Position numbers and translations under genes: made by a program. Shown piece by piece: positions 1 through 57,089 of a stretch of 57,089 bases of DNA (the first letter of the stretch is position 1; each line of letters opens with the position of its first letter). Below the pieces are notes generated by a model. The model was not told where the DNA came from. It saw only the letters and a program-made list of their open reading frames with translations, and did not search any database. This stretch comes from Gammaproteobacteria bacterium (GTDB lineage: Bacteria > Pseudomonadota > Gammaproteobacteria > S012-40). Where the stretch lies: the NCBI GenBank assembly GCA_919902765.1, contig CAKKRP010000015.1:1-57089 (forward strand), written 5' to 3'.

Positions 1-5
1 CCATC

Positions 6-1703
6 ATGTTTCATGAGCAGGCCATAGGAACGGTGATGATCGCCGTGTCCAGGGAGACTGTGGATGCCGAGATGCGCAACATGGTGATACAAAATTTAAG
101 CATAGGCGCGATCGTCGTGTTACTGATTAGCGCGGGAATATATTTTATTTTTCATCGCTACGTTATTTTTCCAATCCGTCAGCTAAGCTACGGGGCGGAA
201 CGAGTCGCTGGGGGAGTCTTACATGAGCCAATTGCGATATCCAGTGTGGACGAGCTTGGGCAACTGGCGAGATCATTTAATCGGATGATGGACAACTTGC
301 ACCAGGCCGATGCGCAACGCAATGAGGCCACTGCAAAATTAAATGAATTTAATAGAACGCTGGAACAACGTGTAGAAGAGCGTACACAAGCTATAGAACG
401 CGCCAATCGAGAACTAGAACATATGGCGTTATACGATAGTTTGACCAGTTTGCCGAATAGAGTTTCGATGAAAGACCGCCTTGAAAGGGTGCTGGCCGCC
501 GCAGTGCTGCGCGGCGAAAAATTTGTTGTTGCGGTGATGGATATCGATAGATTTAAAGAAGTTAACGAAACCTTGGGTCATCACGCCGGCGATGAACTAT
601 TATATAACATTAGCGAACGAGTAAAAAAGGGGTTACGCACAGCGGACACGCTCGCGCGTTTTGGGAGTGACGAGTTCGCGTTGATATTTCCCGATCTTAA
701 TATGAATAACGCGCATGCGGTGTTAAAGAAGTTGTTGCACGTATTAGATGAGCCGGTAATTATAGGCGGTATAAATATTAAAATCACCGCCACCATAGGG
801 GCAGCCGTTTATCCCGATCAAGCCGGAGATGTCGAGACGCTATTGAAGAGGGCGGATATCGCGCTATATGAGGCGAAAAATAAAGAGATGGACTATTGTT
901 TTTATTCCACGGAAATAGATTCTTATAGCCCTCGTCGTCTGAGTTTGATGGCGGATCTGCAAAAGGCGATGGCGAATGGCGAGCTTCAATTGTATTATCA
1001 AACGATATTTGATTTATCCACCGGCGCGGTACGCGGTATGGAGGCGTTGGCGCGCTGGCCACATCCCCGCTATGGATTTATTCAACCGATAGAATTCATA
1101 TCGATGATAGAGCAGACTGGGTTTATTAAGTCGTTTACCTACTGGGCGGTAGATTCAGCGCTGGCGCAACATGCAAAATGGCGTGATCAATATAAAAATG
1201 TTGTAGTATCGGTAAATCTGGCAATGCGCAATCTGCAGGACCGGGATTTTCCGGATCAAGTTGCGGAGCTGGTCAAAAAATGGTCGGTGCAGCCGCATAC
1301 CTTGATGCTTGAAATAACTGAAGGCGGGGTGATGCATAATCCGGTGTTCGTGCTTGAAATGTTGAATAAATTTAGAGCCCTAAACGTCGATGTGGCGATT
1401 GATGATTTTGGAACCGGATATTCTTCGCTCACGTATTTAAAGAGACTGCCAGTGCAAGAAGTGAAGATCGACAGGTCTTTTATCAAAGACATTATCACCC
1501 ATAAAGAAGACGCCGCAATCGTGCGCTCGGTAATAGATCTGGCGCACAATCTCAATTTAAAAGTGGTTGCAGAGGGAGTGGGGAACGAGGAAACGCTTAA
1601 CGCGTTACACAAAATGGGTTGTGACTATGTGCAAGGATATTTTATGAGCATGCCTGTTAAGCCGGATGATGTGAAGTTCGAGAATATGCGCCAATTGAAC
1701 TAG
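6..1703 (+). CDS. HAMP-GGDEF-EAL protein, 5'-truncated by window edge; probable c-di-GMP phosphodiesterase
   Basis: TM segment followed by HAMP-like region; GGDEF motif degenerate (RFGSDEF); EAL motifs intact (GMEALARW, EITE, DDFGTGYSSLTYLKRL, VAEGV, QGY). Reading frame appears open to the window edge, so the N-terminal sensor is probably missing. Confidence 0.88.
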   Translation: MFHEQAIGTVMIAVSRETVDAEMRNMVIQNLSIGAIVVLLISAGIYFIFHRYVIFPIRQLSYGAERVAGGVLHEPIAISSVDELGQLARSFNRMMDNLHQADAQRNEATAKLNEFNRTLEQRVEERTQAIERANRELEHMALYDSLTSLPNRVSMKDRLERVLAAAVLRGEKFVVAVMDIDRFKEVNETLGHHAGDELLYNISERVKKGLRTADTLARFGSDEFALIFPDLNMNNAHAVLKKLLHVLDEPVIIGGINIKITATIGAAVYPDQAGDVETLLKRADIALYEAKNKEMDYCFYSTEIDSYSPRRLSLMADLQKAMANGELQLYYQTIFDLSTGAVRGMEALARWPHPRYGFIQPIEFISMIEQTGFIKSFTYWAVDSALAQHAKWRDQYKNVVVSVNLAMRNLQDRDFPDQVAELVKKWSVQPHTLMLEITEGGVMHNPVFVLEMLNKFRALNVDVAIDDFGTGYSSLTYLKRLPVQEVKIDRSFIKDIITHKEDAAIVRSVIDLAHNLNLKVVAEGVGNEETLNALHKMGCDYVQGYFMSMPVKPDDVKFENMRQLN

Positions 1704-1737
1704 CAATGGAATGTGGTAATAGAAAAATTATTTGATG

Positions 1738-3021
1738 TTATTTTTCCAGTCTCACGCGTAGTTTATCTATCCGTTCACGCGCGTATCCGGATAATGTTTT
1801 GTCAATAAATGCGTCACCGGCGCCGCGCGCATAGGCGTCAATCGCGGCGCGGTAATTTTGCTTTTTTTCGTACACGGAAGCCAGTCCCACCCACCATTTT
1901 CCTTCCGTTGGGCGTTGCCCTAAGGCATTGCGATACATCGCAATAGCTTTGTCATTGTGGTTGGCACGCGTATATAGAGTGGCTAAAAAACCGCAATATT
2001 CCGCGTCTTTCAATGCGCTCTCCGGTGCTTCCTCTAAAAGCTGCAAGGCCTGTTTTTCGGCGCCTTGCTCTACCAGCACGCGTGCCTGCCATACCATCAG
2101 CGAGATTTCCTGAGGATTGATCTTCAATCCCGCATTCAATAGATGTTCGGCCTCTAACCAACGTCCGTGGTCTATCAAAAGTCCGGCCAATGTTCCACGT
2201 GCGGCAACATGATTTGGAGATGACTCCAACGCGTTACGTAATTGTTGTTCGGCCTGAGCGTAAAATCCTTTTTTAATAGCTAATTTGGCTTCTTTGTAAA
2301 GATTTTGAGCGCGCGCGTCTTGGTCAATTTGCGAATTTTCGGGTGTTGTGATAGATGCGCCGACCGGCGCTGCCTGCCTATTCTTTGCTATTTCGGTTGT
2401 TGGCGCCGGTGATAACGGCGGGCCTTTTCCAGGCGGCGCAATTGCCGGTGCATTGTTCACTACACGCTTGTGCAGCGTTTTGGTGGAAATCGGAGTGCGC
2501 TTAGATTCGTCCTCAATTTTAGTTACAGGGTCGCTTCTAAGAGGGGGCGTCAATGGCGCCGCTTTATTTTCTGAGAGTGAAAAATTATTCGGTAGAGAAT
2601 TCGGTATGGATGCGGTGCGTGTATCGTCCACAGGGTGCATCGGCGTGACGTTAGGTTTATCAACTAAGGGCGGCATAGGAATAGGCGCGGCTAGGGGCGT
2701 CACAACAGCCGCCGGTGGCGCGGAATCGCTCAGCAATGTTACGCTAGGCGTATTCACAGGAACATCGCGCAGTACTTCCAGCGTTTGACCATTGTTCCAT
2801 GGTGTCCAATTCCATTGTGCGTCGGGAAAAAATACCGCCCACGCTGCGGCGAGCGATGAGATTAACGCCAGAACAATAAGCGTGAGGCGTCTACGCCTAG
2901 AATTATTAGGCTCGGGTGGTACTGCCTGAAGATGTTGGAAGTCGGACGGACGAGGTTTGGCGGGCGACTTTTGTGCGTGGCGAGTCTCTAATCCGGTTAA
3001 TAACGTATTTATCAGGCTCAT
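1738..3021 (-). CDS. mshN: MSHA biogenesis protein MshN-like (TM + Pro-rich + TPR)
   Basis: Single N-terminal TM, Pro-rich linker, C-terminal TPR-like repeats; position directly after mshM with overlapping start/stop. Confidence 0.75.
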   Translation of the reverse strand: MSLINTLLTGLETRHAQKSPAKPRPSDFQHLQAVPPEPNNSRRRRLTLIVLALISSLAAAWAVFFPDAQWNWTPWNNGQTLEVLRDVPVNTPSVTLLSDSAPPAAVVTPLAAPIPMPPLVDKPNVTPMHPVDDTRTASIPNSLPNNFSLSENKAAPLTPPLRSDPVTKIEDESKRTPISTKTLHKRVVNNAPAIAPPGKGPPLSPAPTTEIAKNRQAAPVGASITTPENSQIDQDARAQNLYKEAKLAIKKGFYAQAEQQLRNALESSPNHVAARGTLAGLLIDHGRWLEAEHLLNAGLKINPQEISLMVWQARVLVEQGAEKQALQLLEEAPESALKDAEYCGFLATLYTRANHNDKAIAMYRNALGQRPTEGKWWVGLASVYEKKQNYRAAIDAYARGAGDAFIDKTLSGYARERIDKLRVRLEK

Positions 3022-3986
3022 GCGAGACTATGCAGCAATGCCGCGCCCGTGGCGATAACGGTAACGGCGGAAAAAGTGGAGAATATGCGGCGAAAACGCG
3101 CTTTACGAAGTTGTTTGAGATTGTGTGCCGGTAGAGTGTCGGTGTCTTCTATCGCGAGCGTGACATGTTTGTCGGATACGCGACGCGCGCCCTCGGCATA
3201 GGCGGCGATCAGGGATTTGTGGGCGAGCATATTCAGCAGACGCGGTATACCGCCGCTGCCTGTATAAAGCGTACGCAGGGCAACGTGGCTGAATAATCTC
3301 GGCCCGCGATAGCCGGCGATATTTAATCGGTGCTGTATATAATCTTCACACTCAGTGGCGGTGAGCGGCGCCAAATTCGCGGAAAACGAAATGCGTTGTT
3401 TCAATTGTCGAATCGCGGATTGGTCTAGGCGCGCATCCAATTCCGGCTGGCCGAATAATACCAATTGCATTAGTTTACGTTTAGGTGTTTCCATATTGCT
3501 GAGTAGACGCAATGCCTCTAACGTGGGTAACGGCATGGCGTGGGCCTCGTCAAGACAAAGCACCACCACGCGATTTGAAGAGGCGTAGGTGTCGATGAGG
3601 AAATGTACTATAGATTTTAGTACCGTGTGTTGGTTAGGGCGTTCCGCGTATTCTATGCCCAACTCGTCGGCGATGGCCAGCAATAGCGTCATCGGTTCCA
3701 AGTAGGGATTGGGTATGTAGGCGGTGAGGTATTGATCACCAAGTGCGTGCAAAAAAGTGCGGCATAGCAGCGTTTTTCCGGTGCCCACTTCGCCTATCAC
3801 CTTGGTAAAGCCTTCGCCGCTGCGTGTAGCGAAAAATAATTTGTTGAGCGCATCTTGCGCTGCGGCGTGGGTGAAAAAAAATTGTGGATCAGGGGTCAAT
3901 GAAAATGGCAATTGCTCCAGGTTGAAGAATTGGGTGTACAGCAGCGTGTCGTTGTATGCATGATGCGTCTCATATTGTTGTGGCAT
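3018..3986 (-). CDS. mshM: MSHA biogenesis ATPase MshM (ExeA/GspA-like AAA)
   Basis: FFNLEQLPFSLTPDPQFFF, Walker A GEVGTGKT, Walker B VVLCLDEAHAM. Confidence 0.88.
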   Translation of the reverse strand: MPQQYETHHAYNDTLLYTQFFNLEQLPFSLTPDPQFFFTHAAAQDALNKLFFATRSGEGFTKVIGEVGTGKTLLCRTFLHALGDQYLTAYIPNPYLEPMTLLLAIADELGIEYAERPNQHTVLKSIVHFLIDTYASSNRVVVLCLDEAHAMPLPTLEALRLLSNMETPKRKLMQLVLFGQPELDARLDQSAIRQLKQRISFSANLAPLTATECEDYIQHRLNIAGYRGPRLFSHVALRTLYTGSGGIPRLLNMLAHKSLIAAYAEGARRVSDKHVTLAIEDTDTLPAHNLKQLRKARFRRIFSTFSAVTVIATGAALLHSLA

Positions 3987-3998
3987 AGAGGCCTCCGA

Positions 3999-5684
3999 TT
4001 ACTCCGTACGCGCGTCTATTTGATAGGCGTTATCAGCGGTTTTTTCGATAGTTTTTCGCCATTGCTCGCCATCATAATCGATAATGGTGGGTTTGAGTAA
4101 GATGACCAATTCTTTTTTGATTTTCACTAAGCGGCGTTGCGTAAATAATTCGCCGATGAAAGGTATGTTACCTAAAATGGGTATCGAGGCGCGACGCTCT
4201 ACCTCGGATTCTTTCATCATTCCGCCGATGACGACCATTTGCCCGCTGCGCGCACGCACGACGTTATCGGATTCCTGGATGTTGCTGGATGCGACCGGCA
4301 GATCATAGGATTGTCCGCCGATGGTGAAGACCTTGGAGATTTGCGCGACATCGCTGATCGCGGGATGTATATGCAGTAAAATATTATCATTGTTATCTAT
4401 TTGCGGTGTGACATCCAGCGCTACACCGGAGAAGAACGGGGATAGCTCAACCGTTGGCGAAGAAGAGGTGCCGGCGGTGGTGGACGTAGTTTGTGAAGTG
4501 ACTTTTGTGATATAGAAATTATCGTCGCCCACTTTGATAACGGCCTTTTGATTGTTGAGTGTCGCCACGCGCGGGCTCGACAGGATGTGTATCCGGCCTT
4601 GAGTTTGTAAGAATTCTAAAAATGCGCCTAGCCCGCCGGTACCGAACGCTAAGCTAAAAATACCGCCAAATGACGACGTGCGCGAGTTTGCGATGGCAGC
4701 GCCCGCCATATCGCCCGTCACACCGTAATTTTCACTCGCGCCGCTGGATACGGCCGTGCCGCCGCCTGTTTGGGAGAGGCGTACGCCTTTCGCCATCGCG
4801 GTCCAGTTGATACCTGTTTGGATCGTGTCGTCGAGTTCAACCTCAAAAATTTTGGCTTCGATGATCACTTGGCGATTCATCGTCGATTGTGTAAGCCCCA
4901 AAAATTCTTCAACCACGCGTAATTCCCGCGGCGACGCGCGCACCACCACCAGCCCAGCCGCCGGATTGACCACCGCCTGATGATTGTCTTCTTTGCCTAT
5001 CAGCGCGACCAATGCGGTTTCCAAATCTTTCCAAAAATTTGTCTCTGAGGTGGTGTCCAGGCTAATCGCCGATGCGCTCCCGTTACTACCGCCGCTAGTA
5101 GCGCCGCTGCTGGTGGCGCTACTACTCCCCCCTGAGCTGCGCAAACCGTTGGCGGCGATTTGTACTGAGGATGCGCCTTTGCGTTTGAAATCCAAATAGT
5201 TTACTGGATAGATACGCGAGGTCACGCTATTTCCAAGGATGGTATAGCGGTTTCCGGTACGCAGATACTCGTATCCATAGACCTCACGCAGTGCTTGCAA
5301 TGCGTCCTCGATGGTAACATTTTTTAGGTGTATACTGATTTTTCCAGTCACGGATGGGTGTACGACGATATTATACGGAGACGTGGACATGAGATTTAAA
5401 AAAAGATCTTTCGCAGCTATATTATTCGCATTCAAATCGAAGCGCGGTTCCTCGGGAATTTCTTCCAATGGGATATGAAAACGCAGGGATGGCAGTAGGG
5501 CGCGTCCTACGTCCGGTGGTAATTCCGCACCCGGTCCGACCACCGCCTGGCTCGCCGCTTCGCTTAACGCATCTTGTATCGCATTGCGTTGCGGTGTGCC
5601 GGTGGTCGTTGGCAAAGTCGTACATGCATTGCAAGTAATGGCCGATATCAACAGCGTAGTTTTGAAGGGATGAGCGCATGACAT
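3999..5684 (-). CDS. mshL: MSHA biogenesis secretin MshL
   Basis: Lipoprotein-like N-terminus (CNACTTLP), STN/secretin N domain, secretin C-terminal domain (VPILGNIPFIGELFTQRRLVKIKKELVILLKPTII). Confidence 0.9.
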   Translation of the reverse strand: MSCAHPFKTTLLISAITCNACTTLPTTTGTPQRNAIQDALSEAASQAVVGPGAELPPDVGRALLPSLRFHIPLEEIPEEPRFDLNANNIAAKDLFLNLMSTSPYNIVVHPSVTGKISIHLKNVTIEDALQALREVYGYEYLRTGNRYTILGNSVTSRIYPVNYLDFKRKGASSVQIAANGLRSSGGSSSATSSGATSGGSNGSASAISLDTTSETNFWKDLETALVALIGKEDNHQAVVNPAAGLVVVRASPRELRVVEEFLGLTQSTMNRQVIIEAKIFEVELDDTIQTGINWTAMAKGVRLSQTGGGTAVSSGASENYGVTGDMAGAAIANSRTSSFGGIFSLAFGTGGLGAFLEFLQTQGRIHILSSPRVATLNNQKAVIKVGDDNFYITKVTSQTTSTTAGTSSSPTVELSPFFSGVALDVTPQIDNNDNILLHIHPAISDVAQISKVFTIGGQSYDLPVASSNIQESDNVVRARSGQMVVIGGMMKESEVERRASIPILGNIPFIGELFTQRRLVKIKKELVILLKPTIIDYDGEQWRKTIEKTADNAYQIDARTE

Positions 5685-5686
5685 AG

Positions 5687-6055
5687 TTAGTTTTCCCGCT
5701 GACTGGTTGTTGGAGTTAGTGCGGAAACAGTCGTAGATAGCGCACGTTTATCTTGGCCGCGCGATAGCTCAACGTGATTTGGCCAGATTGCAGACACACG
5801 ATATCCTGCGATGCTCTCGCCGATGCGGTAACGTTTGCCGTTAATTACGGCAAGGCGTTGCCGTGGCGACACAAACGTGTAAGTGAGGCGTAGTGGGCTG
5901 TCGATAAAATCGGGCACTGCGCTGTCCTGGGGTGTGCCGGTGTCTACAGGTTTATACGGGCGCGTGGGATCTGGGAGTTTATGCCAATCGACTTCGGTCG
6001 CCCAGCCTAACCCCGTCATTGCAGATATGATCCAGATCAGATATTTGTGCCGCAT
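5687..6055 (-). CDS. mshK: MshK/PilP-like MSHA biogenesis protein
   Basis: Small secreted protein; DPTRPYKP and AVINGKRYRIGESIAGYRVSAIWPNHVELSRG motif; position between mshJ and mshL. Confidence 0.72.
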   Translation of the reverse strand: MRHKYLIWIISAMTGLGWATEVDWHKLPDPTRPYKPVDTGTPQDSAVPDFIDSPLRLTYTFVSPRQRLAVINGKRYRIGESIAGYRVSAIWPNHVELSRGQDKRALSTTVSALTPTTSQREN

Positions 6056-6146
6056 AGAGGGTTATAAGCAATTATGGTGCCCTGTTGTTTATAGTGTAAA
6101 TCCCCGGATAAAAGCGGAGAGTGATGTGGCGCTTAGTGTATGCGCG

Positions 6147-6866
6147 TCAGTTTTGAGTTGTGGCCTGGGCGCGAAATAGTGTCCTGTGGGGGCTTAAGGT
6201 GATTAGCTCAACGCTTAGTATAGAGTCGGGATAGTCTAATGTTTTTAGTTTTACCTCGCCTATAAAAAGCTTCTGTGAAGTTTGTTCCAGGCGTTGTAAA
6301 TAGGCCACTAGGTCGTGATAAGGACCGCGCACCTCGGCTATCATCAGGTGGCGATACAAGATAAATTCGCGGTCTGGAAACAACGCGCGCACCGCCTCAC
6401 TGAGGTTTTTCGATTGCGAATCTTCGTTACGCAACACCAAGTCGGGTGGCATATTGGCGAATCTTTCCAAATGTATGCGTGGGTAATTGGCCAGGGCGTT
6501 TTCTACCAGTTGGTTGGCATCGGTCGCTTGTGTCAAACGCTGCGTGCTTTGCGTGAGCGTATCCTCTATTTTACGTAAACGGTCCAAGCCAAATTCCAAT
6601 TGACCCCGCTTTGTTAAATTAGGATCTTTGATATTAGCAGGTTTTTTTAGTAGTTCCTGTGTTTCCCCCAATGCGCGTTGTTTTTCCTTTAGCTCGGTGT
6701 CGATAGAGAGTTGTTGTTTTTCCATGGGCGATAACCAAAGAACATAGGCCAAGCCACATACCAGCGTTGCTGCAGTGGCGCTCATCATCAAGGTTTCGCG
6801 CAGGGAAAGCCGATTGGCGCGTGTCAAAAGTTGATTGAAATTAAATTTTGGCGTTTCGTCGGCCAT
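6147..6866 (-). CDS. mshJ: MshJ/PilO-like MSHA biogenesis protein
   Basis: N-terminal TM, coiled coil, PilO-like C-terminus; locus position. Confidence 0.72.
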   Translation of the reverse strand: MADETPKFNFNQLLTRANRLSLRETLMMSATAATLVCGLAYVLWLSPMEKQQLSIDTELKEKQRALGETQELLKKPANIKDPNLTKRGQLEFGLDRLRKIEDTLTQSTQRLTQATDANQLVENALANYPRIHLERFANMPPDLVLRNEDSQSKNLSEAVRALFPDREFILYRHLMIAEVRGPYHDLVAYLQRLEQTSQKLFIGEVKLKTLDYPDSILSVELITLSPHRTLFRAQATTQN

Positions 6867-6872
6867 ATTCGT

Positions 6873-7598
6873 TTATTGAGACAACATTTTAAGTTGATTA
6901 ATTAACGCAAAACTGTCTTTGAAAAAATCCTTTTGTTCGTTATTGGTGGTGATTTCTTTTGTGACATCGACAGGATCGCGGATTTCGTCTTCCTCGGTGG
7001 TGAGAATGAATTCAGAAGCGCCGGTCGTCTTTTTTTCCGTGGTAGTGTCTTCAGGGAAAGTCAAACGCAAGAAATTAAAGCCCGTTTTAGTAACCCGAGG
7101 ATCATTGGTCAATTTAGTTAAATAGCCAGATATTAACGCGGAATTGACTGTGTTGCCGTGTATGGAAAGGATGCCTTTGGCGCGTTGTATCCGGACGGAA
7201 CTCAACCATAATCCTTGGGCATGGTGTTTTGCAAGGGCAATAAATAACGGTGATATCGCCACCGATTTAGGCGCCAATTGCGCCTCAATTGTTTCCGCCA
7301 AGGCCTCGCGCACCTTGATTTTTTTTTCCAGTAGTTCAATCGCATTGTCTAAGGACGCGTCTACCGGTAACGGGGTTAAATCCTTGTTTGTTTTGGAGAG
7401 GGCGTCATGTGCGGCGTTAAGCTCTGTGCCAAGCGATGCCAATGACAATTGAGCGTTGTTTAATTTTGATTGTTGTTGTAAACCCAACGCTAATGCCGCT
7501 GCAACGGAAAGCAGCACGCTTGCGGCTATCATAACCACCGGCGACACGCTAAAGGGCGTGCGTATTTTTCCGGAATAAAAGTTAATTTGCTGGCGCAT
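6873..7598 (-). CDS. PilN-like MSHA biogenesis protein
   Basis: MRQQINFYSGKIR PilN-type start, one TM, coiled coil; overlaps mshI. Confidence 0.7.
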   Translation of the reverse strand: MRQQINFYSGKIRTPFSVSPVVMIAASVLLSVAAALALGLQQQSKLNNAQLSLASLGTELNAAHDALSKTNKDLTPLPVDASLDNAIELLEKKIKVREALAETIEAQLAPKSVAISPLFIALAKHHAQGLWLSSVRIQRAKGILSIHGNTVNSALISGYLTKLTNDPRVTKTGFNFLRLTFPEDTTTEKKTTGASEFILTTEEDEIRDPVDVTKEITTNNEQKDFFKDSFALINQLKMLSQ

Positions 7599-8529
7599 GA
7601 GCGTTTTCTGTAGTTATGTTACGTAGCGCTGCGCCCACTACCAGTGCCAATGGCGCATGTAATGCGGAAGGTGGCGGCTTCGTCCAGGAGATGATTTCCA
7701 ACAAATTCAATAAACGTGGTGGTGTAGGAAAAAACTTTCCTAGATATTGTATTAATCCAAATAAATCTAAAGTAGAAGGAGTGATATATACGTGTTCTAT
7801 CTGGCCCTGGCGAAAATGGCGATTGAAATAATCCAATGATCGCTGAATTTCTAAGGCGATACGCTCGTAAATCGCGTCCGGTTGCGCGCGCCAAAGCGCT
7901 AGGTCTATTTCGGTGCGTCTGGTCACGTATAATGTGCCGTTTTTGCTTAGCGTGATCACGCACGTGTCATCGGAAAAGGTCACCAAGGCGGTGCCACGGG
8001 TATTTTCCGGCAATAATTCGGCGAGATTGCGTTGCGCCATTTCCATAATGTCCACTATTTCTAAATTAACGGCGTTATCGCGTAAGTTGTTGATGCAGGC
8101 CGCTACGTCATGTTGCTGCGCCGCCACCACATAAATTTGCTTCTCTTTCTCATTGCTGCTTTCCGGAAAATCAAAAACTTGCAAACTGATGTCCTGTACC
8201 GGTGTGCTAATCATGTCCTTGATTACCCAGCGCAATGCCTGGGGCAGTTCATTTTTGGGGACGTTGGGGGCGTCGGTGAGCAAAATGCGATATACCGGTG
8301 GCGCCAATACCGTGGTGCAACGGGTACGGCCTAATTTGTGGGATTTTGCGAGGCGTTTGAGTATTTTATTTGCGTCCGCAGGGCGTTCGATAGGTACATA
8401 ATCCCAGTTGATTACCGCAGGCAGCCGGCCGGGGGCGCGTTGTACGCAAGCCAAGGCGACGCCCGTTGTATCTGCAACGATGGCGGTGAGGTGGTTCAAT
8501 TCGGTCTTTTTGGCGCGCAATCCCAGCAT
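7582..8529 (-). CDS. mshI: MshI (PilM-like actin-fold protein)
   Basis: PilM/MshI-like fold with LPQALRWVIKDMISTPVQDISLQVFDFP; locus position. Confidence 0.72.
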   Translation of the reverse strand: MLGLRAKKTELNHLTAIVADTTGVALACVQRAPGRLPAVINWDYVPIERPADANKILKRLAKSHKLGRTRCTTVLAPPVYRILLTDAPNVPKNELPQALRWVIKDMISTPVQDISLQVFDFPESSNEKEKQIYVVAAQQHDVAACINNLRDNAVNLEIVDIMEMAQRNLAELLPENTRGTALVTFSDDTCVITLSKNGTLYVTRRTEIDLALWRAQPDAIYERIALEIQRSLDYFNRHFRQGQIEHVYITPSTLDLFGLIQYLGKFFPTPPRLLNLLEIISWTKPPPSALHAPLALVVGAALRNITTENAHAPAN

Positions 8530-8565
8530 ATCGCAATTAAATGCAAAAAGCGGGCGCGCCGTTCT

Positions 8566-9540
8566 TTATGGCACCAATTCCGTCCACGTCACGAGGGCGA
8601 CATTCGCACCTACTTTGGTGATGCGTATGTCGTCAACGTTCATTGTTACTTGACGGCCCGGTGAGCCATTCAAGGCTTCCTGCATGTCATAACGTATGTG
8701 TATGCGATCATACGTCCTGTTCGCGGGCATCGCCTTGGGTAACCCATTGATATATTGCCATCCCGCACTCGTGGTTGCGTCCTGCCAGACGTTGTCCGAG
8801 ATGCCTAGTGTGCTATCGACCAAGTCGATCGCTGCGATATTTTTGAGAGGATTACCGCTGATTTTTGTTTTCATGAAACCAACGTAATAGTTAATATTTA
8901 GGCCCGTTGCGCCGGTTGAAATCGGTACCGCAAGCAGACGCTCCCGGTATCCGGTAAATGCACCGCCAGGATTAGCGACGTCGGTTTCTGCATAAAATGA
9001 TCCGCTCCCCGCGACTGTGTTTACACACGTGGCCGCAGGGCAATTGGCCGCAACATAGCGGGAAAGGCCTTTGTTTTGTGTCAATACCTCGGTCGGCCAA
9101 TGGGTAGTAAAATCAGCCAAATTAGGAAACGGTTCGTCTATGGGCATGCCCGGGTTGTATTGTATGCGTGCGTGCAATTTGCGTTGCGACAGACCGACAG
9201 TACCGATGACGTTCACATCACACAATGAAGCGCTGACCACCGTTGCCGACGTAACCGCAAATGTGCCGCGACCGAGGGCGTAATCACCCACCGCAGGGTC
9301 CGGTCCTAGGCTGGTGCAAATGATATTGGTAGAGGCGCGATAAAGCGCGCGTTCGATAGCGGATTCCGCCAGGTACAAAGCGTCCGCAGTGTTGCTTTGC
9401 GAATCCACATCCGAAAAATTCGAACTCGCCGATTGCAATGCAACGGCTAACGCAATGCCTATCACAATCAGCAACAGCACCGCGACGATGACGGTCGCCG
9501 CGCCGCGCATTTTTTTTGGGGAGTGAATATATGTTTTCAT
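8566..9540 (-). CDS. mshP: MshP/PilX-like pseudopilin biogenesis protein
   Basis: RGAATVIVAVLLLIVIGIALAVALQSASSNF N-terminal helix, no GFTLIE motif; downstream of mshO. Confidence 0.7.
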   Translation of the reverse strand: MKTYIHSPKKMRGAATVIVAVLLLIVIGIALAVALQSASSNFSDVDSQSNTADALYLAESAIERALYRASTNIICTSLGPDPAVGDYALGRGTFAVTSATVVSASLCDVNVIGTVGLSQRKLHARIQYNPGMPIDEPFPNLADFTTHWPTEVLTQNKGLSRYVAANCPAATCVNTVAGSGSFYAETDVANPGGAFTGYRERLLAVPISTGATGLNINYYVGFMKTKISGNPLKNIAAIDLVDSTLGISDNVWQDATTSAGWQYINGLPKAMPANRTYDRIHIRYDMQEALNGSPGRQVTMNVDDIRITKVGANVALVTWTELVP

Positions 9541-10061
9541 AAACTACGCATCGCCACGCGTGTGGAGCGGGTATAAACGCCGCTGGCGACCTGTGCAGAC
9601 ACGGTGATATCGACAAATCCAAGATTGTTAGTTGCAGTGGCGGCGGTCGCGCCATCGTTTTGTTTGTAGGCTAAAGACAACGCGGTGATATTGCGCAATA
9701 AGGTCGCGCTGGCGGCGGGGGTCGTATAAGCTAACGTGATATTGGGTATGCTGGTGGTCAGCGTGACCACATTGCCGTCGTTGTTAGTGAAGGTGATTTG
9801 CGTCGCGCTAAACGGCGTGACTATTTGCGCCGCGCCCGCAGTATAGCGTATTTCCCGCAATTCGCGCGCGATGCGCTCCATGCCGAAACGCAATTGATTG
9901 AGCTCGTCCAAGCTGGCCGCTGTTGTGGTATACGCCGTCAACCCCGAACTAAACACCTGCGCGCCCACGCCCCCCATAATGCCGATAATGACGATGACTA
10001 ACACCAATTCTATCATCGTGTAGCCGGTCACTGCGCGATGTGTGGGTCGATGCGCTGGCAT
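9537..10061 (-). CDS. mshO: Prepilin-like protein MshO
   Basis: Type IV prepilin signal: VTGYTMIELVLVIVIIGIMGGVGAQVF. Confidence 0.78.
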   Translation of the reverse strand: MPAHRPTHRAVTGYTMIELVLVIVIIGIMGGVGAQVFSSGLTAYTTTAASLDELNQLRFGMERIARELREIRYTAGAAQIVTPFSATQITFTNNDGNVVTLTTSIPNITLAYTTPAASATLLRNITALSLAYKQNDGATAATATNNLGFVDITVSAQVASGVYTRSTRVAMRSL

Positions 10062-10062
10062 A

Positions 10063-10512
10063 TCAATAATTCGTCAATAACAATGAGAGATCCGCGATCA
10101 GCGTGCCCTTGGTGACAGCGACGCTGACATTTTTGCAACTCGCCCCCGTGGGACAAGCGGCAAGCGTGGCGTTGGTCACACTGTTTACGGTGAGCGCGCG
10201 CGTAAACCCGGCGGGCACCGCTAAACCGTTGCAACCGGTGGTCGTAATGCTCGCAAAACCGGTAGCGGGATTACGTCGGCGTAGACCTAAAATTTGTTCA
10301 CCACAAGCCTGCGTGGTTTGTTGTGCGACCTGCAAATCGTCGTTGCTAATGATAGAGCTGCCTACGCCTTGAAAAAGGCCTAGCAAGGGCACGGCGGCGA
10401 TGGAGATCAGCACAATCACGATGATTAATTCCACCAAGCTAAAACCGCGCGCGGCGTTTAGACCTTGGTCAATATCAAATCGGCGGTGATGGGGCTGATG
10501 GTCAAGTTCCAT
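10063..10512 (-). CDS. mshD: Prepilin-like protein MshD
   Basis: GFSLVELIIVIVLISIAAVPLLGLFQG prepilin helix; overlaps end of mshC. Confidence 0.78.
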   Translation of the reverse strand: MELDHQPHHRRFDIDQGLNAARGFSLVELIIVIVLISIAAVPLLGLFQGVGSSIISNDDLQVAQQTTQACGEQILGLRRRNPATGFASITTTGCNGLAVPAGFTRALTVNSVTNATLAACPTGASCKNVSVAVTKGTLIADLSLLLTNY

Positions 10513-10958
10513 GTTACGGTTCCAATGGTCAGGCTGATTACCTGCGATGTGCCCAGCACGGCATGTGTGGCGGCGTCACGCGGGCGGCCTAAGCTATCAA
10601 TTTCAAGATTCGTACCGGATAAGCTGACGTTATCTTGTAAAGTCACGTTAAACGCTTGATTCGCAGCAGGGTCGCGCACCGGGATCGCGTTGCACGGCGC
10701 TGTGGTAGTTGCAATCACACACTGTACATTATACCCGGTAGCGGTCACATTCATGCGCAAGGGCACGCCCCAAGTCATCGCCAAGCCCTGCATATGGCGT
10801 ATTTGATTGACTAGCTGGTCAGCCTGAAATGATACGGTCTGTTCGCCGGTAGAACCAAAGCGCACCGTGACGACGACGGATAGCGCGGAGATGATGACGA
10901 TGACCATCACCAGTTCTAGTAGTGTGAATCCTTGTGTTTTTAGTGCATGTGTTTGCAT
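10458..10958 (-). CDS. mshC: Prepilin-like protein MshC
   Basis: TQGFTLLELVMVIVIISALSVVVTVRF prepilin motif; locus position. Confidence 0.78.
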   Translation of the reverse strand: MQTHALKTQGFTLLELVMVIVIISALSVVVTVRFGSTGEQTVSFQADQLVNQIRHMQGLAMTWGVPLRMNVTATGYNVQCVIATTTAPCNAIPVRDPAANQAFNVTLQDNVSLSGTNLEIDSLGRPRDAATHAVLGTSQVISLTIGTVTWNLTISPITADLILTKV

Positions 10959-10969
10959 AAGGTTTTTAT

Positions 10970-11002
10970 AAAAAGCGAGGGCGGTTCGTTTGATCCGCCC
11001 TC
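10970..11002 (-). terminator. Intrinsic terminator-like hairpin after mshA
   Basis: Perfect 8-bp stem GAGGGCGG (10977-10984) / CCGCCCTC (10995-11002), followed on the - strand by GC + TTTTT. Confidence 0.78.
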
Positions 11003-11041
11003 AGGAATACTATTACATTGAACTAAGAAAACTCATGGATG

Positions 11042-11410
11042 TTACGGTAAATCTTTTACGCATAGTACTGTGTCAGTAATTGTGGCTGTCGCTCCGGTGC
11101 AATTAGAGCCGGTAAAAGTGTAGGCAACAGGGGTGGGTACGCCGTTTATGGTAACTTGATAGCCAACTACACCATTTGCAGAGGCACCTTGTACGTTATT
11201 CAATAATTCAGTAAAGTTCGGAGCTCGCTTCAATTGCCCCGTGCTAATTGTTAGTGCAGATTTTACAGCTGAAAGCGATGCTTTTTTGGCTGCATCAGTC
11301 GCATCCGTACTCAAATCCACAAACTTCGGCACCGCGATGGCCGCCAAGATGCCCAGCACCACGATGACCATGACCAATTCAATCAACGTGAAACCACTTT
11401 GCTTACGCAT
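11042..11410 (-). CDS. mshA: MSHA-type major pilin MshA
   Basis: [34 protein letters not shown]; 122 aa. Confidence 0.85.
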
Positions 11411-11594
11411 TCAATTCGCTCCTCGGGATCTTGCCCGTATGCCGCGACGGAAGGGTGCGGCTGCATGCCTAGGTTTTCGGACTGTGATGGGGTTCTCTTT
11501 AACCCTAAATGTGCGGAGTATTTCACACTTGCAATGTGATGTTGCTTAGCGTGGCGGAAGTAAATTATTGATTGTATTGGAGCATCGATGTTTC

Positions 11595-11624
11595 GTAGTG
11601 GCAGGCCCCCGTGCCTGCCACTAC
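11595..11624. repeat. Perfect 12-bp inverted repeat (REP-like hairpin) between mshG and mshA
   Basis: GTAGTGGCAGGC-CCCCGT-GCCTGCCACTAC, perfect arms, no flanking T tract. Confidence 0.85.
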
Positions 11625-11644
11625 TAATGATTCTAATGATTACC

Positions 11645-12874
11645 TCACCCACGTCCCTGCGCCGCATTGACCATGCCCCACAAGGGCAGAAAAATACCCA
11701 TCATCAAGATCATCACAAAAATGCCTATAACAACCAACAATATAGGCTCTATGCTGGCGCCCAGGGCCTTTAAAGACTGATCCATTTCGCTGCCGTAATA
11801 TTCGGACACTTCGCCTATCAATTGTTCGAACTGACCGGTTTGTTCACCGACGGTGATCATTTGTATAACCAATGGCGGAAATAAGCCGGTGTTTTTTATG
11901 CCCTGAGAGAGTGATTTTCCGCTCTCGATTTCATTTTTCATCAGCATTAATTTTTCAGAAATATACGCGTTGTCTACCGTGCGCGCGACGATGTTCAGAC
12001 CGCTGCTCATGGGGACGCCCGCACCTATGGTCAAGGCGAAGGCCTTAGAAAAACGCGCCAACGCGCCGTGCATAAAAATGTTGCCTATAATGGGCAATTT
12101 TAATTTTTTCTCATCCCACCAACGCATCCCTTTGGGCGTGTTAATGAAATTATGCATCCATTTATAACCCACGTAGAGCAGCAGTCCCCACAACCACCAA
12201 TAGGCCTTGCTCAACCGTGATGTCTCGATCAAGATGCGTGTGGCCAGCGGTAATTTGGCGTTAAACTTCGCGAACATGCCTGCAAACGCCGGGATCACAA
12301 AGATATTGACGATAATAAAGGCCACAAACACCATCGCCAATACCGTGACCGGATAACGCACCGCGCTGGCGATGCGTTCGCGGATTTCTTTTTCCTGTTG
12401 CAAATAACTGCCTAGGGCTGCGAATACCTCCGGTAATTTACCGGTGGTTTCACCGACTTCGACGAGATTGGTGTAGATCGTAGTAAATGTTTTGCCTTGG
12501 GACTTTATCGCTTGACTAAGCGTCTTTCCGGCTTGCAATTGGGCATGTATATCTTTTAATACTATGCCAAATTGCGGGTTGGAAATAGAGGAATAAAGGC
12601 TCGTCAAGGCGTCGTTGAGTGGCACGCCGGCGCGCATCATAGTGCGCATCTGGCGCGTGAAAAACATCAAATCGGTCAGCGACACGCGTTTTTTTGTCAA
12701 ATCGAAAGAAATGTTTCCGAAGGACTGTGGCGAGTTTTTTTGTTCTTGTATGCCTATGGGAATGATGCCTTGGCGCATCAAGCGATCAGCCGCGTCGCCA
12801 AGGTTTTCCGCATCTATGTTGCCGCGCACGGCGCTGCCGTTGCGCGCACGTCCTGAATAGGAAAATTGTGTCAT
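11645..12874 (-). CDS. mshG: MSHA inner-membrane platform protein MshG (GspF/PilC family)
   Basis: FTRQMRTMMRAGVPLNDAL and VGEQTGQFEQLIGEVSEYYGSEMDQSLKALGASIEPILL motifs of T2SF family. Confidence 0.92.
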   Translation of the reverse strand: MTQFSYSGRARNGSAVRGNIDAENLGDAADRLMRQGIIPIGIQEQKNSPQSFGNISFDLTKKRVSLTDLMFFTRQMRTMMRAGVPLNDALTSLYSSISNPQFGIVLKDIHAQLQAGKTLSQAIKSQGKTFTTIYTNLVEVGETTGKLPEVFAALGSYLQQEKEIRERIASAVRYPVTVLAMVFVAFIIVNIFVIPAFAGMFAKFNAKLPLATRILIETSRLSKAYWWLWGLLLYVGYKWMHNFINTPKGMRWWDEKKLKLPIIGNIFMHGALARFSKAFALTIGAGVPMSSGLNIVARTVDNAYISEKLMLMKNEIESGKSLSQGIKNTGLFPPLVIQMITVGEQTGQFEQLIGEVSEYYGSEMDQSLKALGASIEPILLVVIGIFVMILMMGIFLPLWGMVNAAQGRG

Positions 12875-12875
12875 A

Positions 12876-14576
12876 TTAGTCCATACCGTAACTGACGCGT
12901 AACACTTCTTCTATGCTTGTGACCCCTTGTTGCGCAAGGGCAAAGGCGCTCATTTTGAGCGTGACGAAGCCATTTTGACGACGCGCCGCGATTGCGAAGT
13001 CGTTGTGTCCCGAGCGTTGCAGCGTGCGCGCCAATTCGGAATTCATTTCCATTAATTCATAAATGCCTACGCGCCCGCGATAACCCATGCCATGACACTG
13101 TTTGCATCCCGCTCCGATTTTAAAACTAATATCCGTGACATGCGGGCCGAATTGCGATTTGAGCAGTTGCAAGGTGTCGTGATCCAGCGTTTGCGGGGTG
13201 GCGCAGTGTTCACACAGGCGGCGCACCAGACGTTGGGCGACCACGCCGCGCAGCGTCGCGGCGATCAAGTAAGGTTCGGCCCCCATGTCGATTAGGCGCA
13301 ACGGTGTGTTCACGGCGTCATTGGTATGTAAGCTGGAAAGCACTAGGTGACCGGTCATCGCGGCGCGCAGGGCGATCGCGGCGGTTTCTTGATCGCGTAT
13401 CTCGCCGACTAACAAAATATCCGGGTCTTGGCGCAAAAAGGAGCGCAATACGCTGGCGAAATCGAGACCGATTTTGGCATTGATTTGTACTTGATTGATG
13501 CCCGGTAAACGATATTCTACCGGGTCTTCGACGGTCAATATTTTGCGTTGCGGGTCGTTTATTTCGCGTAACGCGCCATACAGCGTCGTGGTTTTTCCGC
13601 TACCGGTGGGTCCGGTGACCAAGATGACGCCGTGCGGGCTGTGTATCAGTTGACGGAATTGCTGTAACAAGGCCTGCGGCATGCCGCTTTGCTCGAGATT
13701 TAGCGAATCGCGCGCCTGCACGAGCAAGCGCATCACCACGGATTCGTAGTGATTTTGCGTGGGGATGGTGGAAATACGCACGTCAATGCGTTGGCCGCGA
13801 ATTTCGATATTAAACCGGCCGTCTTGGGGGAGCCGTTTTTCAGATATATCGAGTTGGGCTAATAATTTTAAACGCGATATCAACGGTTGCGCGACGCGTT
13901 TGTCGGCGGTGGTGTAGGTGCGCAAGATGCCGTCTTGACGCAGGCGTATCGCAAGTTTTTTTTCGTCGGGCTCGATATGGATATCCGATGCGCCGGAGCC
14001 CACGGCGTGCTCGAACAGGGCGTTCAAAAAGCGCACCACCGGCGCGTCGTTAGTGCTTTCATTGAGGATCGCCGAGTCATTGACCTCCGGCGTTGCGACC
14101 TCGATTTCGGCCGCAATGTTGCCGACATCGGTGTGTTGTTGAAATACCCTGTCGATGATTTCTAATACGTCTTCTTCTTTGGCGACGACGGGCTTTACTG
14201 TTTTTTGAGCCAAGCGCGCGATTTCATCGTAGGCGAATATGTCGGTCGGGTCGGCCATGCCGATGACTAATTCTTGAGTGGATTCCGCGAGCGCGACGAC
14301 TTGATAACGGCGGCAATATAATTCCGGTATGCGTTTTACAATGGCGGGATTGACTTCATATTTACGCAAATCGATGAACGGGATGGCGAGTTGGTGCGAC
14401 AAAAAAGTCGCCAATTGTGTGCTGCTGATATAGCCGCTGGCAACCAATTCGCGGCCTAATTTACGTCCGGTCGCCTTTTGGTTTTTGAGGGCCGCGTCGA
14501 GTTGCTCCGGCGTGATGATCTTTTCCGCCAGTAATAAATCGCCTAAACGCAGTTTTTTGGGTAGTACCGCCGCCAT
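12876..14576 (-). CDS. mshE: MSHA pilus assembly ATPase MshE (GspE family with MshEN c-di-GMP-binding domain)
   Basis: N-terminal RLGDLLLAEKIITPEQLDAALKNQ and KLGRELVASGYISSTQLATFLSHQ MshEN repeats; Walker A GPTGSGKTTTLY; HLVLSSLHTNDA; CxxC Zn motif. Confidence 0.94.
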   Translation of the reverse strand: MAAVLPKKLRLGDLLLAEKIITPEQLDAALKNQKATGRKLGRELVASGYISSTQLATFLSHQLAIPFIDLRKYEVNPAIVKRIPELYCRRYQVVALAESTQELVIGMADPTDIFAYDEIARLAQKTVKPVVAKEEDVLEIIDRVFQQHTDVGNIAAEIEVATPEVNDSAILNESTNDAPVVRFLNALFEHAVGSGASDIHIEPDEKKLAIRLRQDGILRTYTTADKRVAQPLISRLKLLAQLDISEKRLPQDGRFNIEIRGQRIDVRISTIPTQNHYESVVMRLLVQARDSLNLEQSGMPQALLQQFRQLIHSPHGVILVTGPTGSGKTTTLYGALREINDPQRKILTVEDPVEYRLPGINQVQINAKIGLDFASVLRSFLRQDPDILLVGEIRDQETAAIALRAAMTGHLVLSSLHTNDAVNTPLRLIDMGAEPYLIAATLRGVVAQRLVRRLCEHCATPQTLDHDTLQLLKSQFGPHVTDISFKIGAGCKQCHGMGYRGRVGIYELMEMNSELARTLQRSGHNDFAIAARRQNGFVTLKMSAFALAQQGVTSIEEVLRVSYGMD

Positions 14577-14642
14577 GGTTTATACGCAGTTCGCCGCATC
14601 GAATACCTTGAGTAGCGGCACATTGGCGTGGTTCTTAAGCGG

Positions 14643-16913
14643 TTATTTGCCGGCGCGAATTAAGCTGCCTAAGCCGGCGTTTTCTAACGCGGCATTCAAG
14701 TGGCGACGGACTAAATCCGCGCTGTCCATGCGCAACACCTCCTCCAATAATCGCTGCGTATGATCACGGCTAAAATTGCGGATAACCCATTTGACACGCG
14801 GGATGTTGACGGCGTTCATGCTCAGGCTATCCAGGCCCATCGCGATGAGCAATAGGACGGCGGCAGGGTCACTGGCCATTTCTCCGCAAATACTGACCGG
14901 CTTGTTGAGCGCGTGGGCACCCTCGACGACATCGTTGACCGCCTTTATCACCGCAGGATGTAGGCAATCATAGAGCGCGGCGACGCGTCGATTGTTGCGA
15001 TCCACCGCCAATAGATACTGTACTAAGTCGTTCGTGCCGATGGAGATGAAATCGCAACGCCGCGCGATTTGTTTAATTTGGTATACGGCGGAAGGGACTT
15101 CTATCATCACGCCTACGCGCGGCATTTCTAATACTGTTTGTTGTTCTTCCAGCATTTCGTGATGCACGCGGCGTATTAAACGTTGCGCCTCCACGACCTC
15201 TTCGACGGTGGTGATCATCGGCAATAAGATATTTAAATTATTCAAACCTTCCGCCGCGCGCAGCATGGCGCGTATCTGCACCAAAAATATGTCCGGTTGA
15301 TCCAGGCTGATGCGGATGCCGCGCCAGCCGAGGAAGGGATTAGCCTCGCTGATGGGGAAATAGGGCAGAGTCTTGTCGCCGCCGATATCCAAGGTGCGCA
15401 AATACACAGGTTTGGGGGCGAATTCTTCCAACACCTTGCGATAGACCTGTGCCTGTTCGTGTTCGCCGGGGAAACGGTCGCGCACCATATACGGAATTTC
15501 GGTGCGGTACAGGCCTACGCCTTCAGCGCCATGCCCCAATGACGAACGCACATCCGCTAGCAATCCGGTGTTGGCGTACATCGGTAGGCGATAGCCATCC
15601 AGCGTCACGGCGGGTTGATCTTTTAGGTTGACGAGATCGGCGGTGAGCGAGCTCTCTTCTTTGCGCAGGCGTTTGTATTCGCGCAACAGGGCGGCGGACG
15701 GACGCACAAACAGATTGCCCTGAAACCCATCGACGACGATTTCGACATCGTTGAGGTCGCCGGTGGGCAGGTCGTCCACGCCCATGACCGCCGGTATGCC
15801 CATGGCGCGGGCCAGGATAGAGACATGCGACGAACCGGAACCGCGCGCCGAAATGACCGCGATGAGGTGGCTGTTGGGCACCTCCATCATCATCGATGGG
15901 CTTAACTCCTCGCTGATCAAGATAGTTTGTTGCGGGTAGGTGCGTACCGCCGTTTCTTTGGTCTGCAATCGACTAAGGATGCGCAGGCCTAAATCGCGTA
16001 TATCTTGGGCACGTTCGCGTAGGTAGCTGTCTTCCATCCCGGCAAACACGCGCGCATGTTCATGGATGGTCTCACGCAGGGCCCCAGGGGCCCAATTGCC
16101 GCGTCGAATTTTCTGTACCGTTTGTTTAATGAGGCTATCGCTCTCCAACATGAGCTGATAGGCGTCGAAAATGGCGCGATCTTCTGCAGGCAGATGTTGT
16201 AACTCACTGCGTAACTGCGTCATCTCAGCGCGCACTTGGGTCACGGCCGTTTCAAAGGCCTGAACTTCGGCGTCGGTGTCGGTGACATTGCGGTTGGGCA
16301 CGGCATCCAAGTTGGCACCGGCGTAGACCACCACGCCTATACCGATGGCAACCCCAGGCGCGCCCGCCAAGCCGCGAAAGGGTTTATCGCCACCGGCAAG
16401 GCGTTTGCGCTGGCCGACGTTCTGCATACGGCCACTGGCCTGGGCATGGGCAATCGCGCCGGACAATTGCGCGGCCAGGGTCAACAATAACGTGACTTCT
16501 TCTTCTGCGTAGCGCCTGCGGCGTCGGTCTTGTACCACCAATGCACCCATGGTTTGGCCGTGGTTGATGATAGGGATGCCTAAAAAGCTGCTGTATTGCT
16601 CTTCGCCGGTTTCCGGGAAATATTTATAACGCGGGTGTTCCGGGGCGTTGTCGAGATTAATGGGTTCGGCGCGCTCGCAGACCAAGCCCACTAAGCCTTC
16701 AAAGCGCGCCAGGCGCACTTTGCCTACGGCCTCGGGCAGCAAGCCGTCGGTCGCCATCAACACGCGTTCTTCGTTTAACGGGTCGGTCAGATAAACCGAA
16801 CAGACATCGGTGTGGATGGTCTGTTTGACACGTTTAACGATAATGCTCAACGTCTCATCAAGGTTCTGAGCCGCCGAGACTTCGGTAATGAGCCTGCGTA
16901 GGGTGTTCAGCAC
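14643..16913 (-). CDS. ptsP: Phosphoenolpyruvate-protein phosphotransferase PtsP (GAF + EI)
   Basis: GAF N-terminus; GSSHVSILARAMGIPAVMG active-site His region; GVGLYRTEIPYM; GIRISLDQPDIF; CGEMASDP. Confidence 0.95.
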   Translation of the reverse strand: MLNTLRRLITEVSAAQNLDETLSIIVKRVKQTIHTDVCSVYLTDPLNEERVLMATDGLLPEAVGKVRLARFEGLVGLVCERAEPINLDNAPEHPRYKYFPETGEEQYSSFLGIPIINHGQTMGALVVQDRRRRRYAEEEVTLLLTLAAQLSGAIAHAQASGRMQNVGQRKRLAGGDKPFRGLAGAPGVAIGIGVVVYAGANLDAVPNRNVTDTDAEVQAFETAVTQVRAEMTQLRSELQHLPAEDRAIFDAYQLMLESDSLIKQTVQKIRRGNWAPGALRETIHEHARVFAGMEDSYLRERAQDIRDLGLRILSRLQTKETAVRTYPQQTILISEELSPSMMMEVPNSHLIAVISARGSGSSHVSILARAMGIPAVMGVDDLPTGDLNDVEIVVDGFQGNLFVRPSAALLREYKRLRKEESSLTADLVNLKDQPAVTLDGYRLPMYANTGLLADVRSSLGHGAEGVGLYRTEIPYMVRDRFPGEHEQAQVYRKVLEEFAPKPVYLRTLDIGGDKTLPYFPISEANPFLGWRGIRISLDQPDIFLVQIRAMLRAAEGLNNLNILLPMITTVEEVVEAQRLIRRVHHEMLEEQQTVLEMPRVGVMIEVPSAVYQIKQIARRCDFISIGTNDLVQYLLAVDRNNRRVAALYDCLHPAVIKAVNDVVEGAHALNKPVSICGEMASDPAAVLLLIAMGLDSLSMNAVNIPRVKWVIRNFSRDHTQRLLEEVLRMDSADLVRRHLNAALENAGLGSLIRAGK

Positions 16914-17099
16914 GGCATTTTCCTAAACGATCCCTCTCTAAGTATCGGTCCAAACGGTATATTAAAACGGAACACACCGGCATTTTGCAGCCAATACTTG
17001 GAGTTAGGCCACCGCAATATAAAAAAGATGGAAAATTCAGCAACCTATCCCGCGCCAGGTGAGTGAGCTTAGGCCCTAGAAAGGCGCGCTACCTGGCGG

Positions 17100-17606
17100 T
17101 TATGCGCCGCCTACGTCCTCGAGGCCGGTAATCCTGGCCAATACCAGCGGTGCCAATTCAGTCAATGCACGCTGGTATACGCCGCGTTTAAAGGCGACGA
17201 CCTGATGCAATGGCGTCCAGTAGTCTACCCATTGCCAGTGATCAAACTCCGGGGTATCAAACAAATCCAAACGTATATGGCTTTCTTCCCCAACAAAATT
17301 TAGCAAAAACCACACCTGTTTTTGCCCTATGCACACCGGTTTGCGGTCATGGCGCACCAAGTTTTTGGGCAAACGATAACGCAACCAGCCCTGGGTATAC
17401 CCCATAATCCGCACATGATGGGAGGTCAACCCCAATTCTTCGTGCAGCTCACGGAACAGGGCTTGATGGGGGGTTTCATTGTGCTTGATACCCCCTTGCG
17501 GGAATTGCCAGGCCTCCTGACCGCAACGCCGTGCCCATAGCACTTGCCCGCAGGCATTGCTCAAGATGATACCGACATTTAATCTAAACCCATCCGCGTC
17601 TATCAC
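17100..17606 (-). CDS. rppH: RNA pyrophosphohydrolase RppH (Nudix); GTG start proposed
   Basis: [17 protein letters not shown] start region; Nudix box [30 protein letters not shown]. Longer ORF in track (to 17666) probably over-extended. Confidence 0.92.
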
Positions 17607-17769
17607 GGGGCAACGCCTTCTCAGCGTAACGTGTCCACAAGGGTACTCTTTGCTAATTCTGTACAAAAAATTGATTTATGGCAACGGCGCATGAGCGATT
17701 TCTTACTTTTTTGTTGAATAAGCTGAGTATTTATATTACATTTCGTTAATAAAATGAAGGATGTAGGTT

Positions 17770-18426
17770 GTGGCTCTGGCAATATTCGACCTTGATAATA
17801 CCCTCCTGGGAGGGGACAGTGACTATTTATGGGGGCAATACCTTGTTGAGTTAGGTGTTGTTGATGGGGTTTTCTATGCGCGTGAGAACCAGCGCTACTA
17901 TGACGCCTACAAAGCCGGCACACTGGACATCCAGCACTTTTTAGAATTCGCCTTGCGGCCTTTGGTGGGCGTGCCGCAAGAGCAGTTGTATACTTGGCGC
18001 AAGCGTTATCTCGATCAAAAAATCCGCCCTATCATGCTCCCCAAGGCGTTGGCGTTGTTAGACCGTCACCGGCAGGCGGGTGATATACTGCTGATTATCA
18101 CCGCCACCAATCGTTTTGTGACCCAACCCATCGCGGAATGGTTGGGGGTAGAACACCTCATCGCTACAGATCCGGAATTAGTCGATGGGTTTTATACGGG
18201 TAAGGTCGCGGGCATTCCGTGTTTTCGCGAGGGGAAGGTATTGCGCTTGCAGGAGTGGTTGCAAGGGCGGGCGATGTCGCTGGAGAAAAGCTGGTTTTAC
18301 AGCGACTCCCACAATGATTTGCCTTTATTATTGAAAGTAGCGAACCCAGTGGCGGTCGATCCCGACGATGAATTGCGGCGCTATGCTGAACATCAACGTT
18401 GGCCGGTGATCAGTCTGCGGAATTGA
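17770..18426 (+). CDS. HAD superfamily hydrolase (SerB/HAD-IB type)
   Basis: FDLDNTLLGGDSD motif I; IITATN motif II; YSDSHNDLPLL motif IV. Confidence 0.88.
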   Translation: MALAIFDLDNTLLGGDSDYLWGQYLVELGVVDGVFYARENQRYYDAYKAGTLDIQHFLEFALRPLVGVPQEQLYTWRKRYLDQKIRPIMLPKALALLDRHRQAGDILLIITATNRFVTQPIAEWLGVEHLIATDPELVDGFYTGKVAGIPCFREGKVLRLQEWLQGRAMSLEKSWFYSDSHNDLPLLLKVANPVAVDPDDELRRYAEHQRWPVISLRN

Positions 18427-18440
18427 AGGACGTTTTTTTA

Positions 18441-19460
18441 ATGGATCCGATACTAAAAGCCCCCCATTTGCGTCGCGGTGATACGGTAGGTGTGGTTAGC
18501 CCGTCGTGGGGGGGCGCCGCCTTGTTTCCACATCGCGTGGAGGCGGCGATACGTCAACTAGGCGATTTGGGATTGCACGTTAAAATGGCTGCCCACGCGC
18601 TGACCAATCAAGGCTATGTGGCCGCCAGCGCCAGACAGCGCGCGGCGGATATCAATGCCATGTTCGGCGATTCCGAAGTGCGGGCGATTATTTGCACGAT
18701 AGGCGGCGATCACTGCAATCAAGTGTTGCCACACATCGATTTTAAAACCGTGCGCCGCAATCCAAAGGTGTGGATGGGTTTTTCAGATGTGACGGTGTTG
18801 AATATCGCCTTGTGGCAAGAATGTCGTCTCGTCACGTTCAATGGCCCGATGTTATTGACCGATTTTGCCGAACATCCGCGCATGTTGGATTACACGCAGG
18901 ATTATTTTATGCGCACCTTGATGTCAAATAAACCGGTCGGGCGCGTCAGCCCGTCGCCCGAGTGGACGGAAGAATTTCTCGACTGGGGGAAGCGCCAGGA
19001 TTTAGCGCGGCCTCGGCTCAAAAATGCGGGCGGTACCTGGACTTGGTTAAAACCAGGCCGCGCCCGCGGCCAGTTGGTCGGCGGCTGTTTAGAATCTATG
19101 TTGCATTTGCGCGGTACGCGTTTTTGGCCGGATTGGCAGGATTGCATTTTATTCATCGAAACCTCCGAAGAAAAGCCGTCACCGGCACGCGTAGATAGCT
19201 GGTTGACGGATTTCGATCTAATGGGCGTGTTGGAGCAACTGCGTGGAATTGTCGTCGGGCGCTCGATGCGTTATAGTAATGAAGAAAAGCGCCAATTGCG
19301 TGCGATTTTGGTCGAGCGCACCAAAAAATATTCTTATCCCATCGTTACCGATCTCGATTTCGGTCACACCGCTCCGCAATTTATTTTGCCGTTAGGTGTC
19401 GAGGCGCAAATCGACACATATGAAGAATATTTCGGCATCGTAGAAGCGGCCGTGAGATAA
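18441..19460 (+). CDS. LD-carboxypeptidase, S66 family (LdcA/MccF-like)
   Basis: GDTVGVVSPS, GGDHCNQVLPHIDF, MGFSDVTVL, GQLVGGCLESM, DLDFGHTAPQFILPLGVEAQID; GAAGGA-like RBS upstream of ATG 18441. Confidence 0.88.
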   Translation: MDPILKAPHLRRGDTVGVVSPSWGGAALFPHRVEAAIRQLGDLGLHVKMAAHALTNQGYVAASARQRAADINAMFGDSEVRAIICTIGGDHCNQVLPHIDFKTVRRNPKVWMGFSDVTVLNIALWQECRLVTFNGPMLLTDFAEHPRMLDYTQDYFMRTLMSNKPVGRVSPSPEWTEEFLDWGKRQDLARPRLKNAGGTWTWLKPGRARGQLVGGCLESMLHLRGTRFWPDWQDCILFIETSEEKPSPARVDSWLTDFDLMGVLEQLRGIVVGRSMRYSNEEKRQLRAILVERTKKYSYPIVTDLDFGHTAPQFILPLGVEAQIDTYEEYFGIVEAAVR

Positions 19461-19472
19461 ACGCCGCGCGTT

Positions 19473-20111
19473 ATGCATCCCGTGATACGCATTGTGTGTT
19501 TAATTGCGCTCGCGCTATGGATGGCGAGTGGTAGCGTAGTCGATGTTGCAGTGGGGATGCTCATGGTCGCGCTTGCGTATCTCATCGCGCAACGGGTGCC
19601 GCAGCCTCAGGTATGGCGTATGGTTTGGCGTTTACGTATGTTGGCGCTGGCGTTATTGATTTTGTACGGCTGGATGTCGCCCGTTGCGGTGGGGTGGCGG
19701 CCCGATGGCGCTGGGTTATGGCTAGGTGTGGCGCGTGTCGCGGGATTGGTGGTGTTAGTGCTGGCGGTGCATTTAATAAATCTGCTCACCAGTGCCGCAC
19801 AATGGTTGGCGGCGATTTATTGGCTGGCCTATCCATTGCGGTGGGTGGGTTTATCGCGTGATCGCTTGGCCATGCGCATGCATTTGGTCATGTATTATTT
19901 GAATGATTTACAAGACGACTTAGCGCGGCGGCGCGCGCCTTCCCAAGGAAATATATGGCAAGACATCGTCGCACGAGTGGAAGCCGGTTGGCAATGGGGT
20001 GACGCACGCATGGCGCAACCGGTGTCCGCATATACCATTGAAGTAGACGCGCCACCGGTGTGGCAGTGGGCGATCCCGCTTACTATTTTATGTATGATGT
20101 GGGTACGCTAA
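19473..20111 (+). CDS. EcfT/CbiQ-like membrane protein
   Basis: Multi-TM; LLTSAAQWLAAIYWLAYPLRWVGLSRDRLAMRMHLVMYYLNDLQDD resembles ECF transporter T component; overlaps truA start. Confidence 0.6.
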   Translation: MHPVIRIVCLIALALWMASGSVVDVAVGMLMVALAYLIAQRVPQPQVWRMVWRLRMLALALLILYGWMSPVAVGWRPDGAGLWLGVARVAGLVVLVLAVHLINLLTSAAQWLAAIYWLAYPLRWVGLSRDRLAMRMHLVMYYLNDLQDDLARRRAPSQGNIWQDIVARVEAGWQWGDARMAQPVSAYTIEVDAPPVWQWAIPLTILCMMWVR

Positions 20112-20893
20112 TGCGTTATGCCGCAGGTATTGAGTATGACGGCCATCCTTTTTGCGGTTGGCAAATACAAAAAACGGGTGCGGATAGCATACAACAACGC
20201 GTTGAGCATGCGTTGTCGGCGGTCGCCGATCATGCGCTAAAGGTCACCTGCGCAGGGCGTACGGATGCAGGCGTGCATGCCTTGAATCAAATCATTCATT
20301 TCGAGAGCGCCGCGCCGCGCGCAATGTCGAGCTGGATACGCGGCGCGAATTCCAATCTGCCTAAAGAAATCGCCGTGACTTGGGTGCAGCCTGTCGCGGA
20401 TGATTTTCATGCGCGATTTTCCGCGACTCGTCGCACGTATCGTTATGTGATCGCCAATCGGCCGGTGCGTCCCACGTTTTTGGCGTGGCGCAGCGCGTGG
20501 GAATATCGACCGTTAGACGCAGTACGCATGCAAGAAGCAGCGAATTTTCTGCTTGGTGAACACGATTTTTCGTCCTATCGCGCCTTGGCGTGCCAGGCCA
20601 AAAGCCCCGTGCGCACCGTGCATCGACTCCAAGTGCGCCGCCAAGGCGAATTGATATTGATCGATGCCGAGGCCAATGCGTTTCTGCACCATATGATACG
20701 CAATATCGCCGGTGTGTTGCTGGACATAGGCGCAGGCAAACAAGCACCTCCTTGGGCGCAAGAGGTGCTACAGGCGCGTAATCGCGCCTTGGGCGGCATC
20801 ACCGCGCCGCCGCATGGATTATATTTTGTCGGCGTGATGTATCCGGAAAGGTTTGGCATTCCATATATGCCGGAGACGGCAATGTTGTGGTGA
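20111..20893 (+). CDS. truA: tRNA pseudouridine synthase A
   Basis: MRYAAGIEYDGHPFCGWQIQ; CAGRTDAGVHALNQIIHF. Confidence 0.95.
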   Translation: MRYAAGIEYDGHPFCGWQIQKTGADSIQQRVEHALSAVADHALKVTCAGRTDAGVHALNQIIHFESAAPRAMSSWIRGANSNLPKEIAVTWVQPVADDFHARFSATRRTYRYVIANRPVRPTFLAWRSAWEYRPLDAVRMQEAANFLLGEHDFSSYRALACQAKSPVRTVHRLQVRRQGELILIDAEANAFLHHMIRNIAGVLLDIGAGKQAPPWAQEVLQARNRALGGITAPPHGLYFVGVMYPERFGIPYMPETAMLW

Positions 20894-21022
20894 AGGGTGC
20901 GGAATGTTACCCCAACCGCCCAAGCGAAGCCCCCGATTTTCGCCACAAATACTTTGTCCCTCGCGCTAAAAACGGTAAACTAACGCACTTTTTGAATTTG
21001 AGCGGTCTAGGGTTATATCGCC

Positions 21023-21658
21023 ATGCAGCGCACCCGTATTAAAATTTGCGGTATTACGCGGCCTGAGGACGCCATGATGGCTTGTGCGGCCGGGGCGGAC
21101 GCGTTGGGATTGGTGTTTGCGCAGACGAGCCCGCGTTGCGTAGAGATCGCCCAGGCGCGCGCCATCATCGCAGCGGTGCCGCCCTATGTAACCGTGGTAG
21201 GATTGTTTATGCATGCCCCGCGTGCGGAGATCGCGCATATAGTGGGGCAGGTGGCCTTGGGGGCGTTGCAGTTTCATGGTGACGAGACACCGGATGATTG
21301 TCGAGGTTTTGGTGTGCCCTATATCAAGGCAGTGGCCATGGCCGGGTTGGCCGACCCACAGGCCTATGTCGCGCGATTTGCAGATGCGCAAGGCTTTTTG
21401 TTCGATAGCCATGCCCCTGGACAGCGCGGCGGTTTGGGTCAGACCTTTGATTGGAATTGTTTGCCGCAGGGGCTTGCGCGTCCCTTGATCTTGGCAGGGG
21501 GCCTAAACCCCGCCAATGTTGCAGTGGCCATGCGCCAGGTGCGCCCCTATGCGGTGGATGTCAGCAGTGGCGTAGAAGCGGCCAAGGGGATTAAAGACCC
21601 GGCTAAGGTGCGCGACTTTATTCGAGCAGTACACGAGGTGGATAGTGAGTTTGCCTGA
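21023..21658 (+). CDS. trpF: Phosphoribosylanthranilate isomerase
   Basis: [42 protein letters not shown]. Confidence 0.95.
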
Positions 21659-22844
21659 TTTACCTGATGATCGCGGCCACTTCGGCCCTTATGGCGGCAT
21701 GTTTGTCGCAGAAACCCTGATGGGGCCGCTTGAGGAATTGCGCCAAGCGTATTTCAAATATCGTAACGATCCCGCTTTTCTACGTGAGTTGCAGGCCGAT
21801 TTCACGCATTATGTGGGTCGCCCGTCACCGCTATATCATGCAGAGCACTTGAGTAAACATGTGGGCGGGGCGCAGCTCTATCTCAAGCGCGAAGACCTCA
21901 ATCACACTGGCGCGCATAAGATCAACAACACCATCGGCCAAGCCCTACTCGCCAAACGCATGGGCAAGACACGCATCATCGCGGAGACCGGCGCGGGTCA
22001 ACACGGCGTCGCCTCGGCGACCGTGGCGGCGCGTTTGGGGATGGAATGTGTGGTTTATATGGGCACGGCAGATGTCAAACGTCAGGCACTCAACGTGTAT
22101 CGCATGCGATTATTGGGCGCTACCGTAGTGCCGGTAAATTCGGGGTCGCGGACGTTAAAAGATGCCCTCAACGAGGCCATGCGCGATTGGGTGACGCATG
22201 TCGATAATACCTTTTACATCATCGGCACGGTCGCGGGTCCACACCCCTATCCGTTGATGGTGCGGGAGTTTCAGAAGGTGATAGGTCATGAGGCGCGCGC
22301 GCAAATTTTAGAGCAAGCGGGCCGTCTGCCGGACGCCTTGGTCGCCTGCGTTGGGGGTGGATCAAATGCGTTAGGCCTGTTCCATCCCTTTTTGAATGAC
22401 ACCTCGGTCGCGATATACGGCGTGGAAGCGGGTGGCGAGGGCATCGCCTCGGGCCGTCATGCGGCGCGCTTTGCGACGGGTCGTCCAGGGGTGTTGCATG
22501 GTAATCGCACCTATTTGATGGAAGACGACGATGGTCAAATCATCGAGTCGCACTCAGTGTCGGCGGGATTGGACTACCCCGGCATAGGCCCCGAACACGC
22601 CTGGCTGCACGATAATGGGCGGGTAAAATATGTATATGCGACCGACACCGAGGCCCTGGAGGCCTTCCATTTACTGACGCGTCGCGAAGGCATCATGCCC
22701 GCCTTGGAATCCAGCCATGCCGTGGCCTATGCCTGCAAGCTGGCGTTGACCCTACACAAGGATCAGATCGTGATCGTGAACTTATCTGGGCGTGGCGATA
22801 AAGATATTCACACGGTCGCCGGGCTAGAGGGCATTGCGCTATGA
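21645..22844 (+). CDS. trpB: Tryptophan synthase beta chain
   Basis: [38 protein letters not shown]. Confidence 0.97.
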
Positions 22845-23647
22845 ACCGTTTGCCCGCACGTTTCTCCGAATTGCGCCGGTCCCAGCGTAAGGCCTTGATT
22901 CCCTTCATCACCGCCGCTGACCCTACGCCGCAGGTGACAGTGCCGCTGATGCATGCCATGGTGGCGGCCGGGGCTGATATAATTGAATTAGGCATGCCCT
23001 TTTCCGACCCGATGGCGGAGGGGCCTGCTATCCAGGCCGCCAATGAACGCTCGCTACGCCAACCGGTCGGACTGCGCGGGGTATTGGCCATGGTGCGCGA
23101 ATTCCGCACCAAAAATGAGGCTACGCCGGTGGTCTTGATGGGGTATATGAATCCGGTAGAGGCCATGGGTTATGCCGAATTTGCACGTGCCGCCGCTAAG
23201 GCGGGGGCGGACGCCGCCTTGATCGTGGATGCACCGCCGGAAGAGGCCGGTACCTTACGCGAGGCCCTGCATGCGGCCGGTCTGGAGCAGATCTTTCTGA
23301 TCGCGCCGACCACGACCCCAGAGCGGATGCGTAAAATTTGTGGTGCATCGAGTGGTTTTGTGTACTATGTTTCTTTAAAGGGGGTCACAGGCGCTAAGAC
23401 CCTGGACGTTAACGAGGTCGCGGCTAAGGTCGATCTGATCCATAGCATGACCGATTTGCCGGTAGGCGTTGGGTTTGGCATCCACGATGCGGCTTCTGCG
23501 GCAGCGGTCGCCAGAGTGGCGGATGCGGTGGTGGTGGGTAGCGCAGTGGTTAACCGCATCGCCGCCCAAGTAAATACCCCGGAACGTATTATACCCGAGG
23601 TGTCGGAATTTTTGGCTGAGTTGCGTGGCGCGATAGATCGTCGCTAA
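22841..23647 (+). CDS. trpA: Tryptophan synthase alpha chain
   Basis: [43 protein letters not shown]. Confidence 0.97.
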
Positions 23648-23692
23648 CGCATCCAAAATTGTTGCGCAACCAAAATATATTGAAGGTGACTT

Positions 23693-24649
23693 ATGAGTTG
23701 GTTTGAAAAGCTCGTCCCCGCACGCATACGTACCGAGACGCAGACCAAGCGCACCGTGCCCGAAGGGTTGTGGACTAAATGCGATGGGTGCAGTGCGGTG
23801 TTATATCGCGCCGAACTGGAGCGCAATCAAGATGTATGTCCTAAATGTTCTCACCATTCGCGGATCGGCGCACGGCGTCGCTTAGATTTATTTTTGGACC
23901 CTGAACCCGCGCCGCGTATAGAAATAGGCGCGGACATCGAACCCGTGGATATCCTGAAATTCCGCGACAGTAAAAAATACAAAGACCGTTTGCTGCTAGC
24001 GCAAAAAAACACCGGCGAAATCGACGCGCTGGTCGTCATGCAGGGCAAGGTAAAAGATCTTACGCTGGTTGCAGCGGCCTTCGATTTTAATTTTATGGGC
24101 GGTTCTATGGGCTCGGTGGTGGGGGAGCGCTTTGTGCGCGGCGCGCAAGCCTGTTTGCGTGACAATATTCCCTATATCTTGTTTTCCGCCAGTGGCGGTG
24201 CGCGCATGCAAGAGGCCTTGTTTTCGTTGATGCAAATGGCCAAGACCAGCGCGGTGCTGGCCAAGTTGAAAGATCGCGGCATCCCCTTCATATCTGTGAT
24301 GACCGACCCGACTTTGGGTGGGGTGTCGGCGAGCATGGCGATGTTGGGCGATATCCATATCGGCGAACCCAAGGCGCTGATCGGCTTCGCGGGGCCGCGC
24401 GTTATACAACAAACGGTGCGCGAAACGTTACCGGAAGGCTTTCAGCGCAGTGAGTTCTTGCTCGATCATGGGGCCTTGGATTTGATTGTGGATCGCCGCG
24501 ACATGCGTGATCGAATTGCCAATCTACTGGCTATTTTATGTCATCTGCCTGCGCCTACTTCCGAAATCGACAACGCATCTGAAGCCAGCAAACCTAGCAA
24601 GCCCAGTAAACCCGTAAAACAAAAACCCGCCAGCACTAAAAAGCCCTAA
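23693..24649 (+). CDS. accD: Acetyl-CoA carboxylase carboxyltransferase beta subunit
   Basis: [10 protein letters not shown]4 zinc finger [58 protein letters not shown]. Confidence 0.96.
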
Positions 24650-24780
24650 AGGGTAAGCGTCGAATCGCGCATAGATCGCGTATAGAAGGCATAGCAAACG
24701 TCGCTGCAATCCGGCTTAGAGGTGCAGCGGCGCAGGTGTAGGCGCCTAATGGAAAATCTGGGTTTAAAGTACGGACTAGT

Positions 24781-26055
24781 ATGAATGTGAATTCTCCCAG
24801 CACGCTTGCAGAGTGGTTGCGCTGGCAAGAGACTTTACACCCCCGTGAAATCGATCTTGGGCTGGAACGTGTGGCTGTGGTGGCGCGGCGCTTGGGCTTG
24901 GAAAATCCGCAATTTACGCTCATCACTGTGGGCGGCACCAACGGTAAAGGGTCTACCGTCGCCATGCTGGAAAGTATCTACCGTGCCGCTGGCTATCGGG
25001 TCGGTCGTTACACCTCACCGCATTTGTTGCGTTATAACGAACGTATCGCGATTAATAACGCGTTAGCCGGTGACCAAGACTTATGCGCGGCGTTTCAAGA
25101 AATAAACCAGGCGCGCGGCGAAATCTCCTTGACCTATTTCGAATTCGGCACCTTGGCGGCGATGTGGTTGTTTGCGCGCGCGGCGGTGGATATCGCGGTG
25201 CTTGAAGTCGGGCTGGGCGGGCGCTTGGATGCCGTCAACGTGTGGGACGCAGACGTTGCCGTTGTCACCGGCATAGATATCGATCACACACAGTGGTTAG
25301 GCGACACACGCGAGCAAATTGGCAGGGAAAAAGCCGGCATATTGCGCGCCGGACGCCCGGCCGTGTGTGGCGACGCGGAGGCCCCCGCGAGTTTATTGGA
25401 GCGCGCCAAGGCGCTCAACGCGCCGCTCTATTGTTATCGACGCGATTTCGGTTACACTGCGCAGCATCCAACGTGGGCCTGGCAGGGGCCGGGCGCGGCG
25501 CGGCGGAGTGGCTTGCCGTGGCCGAATTTACGCGGCACCATACAATTGCAAAACGCCAGTGTGGTATTGATGGTGTTACATTTATTGCAAACTAGGTACC
25601 CGGTGCAGGCTAAAGATGTACGCGACGGCTTGCTGAGTGTGAGTTTGGCGGGGCGCTTTCATGTGCGTAGCGGCGCGGTATGTGTCATATTGGATGTCGC
25701 GCACAACCCGCAGGCGGCGACGGTGCTCGCGCAAAGTTTGCGAGAACAGCATATTTCCGGTCAAACCTTCGCGGTCTTTGGCGTGTTAGCGGATAAAGAT
25801 ATTGCAGGTATAGTCGGGGCGTTACGCAGCGTCGTCGATGCGTGGTTTATAGCGCCGTTGGCGGTGCCACGGGGGGCGGGTGTGGAAGTCTTAGCGGAAA
25901 TATTTAATGCGCACTCTATACATCCGGTGCCCAATGAAAATATACGCGTCGCCTACTTGGCGGCGCAAGCGGCGGCGCAGACCGGTGATAGAATCCTGGT
26001 CTGCGGGTCATTTTATACCGTGGCTGCGATTATGGAAATGTCGGAAAGGGGATAG
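24781..26055 (+). CDS. folC: Folylpolyglutamate/dihydrofolate synthase
   Basis: TVGGTNGKGSTVAMLESI; YTSPHLLRYNERI; EVGLGGRLDAVNVWDADV; DVAHNPQA. Confidence 0.95.
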   Translation: MNVNSPSTLAEWLRWQETLHPREIDLGLERVAVVARRLGLENPQFTLITVGGTNGKGSTVAMLESIYRAAGYRVGRYTSPHLLRYNERIAINNALAGDQDLCAAFQEINQARGEISLTYFEFGTLAAMWLFARAAVDIAVLEVGLGGRLDAVNVWDADVAVVTGIDIDHTQWLGDTREQIGREKAGILRAGRPAVCGDAEAPASLLERAKALNAPLYCYRRDFGYTAQHPTWAWQGPGAARRSGLPWPNLRGTIQLQNASVVLMVLHLLQTRYPVQAKDVRDGLLSVSLAGRFHVRSGAVCVILDVAHNPQAATVLAQSLREQHISGQTFAVFGVLADKDIAGIVGALRSVVDAWFIAPLAVPRGAGVEVLAEIFNAHSIHPVPNENIRVAYLAAQAAAQTGDRILVCGSFYTVAAIMEMSERG

Positions 26056-26624
26056 TGGCATTGCAAACACAGACTAAATACCGCATCGTCGGCGCCGTGG
26101 TGCTGATCTCGGCATTGATTATTTTGGTGCCGTTGTTTTTGGAGCCGCCAAGCAATGTGCCCGCGCCATTGCGCGGCGAACAAATCCCGACCAATCCACA
26201 TCAAGATTTGTTCGCATCGGTAGAATTTAATCCGCAAGATTTCGCCGCCCCGTCGCCTACTATGCCATTAAAGGAACCCGAGGTGAGAGAAGAAATAAAT
26301 GTCGAGGGGGCGAGCACCAAGCGTGAGGCGGAGGCCGCCGCCTTGGCGCCGGTTCCCGACACGGATGCGGCGCAAGAGGCGCGCGCGCCCCTGACGTGGT
26401 GGGTGCAGTTGGGCGTGTTCGCGCAGGAAGTCAATGCGTCCGGCTTGCGTGATAAGCTCCGCGCCAAGAAATTATCCACCCACGTCGATGCGATTAATAG
26501 TCAGGATGGAGTACGCTGGCGGGTGATGGTGGGGCCGGAATTATCACGCAATCGTGCCGTAGCGTTGCGTGACCAGTTGGCGCAGGATACGACCTTGCAT
26601 GGGGTGATCGTTAAACGGCAATGA
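26055..26624 (+). CDS. SPOR-domain protein (DedD-like)
   Basis: N-terminal TM; C-terminal SPOR (WWVQLGVFAQEVNASGLRDKLRAK...WRVMVGPELSRNRAVALRDQL); between folC and cvpA. Confidence 0.85.
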   Translation: MALQTQTKYRIVGAVVLISALIILVPLFLEPPSNVPAPLRGEQIPTNPHQDLFASVEFNPQDFAAPSPTMPLKEPEVREEINVEGASTKREAEAAALAPVPDTDAAQEARAPLTWWVQLGVFAQEVNASGLRDKLRAKKLSTHVDAINSQDGVRWRVMVGPELSRNRAVALRDQLAQDTTLHGVIVKRQ

Positions 26625-26758
26625 ACAAGTACCGGGCGCGCTAAGCCGCCCGTCGCGCCATAGCCACCGTATTTTGCTATTTTCGTATAGCCACTTCTGG
26701 TACAATATATTGTATCGCGGATGTGCTTGTATCTTCTTGATTTTATTAGGACTGTAGC

Positions 26759-27253
26759 GTGATAGGTGGCGTCAGCGGGTTAGATGTCGCGATAATTTTG
26801 GTGGTGGCGATCTCGGCCATCGTCAGCGTCGTCCGGGGGTTTGTGCGCGAGGCCTTATCGTTGGTGGCGTGGTTTGGGGCCATCTGGGTAGCCTTGGCGT
26901 TTGCGCGGCCCATGAGCATGTTTCTCGAATCCTATATCGCCACTGCCAGCCTACGTATCCCCGTTGCCTTCACCGCGTTGTTCTTTATCACCTTGCTGTT
27001 GCTGACCTTGGTCTCGGTCTTGCTCAGTCAGCTCGTTAAACGTAGTCATTTGTCTGGGTTTGATCGCACCATAGGCTTGGTGTTCGGTTTGGTGCGTGGC
27101 GGGATCGTGGTGGCGCTGTGCGTGTTATTGATAGGCATGACTCCTTTAACAAAACAATTGTGGTGGCGTGACTCGCGTCTGGTTTCCCAATTTCAAACTG
27201 TGGCGAATATGATGCGCCATAGTTTGCCGTCGGATTTCGCTAGTAACCAATAG
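26759..27253 (+). CDS. cvpA: CvpA family protein, GTG start
   Basis: [32 protein letters not shown]; upstream of purF. Confidence 0.9.
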
Positions 27254-27275
27254 CTATTCATCGCGAGGTAGTCCA

Positions 27276-28787
27276 ATGTGCGGTATCGTCGGTATCGTCG
27301 GTAGAGGGCCTGTCAATCAGGCGCTATATGACGCTTTGACTGTTTTGCAACACCGTGGACAAGATGCCGCAGGTATAGTCACTAGCGATGAACGCAATTT
27401 GTCGTTGCGTAAAGACAATGGCTTGGTCAGCGATGTTTTCCACACCCGGCATATGCTCAAATTGACGGGGCGCATGGGCATCGGTCATGTGCGTTATCCT
27501 ACGGCAGGTTCTTCCGCCTCCGCCGAGGCGCAACCCTTTTATGTGAATATGCCTTACGGCATCACCTTGGCGCACAATGGCAATTTGACGAATGCCGAGC
27601 AGCTTAAACATGAAGTATTTCGCGACGACTTACGCCATGTGAATACCGAATCGGATTCCGAGATTTTGCTCAATGTATTCGCGCATGAGTTATGGTCGCA
27701 AGGCAAACATAAGCTAAGCGAGAAAGAACTGTTCGCGGCCGTGCGCGGTGTGCATGAGCGTTGTCGTGGCGCGTATGCGGTGGTCACTATGATTACCGGG
27801 TTCGGCATCCTGGCATTTCGCGATCCCTATGGCATCCGGCCCCTCGTCTATGGAGAACGCGATAACGATGCCGGTAAAGAATATATCATTGCGTCGGAGA
27901 GTGTGGCGATTCAAGCCTTGGGTTTCCGCCTCATCGCCGATGTGGAACCCGGCGAAGCGGTGCTAATTACTACCGAGGGCAAGGTGTATAAGCAACAATG
28001 CGCGAAGAATCCGCAGCGCTCGCCTTGTATTTTCGAGTATGTATATTTTGCGCGTCCCGATTCGATTATCGATGGAATCTCCGTTTATAAAGCGCGCATG
28101 CGTATGGGCGAAATGTTGGCCGATAAGATCAAACGCGATTTCGCCGGTGAGCATATCGACGTGGTGATTCCGATTCCCGACACCAGCCGGACCGCCGCAT
28201 TGGAACTGGCCCACGCATTAAATCTCGCCTACCGCGAAGGTTTTGTCAAAAATCGCTATATCGGACGCACGTTTATCATGCCGGGGCAACGACAACGCAA
28301 AAAATCCGTGCGCCAGAAACTGAATGCCATAGACCTGGAGTTTAAGGGCAAAAACGTGTTGCTTGTCGATGATTCCATCGTGCGCGGCACTACCTCGCAG
28401 CAAATAATTCAGATGGCGCGCGAGGCGGGCGCCCATCGTGTATTTTTCGCCTCGGCGGCACCGCCGGTCATGTATCCGAACGTGTATGGAATCGATATGC
28501 CTTCGGTGGAAGAGCTCATCGGACATGCTCGCGACGAAGCGCAGATTGCTACCGCAATCGGTGCCGATAGATTGGTTTATCAAGCATTGCCCGATCTCAT
28601 CGAATCTTGTCGACGCGGTAATCCGGCCATTGAGCGGTTCGACGCCTCGTGTTTTGACGGCAAATACATTACCGGCGATATCACCCCGGAATATCTGAAA
28701 CGTTTGCAGTTGTTGCGCAATGACGATAACAAAGAGGCCAGCCGCTCGGGTGACAATGAAGTCATAGATTTGCACAATACTCGCTAA
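27276..28787 (+). CDS. purF: Amidophosphoribosyltransferase
   Basis: [46 protein letters not shown]. Confidence 0.97.
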
Positions 28788-28863
28788 GCGTTTTTGCGTA
28801 AAAACCATGCATGGTTAAATCAATACGGTTATTGTTTGAAATGTGTTGTTAAACGCATGCATA

Positions 28864-28892
28864 TTGACAAGTAACTTTGCCAAGACTATTCT
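28864..28892 (+). promoter_or_regulatory. Sigma70-type promoter for metZ leader
   Basis: TTGACA (28864-28869), 17-bp spacer, TATTCT (28887-28892); predicted TSS ~28899. Confidence 0.72.
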
Positions 28893-28898
28893 GTTAAT

Positions 28899-28957
28899 CA
28901 GCGCCGATTTGCACTTCCTTGCGGGCGCTTAAAAAATACCGCTAAGCGAAGAGGAAA
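28899..28957 (+). promoter_or_regulatory. SAM-II-like (SAM-alpha) riboswitch aptamer upstream of metZ
   Basis: P1 AGCGCC (28900-28905)/GGCGCT (28924-28929); conserved-like YGAUUUG, CUUGC, UUAAA, CGCUAA segments; pseudoknot UUCCU (28915-28919)/AGGAA (28952-28956). Confidence 0.82.
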
Positions 28958-28958
28958 T

Positions 28959-28989
28959 CCCGCTTCGATAGCCGTATGCGGGTTTTTTT
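28959..28989 (+). terminator. Intrinsic terminator = putative riboswitch expression platform
   Basis: CCCGC (28959-28963)/GCGGG (28978-28982) followed by seven T (28983-28989). Confidence 0.75.
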
Positions 28990-29028
28990 GTGCCCGCGTT
29001 TTTCCATATCCTGCGAAACGAGGGTTTT

Positions 29029-30210
29029 ATGCACGATCAAGATGATTTTAAATTCGATACATTAGCGGTACGCCATGGTATACAGCGTACCCACGAGGGC
29101 GAACACAGCGAACCCATCTTTGCGACTTCCAGTTATGTGTTCGCCAGCGCCGCCGAGGCGGCGGCGCGTTTTTCCGGCGAGTCGCCCGGCAATATCTATT
29201 CGCGATTTACCAATCCCACCGTGCGCGCTTTTGAACAGCGTTTAGCGGCGCTGGAAGGCGGCGAGGCCTGCGTCGCCACGGCATCCGGCATGGCGGCGAT
29301 TTTAAGCGCATGCGTGGGCCTCATGAAGGCCGGCGATCACATGGTGTCATCGCGTTCCGTATTCGGATCGACGGTCGTTTTGTTCAACAATTATTTGACA
29401 CGCATGGGCATCGCTACCTCATACGCTCCGCTCACCGATCTGGCGGCGTGGCGTGCGGCGATAAAATCGAACACGCGCGTCCTGTTTGTTGAAACCCCTT
29501 CGAATCCGCTGACCGAGGTGGCCGATATCGCCGCCTTGGCCGACCTTGCTCATCAACACGATTGTTTGTTGGTGGTAGACAATTGTTTTTGTACCCCTGC
29601 GCTGCAACAACCCCTAAAACTCGGTGCCGATGTCGTCGTGCATTCAGCCACCAAATATATCGACGGTCAAGGGCGTTGTCTGGGTGGCGCGGTGGTGGGC
29701 AATGCACAAATCGTAGGCAAGGATGTGTATGGTTTTTTGCGCACCGCCGGGCCGACGATGAGCCCGTTCAATGCATGGGTTTTCACCAAGGGATTGGAGA
29801 CATTGCGCCTGCGTATGCTGGCGCATAGCGCGGCGGCCCATGCCTTGGCGCAGTGGTTGCGCGAGCAGCCGGTGGTCGCTAAGGTGCATTATCCCGGCTT
29901 GCCAGATCATCCGCAACATGCGCTGGCGAAAAAACAACAGTCCGCCTTTGGCGGCGTGCTGTCATTTGAAGTGCGAGGTGGCAAGGAGGGTGCTTGGAAG
30001 GTCGTAGACAGCACGCGCATGTTATCGATCACTGCCAATTTGGGCGACGTAAAATCTACCATCACCCATCCTGCATCCACCACGCATGGTCGTTTAACGC
30101 CTGAGGCGCGTTTAGAATCCGGCATTAGCGATGGATTATTGCGCATTGCGGTTGGATTAGAAGATATTGACGATATTAAAGCGGACTTGTTACGTGGGTT
30201 TAACGCCTAA
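29029..30210 (+). CDS. metZ: O-succinylhomoserine sulfhydrylase (Cys/Met PLP enzyme)
   Basis: FDTLAVRHGIQRTHEGEHSEPIFATSSYVF; VHSATKYIDGQGRCLGG PLP Lys; metZ-like after purF. Confidence 0.94.
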   Translation: MHDQDDFKFDTLAVRHGIQRTHEGEHSEPIFATSSYVFASAAEAAARFSGESPGNIYSRFTNPTVRAFEQRLAALEGGEACVATASGMAAILSACVGLMKAGDHMVSSRSVFGSTVVLFNNYLTRMGIATSYAPLTDLAAWRAAIKSNTRVLFVETPSNPLTEVADIAALADLAHQHDCLLVVDNCFCTPALQQPLKLGADVVVHSATKYIDGQGRCLGGAVVGNAQIVGKDVYGFLRTAGPTMSPFNAWVFTKGLETLRLRMLAHSAAAHALAQWLREQPVVAKVHYPGLPDHPQHALAKKQQSAFGGVLSFEVRGGKEGAWKVVDSTRMLSITANLGDVKSTITHPASTTHGRLTPEARLESGISDGLLRIAVGLEDIDDIKADLLRGFNA

Positions 30211-30404
30211 AACGACGCATCTAGTGCCGGTCAAGCCATAACAATGATGGGTTACAATATTTTTCGTTAGTTAGGGCTGAGGTTTAGCACGTCTGGGGTC
30301 GAAAGCAGTATAGTGGAGAGTGTGAAAAATACACATAATTAGTGTGGTTTAGAGTGTAGTAAGAGGGCGTGGATTGATCGCGTATCGCAATTGAGGAGTG
30401 ACAT

Positions 30405-30794
30405 GTGGGTGCTGAGTTGCGCAAGATTATGTATATCGAAGACGAACCGGATATTCAAATTATCGCCAAATTATCACTGGAACAAGTAGGTGGCTTTGAG
30501 GTGCAGATTTGTAGTTCAGGAGTGGAAGGCTTAGCAAAAGTAAAAGCATTTCATCCCGATCTCATTTTGTTAGATGTCATGATGCCCGGTATGGACGGGC
30601 CGACGACGTTGGCCGAACTTAAAAAAATGCCCGAATTAAAAAATGTGCCGATGGTGTTTATGACTGCCAAGGCGCAACCGCTAGAAATAGAACATTTCAA
30701 ACGTCTAGGCGTTGTCGATGTTATTACCAAGCCGTTTGATCCAGTAGGGTTGCCTGCGCAGGTGCGGAAAATTTGGACCAGCGCGGTTGGCTGA
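30405..30794 (+). CDS. Stand-alone response regulator receiver protein
   Basis: MYIEDEPD, LILLDVMMPGMDGP, MTAKA, KPFDP; no output domain. Confidence 0.9.
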   Translation: MGAELRKIMYIEDEPDIQIIAKLSLEQVGGFEVQICSSGVEGLAKVKAFHPDLILLDVMMPGMDGPTTLAELKKMPELKNVPMVFMTAKAQPLEIEHFKRLGVVDVITKPFDPVGLPAQVRKIWTSAVG

Positions 30795-30795
30795 C

Positions 30796-31122
30796 ATGGA
30801 TTTAGATGCGCGATTAATAGAGCTGCGTAGACAGTACGTCGCGCAACTGCCAAAAAAATTCTCGGACATCGAGGCGTTGTGGCGGCAATTGCGCACTCAA
30901 GACGACCCGCAACAGCGCGCAGATTTACATCGGTTAACGCATAGTTTGGCGGGTTCCGGGGCGACCTATGGGTTTCCCAATATCAGCACTGCGGCACGCC
31001 ATGCCGAGGATATACTAAAACCCCACAGTGAGGCGCAAGGGCAGCCATTGCCCGCATCGCAAATCGAAGACGCCCTGCGGTCCTTGGGTAAGGTGATCGG
31101 CGAAGCAAAATCGCAAGGCTAG
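30796..31122 (+). CDS. Stand-alone Hpt phosphotransfer protein
   Basis: HRLTHSLAGSGATYGFPNISTAARHAEDIL (Hpt-like HSLAGSG); immediately after receiver gene. Confidence 0.8.
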   Translation: MDLDARLIELRRQYVAQLPKKFSDIEALWRQLRTQDDPQQRADLHRLTHSLAGSGATYGFPNISTAARHAEDILKPHSEAQGQPLPASQIEDALRSLGKVIGEAKSQG

Positions 31123-31209
31123 GCGGATTTGGAATTTTACATGGCGTATCATCCGGGCTTTATTTGCTAACCAGCCTGTTGGGTCTGGTCTATGTTATTA
31201 TACGCAAAG

Positions 31210-31244
31210 ACTCGGATACGCGCGTTTAAAGCGCACATCCGAGT
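31210..31244. terminator. Hairpin between convergent hpt and yhbY (possible bidirectional terminator)
   Basis: ACTCGGAT (31210-31217)/ATCCGAGT (31237-31244) with inner GCGC/GCGC; no clear U tract. Confidence 0.45.
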
Positions 31245-31265
31245 ATGCATAAGGCAGGTATAGCG

Positions 31266-31559
31266 TTAAGGTAGTACGAGGCGCGGTTGTTGCGACGCAC
31301 GATACAACACCACGATGCGGCCTATCGTTTGTACCAGCGTGGCGTCGGTGCGTTGCGCCAATTCTGCGGCGATTTGGTGCAGCGTTGCCCGTTCTGCAGT
31401 ATGAATTTTGACTTTGAGCAGTTCGTGATGTTCTAGGGCGGCATGGAGTTCCTGCGTAACCGCCTCGCTAGCGCCTGCATGGCCGACCGAGACCACGGGT
31501 TTTAGTTTGTGCGCAAGACTGCGTAAATGACGGATTTGAGTATTAGTAAGCGATATCAT
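31266..31559 (-). CDS. yhbY: YhbY/CRM-domain ribosome-associated RNA-binding protein
   Basis: LTNTQIRHLRSLAHKLKPVVSVGHAGASEAVTQELHAALEHHELLKVKI. Confidence 0.92.
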   Translation of the reverse strand: MISLTNTQIRHLRSLAHKLKPVVSVGHAGASEAVTQELHAALEHHELLKVKIHTAERATLHQIAAELAQRTDATLVQTIGRIVVLYRASQQPRLVLP

Positions 31560-31821
31560 GACAAGCAACGGTTATCCCAACGACAAAACATTGGCTATTG
31601 TACCAAAAAAACCTCATGGTTTCAGTGTGCAAGCCAGTCCTTTTAATCCCATCAAGTTTGAATTGGGCATCATTTTGATTATAGGACTGTTGTTGGTGCT
31701 AGTGATTGAACGTATCACGCCGCGCGGCGTCCTACAGTTACTAGGGCTGTGGGTGTATGCCATGGCGGGCGTCGCGTGGCTGAGTTGGCGCATACGACGC
31801 ACCCAGCACGCGCTAGGGTAG
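31558..31821 (+). CDS. Small hypothetical protein with two predicted TM helices
   Basis: 87 aa with two hydrophobic segments; ATG shares CATG with the divergent yhbY start. Confidence 0.55.
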   Translation: MTSNGYPNDKTLAIVPKKPHGFSVQASPFNPIKFELGIILIIGLLLVLVIERITPRGVLQLLGLWVYAMAGVAWLSWRIRRTQHALG

Positions 31822-31826
31822 TTATT

Positions 31827-32444
31827 ATGGCCAAGAGCAAGAGCAGCCGTCGCTGGTTGCAAGAACACGTGAATGATCCCTATGTCAAACAGGCCCAACA
31901 GCAAGGATATCGCTCGCGTGCAGCGTTTAAGCTGCTCGAGCTGGATCAGCGTGACCACTTGTTGCGCCCTGGGATGACGGTCGTAGACCTCGGTGCGGCC
32001 CCCGGCAGTTGGTCGCAGATTGCGGCGCAGCGGGTGGGCCGCCTGGGGCATGTCGTCGCCCTCGATATACTACCCACGGAGCCCTTGGAGGGGGTGACCG
32101 TTTTACAATTGGATTTTACCGTCGATGCGGCTTTGACGGCCTTGGATCAGGCCTTAAACGGGCGGGTGGTAGACCTTGTGATTTGCGATATAGCCCCCAA
32201 TATCACCGGAATAGACTCAGTGGATCAACCGCGCGCGATCTATCTTGTGGAATTGGCGCTGGATTTTGCACTGAAGAAACTGCGGCCGGGGGGCGATTTC
32301 CTGGTGAAGGTGTTTCAAGGCGCAGGTGCAGAGGAATTTATCAAGTTGTGTCGCCCGGCATTTACGTCATTGGCGATACGCAAGCCCAAGGCCTCGCGGC
32401 CACGTAGCAACGAAGTGTATGTGTTAGCTCGACGGCGCAAGTAA
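31827..32444 (+). CDS. rlmE: 23S rRNA (uridine2552-2'-O)-methyltransferase RlmE
   Basis: SRRWLQEHVNDPYVKQAQQQGYRSRAAFKLLE; VVDLGAAPGSWSQ; VKVFQGAG; SRPRSNEVYVLAR. Confidence 0.96.
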   Translation: MAKSKSSRRWLQEHVNDPYVKQAQQQGYRSRAAFKLLELDQRDHLLRPGMTVVDLGAAPGSWSQIAAQRVGRLGHVVALDILPTEPLEGVTVLQLDFTVDAALTALDQALNGRVVDLVICDIAPNITGIDSVDQPRAIYLVELALDFALKKLRPGGDFLVKVFQGAGAEEFIKLCRPAFTSLAIRKPKASRPRSNEVYVLARRRK

Positions 32445-32637
32445 GGTAAGTTAATATTAATTCAATGATGTTAAAACGTTTAACCATATGTTGTAGAAGG
32501 TTGTTGGCGGTACAAGGGGGCAGCCCCAGGGACAATGCTAGAGCCAGTGCAAGGGTGCGGGGTACGTGCCTCTTTGCAAGACGCTCCACGTTGGGTACGA
32601 TTGAGGTTTCGGTAAGAGGCAGAGCACGTTGAGCGAA

Positions 32638-34569
32638 ATGGCGAAAAATATTATTTTGTGGGTGGTTATCGCAATCGTCTTGATGACGGTGTTCAATAAT
32701 TTTGCACCGCGTCAGACCAATGCGCGCCAAGTCGAATATTCTCAATTTGTCCATGATGTAAAAGACGGGCAGGTTCAAAAAGTTCAAATCGAGGCCGAAG
32801 GGCGCGTGATCCGCGGCACCTTGCAAAACGGCGATAAATTTATGACCTTCAGTCCGAATGACCCGGGCCTGATGGGCGATTTGCTGAATAATCACGTGGC
32901 GATAGACGTGAAACCGCCCGAGCAACAGAGCTTGATGATGCAAATTTTCATCTCTTGGTTCCCAATGCTGTTGTTGATTGCGGTGTGGATATTCTTTATG
33001 CGCCAGATGCAAGGCGGGGGCGGCGGGCGTGGCGCGATGTCGTTCGGCAAGAGCCGCGCGCGCATGTTGGGTGAAGATCAAGTCAAGGTCACGTTTAGCG
33101 ACGTGGCAGGTGCCGACGAGGCCAAAGAAGAAGTGGCGGAGTTGGTAGAATTCCTACGCGATCCCGGCAAATTTCAGAAACTCGGCGGCAAGATTCCGCG
33201 CGGTGTATTATTGGTCGGCTCGCCGGGGACAGGTAAAACCCTGCTGGCGCGGGCGATTGCCGGTGAAGCCAAGGTGCCTTTCTTTACGATCTCAGGTTCG
33301 GATTTCGTAGAAATGTTCGTCGGTGTCGGCGCGTCACGGGTGCGCGACATGTTCGAGCAAGCCAAAAAACACGCGCCGTGCATCATCTTCATCGATGAAA
33401 TCGACGCCGTGGGCCGTCATCGCGGCGCGGGCTTAGGCGGCGGTCATGACGAACGCGAGCAAACCTTGAATCAATTGCTGGTCGAAATGGACGGTTTTGA
33501 AGGTAACGAGGGCATTATCATCATTGCGGCGACCAACCGTCCCGATGTCTTGGATCCGGCCTTATTGCGTCCGGGTCGTTTCGACCGTCAAGTCGTCGTG
33601 CCGTTGCCCGATTTGCGTGGCCGCGATCATATCTTACGCGTACATATGCGTAAGGTGCCGTTGGCGGATGACGTAAAGCCGGAATTTATCGCGCGCGGCA
33701 CGCCCGGTTTTTCCGGTGCCGATTTGGCCAATTTGGTCAACGAGGCCGCGTTATTCGCCGCGCGCAAAAACAAGCGCTTGGTGTCTATGGATGATTTCGA
33801 AAAGGCCAAAGACAAAGTCATGATGGGCGCAGAGCGCAAGTCCATGGTGATGAGCGACGACGAAAAGCGTCTGACCGCTTATCACGAAGCAGGGCATGCC
33901 ATCGTGGGGCGTATGGTGCCCGCGCACGATCCCGTATACAAAGTCACTATCATCCCGCGCGGGCGCGCGTTGGGCGTGACGATGTTCTTGCCCGAGGCGG
34001 ATCGTTACAGCTATAGCAAACAGCGTTTGGAAAGCCAAATCAGTTCTCTATTTGGTGGTCGTTTGGCGGAAGAATTGGTGTTTGGCGGCGAGTCGGTGAC
34101 GACCGGCGCGTCTAACGATATACAGCGCACCACCGACATCGCGCGCAATATGGTGACCAAGTGGGGGTTGTCGGATCGTCTAGGCCCGATGACTTATAGC
34201 GAAGACGAAGGCGAGGTCTTTTTGGGTCGCTCGGTAACGCAGCACAAAGAAGTTTCCGACGAAACCGCGCACGTCATCGACGAAGAAATTCGCGCCATTG
34301 TTGATCGCAATTACGAACGTGCGAAGACAGTCTTGCTCGACAATATCGAAAAATTACACGCCATGGCCGATGCCTTGATGAAGTATGAGACGATAGACGC
34401 CGGTCAGATCGAAAATATTATGACGGGTCGCCCGCCCGGTCCACCGAGTTCTTGGGACGATACGACCGATAGCGGCAGCGGCGATAAGCTAACGCGCCCC
34501 TCGGCGTTGGGTGCGGAACGCAAAAAGGACGAAAAACCGGTTGCAGGACCTGCGACAGGTTCTACCTAA
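32638..34569 (+). CDS. ftsH: ATP-dependent zinc metalloprotease FtsH (track ORF begins at alternative TTG 32629)
   Basis: [39 protein letters not shown] region; HEAGHAIVG zinc site. Confidence 0.97.
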
Positions 34570-34595
34570 GATTTGTGATCGTTTTTAACACCAAT

Positions 34596-34631
34596 AAACC
34601 CCCTTGCGGCACGTCGCGGCAAGGGGGTTTT
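34596..34631 (+). terminator. Intrinsic terminator after ftsH, immediately before folP
   Basis: Perfect 12-bp stem AAACCCCCTTGC / GCAAGGGGGTTT followed by T. Confidence 0.85.
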
Positions 34632-34642
34632 AGGTTATTACC

Positions 34643-35449
34643 ATGCTAGATTTATCAAACCCCCAGGTGATGGGGATACTCAATGTAACCCCCGATTCTT
34701 TTGCCGACGGCGGGCGTTATGTCGAGCCACAGCAGGCCGTGACTCAGGCCCGGCGTATGGCGGCGGAGGGCGCGACCCTGATCGACATTGGGGGCGAATC
34801 TACGCGCCCAGGTGCCCTTACGGTCACCGTAGAACAAGAGCTGGCGCGCGTGATACCTGTTATAAAGGCCTTACAGGCTGCCGACCTAAACGCCACCCTC
34901 TCTATCGACACCTGCAAGCCTGAGGTCATGCGTGCCGCCGTCAATGCCGGTGTGGGGCTGATCAACGATGTCTGCGCCTTGCGCATGCCTGGAGCCGTGG
35001 AGGCCGCTGCGGAGCTGGCGGTGCCTGTATGTCTAATGCATATGCAAGGTGAGCCGCGCACCATGCAGGTCGCGCCGCATTATGCCGATGTCGTCGCCGA
35101 GGTGAGGGATTTCCTATTGGCGCGCGTTGAGGCCTGCATCGCAGCGGGGATTGCTAAACACAATGTTATTTTAGACCCCGGTTTTGGTTTTGGTAAAACC
35201 GTCGCTCACAATCTGACGCTGCTAAAACATTTGTCCGAGTTATGTGCGTTGGGATTTCCGGTGCTAGTGGGGCTGTCGCGCAAATCCATGCTGGGTGCGT
35301 TGCTGAATGCGCCGGTAGAAGATCGGTTATACGGCACGGTCGCATTGACAACGATGGCGGTGGCGGCGGGCGCGCGCATCGTGCGCGTGCATGACGTGCG
35401 AGCGAATTGGGATGCGTTGCGGGTGGCGGTTGCGGTGAGGGAGGGCTAG
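34643..35449 (+). CDS. folP: Dihydropteroate synthase
   Basis: VMGILNVTPDSFADGG; DIGGESTRPGA; LINDVCALRMP; ILDPGFGFGKT; GLSRKSMLG. Confidence 0.96.
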   Translation: MLDLSNPQVMGILNVTPDSFADGGRYVEPQQAVTQARRMAAEGATLIDIGGESTRPGALTVTVEQELARVIPVIKALQAADLNATLSIDTCKPEVMRAAVNAGVGLINDVCALRMPGAVEAAAELAVPVCLMHMQGEPRTMQVAPHYADVVAEVRDFLLARVEACIAAGIAKHNVILDPGFGFGKTVAHNLTLLKHLSELCALGFPVLVGLSRKSMLGALLNAPVEDRLYGTVALTTMAVAAGARIVRVHDVRANWDALRVAVAVREG

Positions 35450-35475
35450 TGTAATTAATTGCTGTTGCAGGGTCG

Positions 35476-35675
35476 TTAATCCAATTGCAATCGATGATTG
35501 TCACCAATCTCCCTGACAATATTTTTTGCCACTCCCGCTGCCTTCGCAAATTCCGGCCAACGTCGTACGGCATCCGCGATTTCTTCAATTAATTCGTTTG
35601 GTTTCGGTAGGGTGACGGCATCCGCAACGCTCAGTTGATTCAATCAAAACGCCGCGTCATAAAATGCGGCCGTAA
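35476..35675 (-). pseudogene. HipA-family toxin remnant (internally deleted)
   Basis: - strand reads RPHFMTRRFD (resembles the HipA HFMTRRFDR motif) and then, after a frameshift, LSVADAVTLPKPNELIEEIADAVRRWPEFAKAAGVAKNIVREIGDNHRLQLD*, like HipA C-termini; middle and upstream parts absent. Confidence 0.55.
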
Positions 35676-35977
35676 ATAAGTATGTTGATATCAGTATACT
35701 AAAATATAGCCCAATATAGTGCTATTATATTATACTAGATATGCTTGGTTTGTCAACGTGAGCTAAGTATAAAAGGCTTTTAACAGCCTATTATATGCAA
35801 ATAATACGTATAATATGCTAATTAAAGTTTGTCAAATGTGAAATTAAAAAATCTTGGTTTATACCTTATAATGGTCGCGCATAGCAAAAAGTTTGCTGGC
35901 GTAGGTCGTGCTCACACAGGCGTTCTGCGCAGTCAAAAAAGGCCGGAAAACGTACATTTAAATGTTGCGGAGGGTTT

Positions 35978-36850
35978 ATGAATAAAAATATCAGTTTGTC
36001 ATATGTTGTGAATGTGTCAGTGTTAGCAATACTTCCCTCGTCGGTATGGGCATTCGGAATGTTGGGTGGCAATGGAGTGATGCTTCAATCCAATCAAAAT
36101 GTTCAAGTGGGAGTTGAATTTCAGAAAATTGAAAATGCTGGATTCGCATTTGATGCTACCTCCGCGAATTTTGACGCTACCGTATATGGCAATGGTAGTG
36201 CGCGAGTTCCCGAAAACGTATCGTCATTGACGTCAGAAGTGCTATTGATACGCGGCGATTACGCAGTCTCGAACGGAATCAATTTGTTTGGAAAAGTCGG
36301 TACGACTAAGGACAAAGGAAATTTACTGCGCAGCAATCCAGGTAATCTTGTAGCGGTTGGTGCGCGTTACGTGCCGGTACAAGATAGTCTAATCAAGGTT
36401 GGTTTGTCTTTGCAGGGAATGTACGTAGGTGAAAAGGGCGCTAGGGACAGTGTCCCGGCAAATGCCACACCGACCTATGCGAATACTTCGATATATAATG
36501 CGCGCGGGAACGCGCAGGACAAGCTGCAATACCAACGCTATGATGCGTTATTAAATGTTAGTTTTGATACGCGTTACGTGACGCCATATCTCGGAATACT
36601 CTTTACTTATATCAACGGGGAATATTCGAGTAAGGTGGAGGGTAATGCAACTGCAAATACGTGTACCCCCACTTGTAGCAGCACCTCCACACATTTTATT
36701 TATACCGAGAACCGCAAGGTTAGCAATCCAAATTTAATAGGTGCGATATTTGGGATATCATTGAATCAGAATGAACAATTTGGTTTCAATTTGGAGACCC
36801 GCTTTGGCCAGGGATTCGCCTATGTAGGTTCGGCAGTGGCGCGATTCTAA
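35978..36850 (+). CDS. Outer-membrane beta-barrel-like protein
   Basis: Signal peptide (LPSSVWA|F), alternating amphipathic strands, terminal aromatic F; GGAGGG RBS. Confidence 0.6.
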   Translation: MNKNISLSYVVNVSVLAILPSSVWAFGMLGGNGVMLQSNQNVQVGVEFQKIENAGFAFDATSANFDATVYGNGSARVPENVSSLTSEVLLIRGDYAVSNGINLFGKVGTTKDKGNLLRSNPGNLVAVGARYVPVQDSLIKVGLSLQGMYVGEKGARDSVPANATPTYANTSIYNARGNAQDKLQYQRYDALLNVSFDTRYVTPYLGILFTYINGEYSSKVEGNATANTCTPTCSSTSTHFIYTENRKVSNPNLIGAIFGISLNQNEQFGFNLETRFGQGFAYVGSAVARF

Positions 36851-36900
36851 TATGTTGGGTAGTGTATCTGCGTAACTAACTCATTAGGGGCAGTGAGATA

Positions 36901-37530
36901 ATGAAAGTCGAAATCTGGTCAGATCTCATCTGCCCTTGGTGTTATATTGGAAAGCGCCGTTTTGAATCGGCGTTGGCGCAATTTGATGGCAAGAACGATG
37001 TTAAGATCGTCTGGCGCAGTTTTGAGTTAGACCCAGATGCAGACACGCAATTGAGTGAAACGCTGGTGCAATTGTTGGCCCGCAAATACGGCGTCGATGC
37101 GGCGCAAGCGGCGGCGATGAATGCGCAAGTCTCTATGCTTGCGGCCCAGGAAGGCTTGGTATACCGATTGGAAAATGCACGCCCAGGTAACACGTTAGAT
37201 GCACATCGCTTGACCCATTTTGCGCACACACAAGGTTGCGATGCACCAATGATGGAGCGCTTGATGCGCGGCTATTTTTCGGAATCACTTGCTATCGGTG
37301 AGCGTGATGCGCTGATAAAAATCGCGGACGAAATCGGTATGGACATGCATGACGTTCGCGCCATGTTTGACAGCGACGCATTTGTTGCCGAGGTGCGTGC
37401 CGATGAGCGCCGCGCCGCGCAATTGAACATACGCGGCGTGCCGTATTTTTTGATAGATGAAAAAATCGGTATTTCCGGCGCGCAATCCGTCGCGACGTTT
37501 GCTGGGGCGTTAGAGCGTGCTAAAAAGTGA
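36901..37530 (+). CDS. DsbA-family oxidoreductase, FrnE-like
   Basis: MKVEIWSDLICPWCYIGKRRFESAL; CPWC; RGVPYFLIDEKIGISGAQ. Confidence 0.88.
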   Translation: MKVEIWSDLICPWCYIGKRRFESALAQFDGKNDVKIVWRSFELDPDADTQLSETLVQLLARKYGVDAAQAAAMNAQVSMLAAQEGLVYRLENARPGNTLDAHRLTHFAHTQGCDAPMMERLMRGYFSESLAIGERDALIKIADEIGMDMHDVRAMFDSDAFVAEVRADERRAAQLNIRGVPYFLIDEKIGISGAQSVATFAGALERAKK

Positions 37531-38563
37531 CCTTTCCATAAGCCGTGGCATAGGGTGAGCCATCGCGTAATTTTTTAAATTCAAACTGAGGAAACAGTGT
37601 ACCCGTAGCGGTTGGCGTATTGAAGATAATGTCGTAGCGTTGGCCAGGGCCTACATCGAGTGATGTCATTGTTTCGGGCGTGGGCCATTGGCGGCCATCT
37701 TCGACATAGACGGTGAAGGATTTTGCGTTACCGGCGCTGTCGAGGATGCTAAAGGTGCCGTTGATAGAATGCAGACCAATTAAACGCAATGCAACTTTTG
37801 AGTTGGTCGCCGCCGTTAGTGTTGCAGCAGGAGAGACGGCAGATAGACCTTGTTCGCCGTTGATTAAGAAATATTTCGGATTGTAGTCGGCGAACACGGG
37901 GGAGTTGTCAATTGCAGTGTGATAGGCCGGATCAACTGAGCTCAAAAGATAAGTTTGAATAAAGTTGTACGCGGTCGCCGCGTCGGGGGTGAGTTGATTG
38001 AGAAAATTTCCTGTTGCGTCCTTCGGCCGAACGATCAATGGGCCATACATGCCCATTTCCAAATGTTTCACTGTGTGTACGTGGCAATGATACATATAGG
38101 TACCCGCCATTTCGGGGGTGGGACTCCAAGTGTAAGTATCGGTACCATTTCCATTTGTCACCGCGCGGCTAGTTTCTGGTACACCGTCTTCCGAGGTGGG
38201 CACATCGGCACCGTGCAGATGTATCGTGTGGCCATCATAGGGTGCATTTTCTTGGGGCGTCATCATGTTTACGTTCAGAGTTAAATTGAGAGTGTCTCCT
38301 ATGCCTACTTCTATAAGTGGGCTTGGCAACGTCGGATTAACCGCAGTATTCATCATGGCGGAGCATGGCGCGTAACCCCAAAACGTTACCGGATTTGTTG
38401 TGTTGGTTGAGGCATCGATGAGGTTTTTAGAAAATGCACCTACGCACAACGTTTTATCAATCGTCGTGGCGTTTGCGCCGAGGGATAAACCCAGTGTCAC
38501 GCAAGTCAATGTAGCGGCAGCCACGCGAGCGCGAGATGCGGAGTTAAGAGAATTTCGTGTCAT
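37520..38563 (-). CDS. Two-domain cupredoxin/multicopper-oxidase-like protein, copper ligands only in domain 1
   Basis: Signal peptide; domain 1 HTIHLHG (HxxHxH) and HCHVHTVKHLEMGM; domain 2 lacks His/Cys motifs. Confidence 0.8.
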   Translation of the reverse strand: MTRNSLNSASRARVAAATLTCVTLGLSLGANATTIDKTLCVGAFSKNLIDASTNTTNPVTFWGYAPCSAMMNTAVNPTLPSPLIEVGIGDTLNLTLNVNMMTPQENAPYDGHTIHLHGADVPTSEDGVPETSRAVTNGNGTDTYTWSPTPEMAGTYMYHCHVHTVKHLEMGMYGPLIVRPKDATGNFLNQLTPDAATAYNFIQTYLLSSVDPAYHTAIDNSPVFADYNPKYFLINGEQGLSAVSPAATLTAATNSKVALRLIGLHSINGTFSILDSAGNAKSFTVYVEDGRQWPTPETMTSLDVGPGQRYDIIFNTPTATGTLFPQFEFKKLRDGSPYATAYGKVTF

Positions 38564-38586
38564 AACAGTCTCTCCGATTCGATTTT

Positions 38587-41199
38587 TTACGGATTGATGT
38601 AAATTAAGGTAGCGACGCCATTCAGATACGTGCCGTTGGCGGTTTCCATTTGCGCAGTGTGATTGTGCATCGGGTACTTGCCCAGTTGATTTAACTTAAA
38701 TAACACCTCGACGCTACCCAAGGGCGGAACCTGTAACACGTCTAGCAATTTATATGGCGCAACGCGGCGCACCCCGTTGACGTTAATGACTTCAACGTGG
38801 TTGGCGTGGAAGTGGAAGGTCTGCGGATATTGGCCAGCATTAAGGATACGCACGAGCGCAGTTTCGCTGATACGGCCATCAATCGCTGTTTTTGCTTTAT
38901 CCAACATCGCATCTTCACCGCCCATGCCGTTGATGAGGAAGTAATTCGCTTTGTAGACGCCGGTATCGACAGTCGCTCCGGTTGCCGCAACATCGTTCCA
39001 ACGCGTTTTATCCATGTCGCCGGTGACCCATAGGCGCTGAAAGGTATAACTTGGGCCGCCGGTCCACGCAGTCGCGCCACCGGAGACGGGTGCAACGATT
39101 ATTGCGCCATATAAACCCATTTCGCGGTTGATATTGTTGTTGAGGCTATCGTAATACAAATAAGCGCCTGCATCCGTCGCCGTGAAGGTGTAGGTCTTGC
39201 TGGCGCCGGGCGCGACGGCGGTGATATCCGTGGCGATGCCTTTTACAACAAAGTTATGATCTAGTGTATGGTCGTTTTGTAGGGTGACGTTGACAGTGTC
39301 GCCCTCGGTGACATTGAGCACCGGCCCTGGGAATTTCGGAGTGGTTGCAACATCGGTGTAACTCCATGCCGGGATGGCCGCGCCGCCACCGCCATTGACG
39401 GTGAGCGTGCCGGGTTTGATATATAAAGTGAAGTTGCGCGTGCCTGGGGTCGGCGCGATGGCGACGAAGTCGGTTGCGCTGACATTTGCGCCAGTGATCG
39501 TGACGCTTGCCGTTGCCGGTGTAAAACTGTATCCAGATAGGTTAGGCGTAAGCGTATAGGCGCCATTGCTTAAACCGCTAAACGAATAATCGCCACTCGT
39601 ATCGCTGGTCGTGGTCGTGGCGCCGAGCGTGACGGCGACGCCGCTGACCGCGACACCGCTGCTATTGGCGATCTTGCCGGAAATTGTATACGTGGCTGCC
39701 GACGCAGGCGGTGTACCCGAGAAATTCGTATTGGACACATCGGCGCCATTGACAGTGACCGCGATATTGGTTGGCGCAAAGGTATAGCCGGTCAACGCCG
39801 GTGTGACCGTGTAACTGCCGTTCACCAAGTTGGTAAAGCTATAATTGCCGCTGGCGTCGGCGGTTGTGGATGCCGTTGCAGTACCGCTTAGGCTGACCGT
39901 TGCGCCGCTGACGGCAGTGCCTGTCCCTGAGGTAATTTGCCCGGTGATGGTATATGTCGCCGTTGGTGGCAGCGCGCCGCTGAAGTCGATAGCGCCAACA
40001 TTGGCTGCGGTGATGGCGATGGTTTGCGTGGTCGGTGTGAACGTATATCCGCTTAAGTTAGGCGCTACCGTATAGGTGCCTGCCACTAGTCCGGTGAAGG
40101 TATAGTTGCCTGTATTGTTGCTCATTGCAGTCTTGGTGGCAGCGCCGCTGAGCGCGAGGGTCACGCCGTTGATAGCGGTGCCGTTCGCGTTGGTGACGCG
40201 ACCGGATAAGGTATAGGTGGGGGGCGGTGGGGGCGTACCTACATAATTTATGCCCGCGACATTGGCATTATTGAGCGTTGCGGTGCGGTTGCTGGGCACG
40301 AAGGAATAGCCGGTCAAGCTGGGAGTGACCGTGTAGACACCGTTGTTGAGTCCAGAAATTATGTAATTGCCGTTGGCATCGGTGGTGACGCTACCCGTAC
40401 CGCCGCCGCTCAGTGTCAGCGTGACGCCGTTGATACCGGAACCGCTACTGGTAGCGATATTACCGGCGATGCTATAGGTGGTCGTGGTGGCCACTGGTGC
40501 GGTGGTGAAATTGAGCGCATTCGCTGAGGCGCGCGTGATGTTGACCGCGCGGCTGACCGGGGTGAAGGAGGTGTTTGTTTGCGCGGGGGTGACGGTGTAT
40601 GCGCCGACAGCAAGCCCCGTGAAGGTGTAGCGGCCGCTGGTATTAGTCGTGGTGCTCATCGTTGCAGAACCGCTAAGTGCTATGATGACGCCGCTCACGG
40701 GGGCATTGGTACCATCGACGATAAGCCCGGAAATATTAAATGTGGTTGTCGGCGGTGGCGTGGTGGTACCGGGAGGCGTTGGTGTAGTGGGCATCGAGCC
40801 CACACAATTGATGTTCGCGACAGACGCCCGATTGATGCTCATGGTTCTTTGCAGGACTGCGAATTTGTATTTGTCAGAATGAGTGGCGATGGCATAATCG
40901 CCGTTGGCGAGGCCCTCAAAAATATAATACCCTTTTGCATCTGAGGTGGTGGTGGCCGATGTGGTGCCGCTCAAAACGACGGTCACGCCTTGCAACGGCG
41001 CGCCTGCGTCATCGGTGACAACGCCGGAGATACTATAGCTATTGGTGGCGCTAGCTCCTCGGCCGGTGGTCGGTTCTTGCGGGCAACCCGCCAACATCAA
41101 TGCCGCTAACAAGGTGATTCCGAGTTGGTAAATTTTACCCAACCCGCCATTGGATCTTCGTTGGGAACTATAGATGTAACGCCGCATCATTTTTTGCAT
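38587..41199 (-). CDS. Lipoprotein with six CarboxypepD_reg/Ig-like repeats fused to two-domain cupredoxin, copper-like ligands only in last domain
   Basis: Lipobox LMLAGC; six ~80-aa repeats (Y-[ST]-[IL]-[SAT]-G...GVT..LSG...GNY.F.GL.NG.YTVTP...); C-term FHFHANH and MHNHTAQM; upstream GGGG-rich RBS for ATG 41199. Confidence 0.75.
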   Translation of the reverse strand: MQKMMRRYIYSSQRRSNGGLGKIYQLGITLLAALMLAGCPQEPTTGRGASATNSYSISGVVTDDAGAPLQGVTVVLSGTTSATTTSDAKGYYIFEGLANGDYAIATHSDKYKFAVLQRTMSINRASVANINCVGSMPTTPTPPGTTTPPPTTTFNISGLIVDGTNAPVSGVIIALSGSATMSTTTNTSGRYTFTGLAVGAYTVTPAQTNTSFTPVSRAVNITRASANALNFTTAPVATTTTYSIAGNIATSSGSGINGVTLTLSGGGTGSVTTDANGNYIISGLNNGVYTVTPSLTGYSFVPSNRTATLNNANVAGINYVGTPPPPPTYTLSGRVTNANGTAINGVTLALSGAATKTAMSNNTGNYTFTGLVAGTYTVAPNLSGYTFTPTTQTIAITAANVGAIDFSGALPPTATYTITGQITSGTGTAVSGATVSLSGTATASTTADASGNYSFTNLVNGSYTVTPALTGYTFAPTNIAVTVNGADVSNTNFSGTPPASAATYTISGKIANSSGVAVSGVAVTLGATTTTSDTSGDYSFSGLSNGAYTLTPNLSGYSFTPATASVTITGANVSATDFVAIAPTPGTRNFTLYIKPGTLTVNGGGGAAIPAWSYTDVATTPKFPGPVLNVTEGDTVNVTLQNDHTLDHNFVVKGIATDITAVAPGASKTYTFTATDAGAYLYYDSLNNNINREMGLYGAIIVAPVSGGATAWTGGPSYTFQRLWVTGDMDKTRWNDVAATGATVDTGVYKANYFLINGMGGEDAMLDKAKTAIDGRISETALVRILNAGQYPQTFHFHANHVEVINVNGVRRVAPYKLLDVLQVPPLGSVEVLFKLNQLGKYPMHNHTAQMETANGTYLNGVATLIYINP
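39460..41037 (-). repeat. Six tandem CarboxypepD_reg/Ig-like protein repeats
   Basis: Six internally similar ~80-aa units in the translated ORF, beginning YSISGVV, FNISGLI, YSIAGNI, YTLSGRV, YTITGQI, YTISGKI. Confidence 0.85.
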
Positions 41200-41725
41200 C
41201 GCCCCGTTCCCCATGTATGGACATAGACAGATTCCCTGCCGTTGCAGTGTAGGGTGAATATGATGTTGCGCGTGGCAACACATGACATTAATTTCACCCT
41301 GCGTAAAATCCGTGAATAACGTTATGATAATTAGACTGTGCTGTCGTGCGTTAGCAACAGACCGTGGTGTTTCGTTCTATGTGATAAAGTAATTAACCGT
41401 CACCATGACGACAGATGCTAGGTGTTTGGGCGACGATAAACAATGCCGAATTATATGTTTTATCATACCCCGAGTCAAACGCTGGGCTATATACCTTGTG
41501 AATAACGCAAATTACATGTTCTTCCCATTCATAGCCTACGCATTCGCTATTTATTTTAAAAATGAACGATCTAATACTTGCGCATGTCCATTAAATTCCA
41601 CTTAATATACGCACGCGTTGTTTTAAGGGGTTAATTCAATTTATTAATGGGCTTCAATGACGGTGAACCGCCAATGTTTACGAGTGCGCGTTGAGCCTTG
41701 TGTAAATACTGTTTACGATGAACAC

Positions 41726-43105
41726 TTAGTCTGGCAAGTTAATTCGAAATCTCGTCCCTTCCGTACTGGAACTTACCTCGATCTTCCCGTCATGTAAGTC
41801 AACAATGGATTTCACAATGGCCAGTCCCAATCCAGCGCCGTCATCACTGCGATGCCGTGAGGCGTCAACGCGATAGAATCGATTGAACAATCTGGAAAGG
41901 TGTTCCGGTGGAATGGCCGCACCGGGGTTTTCGACGACGATGGATATCTCGCGCCCCGGTGTTTGATCGAGTATTACTTGAACAGTGTTACCGGCAGGCG
42001 TGTGCCGGATCGCGTTAGATAATAGATTGCTAAGCGCGCGTCGCAGCATTAAACGGTCGGCGCGTACCTTGGCGTCGCCGCGCAAATTTAATGCGACGCC
42101 GCGATCTTCCGCCCACGCCTCGTAATATTCAAAAAGATCCTGCACCTCCCTCGCTAAATCGATTTCGATGGTGTTCAGTGGGTACAGACCGTTGTCCGCC
42201 TTGGCGAGAAACAGCATCTCGCCTATCATCTGCGCCATGCGCTCGTATTCCTCAATGTTGGAGTAAAGAATTTCGCGGTAGTCGCCGACGTTGCGCGATT
42301 GCGAGAGCGCAACCTGAGTTTGGGTTAGCAAATTGGTCACCGGCGTGCGTAATTCGTGGGCGATGTCGGCTGAAAAATTTGCGAGCTGCTGAAAGGATTC
42401 CTCCATGCGCGCCAGCATTTCGTTGAACGAGATGGCGAGATCTGTAAGTTCCCTGGGTACGGTGGCGGGAGACAGGCGTGTGTTTAGTTCGTTTGCGCTT
42501 ATGCGACGGATTTGTGCGACGATGTTGCGCAACGGGATATGCCCCTGGCGCACCGCGACCCACCCCATCAGACCCGTTACGACGATGCCGCTGGCGATCA
42601 TGATCCACAAGGTGCGGCGGAAACTATCGAGAAAGTGCAAGTGATAGTCTATCGCCACGGCAACCGACACGGTGTATGGAAGGTCATCTAGGCCGGCGCT
42701 ATTGCTCATGCGGCGCGTCAGTACGCGGTAGGTGTATTGGGGGTCGCGCCACAGACGCACGACTCCATCGGCCACGCTGTTGTTGAGAGCGGAAAAATCA
42801 AGACTACCGGGACTTGCGAAAAGCGTATGACCATCGTGCCCTTTGATAAAGAGTGCGGCGCTGTGGTGCCCCACCAGAATATCGCTGAATCGCTGTTCCA
42901 ACGCTATAGTATCTTCTGCGCGATGCGGTCGGGTGAGCGCCTGCGATACCGCACGCGCGATGACGTTGAGTTCGGCGGTATCTTCTGCGCTGAAATGGTG
43001 TTCGATGGAACGCTCGATGACCCAGCCGAAGCCGAAAAACACCAGGGCCGCCGCACCGCCGAAGAGCAAGGTCAGACGTAACGCTAGAGAAGGCGGGCGT
43101 CGCAT
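41726..43105 (-). CDS. Heavy-metal sensor histidine kinase, CusS/CopS-like
   Basis: Two TM, HAMP, SADIAHELRTPVTNLL H-box, N and G boxes; downstream of RR. Confidence 0.9.
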   Translation of the reverse strand: MRRPPSLALRLTLLFGGAAALVFFGFGWVIERSIEHHFSAEDTAELNVIARAVSQALTRPHRAEDTIALEQRFSDILVGHHSAALFIKGHDGHTLFASPGSLDFSALNNSVADGVVRLWRDPQYTYRVLTRRMSNSAGLDDLPYTVSVAVAIDYHLHFLDSFRRTLWIMIASGIVVTGLMGWVAVRQGHIPLRNIVAQIRRISANELNTRLSPATVPRELTDLAISFNEMLARMEESFQQLANFSADIAHELRTPVTNLLTQTQVALSQSRNVGDYREILYSNIEEYERMAQMIGEMLFLAKADNGLYPLNTIEIDLAREVQDLFEYYEAWAEDRGVALNLRGDAKVRADRLMLRRALSNLLSNAIRHTPAGNTVQVILDQTPGREISIVVENPGAAIPPEHLSRLFNRFYRVDASRHRSDDGAGLGLAIVKSIVDLHDGKIEVSSSTEGTRFRINLPD

Positions 43106-43112
43106 GGGTCTC

Positions 43113-43796
43113 TCAAGCCCCGTCTGGCGCATCAAGCATATAGCCCATACCGCGCACCGTATGGATGAGTTTAGTTGCGAAACCGTCGTCGATTTTCGCG
43201 CGTAGACGGCGAATGGCGACGTCGATGACATTGGTGTCACTGTCGAAGTTCATGTCCCACACTTGCGAGGCGATCAGTGAACGCGGCAATACCTCACCCC
43301 GGCGACGCAACAACAATTCCAGCAGCGCAAATTCCTTGGCGGTGAGTGAGATGCGTTGTCCGCCGCGCGTGACTCGGCGGCGCATTAAGTCCAGTACAAG
43401 ATCCGCTATTTTGAGTGTTGTTTCCGCCGCAGGGGCGGAGCCGCGCCGTAGCAGGGTGCGCACGCGCGCCAATAGCTCGGCAAACGCAAACGGTTTGATC
43501 AGATAATCGTCCGCGCCCAGTTCCAGCCCCTTAACGCGATCGTCCACATGATCGCGTGCGGTTAGAAACAACACCGGCACACTCTTGTTTGCGTCGCGCA
43601 ACGCACGCAAGATACGCCAGCCATCCACGTCCGGCAGCATCACATCGAGTATGATCAAAGCGTAGGGTTCAGTCATCGCAAGCTGTAGGCCGTCCAGTCC
43701 GTTGCGGGTGAGTTCTGCCACAAAACCAGCCTCGGTAAGCCCCTGGCACAAATAGTCGCCGATCTTAGTTTCGTCCTCTACAATCAGTATTTTCAT
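43113..43796 (-). CDS. OmpR-family response regulator, CusR/CopR-like
   Basis: [36 protein letters not shown]; winged helix [27 protein letters not shown]. Confidence 0.92.
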
Positions 43797-43877
43797 TGGT
43801 TGCCTACGCCGTCTAACTTATGTCTACGCGTGTGTCTGGAGTTTGACCGCAATCCGCTTCCAGCGAGATGACGGTTT

Positions 43878-43895
43878 CATTACGAAATTGTAATG
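43878..43895. promoter_or_regulatory. Putative CusR/CopR operator in divergent promoter
   Basis: CATTAC-GAAATT-GTAATG perfect inverted repeat between divergent RR and copA. Confidence 0.65.
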
Positions 43896-43997
43896 TACAT
43901 GTCACGCCAAGGACAGGGGCGTATTGCTATCATGCATGTAAATAAACCGGTGCATGGCCGGTTCGATGTTGGTTCTTCACTTGAGGATAAATTCGGA

Positions 43998-45737
43998 ATG
44001 AGACGAACTCCCCCTGGCACTTGTGTGTTACCCAGTATGGCGCGCCGCCGCTTCATGCAAGGCCTCGCTGCGGGCGGTGTCATGGCCGGTTTGTCGCCTT
44101 GGATCAAACCAAGTTGGGCAGCGCAAGCGGCTGTAACTGCAACGGGTGCCGCACTGGTGTTGAGCGGCACCGAATTCGATCTCATAATCGACGAAACACT
44201 TGTCAATTATACTGGCGCGCCGCATATGGCGACGACCGTCAACGGTTCACTTCCGGCGCCGACCTTGCGCTGGCGCGAAGGCGATACGGTCAGCTTGCGT
44301 GTCACCAACCGATTGCGAGAAATGACCGCGATACATTGGCATGGCATTATTTTGCCGTATCAAATGGATGGCGTACCAGGGATCAGCTATCGCGGTATCG
44401 CGCCTGGAGAGACATTTACGCATCGCTTCACGGTGCGTCAGTCAGGCACTTATTGGTATCATGCCCATACGATGGCCGAACAAACCGGCTTGTATGGCGC
44501 TATCATCATCGATCCCGCGCAGGGGGATGGCACGCGCACAGGCCGCGATTATGTGGTGCAACTCTCGGATTGGACCGACGATGATCCATTGTCGGTGCTT
44601 AAGAAGCTCCACAAACAAAGCGATTATTATAATTTCAGCCAACCGACCGCAGTCGATTTTTTACGCGATGCCGCCACCAACAGCGTGTCCGTCGCCGTAG
44701 CCAAGCGTGAGATGTGGAATCAGATGCGGATGAATCCGACAGACCTGGCGGATATCTCCGGCTACACCTACACCTATTTGATGAACGGCACCACGCCGGC
44801 GGGCAATTGGACGGGGGTGTTTAATCCCGGTGAACGCGTGCGGTTGCGGTTTATTAACGCAGGTTCGGCGAGTTTTTTTGATGTACGCATCCCTGGTTTG
44901 GCGATGACCGTCATTGCGAGCGATGGTCAGGGCGTCGAGCCTGTCACAGTGGACGAATTTCGTATAGGCGCGGGCGAGACCTACGATGTATTGGTCAGCC
45001 CCAAAGACATCGCGTATACGATTTTCGCGCAGTCCATGGATCGCAGCGGTTATGCGCGCGGCACACTCGCACCCCGCGCCGGTTTGTCCGCAGACGTGCC
45101 TGCGGTAGATAAACTCGAATGGTTGACGATGGGCGATATGATGGGGGCTATGACGCATGCTATGGGTGGAATGGATCATGGTGGCCACGCGACAATGACG
45201 CCGGGCAATGCGTCTCCACAAGTGCGCCACGCGAGCAGCGAATTCGGTCCCCGTGTAGACATGCGTGTCGATACGCCGCGCACCAATCTCGACGACCCCG
45301 GCATTGGTTTGCGCAATAACGGTCGTCGTGTGTTGACCTATGCGGATTTACACACGCTAGGCGGCGCGATGGATGCGCGCGACGCGGGGCGCGAGATTGA
45401 ATTACATTTGACCGGCAATATGGAACGTTATGCCTGGTCTATTGATGGCCTGGAATTCGGTAAATCTACCCCTATCCACTTTCGTCATAACGAACGCTTG
45501 CGCGTGATTTTGCACAACGACACAATGATGACACATCCTATGCACTTGCACGGTATGTGGAGCGAGTTATTAGATGCGCAAGGAAAATTTTTAGCGCGCA
45601 AACACACCATCAATGTACAGCCGGCGCAACGGGTCGGTTTTCTGGTCACTGCTGACGCATTGGGCCACTGGGCATGGCATTGTCATTTGCTGTATCACAT
45701 GGCCGCAGGTATGTTTAGGCAAGTGGTCGTCGCGTGA
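43998..45737 (+). CDS. copA: Copper resistance multicopper oxidase CopA/PcoA (Tat-exported)
   Basis: Tat signal ARRRFMQGLAAGG; IHWHG; YWYHAHTMAEQTGLYGAI; MTHPMHLHG; AWHCHLLYHMAAGMFRQV; Met-rich MGDMMGAMTHAMGGMDHGGH. Confidence 0.94.
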   Translation: MRRTPPGTCVLPSMARRRFMQGLAAGGVMAGLSPWIKPSWAAQAAVTATGAALVLSGTEFDLIIDETLVNYTGAPHMATTVNGSLPAPTLRWREGDTVSLRVTNRLREMTAIHWHGIILPYQMDGVPGISYRGIAPGETFTHRFTVRQSGTYWYHAHTMAEQTGLYGAIIIDPAQGDGTRTGRDYVVQLSDWTDDDPLSVLKKLHKQSDYYNFSQPTAVDFLRDAATNSVSVAVAKREMWNQMRMNPTDLADISGYTYTYLMNGTTPAGNWTGVFNPGERVRLRFINAGSASFFDVRIPGLAMTVIASDGQGVEPVTVDEFRIGAGETYDVLVSPKDIAYTIFAQSMDRSGYARGTLAPRAGLSADVPAVDKLEWLTMGDMMGAMTHAMGGMDHGGHATMTPGNASPQVRHASSEFGPRVDMRVDTPRTNLDDPGIGLRNNGRRVLTYADLHTLGGAMDARDAGREIELHLTGNMERYAWSIDGLEFGKSTPIHFRHNERLRVILHNDTMMTHPMHLHGMWSELLDAQGKFLARKHTINVQPAQRVGFLVTADALGHWAWHCHLLYHMAAGMFRQVVVA

Positions 45738-45750
45738 CGCCGGTGGAAAA

Positions 45751-46719
45751 ATGAATATTTGCAAAACAATTAGCGTGTCTTTTATGCTGTCGGCCATTAT
45801 GGCGCCTGTGTGGGCGCAGGACGATGCGCACGCCGGTCATACTGCGGAACAACCCGCGCCTATGATGAATCACGACGCGATGCCAGGCATGGATCACGCA
45901 GGTCATGGCGCGGGACAAGCGATGAATAACGCGGAGACTCCACCGCCAGGGCAAGACGCCATGCCCGCCATGGACCACAGCGCCCATGCGGCGATGCCTA
46001 GCGCTAAAACTATGTCCGGCCTACGCGATCCACATGCCTATGCGGATGGCTATAGTTTCAGCCAATTTCCGATGCGCCATGTGGAACACGAGCTCAATTA
46101 TGGTTTATTGCGTTTTGATCGATTCGAAACAGTGCGCGCCAGCGGCGATACTTTCACTATCTACGATCTTCAGGCCAGCTATGGTAGCAATTTCGAGCGC
46201 GCCGTGATCAAGACCGAGGGGGATATCATCGGCAAAAAAATTGCTGACGCCAATACTGAGCTATTGTGGCGGCACGCAGTCGCCGCCTACTGGGATACCC
46301 AATTTGGTTTACGCCATGAAAACGATAGGAATCAAAATTGGAGCTGGTTGGCGGCTGGCGTTCAGGGACTCGCGCCTTATTGGTTCGAGGTAGATGCAAC
46401 CGCTTACCTCGGCGAAGCGGGACGCGTCGCGTTAAAGCTGGGTGCGGAGTATGAATTGCTGCTGACGCAGAAATGGATATTGCAACCCCGTATCGGCATC
46501 GATTTCAATGGCCAAAATGACGCGGCGCGTTCCGTGGGGGCTGGCTTATCCGACGTTACGGCGGGAGTGCGCCTGCGCTACGAAATTCGCCGTGAAGTCG
46601 CCCCTTACGCCGGTGTTGCATGGGTCGGCAAGTTCGGCGGAACGGCCGATTATGTGCATGCTGCGGGTTTAAACACGCGGGAAATACGCGTTATGGCGGG
46701 TGTGCGTTTATGGTATTAA
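45751..46719 (+). CDS. copB: Copper resistance outer-membrane protein CopB/PcoB
   Basis: Signal peptide, Met/His-rich N-terminus, barrel with ELNYGLLRFDRFE, YWDTQFGLRH, AGVAWVGKFGGTAD. Confidence 0.92.
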   Translation: MNICKTISVSFMLSAIMAPVWAQDDAHAGHTAEQPAPMMNHDAMPGMDHAGHGAGQAMNNAETPPPGQDAMPAMDHSAHAAMPSAKTMSGLRDPHAYADGYSFSQFPMRHVEHELNYGLLRFDRFETVRASGDTFTIYDLQASYGSNFERAVIKTEGDIIGKKIADANTELLWRHAVAAYWDTQFGLRHENDRNQNWSWLAAGVQGLAPYWFEVDATAYLGEAGRVALKLGAEYELLLTQKWILQPRIGIDFNGQNDAARSVGAGLSDVTAGVRLRYEIRREVAPYAGVAWVGKFGGTADYVHAAGLNTREIRVMAGVRLWY

Positions 46720-46738
46720 TCCTTAATGAGGTACAACA

Positions 46739-47407
46739 GTGATCGAGATCATTCCCAACTGGCATCCCATCTTGGTGCATTTTACAGTCGCATTATTTAC
46801 GCTGGCGGCAGGGCTTTTTGTGGTGACGCCTTTCATCAAGTCGTCCGTGTTAAAAGAACAATGGCAAATCGTCGCCCGCTGGAATTTGTGGTTTAGCGCA
46901 GGTATTACCCTCGTCACCGGTCTAACGGGCTTATACGCTTACAACACCGTGACCCATGACGTTCCCTCCCACGCCGCAATGACCGAACATCGCAACTGGG
47001 CCATTGTCGCCGCAACATTGATTCTGACACTGGCCGTGTGGTCCATAGTACGTGTGCGCCGCAACCGGGCGCTAGGCGTAGCGTTCAGCGTCGCAATGGC
47101 GGCGGCTGGCGGTGTGCTGGCCGCGACCGCATGGCACGGCAGCGAAGTGGTTTTTCGTTACGGCCTAGGGGTGAAGTCCTTGCCTAAGGCGGAAGGCGAG
47201 GGTCATGCACACCAACATGCGGGCGGCGCTGGACATGGCGCGGAGCAGGACGCTCACCCGGGCGTGAGTGTAGATCATCACGATGATCACGGCGCAACAC
47301 CTGCACTAACACCTCAGGCAAATGATCAGGCACATCAGGCGACAAAAAAATCGCCACCTAAAGCGGTAGACCACCCTCATGACGATGGTCATAGGCATGA
47401 ACATTAA
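46739..47407 (+). CDS. DUF2231-like membrane protein with His-rich C-terminus
   Basis: IPNWHPILVHFTVALFTLAAGLFV; four predicted TM; GHAHQHAGGAGHGAEQ...DHPHDDGHRHEH tail. Confidence 0.8.
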   Translation: MIEIIPNWHPILVHFTVALFTLAAGLFVVTPFIKSSVLKEQWQIVARWNLWFSAGITLVTGLTGLYAYNTVTHDVPSHAAMTEHRNWAIVAATLILTLAVWSIVRVRRNRALGVAFSVAMAAAGGVLAATAWHGSEVVFRYGLGVKSLPKAEGEGHAHQHAGGAGHGAEQDAHPGVSVDHHDDHGATPALTPQANDQAHQATKKSPPKAVDHPHDDGHRHEH

Positions 47408-47515
47408 TGGATGATATAGGCCTATACTTGAGTTGATATTGCATAGATATCGTCCGCTAAATGGCGATTATCGACAGATAAATAACGCCGCATTCAGTGT
47501 ATTTTGGAGTATGAG

Positions 47516-49945
47516 ATGACGACCGTAAAAGATCCGGTATGTGGTATGACGGTTTCCACAAATGCTCAGCATCACACGGTATACGAAAATAAAACTTACC
47601 GCTTTTGTTGCCAAGGTTGTTTGAATAAATTTATTGCCGCGCCTCAGCAATATATTTATCCGCACGCAGGTGGCGGTCATGCTCATGCGGCCACGCAGGC
47701 CGGCAAACCGGTGAATAAATCTGCGCTGTATACTTGCCCCATGGACCCCGAAGTACAACAAACTGGGCCAGGGACTTGCCCTAAATGTGGTATGGCGTTA
47801 GAGCTGATGGGCATTCCGGTGCCTGCGACCAAAACAGAATATACCTGCCCTATGCATCCAGAAGTGGTGCAGGATCACCCAGGCAACTGCCCTAAGTGCG
47901 GGATGGCGCTGGAGTCACGCACCATAGAGGCGGCGGAAGACAACGCCGAGCTGCGTGACATGAGCCGCCGCTTTTGGGTCAGTGCCGCGCTGGCTATACC
48001 GGTGTTCACGAGTGCCATGGGCGCGGAGTTATGGCCGGATGCGGTCGCAGGGTGGGTGCAGCCGCATACACGCCAATGGCTGGAACTGCTGTTGGCGACG
48101 CCAGTGGTGGTGTGGGGCGGCTGGCCGTTTTTTGTGCGCGGTTGGCGTTCGTTGGTCACGCGTAATTTGAATATGTTCACGCTCATCGGTCTAGGCGTGG
48201 CGGTGGCCTGGGGCTACAGCATGGTGGCTGCGCTGATACCGGGTATTTTCCCGCGTTCGGTATTCAACGATATGGGTGTGGTGCCGGTCTATTTCGAGGC
48301 CGCAGCGGTGATTACCGCCCTGGTGTTATTGGGTCAGGTATTAGAGCTGCGTGCGCGCAGTCAGACCAATGCCGCGATTAAACTGCTACTGGGGTTGTCG
48401 CCCAAAACGGCGCGCATCATCTATAGCGATGGCAGTGAGGCGGATATCCCGCTGGGGCTTGTCCATACCGGTGATCGCCTGCGTATCCGCCCCGGTGAAA
48501 AGGTGCCAGTGGACGGTACGGTGGTCGAAGGAATGAGCCATGTCGATGAATCCATGGTCACCGGCGAGCCTATCCCGGTCGCCAAGGGTGCAGGGGCCAA
48601 GGTTATAGGTGCGACGGTCAACGGTACCGGTGGCTTGGTCATGACGGCAGAAAAGGTCGGTGCCGACACCTTGCTGGCGCAGATCGTCCGTATGGTGGCC
48701 GAGGCCCAGCGTTCGCGTGCGCCGATCCAGAAACTGGCGGATGTCGTGGCCGGATATTTTGTGCCGACAGTCATCGCTATCGCTCTGATTACATTGACAG
48801 TTTGGGGGTTATGGGGTCCCGAGCCGCAGCTTGCCCATGCGGTCATCAATGCCGTGGCGGTGCTCATTATCGCCTGTCCCTGTGCGCTCGGCTTGGCTAC
48901 GCCCGTTTCGATCATGGTGGGCACCGGTCGTGGCGCCATGATGGGCGTGTTGTTCAAGAATGCCGAGGCCTTGGAGGTGATGCGCAAGGTTGACACGCTG
49001 GTGGTGGATAAGACGGGCACCCTCACGGAAGGCCATCCCGAACTGGTGAGCGTGCGGGCGGCCGAAGGCTATGCTGAAACTGAGATTGTGCGTCTCGCCG
49101 CCAGTCTCGAGCGCGCCAGCGAACACCCGCTCGGCGCTGCTATTGTACGCGGGGCGGCAAAGCGCGGGGTGCAACTAGCTGCGGCAGAACACTTTCAATC
49201 GGTCACCGGCAAGGGCGTCACCGGGGTGGTGGACGGTCGCAAGATCGCCCTGGGTAATGTCAATTTGATGCAGGATCTTGGCATCGCCGTGGGCTCCCTG
49301 CCGGGGCAGGCCGACGCCTTGCGTAGCGAAGGTCAGACGGTCATGTTCCTCGGCGTCGATGGGCGTGCCGCCGGGCTCATCGGCGTGGCCGACCCGATCA
49401 AGGCGACCACGGCGGAGGCGATCCGTTTGCTACATGCCGAGGGTATGCGCATCGTCATGCTTACCGGCGATAGTCGCAAGACCGCCGAGGCGGTGGCGGC
49501 CAAGCTCAATATCGACCAGGTGCAGGCGGAGGTGCTGCCGGATCAAAAAGCTGCGGTAGTGAAACAGCTCCAGGCCCAAGGGCGTATTGTTGCGATGGCG
49601 GGGGATGGCATTAATGACGCGCCGGCCCTGGCCCAAGCGCAGGTCGGCATCGCGATGGGTACCGGCACCGATGTGGCCATGGAAAGCGCTGGCGTGACCT
49701 TGGTCAAAGGCGATTTGCGCGGCATCGTGCGCGCTCGAAAACTGTCGCACGCCACCCTGCGCAATATCCGCCAGAATTTGTTTTTTGCATTCATCTATAA
49801 CATCGCTGGCGTGCCGATCGCCGCCGGGGTGCTTTATCCGATGTTCGGATTGCTGCTCTCGCCGATGATTGCGGCGGCGGCGATGAGCTTCAGCTCGGTG
49901 TCGGTGATTACCAATGCCTTGCGCTTGCGACGCGTCAGTCTGTGA
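47516..49945 (+). CDS. Copper-translocating P-type ATPase with YHS + two HMBD N-terminal domains
   Basis: YHS-like [16 protein letters not shown]; two YTCPM(D/H)[15 protein letters not shown] modules; CPC ([15 protein letters not shown]), [22 protein letters not shown]. Confidence 0.95.
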
Positions 49946-50145
49946 GTGAAAAAGATGCAACAATGGCGTGCAATAAATTGGACACCAAAAAGGGCGCATA
50001 GCGCGCTGGAATGTTGTAACTTCGCGCACAAAAAATACTTTAATAGGGCGCATTTAAATGTGCATAATTTGACGCAACTCCGAATGCGCAGGCGCATAAC
50101 CTAAGGTGTTTTGACTGGGCATTAGGACTATGATATACATAAAGC

Positions 50146-50502
50146 ATGCGCAAGTTTAAGACATCGCTGATGCTGATTCTGTGTTTCGTCATGCCCATGC
50201 GTGGCATCGCGGCGCTAAGCGCGTTTGAACTCCCCTGTCCTAGTCCTATGGCGTCTGTGGTGGTGGACTATGCCCACCATGATTCTTATCCGATGGACAG
50301 TTGTTGTCACAATGATAAATCAACCAAGATGGCCAGTTTCTGCAAGGCGGGCCAGGCATGTCCCTACGGATTCCAATTTTCCGTGCCTGCTAGATTGACT
50401 CACGCGAGTGTTAGCAATGTCGTCGAGCCCATTCCTCACGTTGATGCATTGGTTTTAATGCTTGCCCCCTCAGGTATCTGGCGTCCACCGGTTCTGCTCT
50501 AA
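50146..50502 (+). CDS. Small exported Cys-containing hypothetical protein upstream of efflux operon
   Basis: Signal peptide; CCHNDKSTKMASFCKAGQACPYGF; 118 aa. Confidence 0.6.
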   Translation: MRKFKTSLMLILCFVMPMRGIAALSAFELPCPSPMASVVVDYAHHDSYPMDSCCHNDKSTKMASFCKAGQACPYGFQFSVPARLTHASVSNVVEPIPHVDALVLMLAPSGIWRPPVLL

Positions 50503-50591
50503 CTCCTTATGTATAATCAGGTAGCCGCCCCGTTAGGGAGCGTGCGGGTTTGGCGCTGGTGTCGAGCGCCTTACACCAGAGGAGTTATTCC

Positions 50592-51881
50592 ATGTGTGCA
50601 ATTTTACGGTGTGTCACGCGCTTCGGCGCGCGTTTCTCACGCTACGCCGGTTTGTTGGTCGCATGCCTAGCGACTGCCGCGAGTTATGCGCAGAATGCCT
50701 CGCTGTCCTTTAATGAAGCGCTCGCGCTGTCCGTGCGTGCAGCGCCATCACTCGCTGCGAAGATGGCCCAAGCCGCCGCCGCTCAACAAACCGCAATTTT
50801 CTCCGGCGAACTACCCGATCCCAAGTTTGTGATGGGTGTCGAAAATCTGCCGATTGCGGGTCCCAACCGTTTCGATGCCAATGCCGAGGCAATGACGATG
50901 CGGCGCATCGGCATTATGCAGGAATTCAACAATGGCGCGAAACGCAGGGCGCGCACTGTGGCGGCGCAGAGTCGGGCGGACATGGCGGTGGCTGAAACCG
51001 AGGTGACGCGCTTGTCGGTGCTGCGCGAGACATCTGTGGCGTGGATCATGCGTGCGAGTGTCGAAAATCAACTTGCACGTATCGATGCCTTGGCGACAGA
51101 AAATCAGTTGCTTGCGGCGGCGGTGCGTGCAAAATTTGTGGGTGGGCAAACGCCGACGGTGGACGTGGTGTTGCCGCGCTTAGAAGCCGCAGCGATTGAA
51201 GAACGGCGTGATGAATTGCAGGCGCGGCGACAGCAAGCGATTGCTATGCTGCGGCGCTGGATAGGCAACGCGGCCGACTTACCTTTATTGGGTGTCGCGC
51301 CGGATTGGCCGATCAATAACGCGGCGCTAAGCGAGCGCGTCACACTGCACCCGGAACTGATCGCCTTCGATCCAAAGACGCGGATGTTGGATGCGGAAGT
51401 CAGCGAGGCGCAGGCCGCCAAAAGGCCGGATTGGGCATTGGAGTTGGCCTATCAAAATCGCGCTGCGCCGTTTGACGACATGATCATGTTGCAAGTCAGC
51501 GTCGATTTGCCGATATTCGCCGGTGCGCGTCAAAATCCGCAGATTGCCGCGAAACAGGCGGAACGTTCTGCACTCGCTGCGGAACGCGAGGCCGTGTTGC
51601 GCGAACATGGCGCGTTGTTGGAGGCGGATCTCGCCGAATACCAGCGTCTCACTAACGCCGTCAAACGCCAACGTGAGGTATTGCTGCCGCTCGCGGAAGA
51701 AAAGTCGATATTGATTTTGGCTGCTTGGCGTGGTGGAAAAGGCAGTCTGATGGAACTCATCGCCGCGCGGCGCGAACGTATCGACGCGGATCTAAAGGCC
51801 ATTGCATTGGAAGGCGAGCGCCAACAACTTGCGGCGCGCCTGTACTACGCCTATGGTCATCCGGCTGGAGAACTGCCATGA
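50592..51881 (+). CDS. TolC-family outer-membrane efflux protein (CusC-like)
   Basis: Signal peptide; SLSFNEALALSVRAAPSL; OEP helical repeats; GAGGAG RBS before ATG 50592. Confidence 0.88.
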   Translation: MCAILRCVTRFGARFSRYAGLLVACLATAASYAQNASLSFNEALALSVRAAPSLAAKMAQAAAAQQTAIFSGELPDPKFVMGVENLPIAGPNRFDANAEAMTMRRIGIMQEFNNGAKRRARTVAAQSRADMAVAETEVTRLSVLRETSVAWIMRASVENQLARIDALATENQLLAAAVRAKFVGGQTPTVDVVLPRLEAAAIEERRDELQARRQQAIAMLRRWIGNAADLPLLGVAPDWPINNAALSERVTLHPELIAFDPKTRMLDAEVSEAQAAKRPDWALELAYQNRAAPFDDMIMLQVSVDLPIFAGARQNPQIAAKQAERSALAAEREAVLREHGALLEADLAEYQRLTNAVKRQREVLLPLAEEKSILILAAWRGGKGSLMELIAARRERIDADLKAIALEGERQQLAARLYYAYGHPAGELP

Positions 51882-53137
51882 ACTTATCTTTTGTTAAACG
51901 AAACGGTTTACTCCTGTTGATGGGAATATTACTGGTGGGTGTCGGCGTGGTCGCGGGTTGGTGGCAGGGCGCGCAACACGCGGTAACGCAGGACGCAACC
52001 ATCGCTGCATCGCAGGCAGAGCGCCAAATACTGTATTGGTATGACCCCATGGCGCCGCAGCAACATTTCGATAAACCCGGTAAATCGCCGTACATGGATA
52101 TGGAACTGACACCCAAGTACGCCGACGAGGATACGCAAGATGTTGCGTCGGGTGGTGGCGCAGTTAAGATCAATCCCGATTTGACCCAGAATCTTGGGGT
52201 ACGCCTGGCGTCGGTTGCGCGCATCCCGTTGGTGACGCACATCGAGGCCAGCGGTCTGATCGGGTTTAATGACCGCGATGTCGCCGTGATACAAACCCGT
52301 AGCAGCGGATTTGTCGAGCGCGTGCAACCGTTGGCACCCGGCGATGTGGTACACGCCGGGCAGGCCTTGCTTGAATTGGCGGTGCCCGAGTGGACATCCG
52401 CGCAGCACGAATTGCTGGCGGTGAAGGCGTCGGGCGACACGGCGCTGATCGCCGCCACACGCGAACGCTTACGCCTGATGGGGATGCCCGACGATGCGAT
52501 CAAAGGCGTGGAACAAGGCGGCGTCCCGCGCGCGAGCTTTGCGATCACCGCGCCCATCGCGGGCGTGATCCAAACCTTGGATGTGCGCGCCGGTATGACA
52601 GTGGCGTCCGGTCAAACCATCGCGCGCATCAACGGGCTTAGCACCGTGTGGTTGGAGGTGGCGGTGCCGGAAAACATCGCCAGTGCCGTACGCCCTGGCG
52701 TGGGCGCGAGCGTACGGCTGCCGACGGTCTCCGCGCAACCGGTGCGGGGGCGCGTCACGGCGGTGTTGCCCGCGCTCAACGAGGTGACGCGCAGCCTGCG
52801 CGTGCGCGTCGAACTGCCCAACCCGGCGGGTCGTTTACGGCCCGGACTCTCCGCGCAAGTCACTCTCAGCGGTGCGGCTGAAAGATCCGCGCTGGCGGTG
52901 CCTACCGAGGCCGTGATACGCACCGGTAAACGCGCGTTAGTGGTGCGCGCCATTGATAATGGCAAGTTTATCCCGCAGGAGGTGACACTGGGCCAAGAGG
53001 TCGGCGACCAGACGGTGATCGTTGCAGGCTTAACGGAAGGGCAAAAGGTCGTCGCCAGCGGGCAGTTCTTGATCGATTCCGAGGCCAGCCTGCAAGGGTT
53101 AGAGGCGCGTATGGAGAAACTGGGGGCGGGGCGATGA
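51878..53137 (+). CDS. cusB: Efflux RND periplasmic adaptor (CusB-like)
   Basis: [31 protein letters not shown] heavy-metal-binding motif; [20 protein letters not shown]; overlaps upstream stop by ATGA. Confidence 0.93.
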
Positions 53138-56100
53138 TCGCCAAACTCATACGCTGGTCGGTCGCCAACCGCTTTTTAGTGCTGTTGGCGACCTTATTCG
53201 TCACCGCTTGGGGTCTGTGGTCTATTCAGACTACCGCCGTCGATGCGCTGCCCGATCTGTCGGACGTACAAGTGGTGATACGCACCAGTTATCCTGGCCA
53301 AGCGCCGCAAATCGTTGAGAATCAGGTGACTTATCCGCTGGCGACCATCATGTTGGCGGTGCCCGGCGCCAAGACGGTGCGCGGCTTTTCGTTTTACGGC
53401 GATAGTTTTGTGTATGTGTTGTTCGAGGATGGCACCGATTTGTATTGGGCGCGTTCGCGGGTACAGGAATATCTCAATCAGGCGCGGCTCCCTGCCACCG
53501 CGCGCACGGCCCTGGGGCCGGATGCGACCGGGGTGGGCTGGATATATCAATATGCGCTGATCGACAAGACCGGGCAACATGACCTCGCGCAATTACGCTC
53601 ACTCCAAGACTGGTTTTTTAAATTCGAACTCAAGACCCTGCCCAATGTGGCCGAGGTCGCCACCATCGGCGGGATGGTCAAGCAATACCAAGTGGTGCTC
53701 GACCCGGTCAAGCTCGCGAGCGTAGGCATCACCTACGCGCAAGTCGTGGCCGCGATCAACATGGCCAATCAAGAGGCCGGGGGCGGGGTGTTGGAACTGG
53801 GCGAAGCGGAATTGATGGTGCGCGCCAGCGGCTATCTCAAGTCCACCGCCGACTTTCAGACGATCCCGCTCAAATTGGTCGGCGCCGTGCCAGTGACCTT
53901 GGGCAATGTGGCGCACATCCACCTGGGTCCGGAGATGCGGCGGGGCATTTCGGAGTTGGATGGCGAGGGTGAGGCCGTCGGCGGCGTGGTGATCCTGCGC
54001 TCCGGCAAGAATGCGCGCGCGACCATCGCCGCCGTGCATGCCAAATTGGAAGAACTCAAGGCCAGTCTGCCGCCAGGGGTGGAGATCGTGACCACCTATG
54101 ACCGCAGTCAATTGATAGATCGCGCGGTAGAGAACCTGACCCATAAATTGTTAGAAGAATTTCTGGTGGTGGCCTTGGTATGTGCGGCGTTTTTATGGCA
54201 TTTACGCTCCTCGCTGGTGGCCATCGTGTCGCTGCCGTTGGGCATCTTGATCGCGTTTATCATCATGCGCCAGCAGGGCATCAACGCCAATATCATGTCC
54301 TTGGGCGGCATCGCCATCGCGGTGGGTGCGATGGTCGATGCGGCGGTGGTGATGATCGAAAACGCACACAAAAAAATAGAGCAATGGCAGCATGCCCATC
54401 CCGGAGAGACGCTTAAGGGCGAGCCGCATTGGCAGGTCATGACCGAGGCCGCCATCGAGGTCGGTCCCGCTTTATTTTTTTCTTTATTAATCATAACCTT
54501 GTCATTTGTCCCCGTGTTTACGCTGCAAGCCCAAGAAGGGCGCTTATTCGGCCCCTTGGCCTACACCAAAACATACGCGATGGCGGCGGCGGCGGGGTTG
54601 GCGGTGACGCTGATTCCAATTCTGATGGGCTATTGGATACGCGGAAAATTACCGGATGAGAATCGCAACCCGCTGAATCGCTGGCTGATACGCGTCTACC
54701 AGCCCTTACTAGACAGGGTGCTAGCCCGGCCGCGCCGGACGCTTGCGATCGCGGCCCTGGTATTTTTGACCGCGTGGTGGCCGATGAGCCAATTAGGGGG
54801 CGAGTTTCTGCCGCCGCTGGATGAAGGCGATTTGCTCTACATGCCTAGCGCTTTGCCGGGCTTATCGGCGCAAAAGGCCAGCGAATTATTGCAACAGACG
54901 GATCGCATGATCAAAACCGTGCCGGAGGTTGCGCACGTGTTCGGCAAGGCGGGCCGCGCCGAGACCGCCACCGACCCGGCCCCCTTGGAGATGTTCGAGA
55001 CTATTATTCAGTTCAAGCCGCGCGCACAGTGGCGGGTCGGCATGACGCCGGAAAAACTGGTCGAGGCGCTGGATCGCGCGGTCAAGGTGCCGGGGCTGGC
55101 CAACATCTGGGTGCCGCCGATACGCAATCGTATCGACATGCTGGCGACCGGCATCAAAAGCCCGATCGGCGTCAAGATTTCGGGATCGACACTGGCCGAC
55201 ATCGATCGCGTCGCCCAACACGTCGAACGCGTGGCCAAGGGGGTACAGGGGGTTTCATCCGCGCTGGCCGAACGGCTCACCGGTGGGCGCTATGCCGATA
55301 TCGACATCGACCGCGTGGCCGCCGCGCGCTATGGTCTTAGCATCGCCGAGGTGCAAGCCGTGGTGTCGGGCTCCATCGGCGGCGACAATATCGGCGAAAC
55401 GGTCGAGGGCCGGGCGCGTTATCCGATCAACGTGCGCTATCCACGGGAATGGCGTGACACCGTAGAACGCCTGAAAGAACTGCCCATCGTCACACCCATG
55501 GGCAGTCAGATCACGCTGGGCACGGTCGCCCGCATCCAGGTGATGGATGGGCCGCCCATGCTCAAGAGCGAAAACGCACGCCCCAGCGGTTGGGTTTATG
55601 TCGATGTGCGCGGCCGCGATCTAGCCTCGACGGTGGCCGACCTGCGCGTCGCGGTGACCCGTGAGGTCAAACTCGCGCCGGGGATGAGCCTTGCTTATTC
55701 CGGCCAATTCGAATTTCTCGAACGCGCCAACGCGCGATTGAAATGGGTGGTGCCGGCGACCTTATTGATCATCTTTGTATTGCTGTATCTGACCTTCGCG
55801 CGCATCGACGAGGCGCTGCTGATCATGCTCACCTTGCCGTTTGCGTTGACCGGCGGGGTGTGGTTTTTGTATCTATTGAATTTCAATCTCTCGGTTGCCA
55901 CCGGGGTCGGATTTATCGCGCTGGCCGGGGTCGCCGCCGAATTCGGCGTGATCATGTTGATTTATCTCAAACAGGCCAGGCAAAAGCGCGTAGACGCGGG
56001 CGACGCCAGCGATGCCGCGCTGCTCGCGTCCATCCGCGAAGGGGCGGTGTTGCGCGTGCGGCCCAAGGCCATGACGGTGGCCGTCATCATCGCGGGTCTA

Positions 56101-56262
56101 TTGCCGATCTTATTGGGCAGCGGCACCGGCAGCGAGGTCATGAGCCGCATCGCCGCGCCCATGGTCGGTGGTATGCTAACGGCGCCCTTGCTGTCGTTAT
56201 TTGTCGTACCTGCGGCGTATTGGTTAATGCGCCGACAACGATCTTTTTTTTCTAAACAGTGA
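53134..56262 (+). CDS. cusA: Heavy-metal efflux RND transporter (CusA-like)
   Basis: 1042 aa; [55 protein letters not shown]; Met/His family features. Confidence 0.96.
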
Positions 56263-56277
56263 AAGAGGAGTATCCCA

Positions 56278-56610
56278 GTGAATGCATCTAAGTTATCGTT
56301 GTTGTTTCTTGTTGCAGTTTGCGCTACACCCCTATTGGCCGACAATATGAGCAATATGCAGCCCACAGCCGCTACGTTCGCGAGTCCAGCGGCCAAGGCC
56401 GTAGGGGTTGTAAAAGAGATCGACAACGCCAATGATAAAATCACCATCGCACACGAGGCGATTGCATCGATACAGTGGCCCGCGATGACCATGAGATTCA
56501 AGATCACCAAGGCCACCTTGGGCAGGACTAAGGTCGGAGATAAAATCGCATTCGAATTTGTGACTCAGGGCAGGGACTCGACGGTGACGAGCATCGTTGC
56601 CGCTAAATAA
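56278..56610 (+). CDS. CusF-like periplasmic copper chaperone, GTG start
   Basis: Signal peptide; GVVKEIDNANDKITIAHEAIASIQWPAMTMRFKI (CusF H/W/M pattern). Confidence 0.9.
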   Translation: MNASKLSLLFLVAVCATPLLADNMSNMQPTAATFASPAAKAVGVVKEIDNANDKITIAHEAIASIQWPAMTMRFKITKATLGRTKVGDKIAFEFVTQGRDSTVTSIVAAK

Positions 56611-56746
56611 ATATGCGTCGCGATACGATCTAAAAACCAGCGATACCGCCTCGACTGACCCGGGTAGTTTGAACAAAATATCGGCAACGGGTGCCGAGTG
56701 TAGCGCCTAACTCGTCTATTAATTTCAAATAAAATCAAATAGTTAG

Positions 56747-56863
56747 TCACGAATTGCACCGAAGTCGGGAAATCTCATTCAAGGGATGCAACTTTCTCCT
56801 CGCCATGCGGGGATCGGACAGTTTGCTAAAACATTCTTCAAATTCTTCCGAGACGTTTTCCAC
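56747..56863 (-). pseudogene. Truncated N-terminal remnant of ISAs1-like transposase
   Basis: - strand VENVSEEFEECFSKLSDPRMARRKLHPLNEISRLRCNS*, similar to the F..L.DPR..R.K.H.L.(D/N)I start of ISAs1-family transposases; rest absent. Confidence 0.5.
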
Positions 56864-57089
56864 ACCTTTCCCTTTTGCATCGAAAAAGAAATGAAAAACA
56901 TATAATTAGATCACTGCCAACTACAATTTAATGGGACAGCCCTGCCAATATACGTACATTGAGTTGACAATTTTTTTATGGTGTGTTGTCATGGCGGCGA
57001 GATGAGAGGGTAAATCGACATCTGCACAATACACGTTGTAGCAGGTGTGAAAAATAGTAACGGCAGACGACTGCATGGAGGCAGGCGGT

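Follow-up and report, generated by a model that had tools for sequence, protein, structure and literature searches.

The window, that is, the whole 57,089-nt stretch of DNA that was analysed, carries the gene cluster folC – SPOR protein – cvpA – purF – metZ, and the interval between purF and metZ contains a sigma-70 promoter, a SAM-II-type aptamer and an intrinsic terminator, all on the plus strand (Table 1). Two equivalog models, both scoring over their cut-offs, identify the metZ product as O-succinylhomoserine sulfhydrylase, and GAGGG lies ahead of its ATG start codon at 29029. The first base of P1 is located seven bases past the −10 box, and transcription is expected to start at approximately 28898–28900, at this very base. 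Of 102 relatives, 69% have a similarly placed promoter-like site, with at least 9 of 12 consensus matches, right before P1, as against 2.7% of shuffles. The preliminary description had quoted all of this sequence correctly in strand and position, and its promoter with a start at P1, its intrinsic terminator and its downstream methionine gene are borne out by the letters themselves, by the relatives and, for metZ, by the two equivalog models and family synteny. MetJ was not found in the genome by a search whose E. coli control was positive, and was therefore rejected as a regulator of metZ. Additionally, the segment GCGGGTTTTTTTGTGCCCGC at 28978–28997 includes, after the T-run, GTGCCCGC, which is complementary to the 3' arm of the terminator; a complement of this type after the T-run is present in many relatives too.

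Table 1. Features of the purF–metZ interval and its flanking genes (coordinates of the window)
Feature	Position	Strand	Remarks
purF, upstream neighbour of metZ	27276–28787	+	TIGR01134, 528.9 bits
Sigma-70 promoter TTGACA-N17-TATTCT	28864–28892	+	−35 TTGACA 28864–28869; −10 TATTCT 28887–28892
SAM-II-type aptamer	28900–28951	+	between promoter and terminator
P1, 5' strand AGCGCC	28900–28905	+	covariance-model match and folding
L1 GAUUUG, with U10–U12 of the SAM-II pocket	28906–28911	+	GAUUU constant in the relatives' alignment A1
P2a, 5' strand CUUC	28914–28917	+	predicted duplex
P2b, 5' strand UUGC (U20 U21 G22 C23)	28919–28922	+	constant in relatives
P1, 3' strand GGCGCU	28924–28929	+	covariance-model match and folding
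A-rich linker (L3) UAAAAAAUACC	28930–28940	+	11 nt long in 99/103 copies
Predicted antiterminator AUAC.GCUA..CGAAG / CUUCG.UAGC.GUAU	28936–28977	+	13 pairs, −15.1 kcal/mol
P2b, 3' strand GC(U)AA, bulged U44	28941–28945	+	constant in alignment A1 of relatives
G replacing constant A47	28946	+	G only in L001 (window) and L017 among 102 valid copies
P2a, 3' strand GAAG	28948–28951	+	predicted duplex
Intrinsic terminator CCCGC...GCGGG-U7	28959–28989	+	arms CCCGC 28959–28963 and GCGGG 28978–28982; T7 28983–28989
metZ, O-succinylhomoserine sulfhydrylase, regulated gene	29029–30210	+	NF006003, 700.9 bits; TIGR01325, 583.9 bits

The aptamer combines a P1 helix of six pairs with a predicted P2 duplex, in which CUUCCUUGC and GCUAAGCGAAG form 9 pairs around the bulged U44 and one bulged C. 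P1 shows compensatory changes, with both sides altered at four of its six pairs among 32 aligned relatives. In the same 32 relatives, 94.9% of cells are paired in the P1+P2 structure versus 35–52% in slid registers, and double-change cells number 23 as against 9.4 in shuffles. P2b (UUGC with GC-bulged U-AA) is invariant across the aligned relatives and is therefore uninformative on pairing; its bases, like U10–U12, are known bases of the SAM-II pocket with roles described previously (PMC3764141). P2a receives weak support across the class: 78.6% of cells are paired, and the excess over shuffled partners is marginal; in the window, pairing of CUUC with GAAG is possible. P1, GAUUUG, UUGC and GCUAA are present as the preliminary description had read them, but its P2 of UUCCU and AGGAA, although possible, gives way to CUUC/GAAG, which stacks beside P2b, as the best candidate for the distal half.

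At gathering scores, no Rfam family matches positions 28864–28989. The SAM-II model RF00521 nevertheless aligns over its full length to 28891–28964 with 27.9 bits, a significant match (E 1.2e-4 with 4227 Rfam families searched) that stays under the gathering score of 36 bits, which is a curation cut-off and not a biological trait. Genome-wide (3.3 Mb), this leader is the best RF00521 match, with E 3.5e-4. With a covariance model of our own, built from 32 diverse relatives and leaving out the window's genus, the leader reaches 50.1 bits (genome-wide E 1.5e-11), as against 16.2 bits for the next match in the genome. Within the GTDB family, RF00521 matches 10 of 13 genomes, 4 of them over the Rfam cut-off, and all 10 copies lie directly before metZ and on its strand. 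Every family genome with an assembled metZ 5' end (10/10) carries the leader aptamer before the gene; the remaining three have a metZ truncated where a contig ends (G003, G009) or show no metZ (G005, 67% complete). The idea of a SAM-II-like riboswitch thus finds support in covariance models, in the relatives and in synteny, albeit under the Rfam gathering score. Judged by position and sequence, the leader is a homologous but divergent SAM-II variant and not a standard member, because A47 is a G. Among the other candidates, a supposed second SAM-II copy in the same genome (C157:4389) was rejected: it reaches 20.5 bits with RF00521, which is chance level, and 8.7 bits with our model, and has no metZ near it. 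Matches of GcvB, istR and Spd-sr37 in the window (E 0.2–8) are likewise chance matches far under their cut-offs.

GCUAAA is otherwise constant, but its third A is a G here, which the preliminary description had overlooked. This position contacts SAM: A47 is reported to be completely conserved and to contact the methionine part of SAM (PMC3764141). GCUAAA occurs in 100 of the 102 valid parsed copies, L137 having been left out as its parse fell inside coding DNA, and GCUAAG occurs only in the window and in its same-genus relative L017. A pattern search of 369 class genomes for GCUAA with any base other than A after it yields four matches, namely the window, one clear SAM-II copy (L222) with a C, and two that lie outside the usual motif surroundings. 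The genome of L222 (G326), whose position 47 reads GCUAAC, also has a GCUAAA copy. In both species of the window's genus the P2 internal loop is shorter by 2 + 1 nt (CACUUCC-UUGC versus NNUCAGC-UUGC). This allows a C to pair with the new G and leaves P2 almost uninterrupted. Between these two species 53 of 55 aptamer bases are identical and only 31 of 62 in the 60 nt upstream, which indicates that the variant is maintained. Such features raise an alternative in which a SAM-II-derived riboswitch with a pocket changed in this genus recognises another ligand (e.g., SAH, which SAM-II elements reject, or another SAM-cycle compound), or SAM much more weakly, and still attenuates metZ. The restriction of the G to this genus (2/102), the tightened loop with its possible C–G pair, and the retention of the variant in both species while their flanks diverge, as expected of a selected and not a decaying element, argue for it. 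However, all other contact bases (U10–U12, U20, U21, G22, U44, A45 and A46) are retained, as is the metZ target, and we regard this alternative as improbable. The related proposal that loss of A47 together with the tightened P2 altered ligand recognition, in specificity or affinity, with control of metZ kept, is likewise regarded as improbable. The A47 change provides a natural experiment on the recognition of the methionine moiety of SAM by SAM-II.

The region downstream of the aptamer suggests how such a leader may act. The predicted antiterminator is incompatible with both P2 and the terminator, and the complementarity of the strands makes antiterminator and pseudoknot mutually exclusive. 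Folded freely, the window leader forms P1 and the 13-pair antiterminator (−27.8 kcal/mol); with the P2 strands blocked, it forms P1 and the terminator. Similar features recur among the 102 leaders: 86 have a T-run of at least 5 T within 95 nt after the aptamer, and the platform complement of GCUAAnnn averages 6.5 nt versus 3.9 nt in shuffled sequences, reaching 7–8 nt in 67 of them. This complement is usually CUUUAGC and lies in the 5' half of the terminator. With the aptamer strands free, the terminator forms in 52 of 86 leaders; with the strands blocked, which mimics the ligand-bound pseudoknot, it forms in 82 of 86. For the sister species (L017), the minimum-energy fold of the free leader already contains the terminator and not the antiterminator, and folding energy alone therefore does not prove a switch. 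This strong, unaided terminator and the changed A47 would fit a decayed aptamer, with the purF/metZ terminator acting constitutively or by simple attenuation and no response to a ligand. Yet the aptamer bases are kept between the two species far better than the upstream sequence, and P1 is preceded by a promoter of its own; we consider decay very unlikely.

Taken together, these features make it highly probable that a divergent SAM-II-type riboswitch controls metZ by transcription attenuation and is OFF when SAM is bound, where SAM as the ligand and the direction of the switch are what we infer. In the proposed mechanism, transcription would begin at P1. When SAM is scarce, GCUAAGCGAAG (28941–28951) would pair with the downstream CUUCGAUAGC segment to form the antiterminator, leaving the arm CCCGC unable to pair, and the polymerase would continue into metZ. 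With abundant SAM, the ligand would sit between L1 and P2 and lock GCUAA..GAAG in the pseudoknot with CUUC.UUGC, so that CCCGC would be free to pair with GCGGG before U7 and transcription would stop, giving an RNA of approximately 90 nt. This platform, in the window and across the class, is in line with the first account of SAM-II, in which a near-consensus promoter just before P1 and frequent terminators were noted (PMC1273637), and with the SAM-II element of S. meliloti metZ, which produces a terminated sRNA whose level increases at high SAM (PMC9373788). The window shares with the latter (RF00521) the P1 and H-type pseudoknot with GAUUU, UUGC and GC(U)AA, a promoter a few nucleotides before P1, a terminator and the metZ target; it differs in the G for A47, the shorter P2 internal loop and the sub-cut-off score.

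The preliminary description, taking SAM-II to be known mostly from alphaproteobacteria, had considered an instance in a gammaproteobacterial-type background notable, a view that does not hold. In the class Gammaproteobacteria, taken here in the GTDB sense with the betaproteobacteria included, RF00521 at E ≤ 0.001 matches 125 of 370 genomes and 92 of 274 genera. Coxiella burnetii and Bordetella were already in the original 2005 alignment of SAM-II (PMC1273637), and further reports followed for gammaproteobacteria (PMC2258182) and for alpha-, beta- and gammaproteobacteria (PMC2704228). SAM-II in these groups was thus published in 2005–2009, and the window copy is not taxonomically surprising. 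In 2014, Leyn et al. gave two alphaproteobacterial orders as the only ones with SAM_alpha (PMC4239095). Only 32 of the 125 matching class genomes exceed the Rfam cut-off, so that most class copies fall under it and the class is badly under-annotated. Gamma- and betaproteobacterial copies share with the window the core GCGCCGAUUUGA..CAGCUUGCGGGCGC..AAAU..GCUAAAGCG and usually a terminator, and those of Cocleimonas flava (Gammaproteobacteria) and Methylophilales HTCC2181 (Betaproteobacteria), named examples that lie before metZ, share its target too. The copies read differ from the window in having A47 and the internal-loop sequence CAGC. Downstream genes in the class include metZ/metY, metK, metF and metX types, where metK, metF, metX and metY were assigned by eye from the protein start and not by family search. 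Among these, metK-like (SAM synthetase) genes in several class genomes follow the copies L109, L122, L129, L141, L147, L158, L172, L184 and L187.

Three further elements resemble the window leader. SAM-V has a related pseudoknot and binding bases, but was reported to lack the last 3' pairing present in SAM-II (PMC2704228), and it gives no match to the window at E ≤ 10 in the search of all Rfam families. The second, Bp2_287 (RF02424), was described as a Burkholderia sRNA (PMC3521395) and matches the strand opposite SAM-II at L142:84-221, L138:112-197, L104:1461-1605 and related loci. These opposite-strand matches are the ground for reading the locus as an antisense or trans-acting sRNA of the Bp2_287 kind instead of a riboswitch. 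However, the printed RF02424 consensus, when reverse-complemented, reads GCGUCGAUUUGAUUUCAGCUUGCGGACGC...ACAGCUAAAGCG, which is the same motif, and scores 30.3 bits against the profile of SAM-II copies, as compared with at most 2.7 bits in 200 shuffles. Moreover, promoter and terminator in the window both lie on the sense strand, which leaves the sRNA reading with a very small probability. In six named betaproteobacterial genomes, RF02424 gives one weak match, on the strand opposite the R1 match at the same place. From these comparisons, RF02424 appears to record SAM-II in the reverse orientation, on the wrong strand.

The third element, metXZ, was described as a novel, ligand-unassigned RNA with a pseudoknot and a terminator before betaproteobacterial metX and metZ, Methylophilales metZ included, at loci where Leyn et al. 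did not find SAM_alpha (PMC4239095). Because the Methylophilales metZ leaders L237 and L238 contain SAM-II, metXZ, likened here by description and locus, is probably SAM-II falling under the Rfam cut-off, which suggests that two separately described elements, RF02424 on the wrong strand and metXZ, are one known riboswitch.

Follow-up and report, generated by a model that had tools for sequence, protein, structure and literature searches.

Two adjacent genes in a 57,089-nt gammaproteobacterial contig (CAKKRP010000015.1; the whole stretch, hereafter the window) encode two-cupredoxin proteins, A and B, that are in all likelihood (probability roughly 0.83) obligate subunits of a single exported multicopper oxidase (MCO). 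The complete set of copper ligands, that is, the H, C, H and M of the type-1 (T1) site and the eight histidines of the trinuclear cluster (TNC), is present only in A and B combined. A search for adjacent homologue pairs with the same reciprocal ligand loss, proposed in the initial annotation of the window, recovered over fifty gene sets distributed across several phyla, and the maintenance of this split in so many gene sets argues that A and B have to assemble. The obligate hetero-oligomer put forward in that annotation is thus supported by ligand conservation, gene adjacency, a structure model and an export asymmetry, from which we infer the complex itself, its copper loading and its activity.

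Complementary ligand sets in A and B

Subunit A (37520..38563; like all features of A and B below, on the reverse strand) is a two-cupredoxin MCO protein of 347 aa with a Sec signal, which scores above the curated Pfam cut-offs for Cu-oxidase_3 (55.1 bits), Cu-oxidase_2 (33.2 bits) and Cu-oxidase (25.0 bits). The alignment places T1 in its N-terminal domain, domain 1, which holds a complete T1 site and four TNC histidines, domain 2 being devoid of ligands. The motif HTIHLH (38213..38230) contributes H112 to T1 and H115 and H117 to the TNC, and the motif HCHVHTVKHLEMGM (38048..38089) contributes H159 and H161 to the TNC and C160, H167 and M172 to T1, with the H159-C160-H161 codons at 38089-38081 and the M172 codon at 38050-38048.

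Subunit B (38587..41283; 898 aa) is a predicted lipoprotein in which the MCO part lies C-terminal of a series of repeats. The start at 41199 given originally is equally plausible and provides the better lipoprotein signal; the longest open reading frame begins instead at 41283, and the lipobox and repeats had gone unmentioned. The N-terminal two thirds of B consist of the lipobox LMLAGC followed by six CarboxypepD_reg (TTR-like) repeats recognized by Pfam (39486..41034), which probably form a stalk. The two-cupredoxin MCO part (residues 605-898; 38590..39471) matches Cu-oxidase families above the curated Pfam cut-offs with 45.1 and 43.8 bits. Its domain 1 is degenerate (DHNFVVKG, YYDSLNNNINREMG) and empty of copper ligands, and the remaining four TNC histidines all reside in domain 2, where the motif HFHANH (38797..38814) includes the first two (38814-38806) along with another invariant histidine, and the motif MHNH (38659..38670), which lacks a cysteine, includes the last two. 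Both open reading frames, the ligand residues and their coordinates held up on re-checking, as did the total of eight TNC histidines over the pair, with ligands assigned by alignment to complete two-domain oxidases.

Upstream of B, a promoter-like TTGACT-17-TATAAT (41450..41478, reverse strand) matches the consensus at 11/12 positions, such sites being no commoner than in shuffled sequences; a search of the region upstream of B for a CusR-like operator yielded nothing above chance.

Conservation and genomic distribution of the split

Ligand conservation was analyzed by aligning 52 A, 51 B and 15 C sequences, with complete two-domain oxidases as reference; one of the B sequences (L076) is truncated. 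All 52 A proteins retain the eight domain-1 ligands and lack the TNC histidines of domain 2, and all 51 B proteins retain the four TNC histidines of domain 2 and lack the T1 cysteine and the domain-1 ligand set. The reciprocal pattern has zero exceptions across the alignment, and its invariance in 52 A and 51 B argues that it did not arise by chance; the ligands of orthologous pairs, which the earlier reading had singled out for a conservation check, are thus invariant. C is a third two-domain protein that, in the 15 aligned sequences, contains no copper ligand.

In each of the 36 pair loci, the two genes are adjacent in the order B-A, and in each of the 19 trio loci, found in Planctomycetota, Myxococcota and Pseudomonadota, the order is A-B-C, with small gaps in both types and C being truncated at the contig end in a few. 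One of the pairs (L112) belongs to Indioceanicola profundi. Homologues of A or B occurring alone were also sought, and none was identified among the 55 loci except at contig ends. Candidates for solitary genes were rejected: L110 is the tail end of the L109 A gene, split by a contig break; L072 and L100 are both located at contig ends within a single genome; and L122 is a complete oxidase. Around the pair loci, no shared gene neighborhood was detected beyond A and B themselves. No third MCO-like subunit was found among the Cu-oxidase_3 matches in the genome of the window, which apart from the pair comprise CopA, one complete two-domain oxidase, one NirK-like protein and one unrelated partial match.

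Structure models and export

The pair was represented by an AlphaFold2 model of the L023 B-linker-A read-through, in which covalent joining could bias the placement of the two parts. The model is confident (pTM 0.87, pLDDT 87.5), with disorder essentially confined to the linker. Foldseek returned coagulation factors V/VIII as its top matches and aligned four domains in order with ceruloplasmin (TMq 0.58-0.61, rmsd 7.4-7.6) and with MnxG (TMq 0.63, rmsd 9.1). The model is ring-like, and B and A follow one another in it as members of a ring of the ceruloplasmin type. Whether models would place the two ligand sets far apart had been raised at the outset; at the level of whole subunits, the model sets the two proteins next to each other. 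The corresponding model of the L034 A-B-C read-through reached a pTM of 0.40, and its arrangement is unusable.

Export signals in subfamily III are distributed asymmetrically. B carries a Tat signal in 14/14 cases, whereas A, which starts just past the B stop codon, lacks a signal peptide in 15/15. A Tat signal on B combined with no export signal on A implies that, in this subfamily, the two proteins would be exported together as a folded complex; Tat co-export of signal-less partner proteins is established (PMC4273604, PMC10924467). In the window, A and B each possess their own signal, the asymmetry being known from relatives only.

A proposed shared active site and its alternatives

In the proposed enzyme, A domain 1 would pack against B domain 2 within a ring of two-cupredoxin units, and these two domains would jointly bind the trinuclear copper cluster. 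Substrate electrons would enter at the T1 copper of A and travel along the His-Cys-His pathway to the cluster common to both subunits, where O2 would be reduced to water, and the ligand-free domain of each subunit would play a structural role. B of the window would additionally act as a lipid anchor, with the repeats as its stalk. We lean slightly toward a broader reading, in which these proteins represent a genetically split class of multicopper oxidases, with a ceruloplasmin-type ring built from two to three genes, a half-site each on A and B, C closing the ring of the trios as an ABC heterotrimer, a second A or B taking the place of C in the pairs, and B of subfamily III carrying A through the Tat pore. 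A single A plus a single B leaves a ring of three units incomplete, a point against the proposed enzyme in the pair systems.

Alternatively, A and B could act separately, each forming its own homotrimer with half of the TNC ligands, A being a NirK-like type-1/type-2 protein or an electron carrier, and B a partner that binds copper. NirK resembles A in having type-1 copper in domain 1 and a metal site where D1 and D2' meet in the trimer, and it makes a mononuclear type-2 site from few histidines; A instead displays the oxidase-like HCH and HxH. The NirK model (TIGR02376) does match both proteins weakly (39.6 bits for A and 62.7 bits for the MCO part of B), but these scores are far below the cut-off of 296.3 bits, and identity with NirK was rejected. 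Separate action is also difficult to reconcile with the invariance of eight TNC histidines divided over two genes, with the absence of solitary copies and with the signal-less A of subfamily III, and we consider it improbable.

The genes surrounding the window pair bring up a different function. The pair adjoins copA, copB, a copper ATPase, cusCBA and a two-component pair, with a true CopA encoded next door (43893-45737), and CusA or a copper ATPase occurs near some of the other loci, a context in which A and B might assemble for copper storage, delivery or sensing rather than for O2 reduction. However, copper genes are absent from the vicinity of most pair loci, and full T1 and TNC sets, unneeded for storage, are kept at every locus, which makes such a role less probable still. 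For the preferred reading of A and B as subunits of one oxidase, the copper-resistance genes beside the window pair suggest, as a guess, Cu(I) as the substrate.

Origin of the split

In a tree computed without the ligand columns, the A proteins of groups I-III form one clade and the B proteins of the same groups another. Distances among A and among B correlate with r = 0.90 over 31 loci, a correlation that plain vertical descent would also give. Duplication followed by reciprocal ligand loss is the likely history, the tree giving no decision between a single and a double origin of the split. In the six-domain oxidases of bacteria, T1 sits in domain 2 and the TNC where domains 2 and 3 meet (PMC3600357); the T1 side in the split pair is on the other partner, and simply cutting MnxG in two would not yield A and B. 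Recent decay of a duplicated ordinary homotrimeric two-domain oxidase would explain one ligand-free domain in each protein, and complete two-domain oxidases do exist, one (L002) in the same genome as the window pair, but this history is extremely improbable given that the pattern is ancient and invariant over groups and phyla and that, in groups I-III, conservation is higher in the ligand-bearing domain than in the other one, for A as for B, a modest effect yet unlike decay.

Comparison with known multicopper oxidases

No NCBIfam family matches A or B above its cut-off; the copper-resistance MCO CopA/PcoA (TIGR01480), which differs in having every cupredoxin domain in one chain, was rejected as an identity (A 50.9 and B 27.1 bits against a cut-off of 478.95). 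A search for heteromeric or split multicopper oxidases in the literature, with subscription papers outside its scope, found none, and no paper or curated family describing the split pair was found in the literature and databases searched. Motif-complete search models will miss or misannotate such split oxidases.

Coagulation factors V/VIII are likewise rings of two-cupredoxin units and consist of more than one chain after proteolysis. They are non-oxidases cut post-translationally, whereas A and B are encoded by separate genes. Ceruloplasmin and MnxG also arrange cupredoxin pairs in a ring that has lost most of its metal sites and keeps one TNC, but their six domains are contained in a single chain, as opposed to two cupredoxin domains per chain in A and B. 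A cluster shared by A and B, if confirmed, would provide a natural test of how a single active site is retained in rings that originally held three, the history proposed for ceruloplasmin.

A further parallel in domain layout is with the type C two-domain MCOs, whose chains each have two cupredoxin domains with T1 in domain 1, as in A, and whose TNC is expected between domain 1 and domain 2 of different chains; in homotrimeric relatives, neighboring protomers form the TNC, one supplying its domain 1 and the next its domain 2 (PMC13151041). Type C enzymes carry every ligand on a single polypeptide and, as homotrimers, have three active sites, whereas neither A nor B has the complete T1 and TNC set in one two-domain chain that defines this type, the ligands being divided over two genes with one predicted site per A-B pair. 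Two-domain MCOs are described as homotrimers and six-domain MCOs as single chains, so that an O2-reducing cluster distributed over two gene products would, if confirmed, represent a new quaternary type.

The ligand sets of a proposed single oxidase are divided between adjacent genes

Genes B (38587-41283, minus strand) and A (37520-38563, minus strand), separated by 23 bases, encode proteins that both score over the curated Pfam cut-offs for Cu-oxidase domains. In A, a two-cupredoxin protein, domain 1 carries the motifs HTIHLH and HCHVHTVKHLEMGM, for which domain 2 has no counterpart; in B, domain 1 is degenerate and domain 2 carries HFHANH and MHNH. Alignment with complete two-domain oxidases assigned H112, C160, H167 and M172 of A to the type-1 copper site (T1) and H115, H117, H159 and H161 to the trinuclear copper cluster (TNC), with the remaining four TNC ligands in B; the initial annotation, which had proposed one multicopper oxidase split over two polypeptides by reciprocal ligand loss, was therefore right about the division of the ligands. 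Ahead of its oxidase part, B of the window contains a lipobox and six CarboxypepD_reg repeats, a lipid anchor and repeats that suggest a surface or periplasmic tether. Among relatives of the window type (group I), a similar length is found only in L098 (702-4058; 1119 aa, compared with 898 aa in the window), the remaining B proteins being 270-389 aa long.

The pair lies next to a two-component pair, copA, copB, a copper ATPase gene and cusCBA, and CusA or a copper ATPase is also encoded at a few other loci. On this basis, Cu(I), oxidized as a defence against copper, is a sensible starting guess for the group I substrate, and no more. A DsbA-like thioredoxin gene (36901-37530, plus strand) is convergent to A, overlapping its 3' end by 11 bases, and lies beside a gene (35978-36850, plus strand) for a 290-aa protein with no Pfam match and the look of an outer membrane protein. 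Locus L095, elsewhere in the host genome (contig C3, 648-6400), has small cytochrome-like genes as well as one for a complete type-C two-domain oxidase; it also encodes a NirK-like two-domain protein, after which come CusB/CusA homologues.

Pairing and reciprocal ligand loss are conserved

When one genome was scanned per species, A had nine close relatives, 40-64% identical to it (L020-L028); each has a B gene directly upstream on the same strand and keeps every ligand. Whole-genome and plasmid searches extended the family to 36 B-A pair loci in three sequence groups (I-III) and 19 trio loci, A-B-C (group IV; Planctomycetota, Myxococcota and Pseudomonadota), in which C is a ligand-free two-domain protein. 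According to the alignment column table, all eight domain-1 ligands are present, and domain-2 TNC histidines absent, in 52 of 52 A sequences; the domain-2 TNC histidines are present in 51 of 51 B sequences (one truncated), all of which are devoid of both the T1 cysteine and the domain-1 ligand set. The T1 cysteine and the TNC ligand set are missing from C (15/15), and complete oxidases retain all ligands (8/8). The ligand residues are thus conserved in orthologous pairs, and a search for partnerless homologues found lone A or B genes at contig ends only.

In a class-wide sample, A was matched at E 1e-20 or better in 25 of 369 genomes. In a sample that spanned the phylum and consisted largely of other lineages, the family was rare, and one match, L122, is an unpaired complete oxidase. 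This protein (6093-8099, minus strand) stands alone and combines a complete two-domain oxidase with an extra C-terminal cupredoxin containing HCHVET. In genome G048, A occurs twice in tandem at the end of one contig and B lies at another contig end (L072 and L100), possibly an A-A'-B system; one copy has a Tat-lipoprotein signal and the other is signal-less. At a contig start (L096, 17-784), a group III A gene is broken by in-frame stops, representing either a pseudogene or an assembly error.

Further features were recorded in trio loci L029-L036, L101-L106, L108, L116 and L123. Several have an SdrD_B-like protein (1.65-1.7 k aa) ahead of A, and the A ORFs of L031 (1548 aa) and L102 (2347 aa) may be fusions. 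C is lengthened by cadherin-like repeats in L035 and reaches 1985-2784 aa in L106 and L108. Downstream lie a subtilase with cadherin repeats and a cytochrome c in L035, and a sigma-70 factor in L029.

Export signals and history of the split

A twin-arginine (Tat) signal of the RRxFLK type is present in 14 of 14 group III B proteins, and a signal peptide is absent from 15 of 15 group III A proteins; A starts a short distance past the B stop, leaving no room for a hidden signal in most cases. In group II, every B has a Tat signal and A is signal-less in four cases; in groups I and IV, each of the two usually carries a signal itself. Tat substrates are folded proteins, and co-export of signal-less partners with a signal-bearing subunit is established (PMC4273604, PMC10924467). 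Hence, judging from the signals, group III A has to join B before it is exported, unless it stays cytoplasmic. At the sequence level, this asymmetry is evidence for a physical complex that is independent of the copper ligands.

A tree built after removal of the ligand columns resolves three clades, A of groups I-III (support 90), B of these groups (99) and trio A (100), and places trio B and C as sisters (95). This topology would fit a single split giving rise to every A and every B, as it would two separate splits. Across 31 paired loci, distances among A sequences track those among B sequences (r = 0.90; 0 of 2000 permutations). Inheritance as a pair would give this correlation, although so would vertical descent alone.

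Predicted architecture and mechanism

The pair was modeled on L023, a pair locus whose A and B are 62% and 59% identical to those of the window and lie in frame, so that read-through of the B stop joins them into one chain through a flexible linker. The AlphaFold2 model of this fusion, judged by confidence scores and fold comparison, has a mean pLDDT of 87.5 and a pTM of 0.87, with only the linker (residues 291-322) and a three-residue loop under pLDDT 50; such a pTM would not be expected from arbitrary placement of the two halves. In Foldseek comparisons, the whole model resembles four domains of factor V/VIII, ceruloplasmin and MnxG with the chain order kept (TMq 0.53-0.63, rmsd about 7-10 Å), and three-domain laccases fit poorly (rmsd 13-18 Å). 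B domain 2 and A domain 1 are thus predicted to be neighbours, as are consecutive domains of a six-cupredoxin ring, and their contact would be of the TNC-bearing kind. The trio A-B-C read-through model was poor (pTM 0.40, rmsd 27 Å), showing that a close match to a ring does not arise by default.

Two-domain oxidases that form homotrimers hold the TNC between domain 1 of one subunit and domain 2 of its neighbour (PMC13151041). On the observed basis of ligands, pairing, conservation and export asymmetry, we infer a copper-loaded, active A-B complex in which domain 1 of A would meet domain 2 of B, T1 would reside in A, and O2 would be reduced at a TNC common to both. One A and one B would leave a ring of three short of a unit. 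In trios, ligand-free C, present wherever the contig permits, would be the natural candidate; in pair systems, a second A or a second B could fill this position.

Comparison with known systems

Scores of the pair against the NirK and CopA models are far below the cut-offs. A-B is not a broken-up MnxG, because in bacterial six-domain oxidases domain 2 holds T1 and the TNC sits at the junction of domains 2 and 3 (PMC3600357), the opposite T1/TNC assignment. No description of a heteromeric or split multicopper oxidase was found in the literature searched. The described two-domain class is defined by all ligands in one chain, a feature absent from A-B, which therefore falls outside that class; in its working, with copper loading and activity as proposed here, the pair would nevertheless be likened to a multicopper oxidase.
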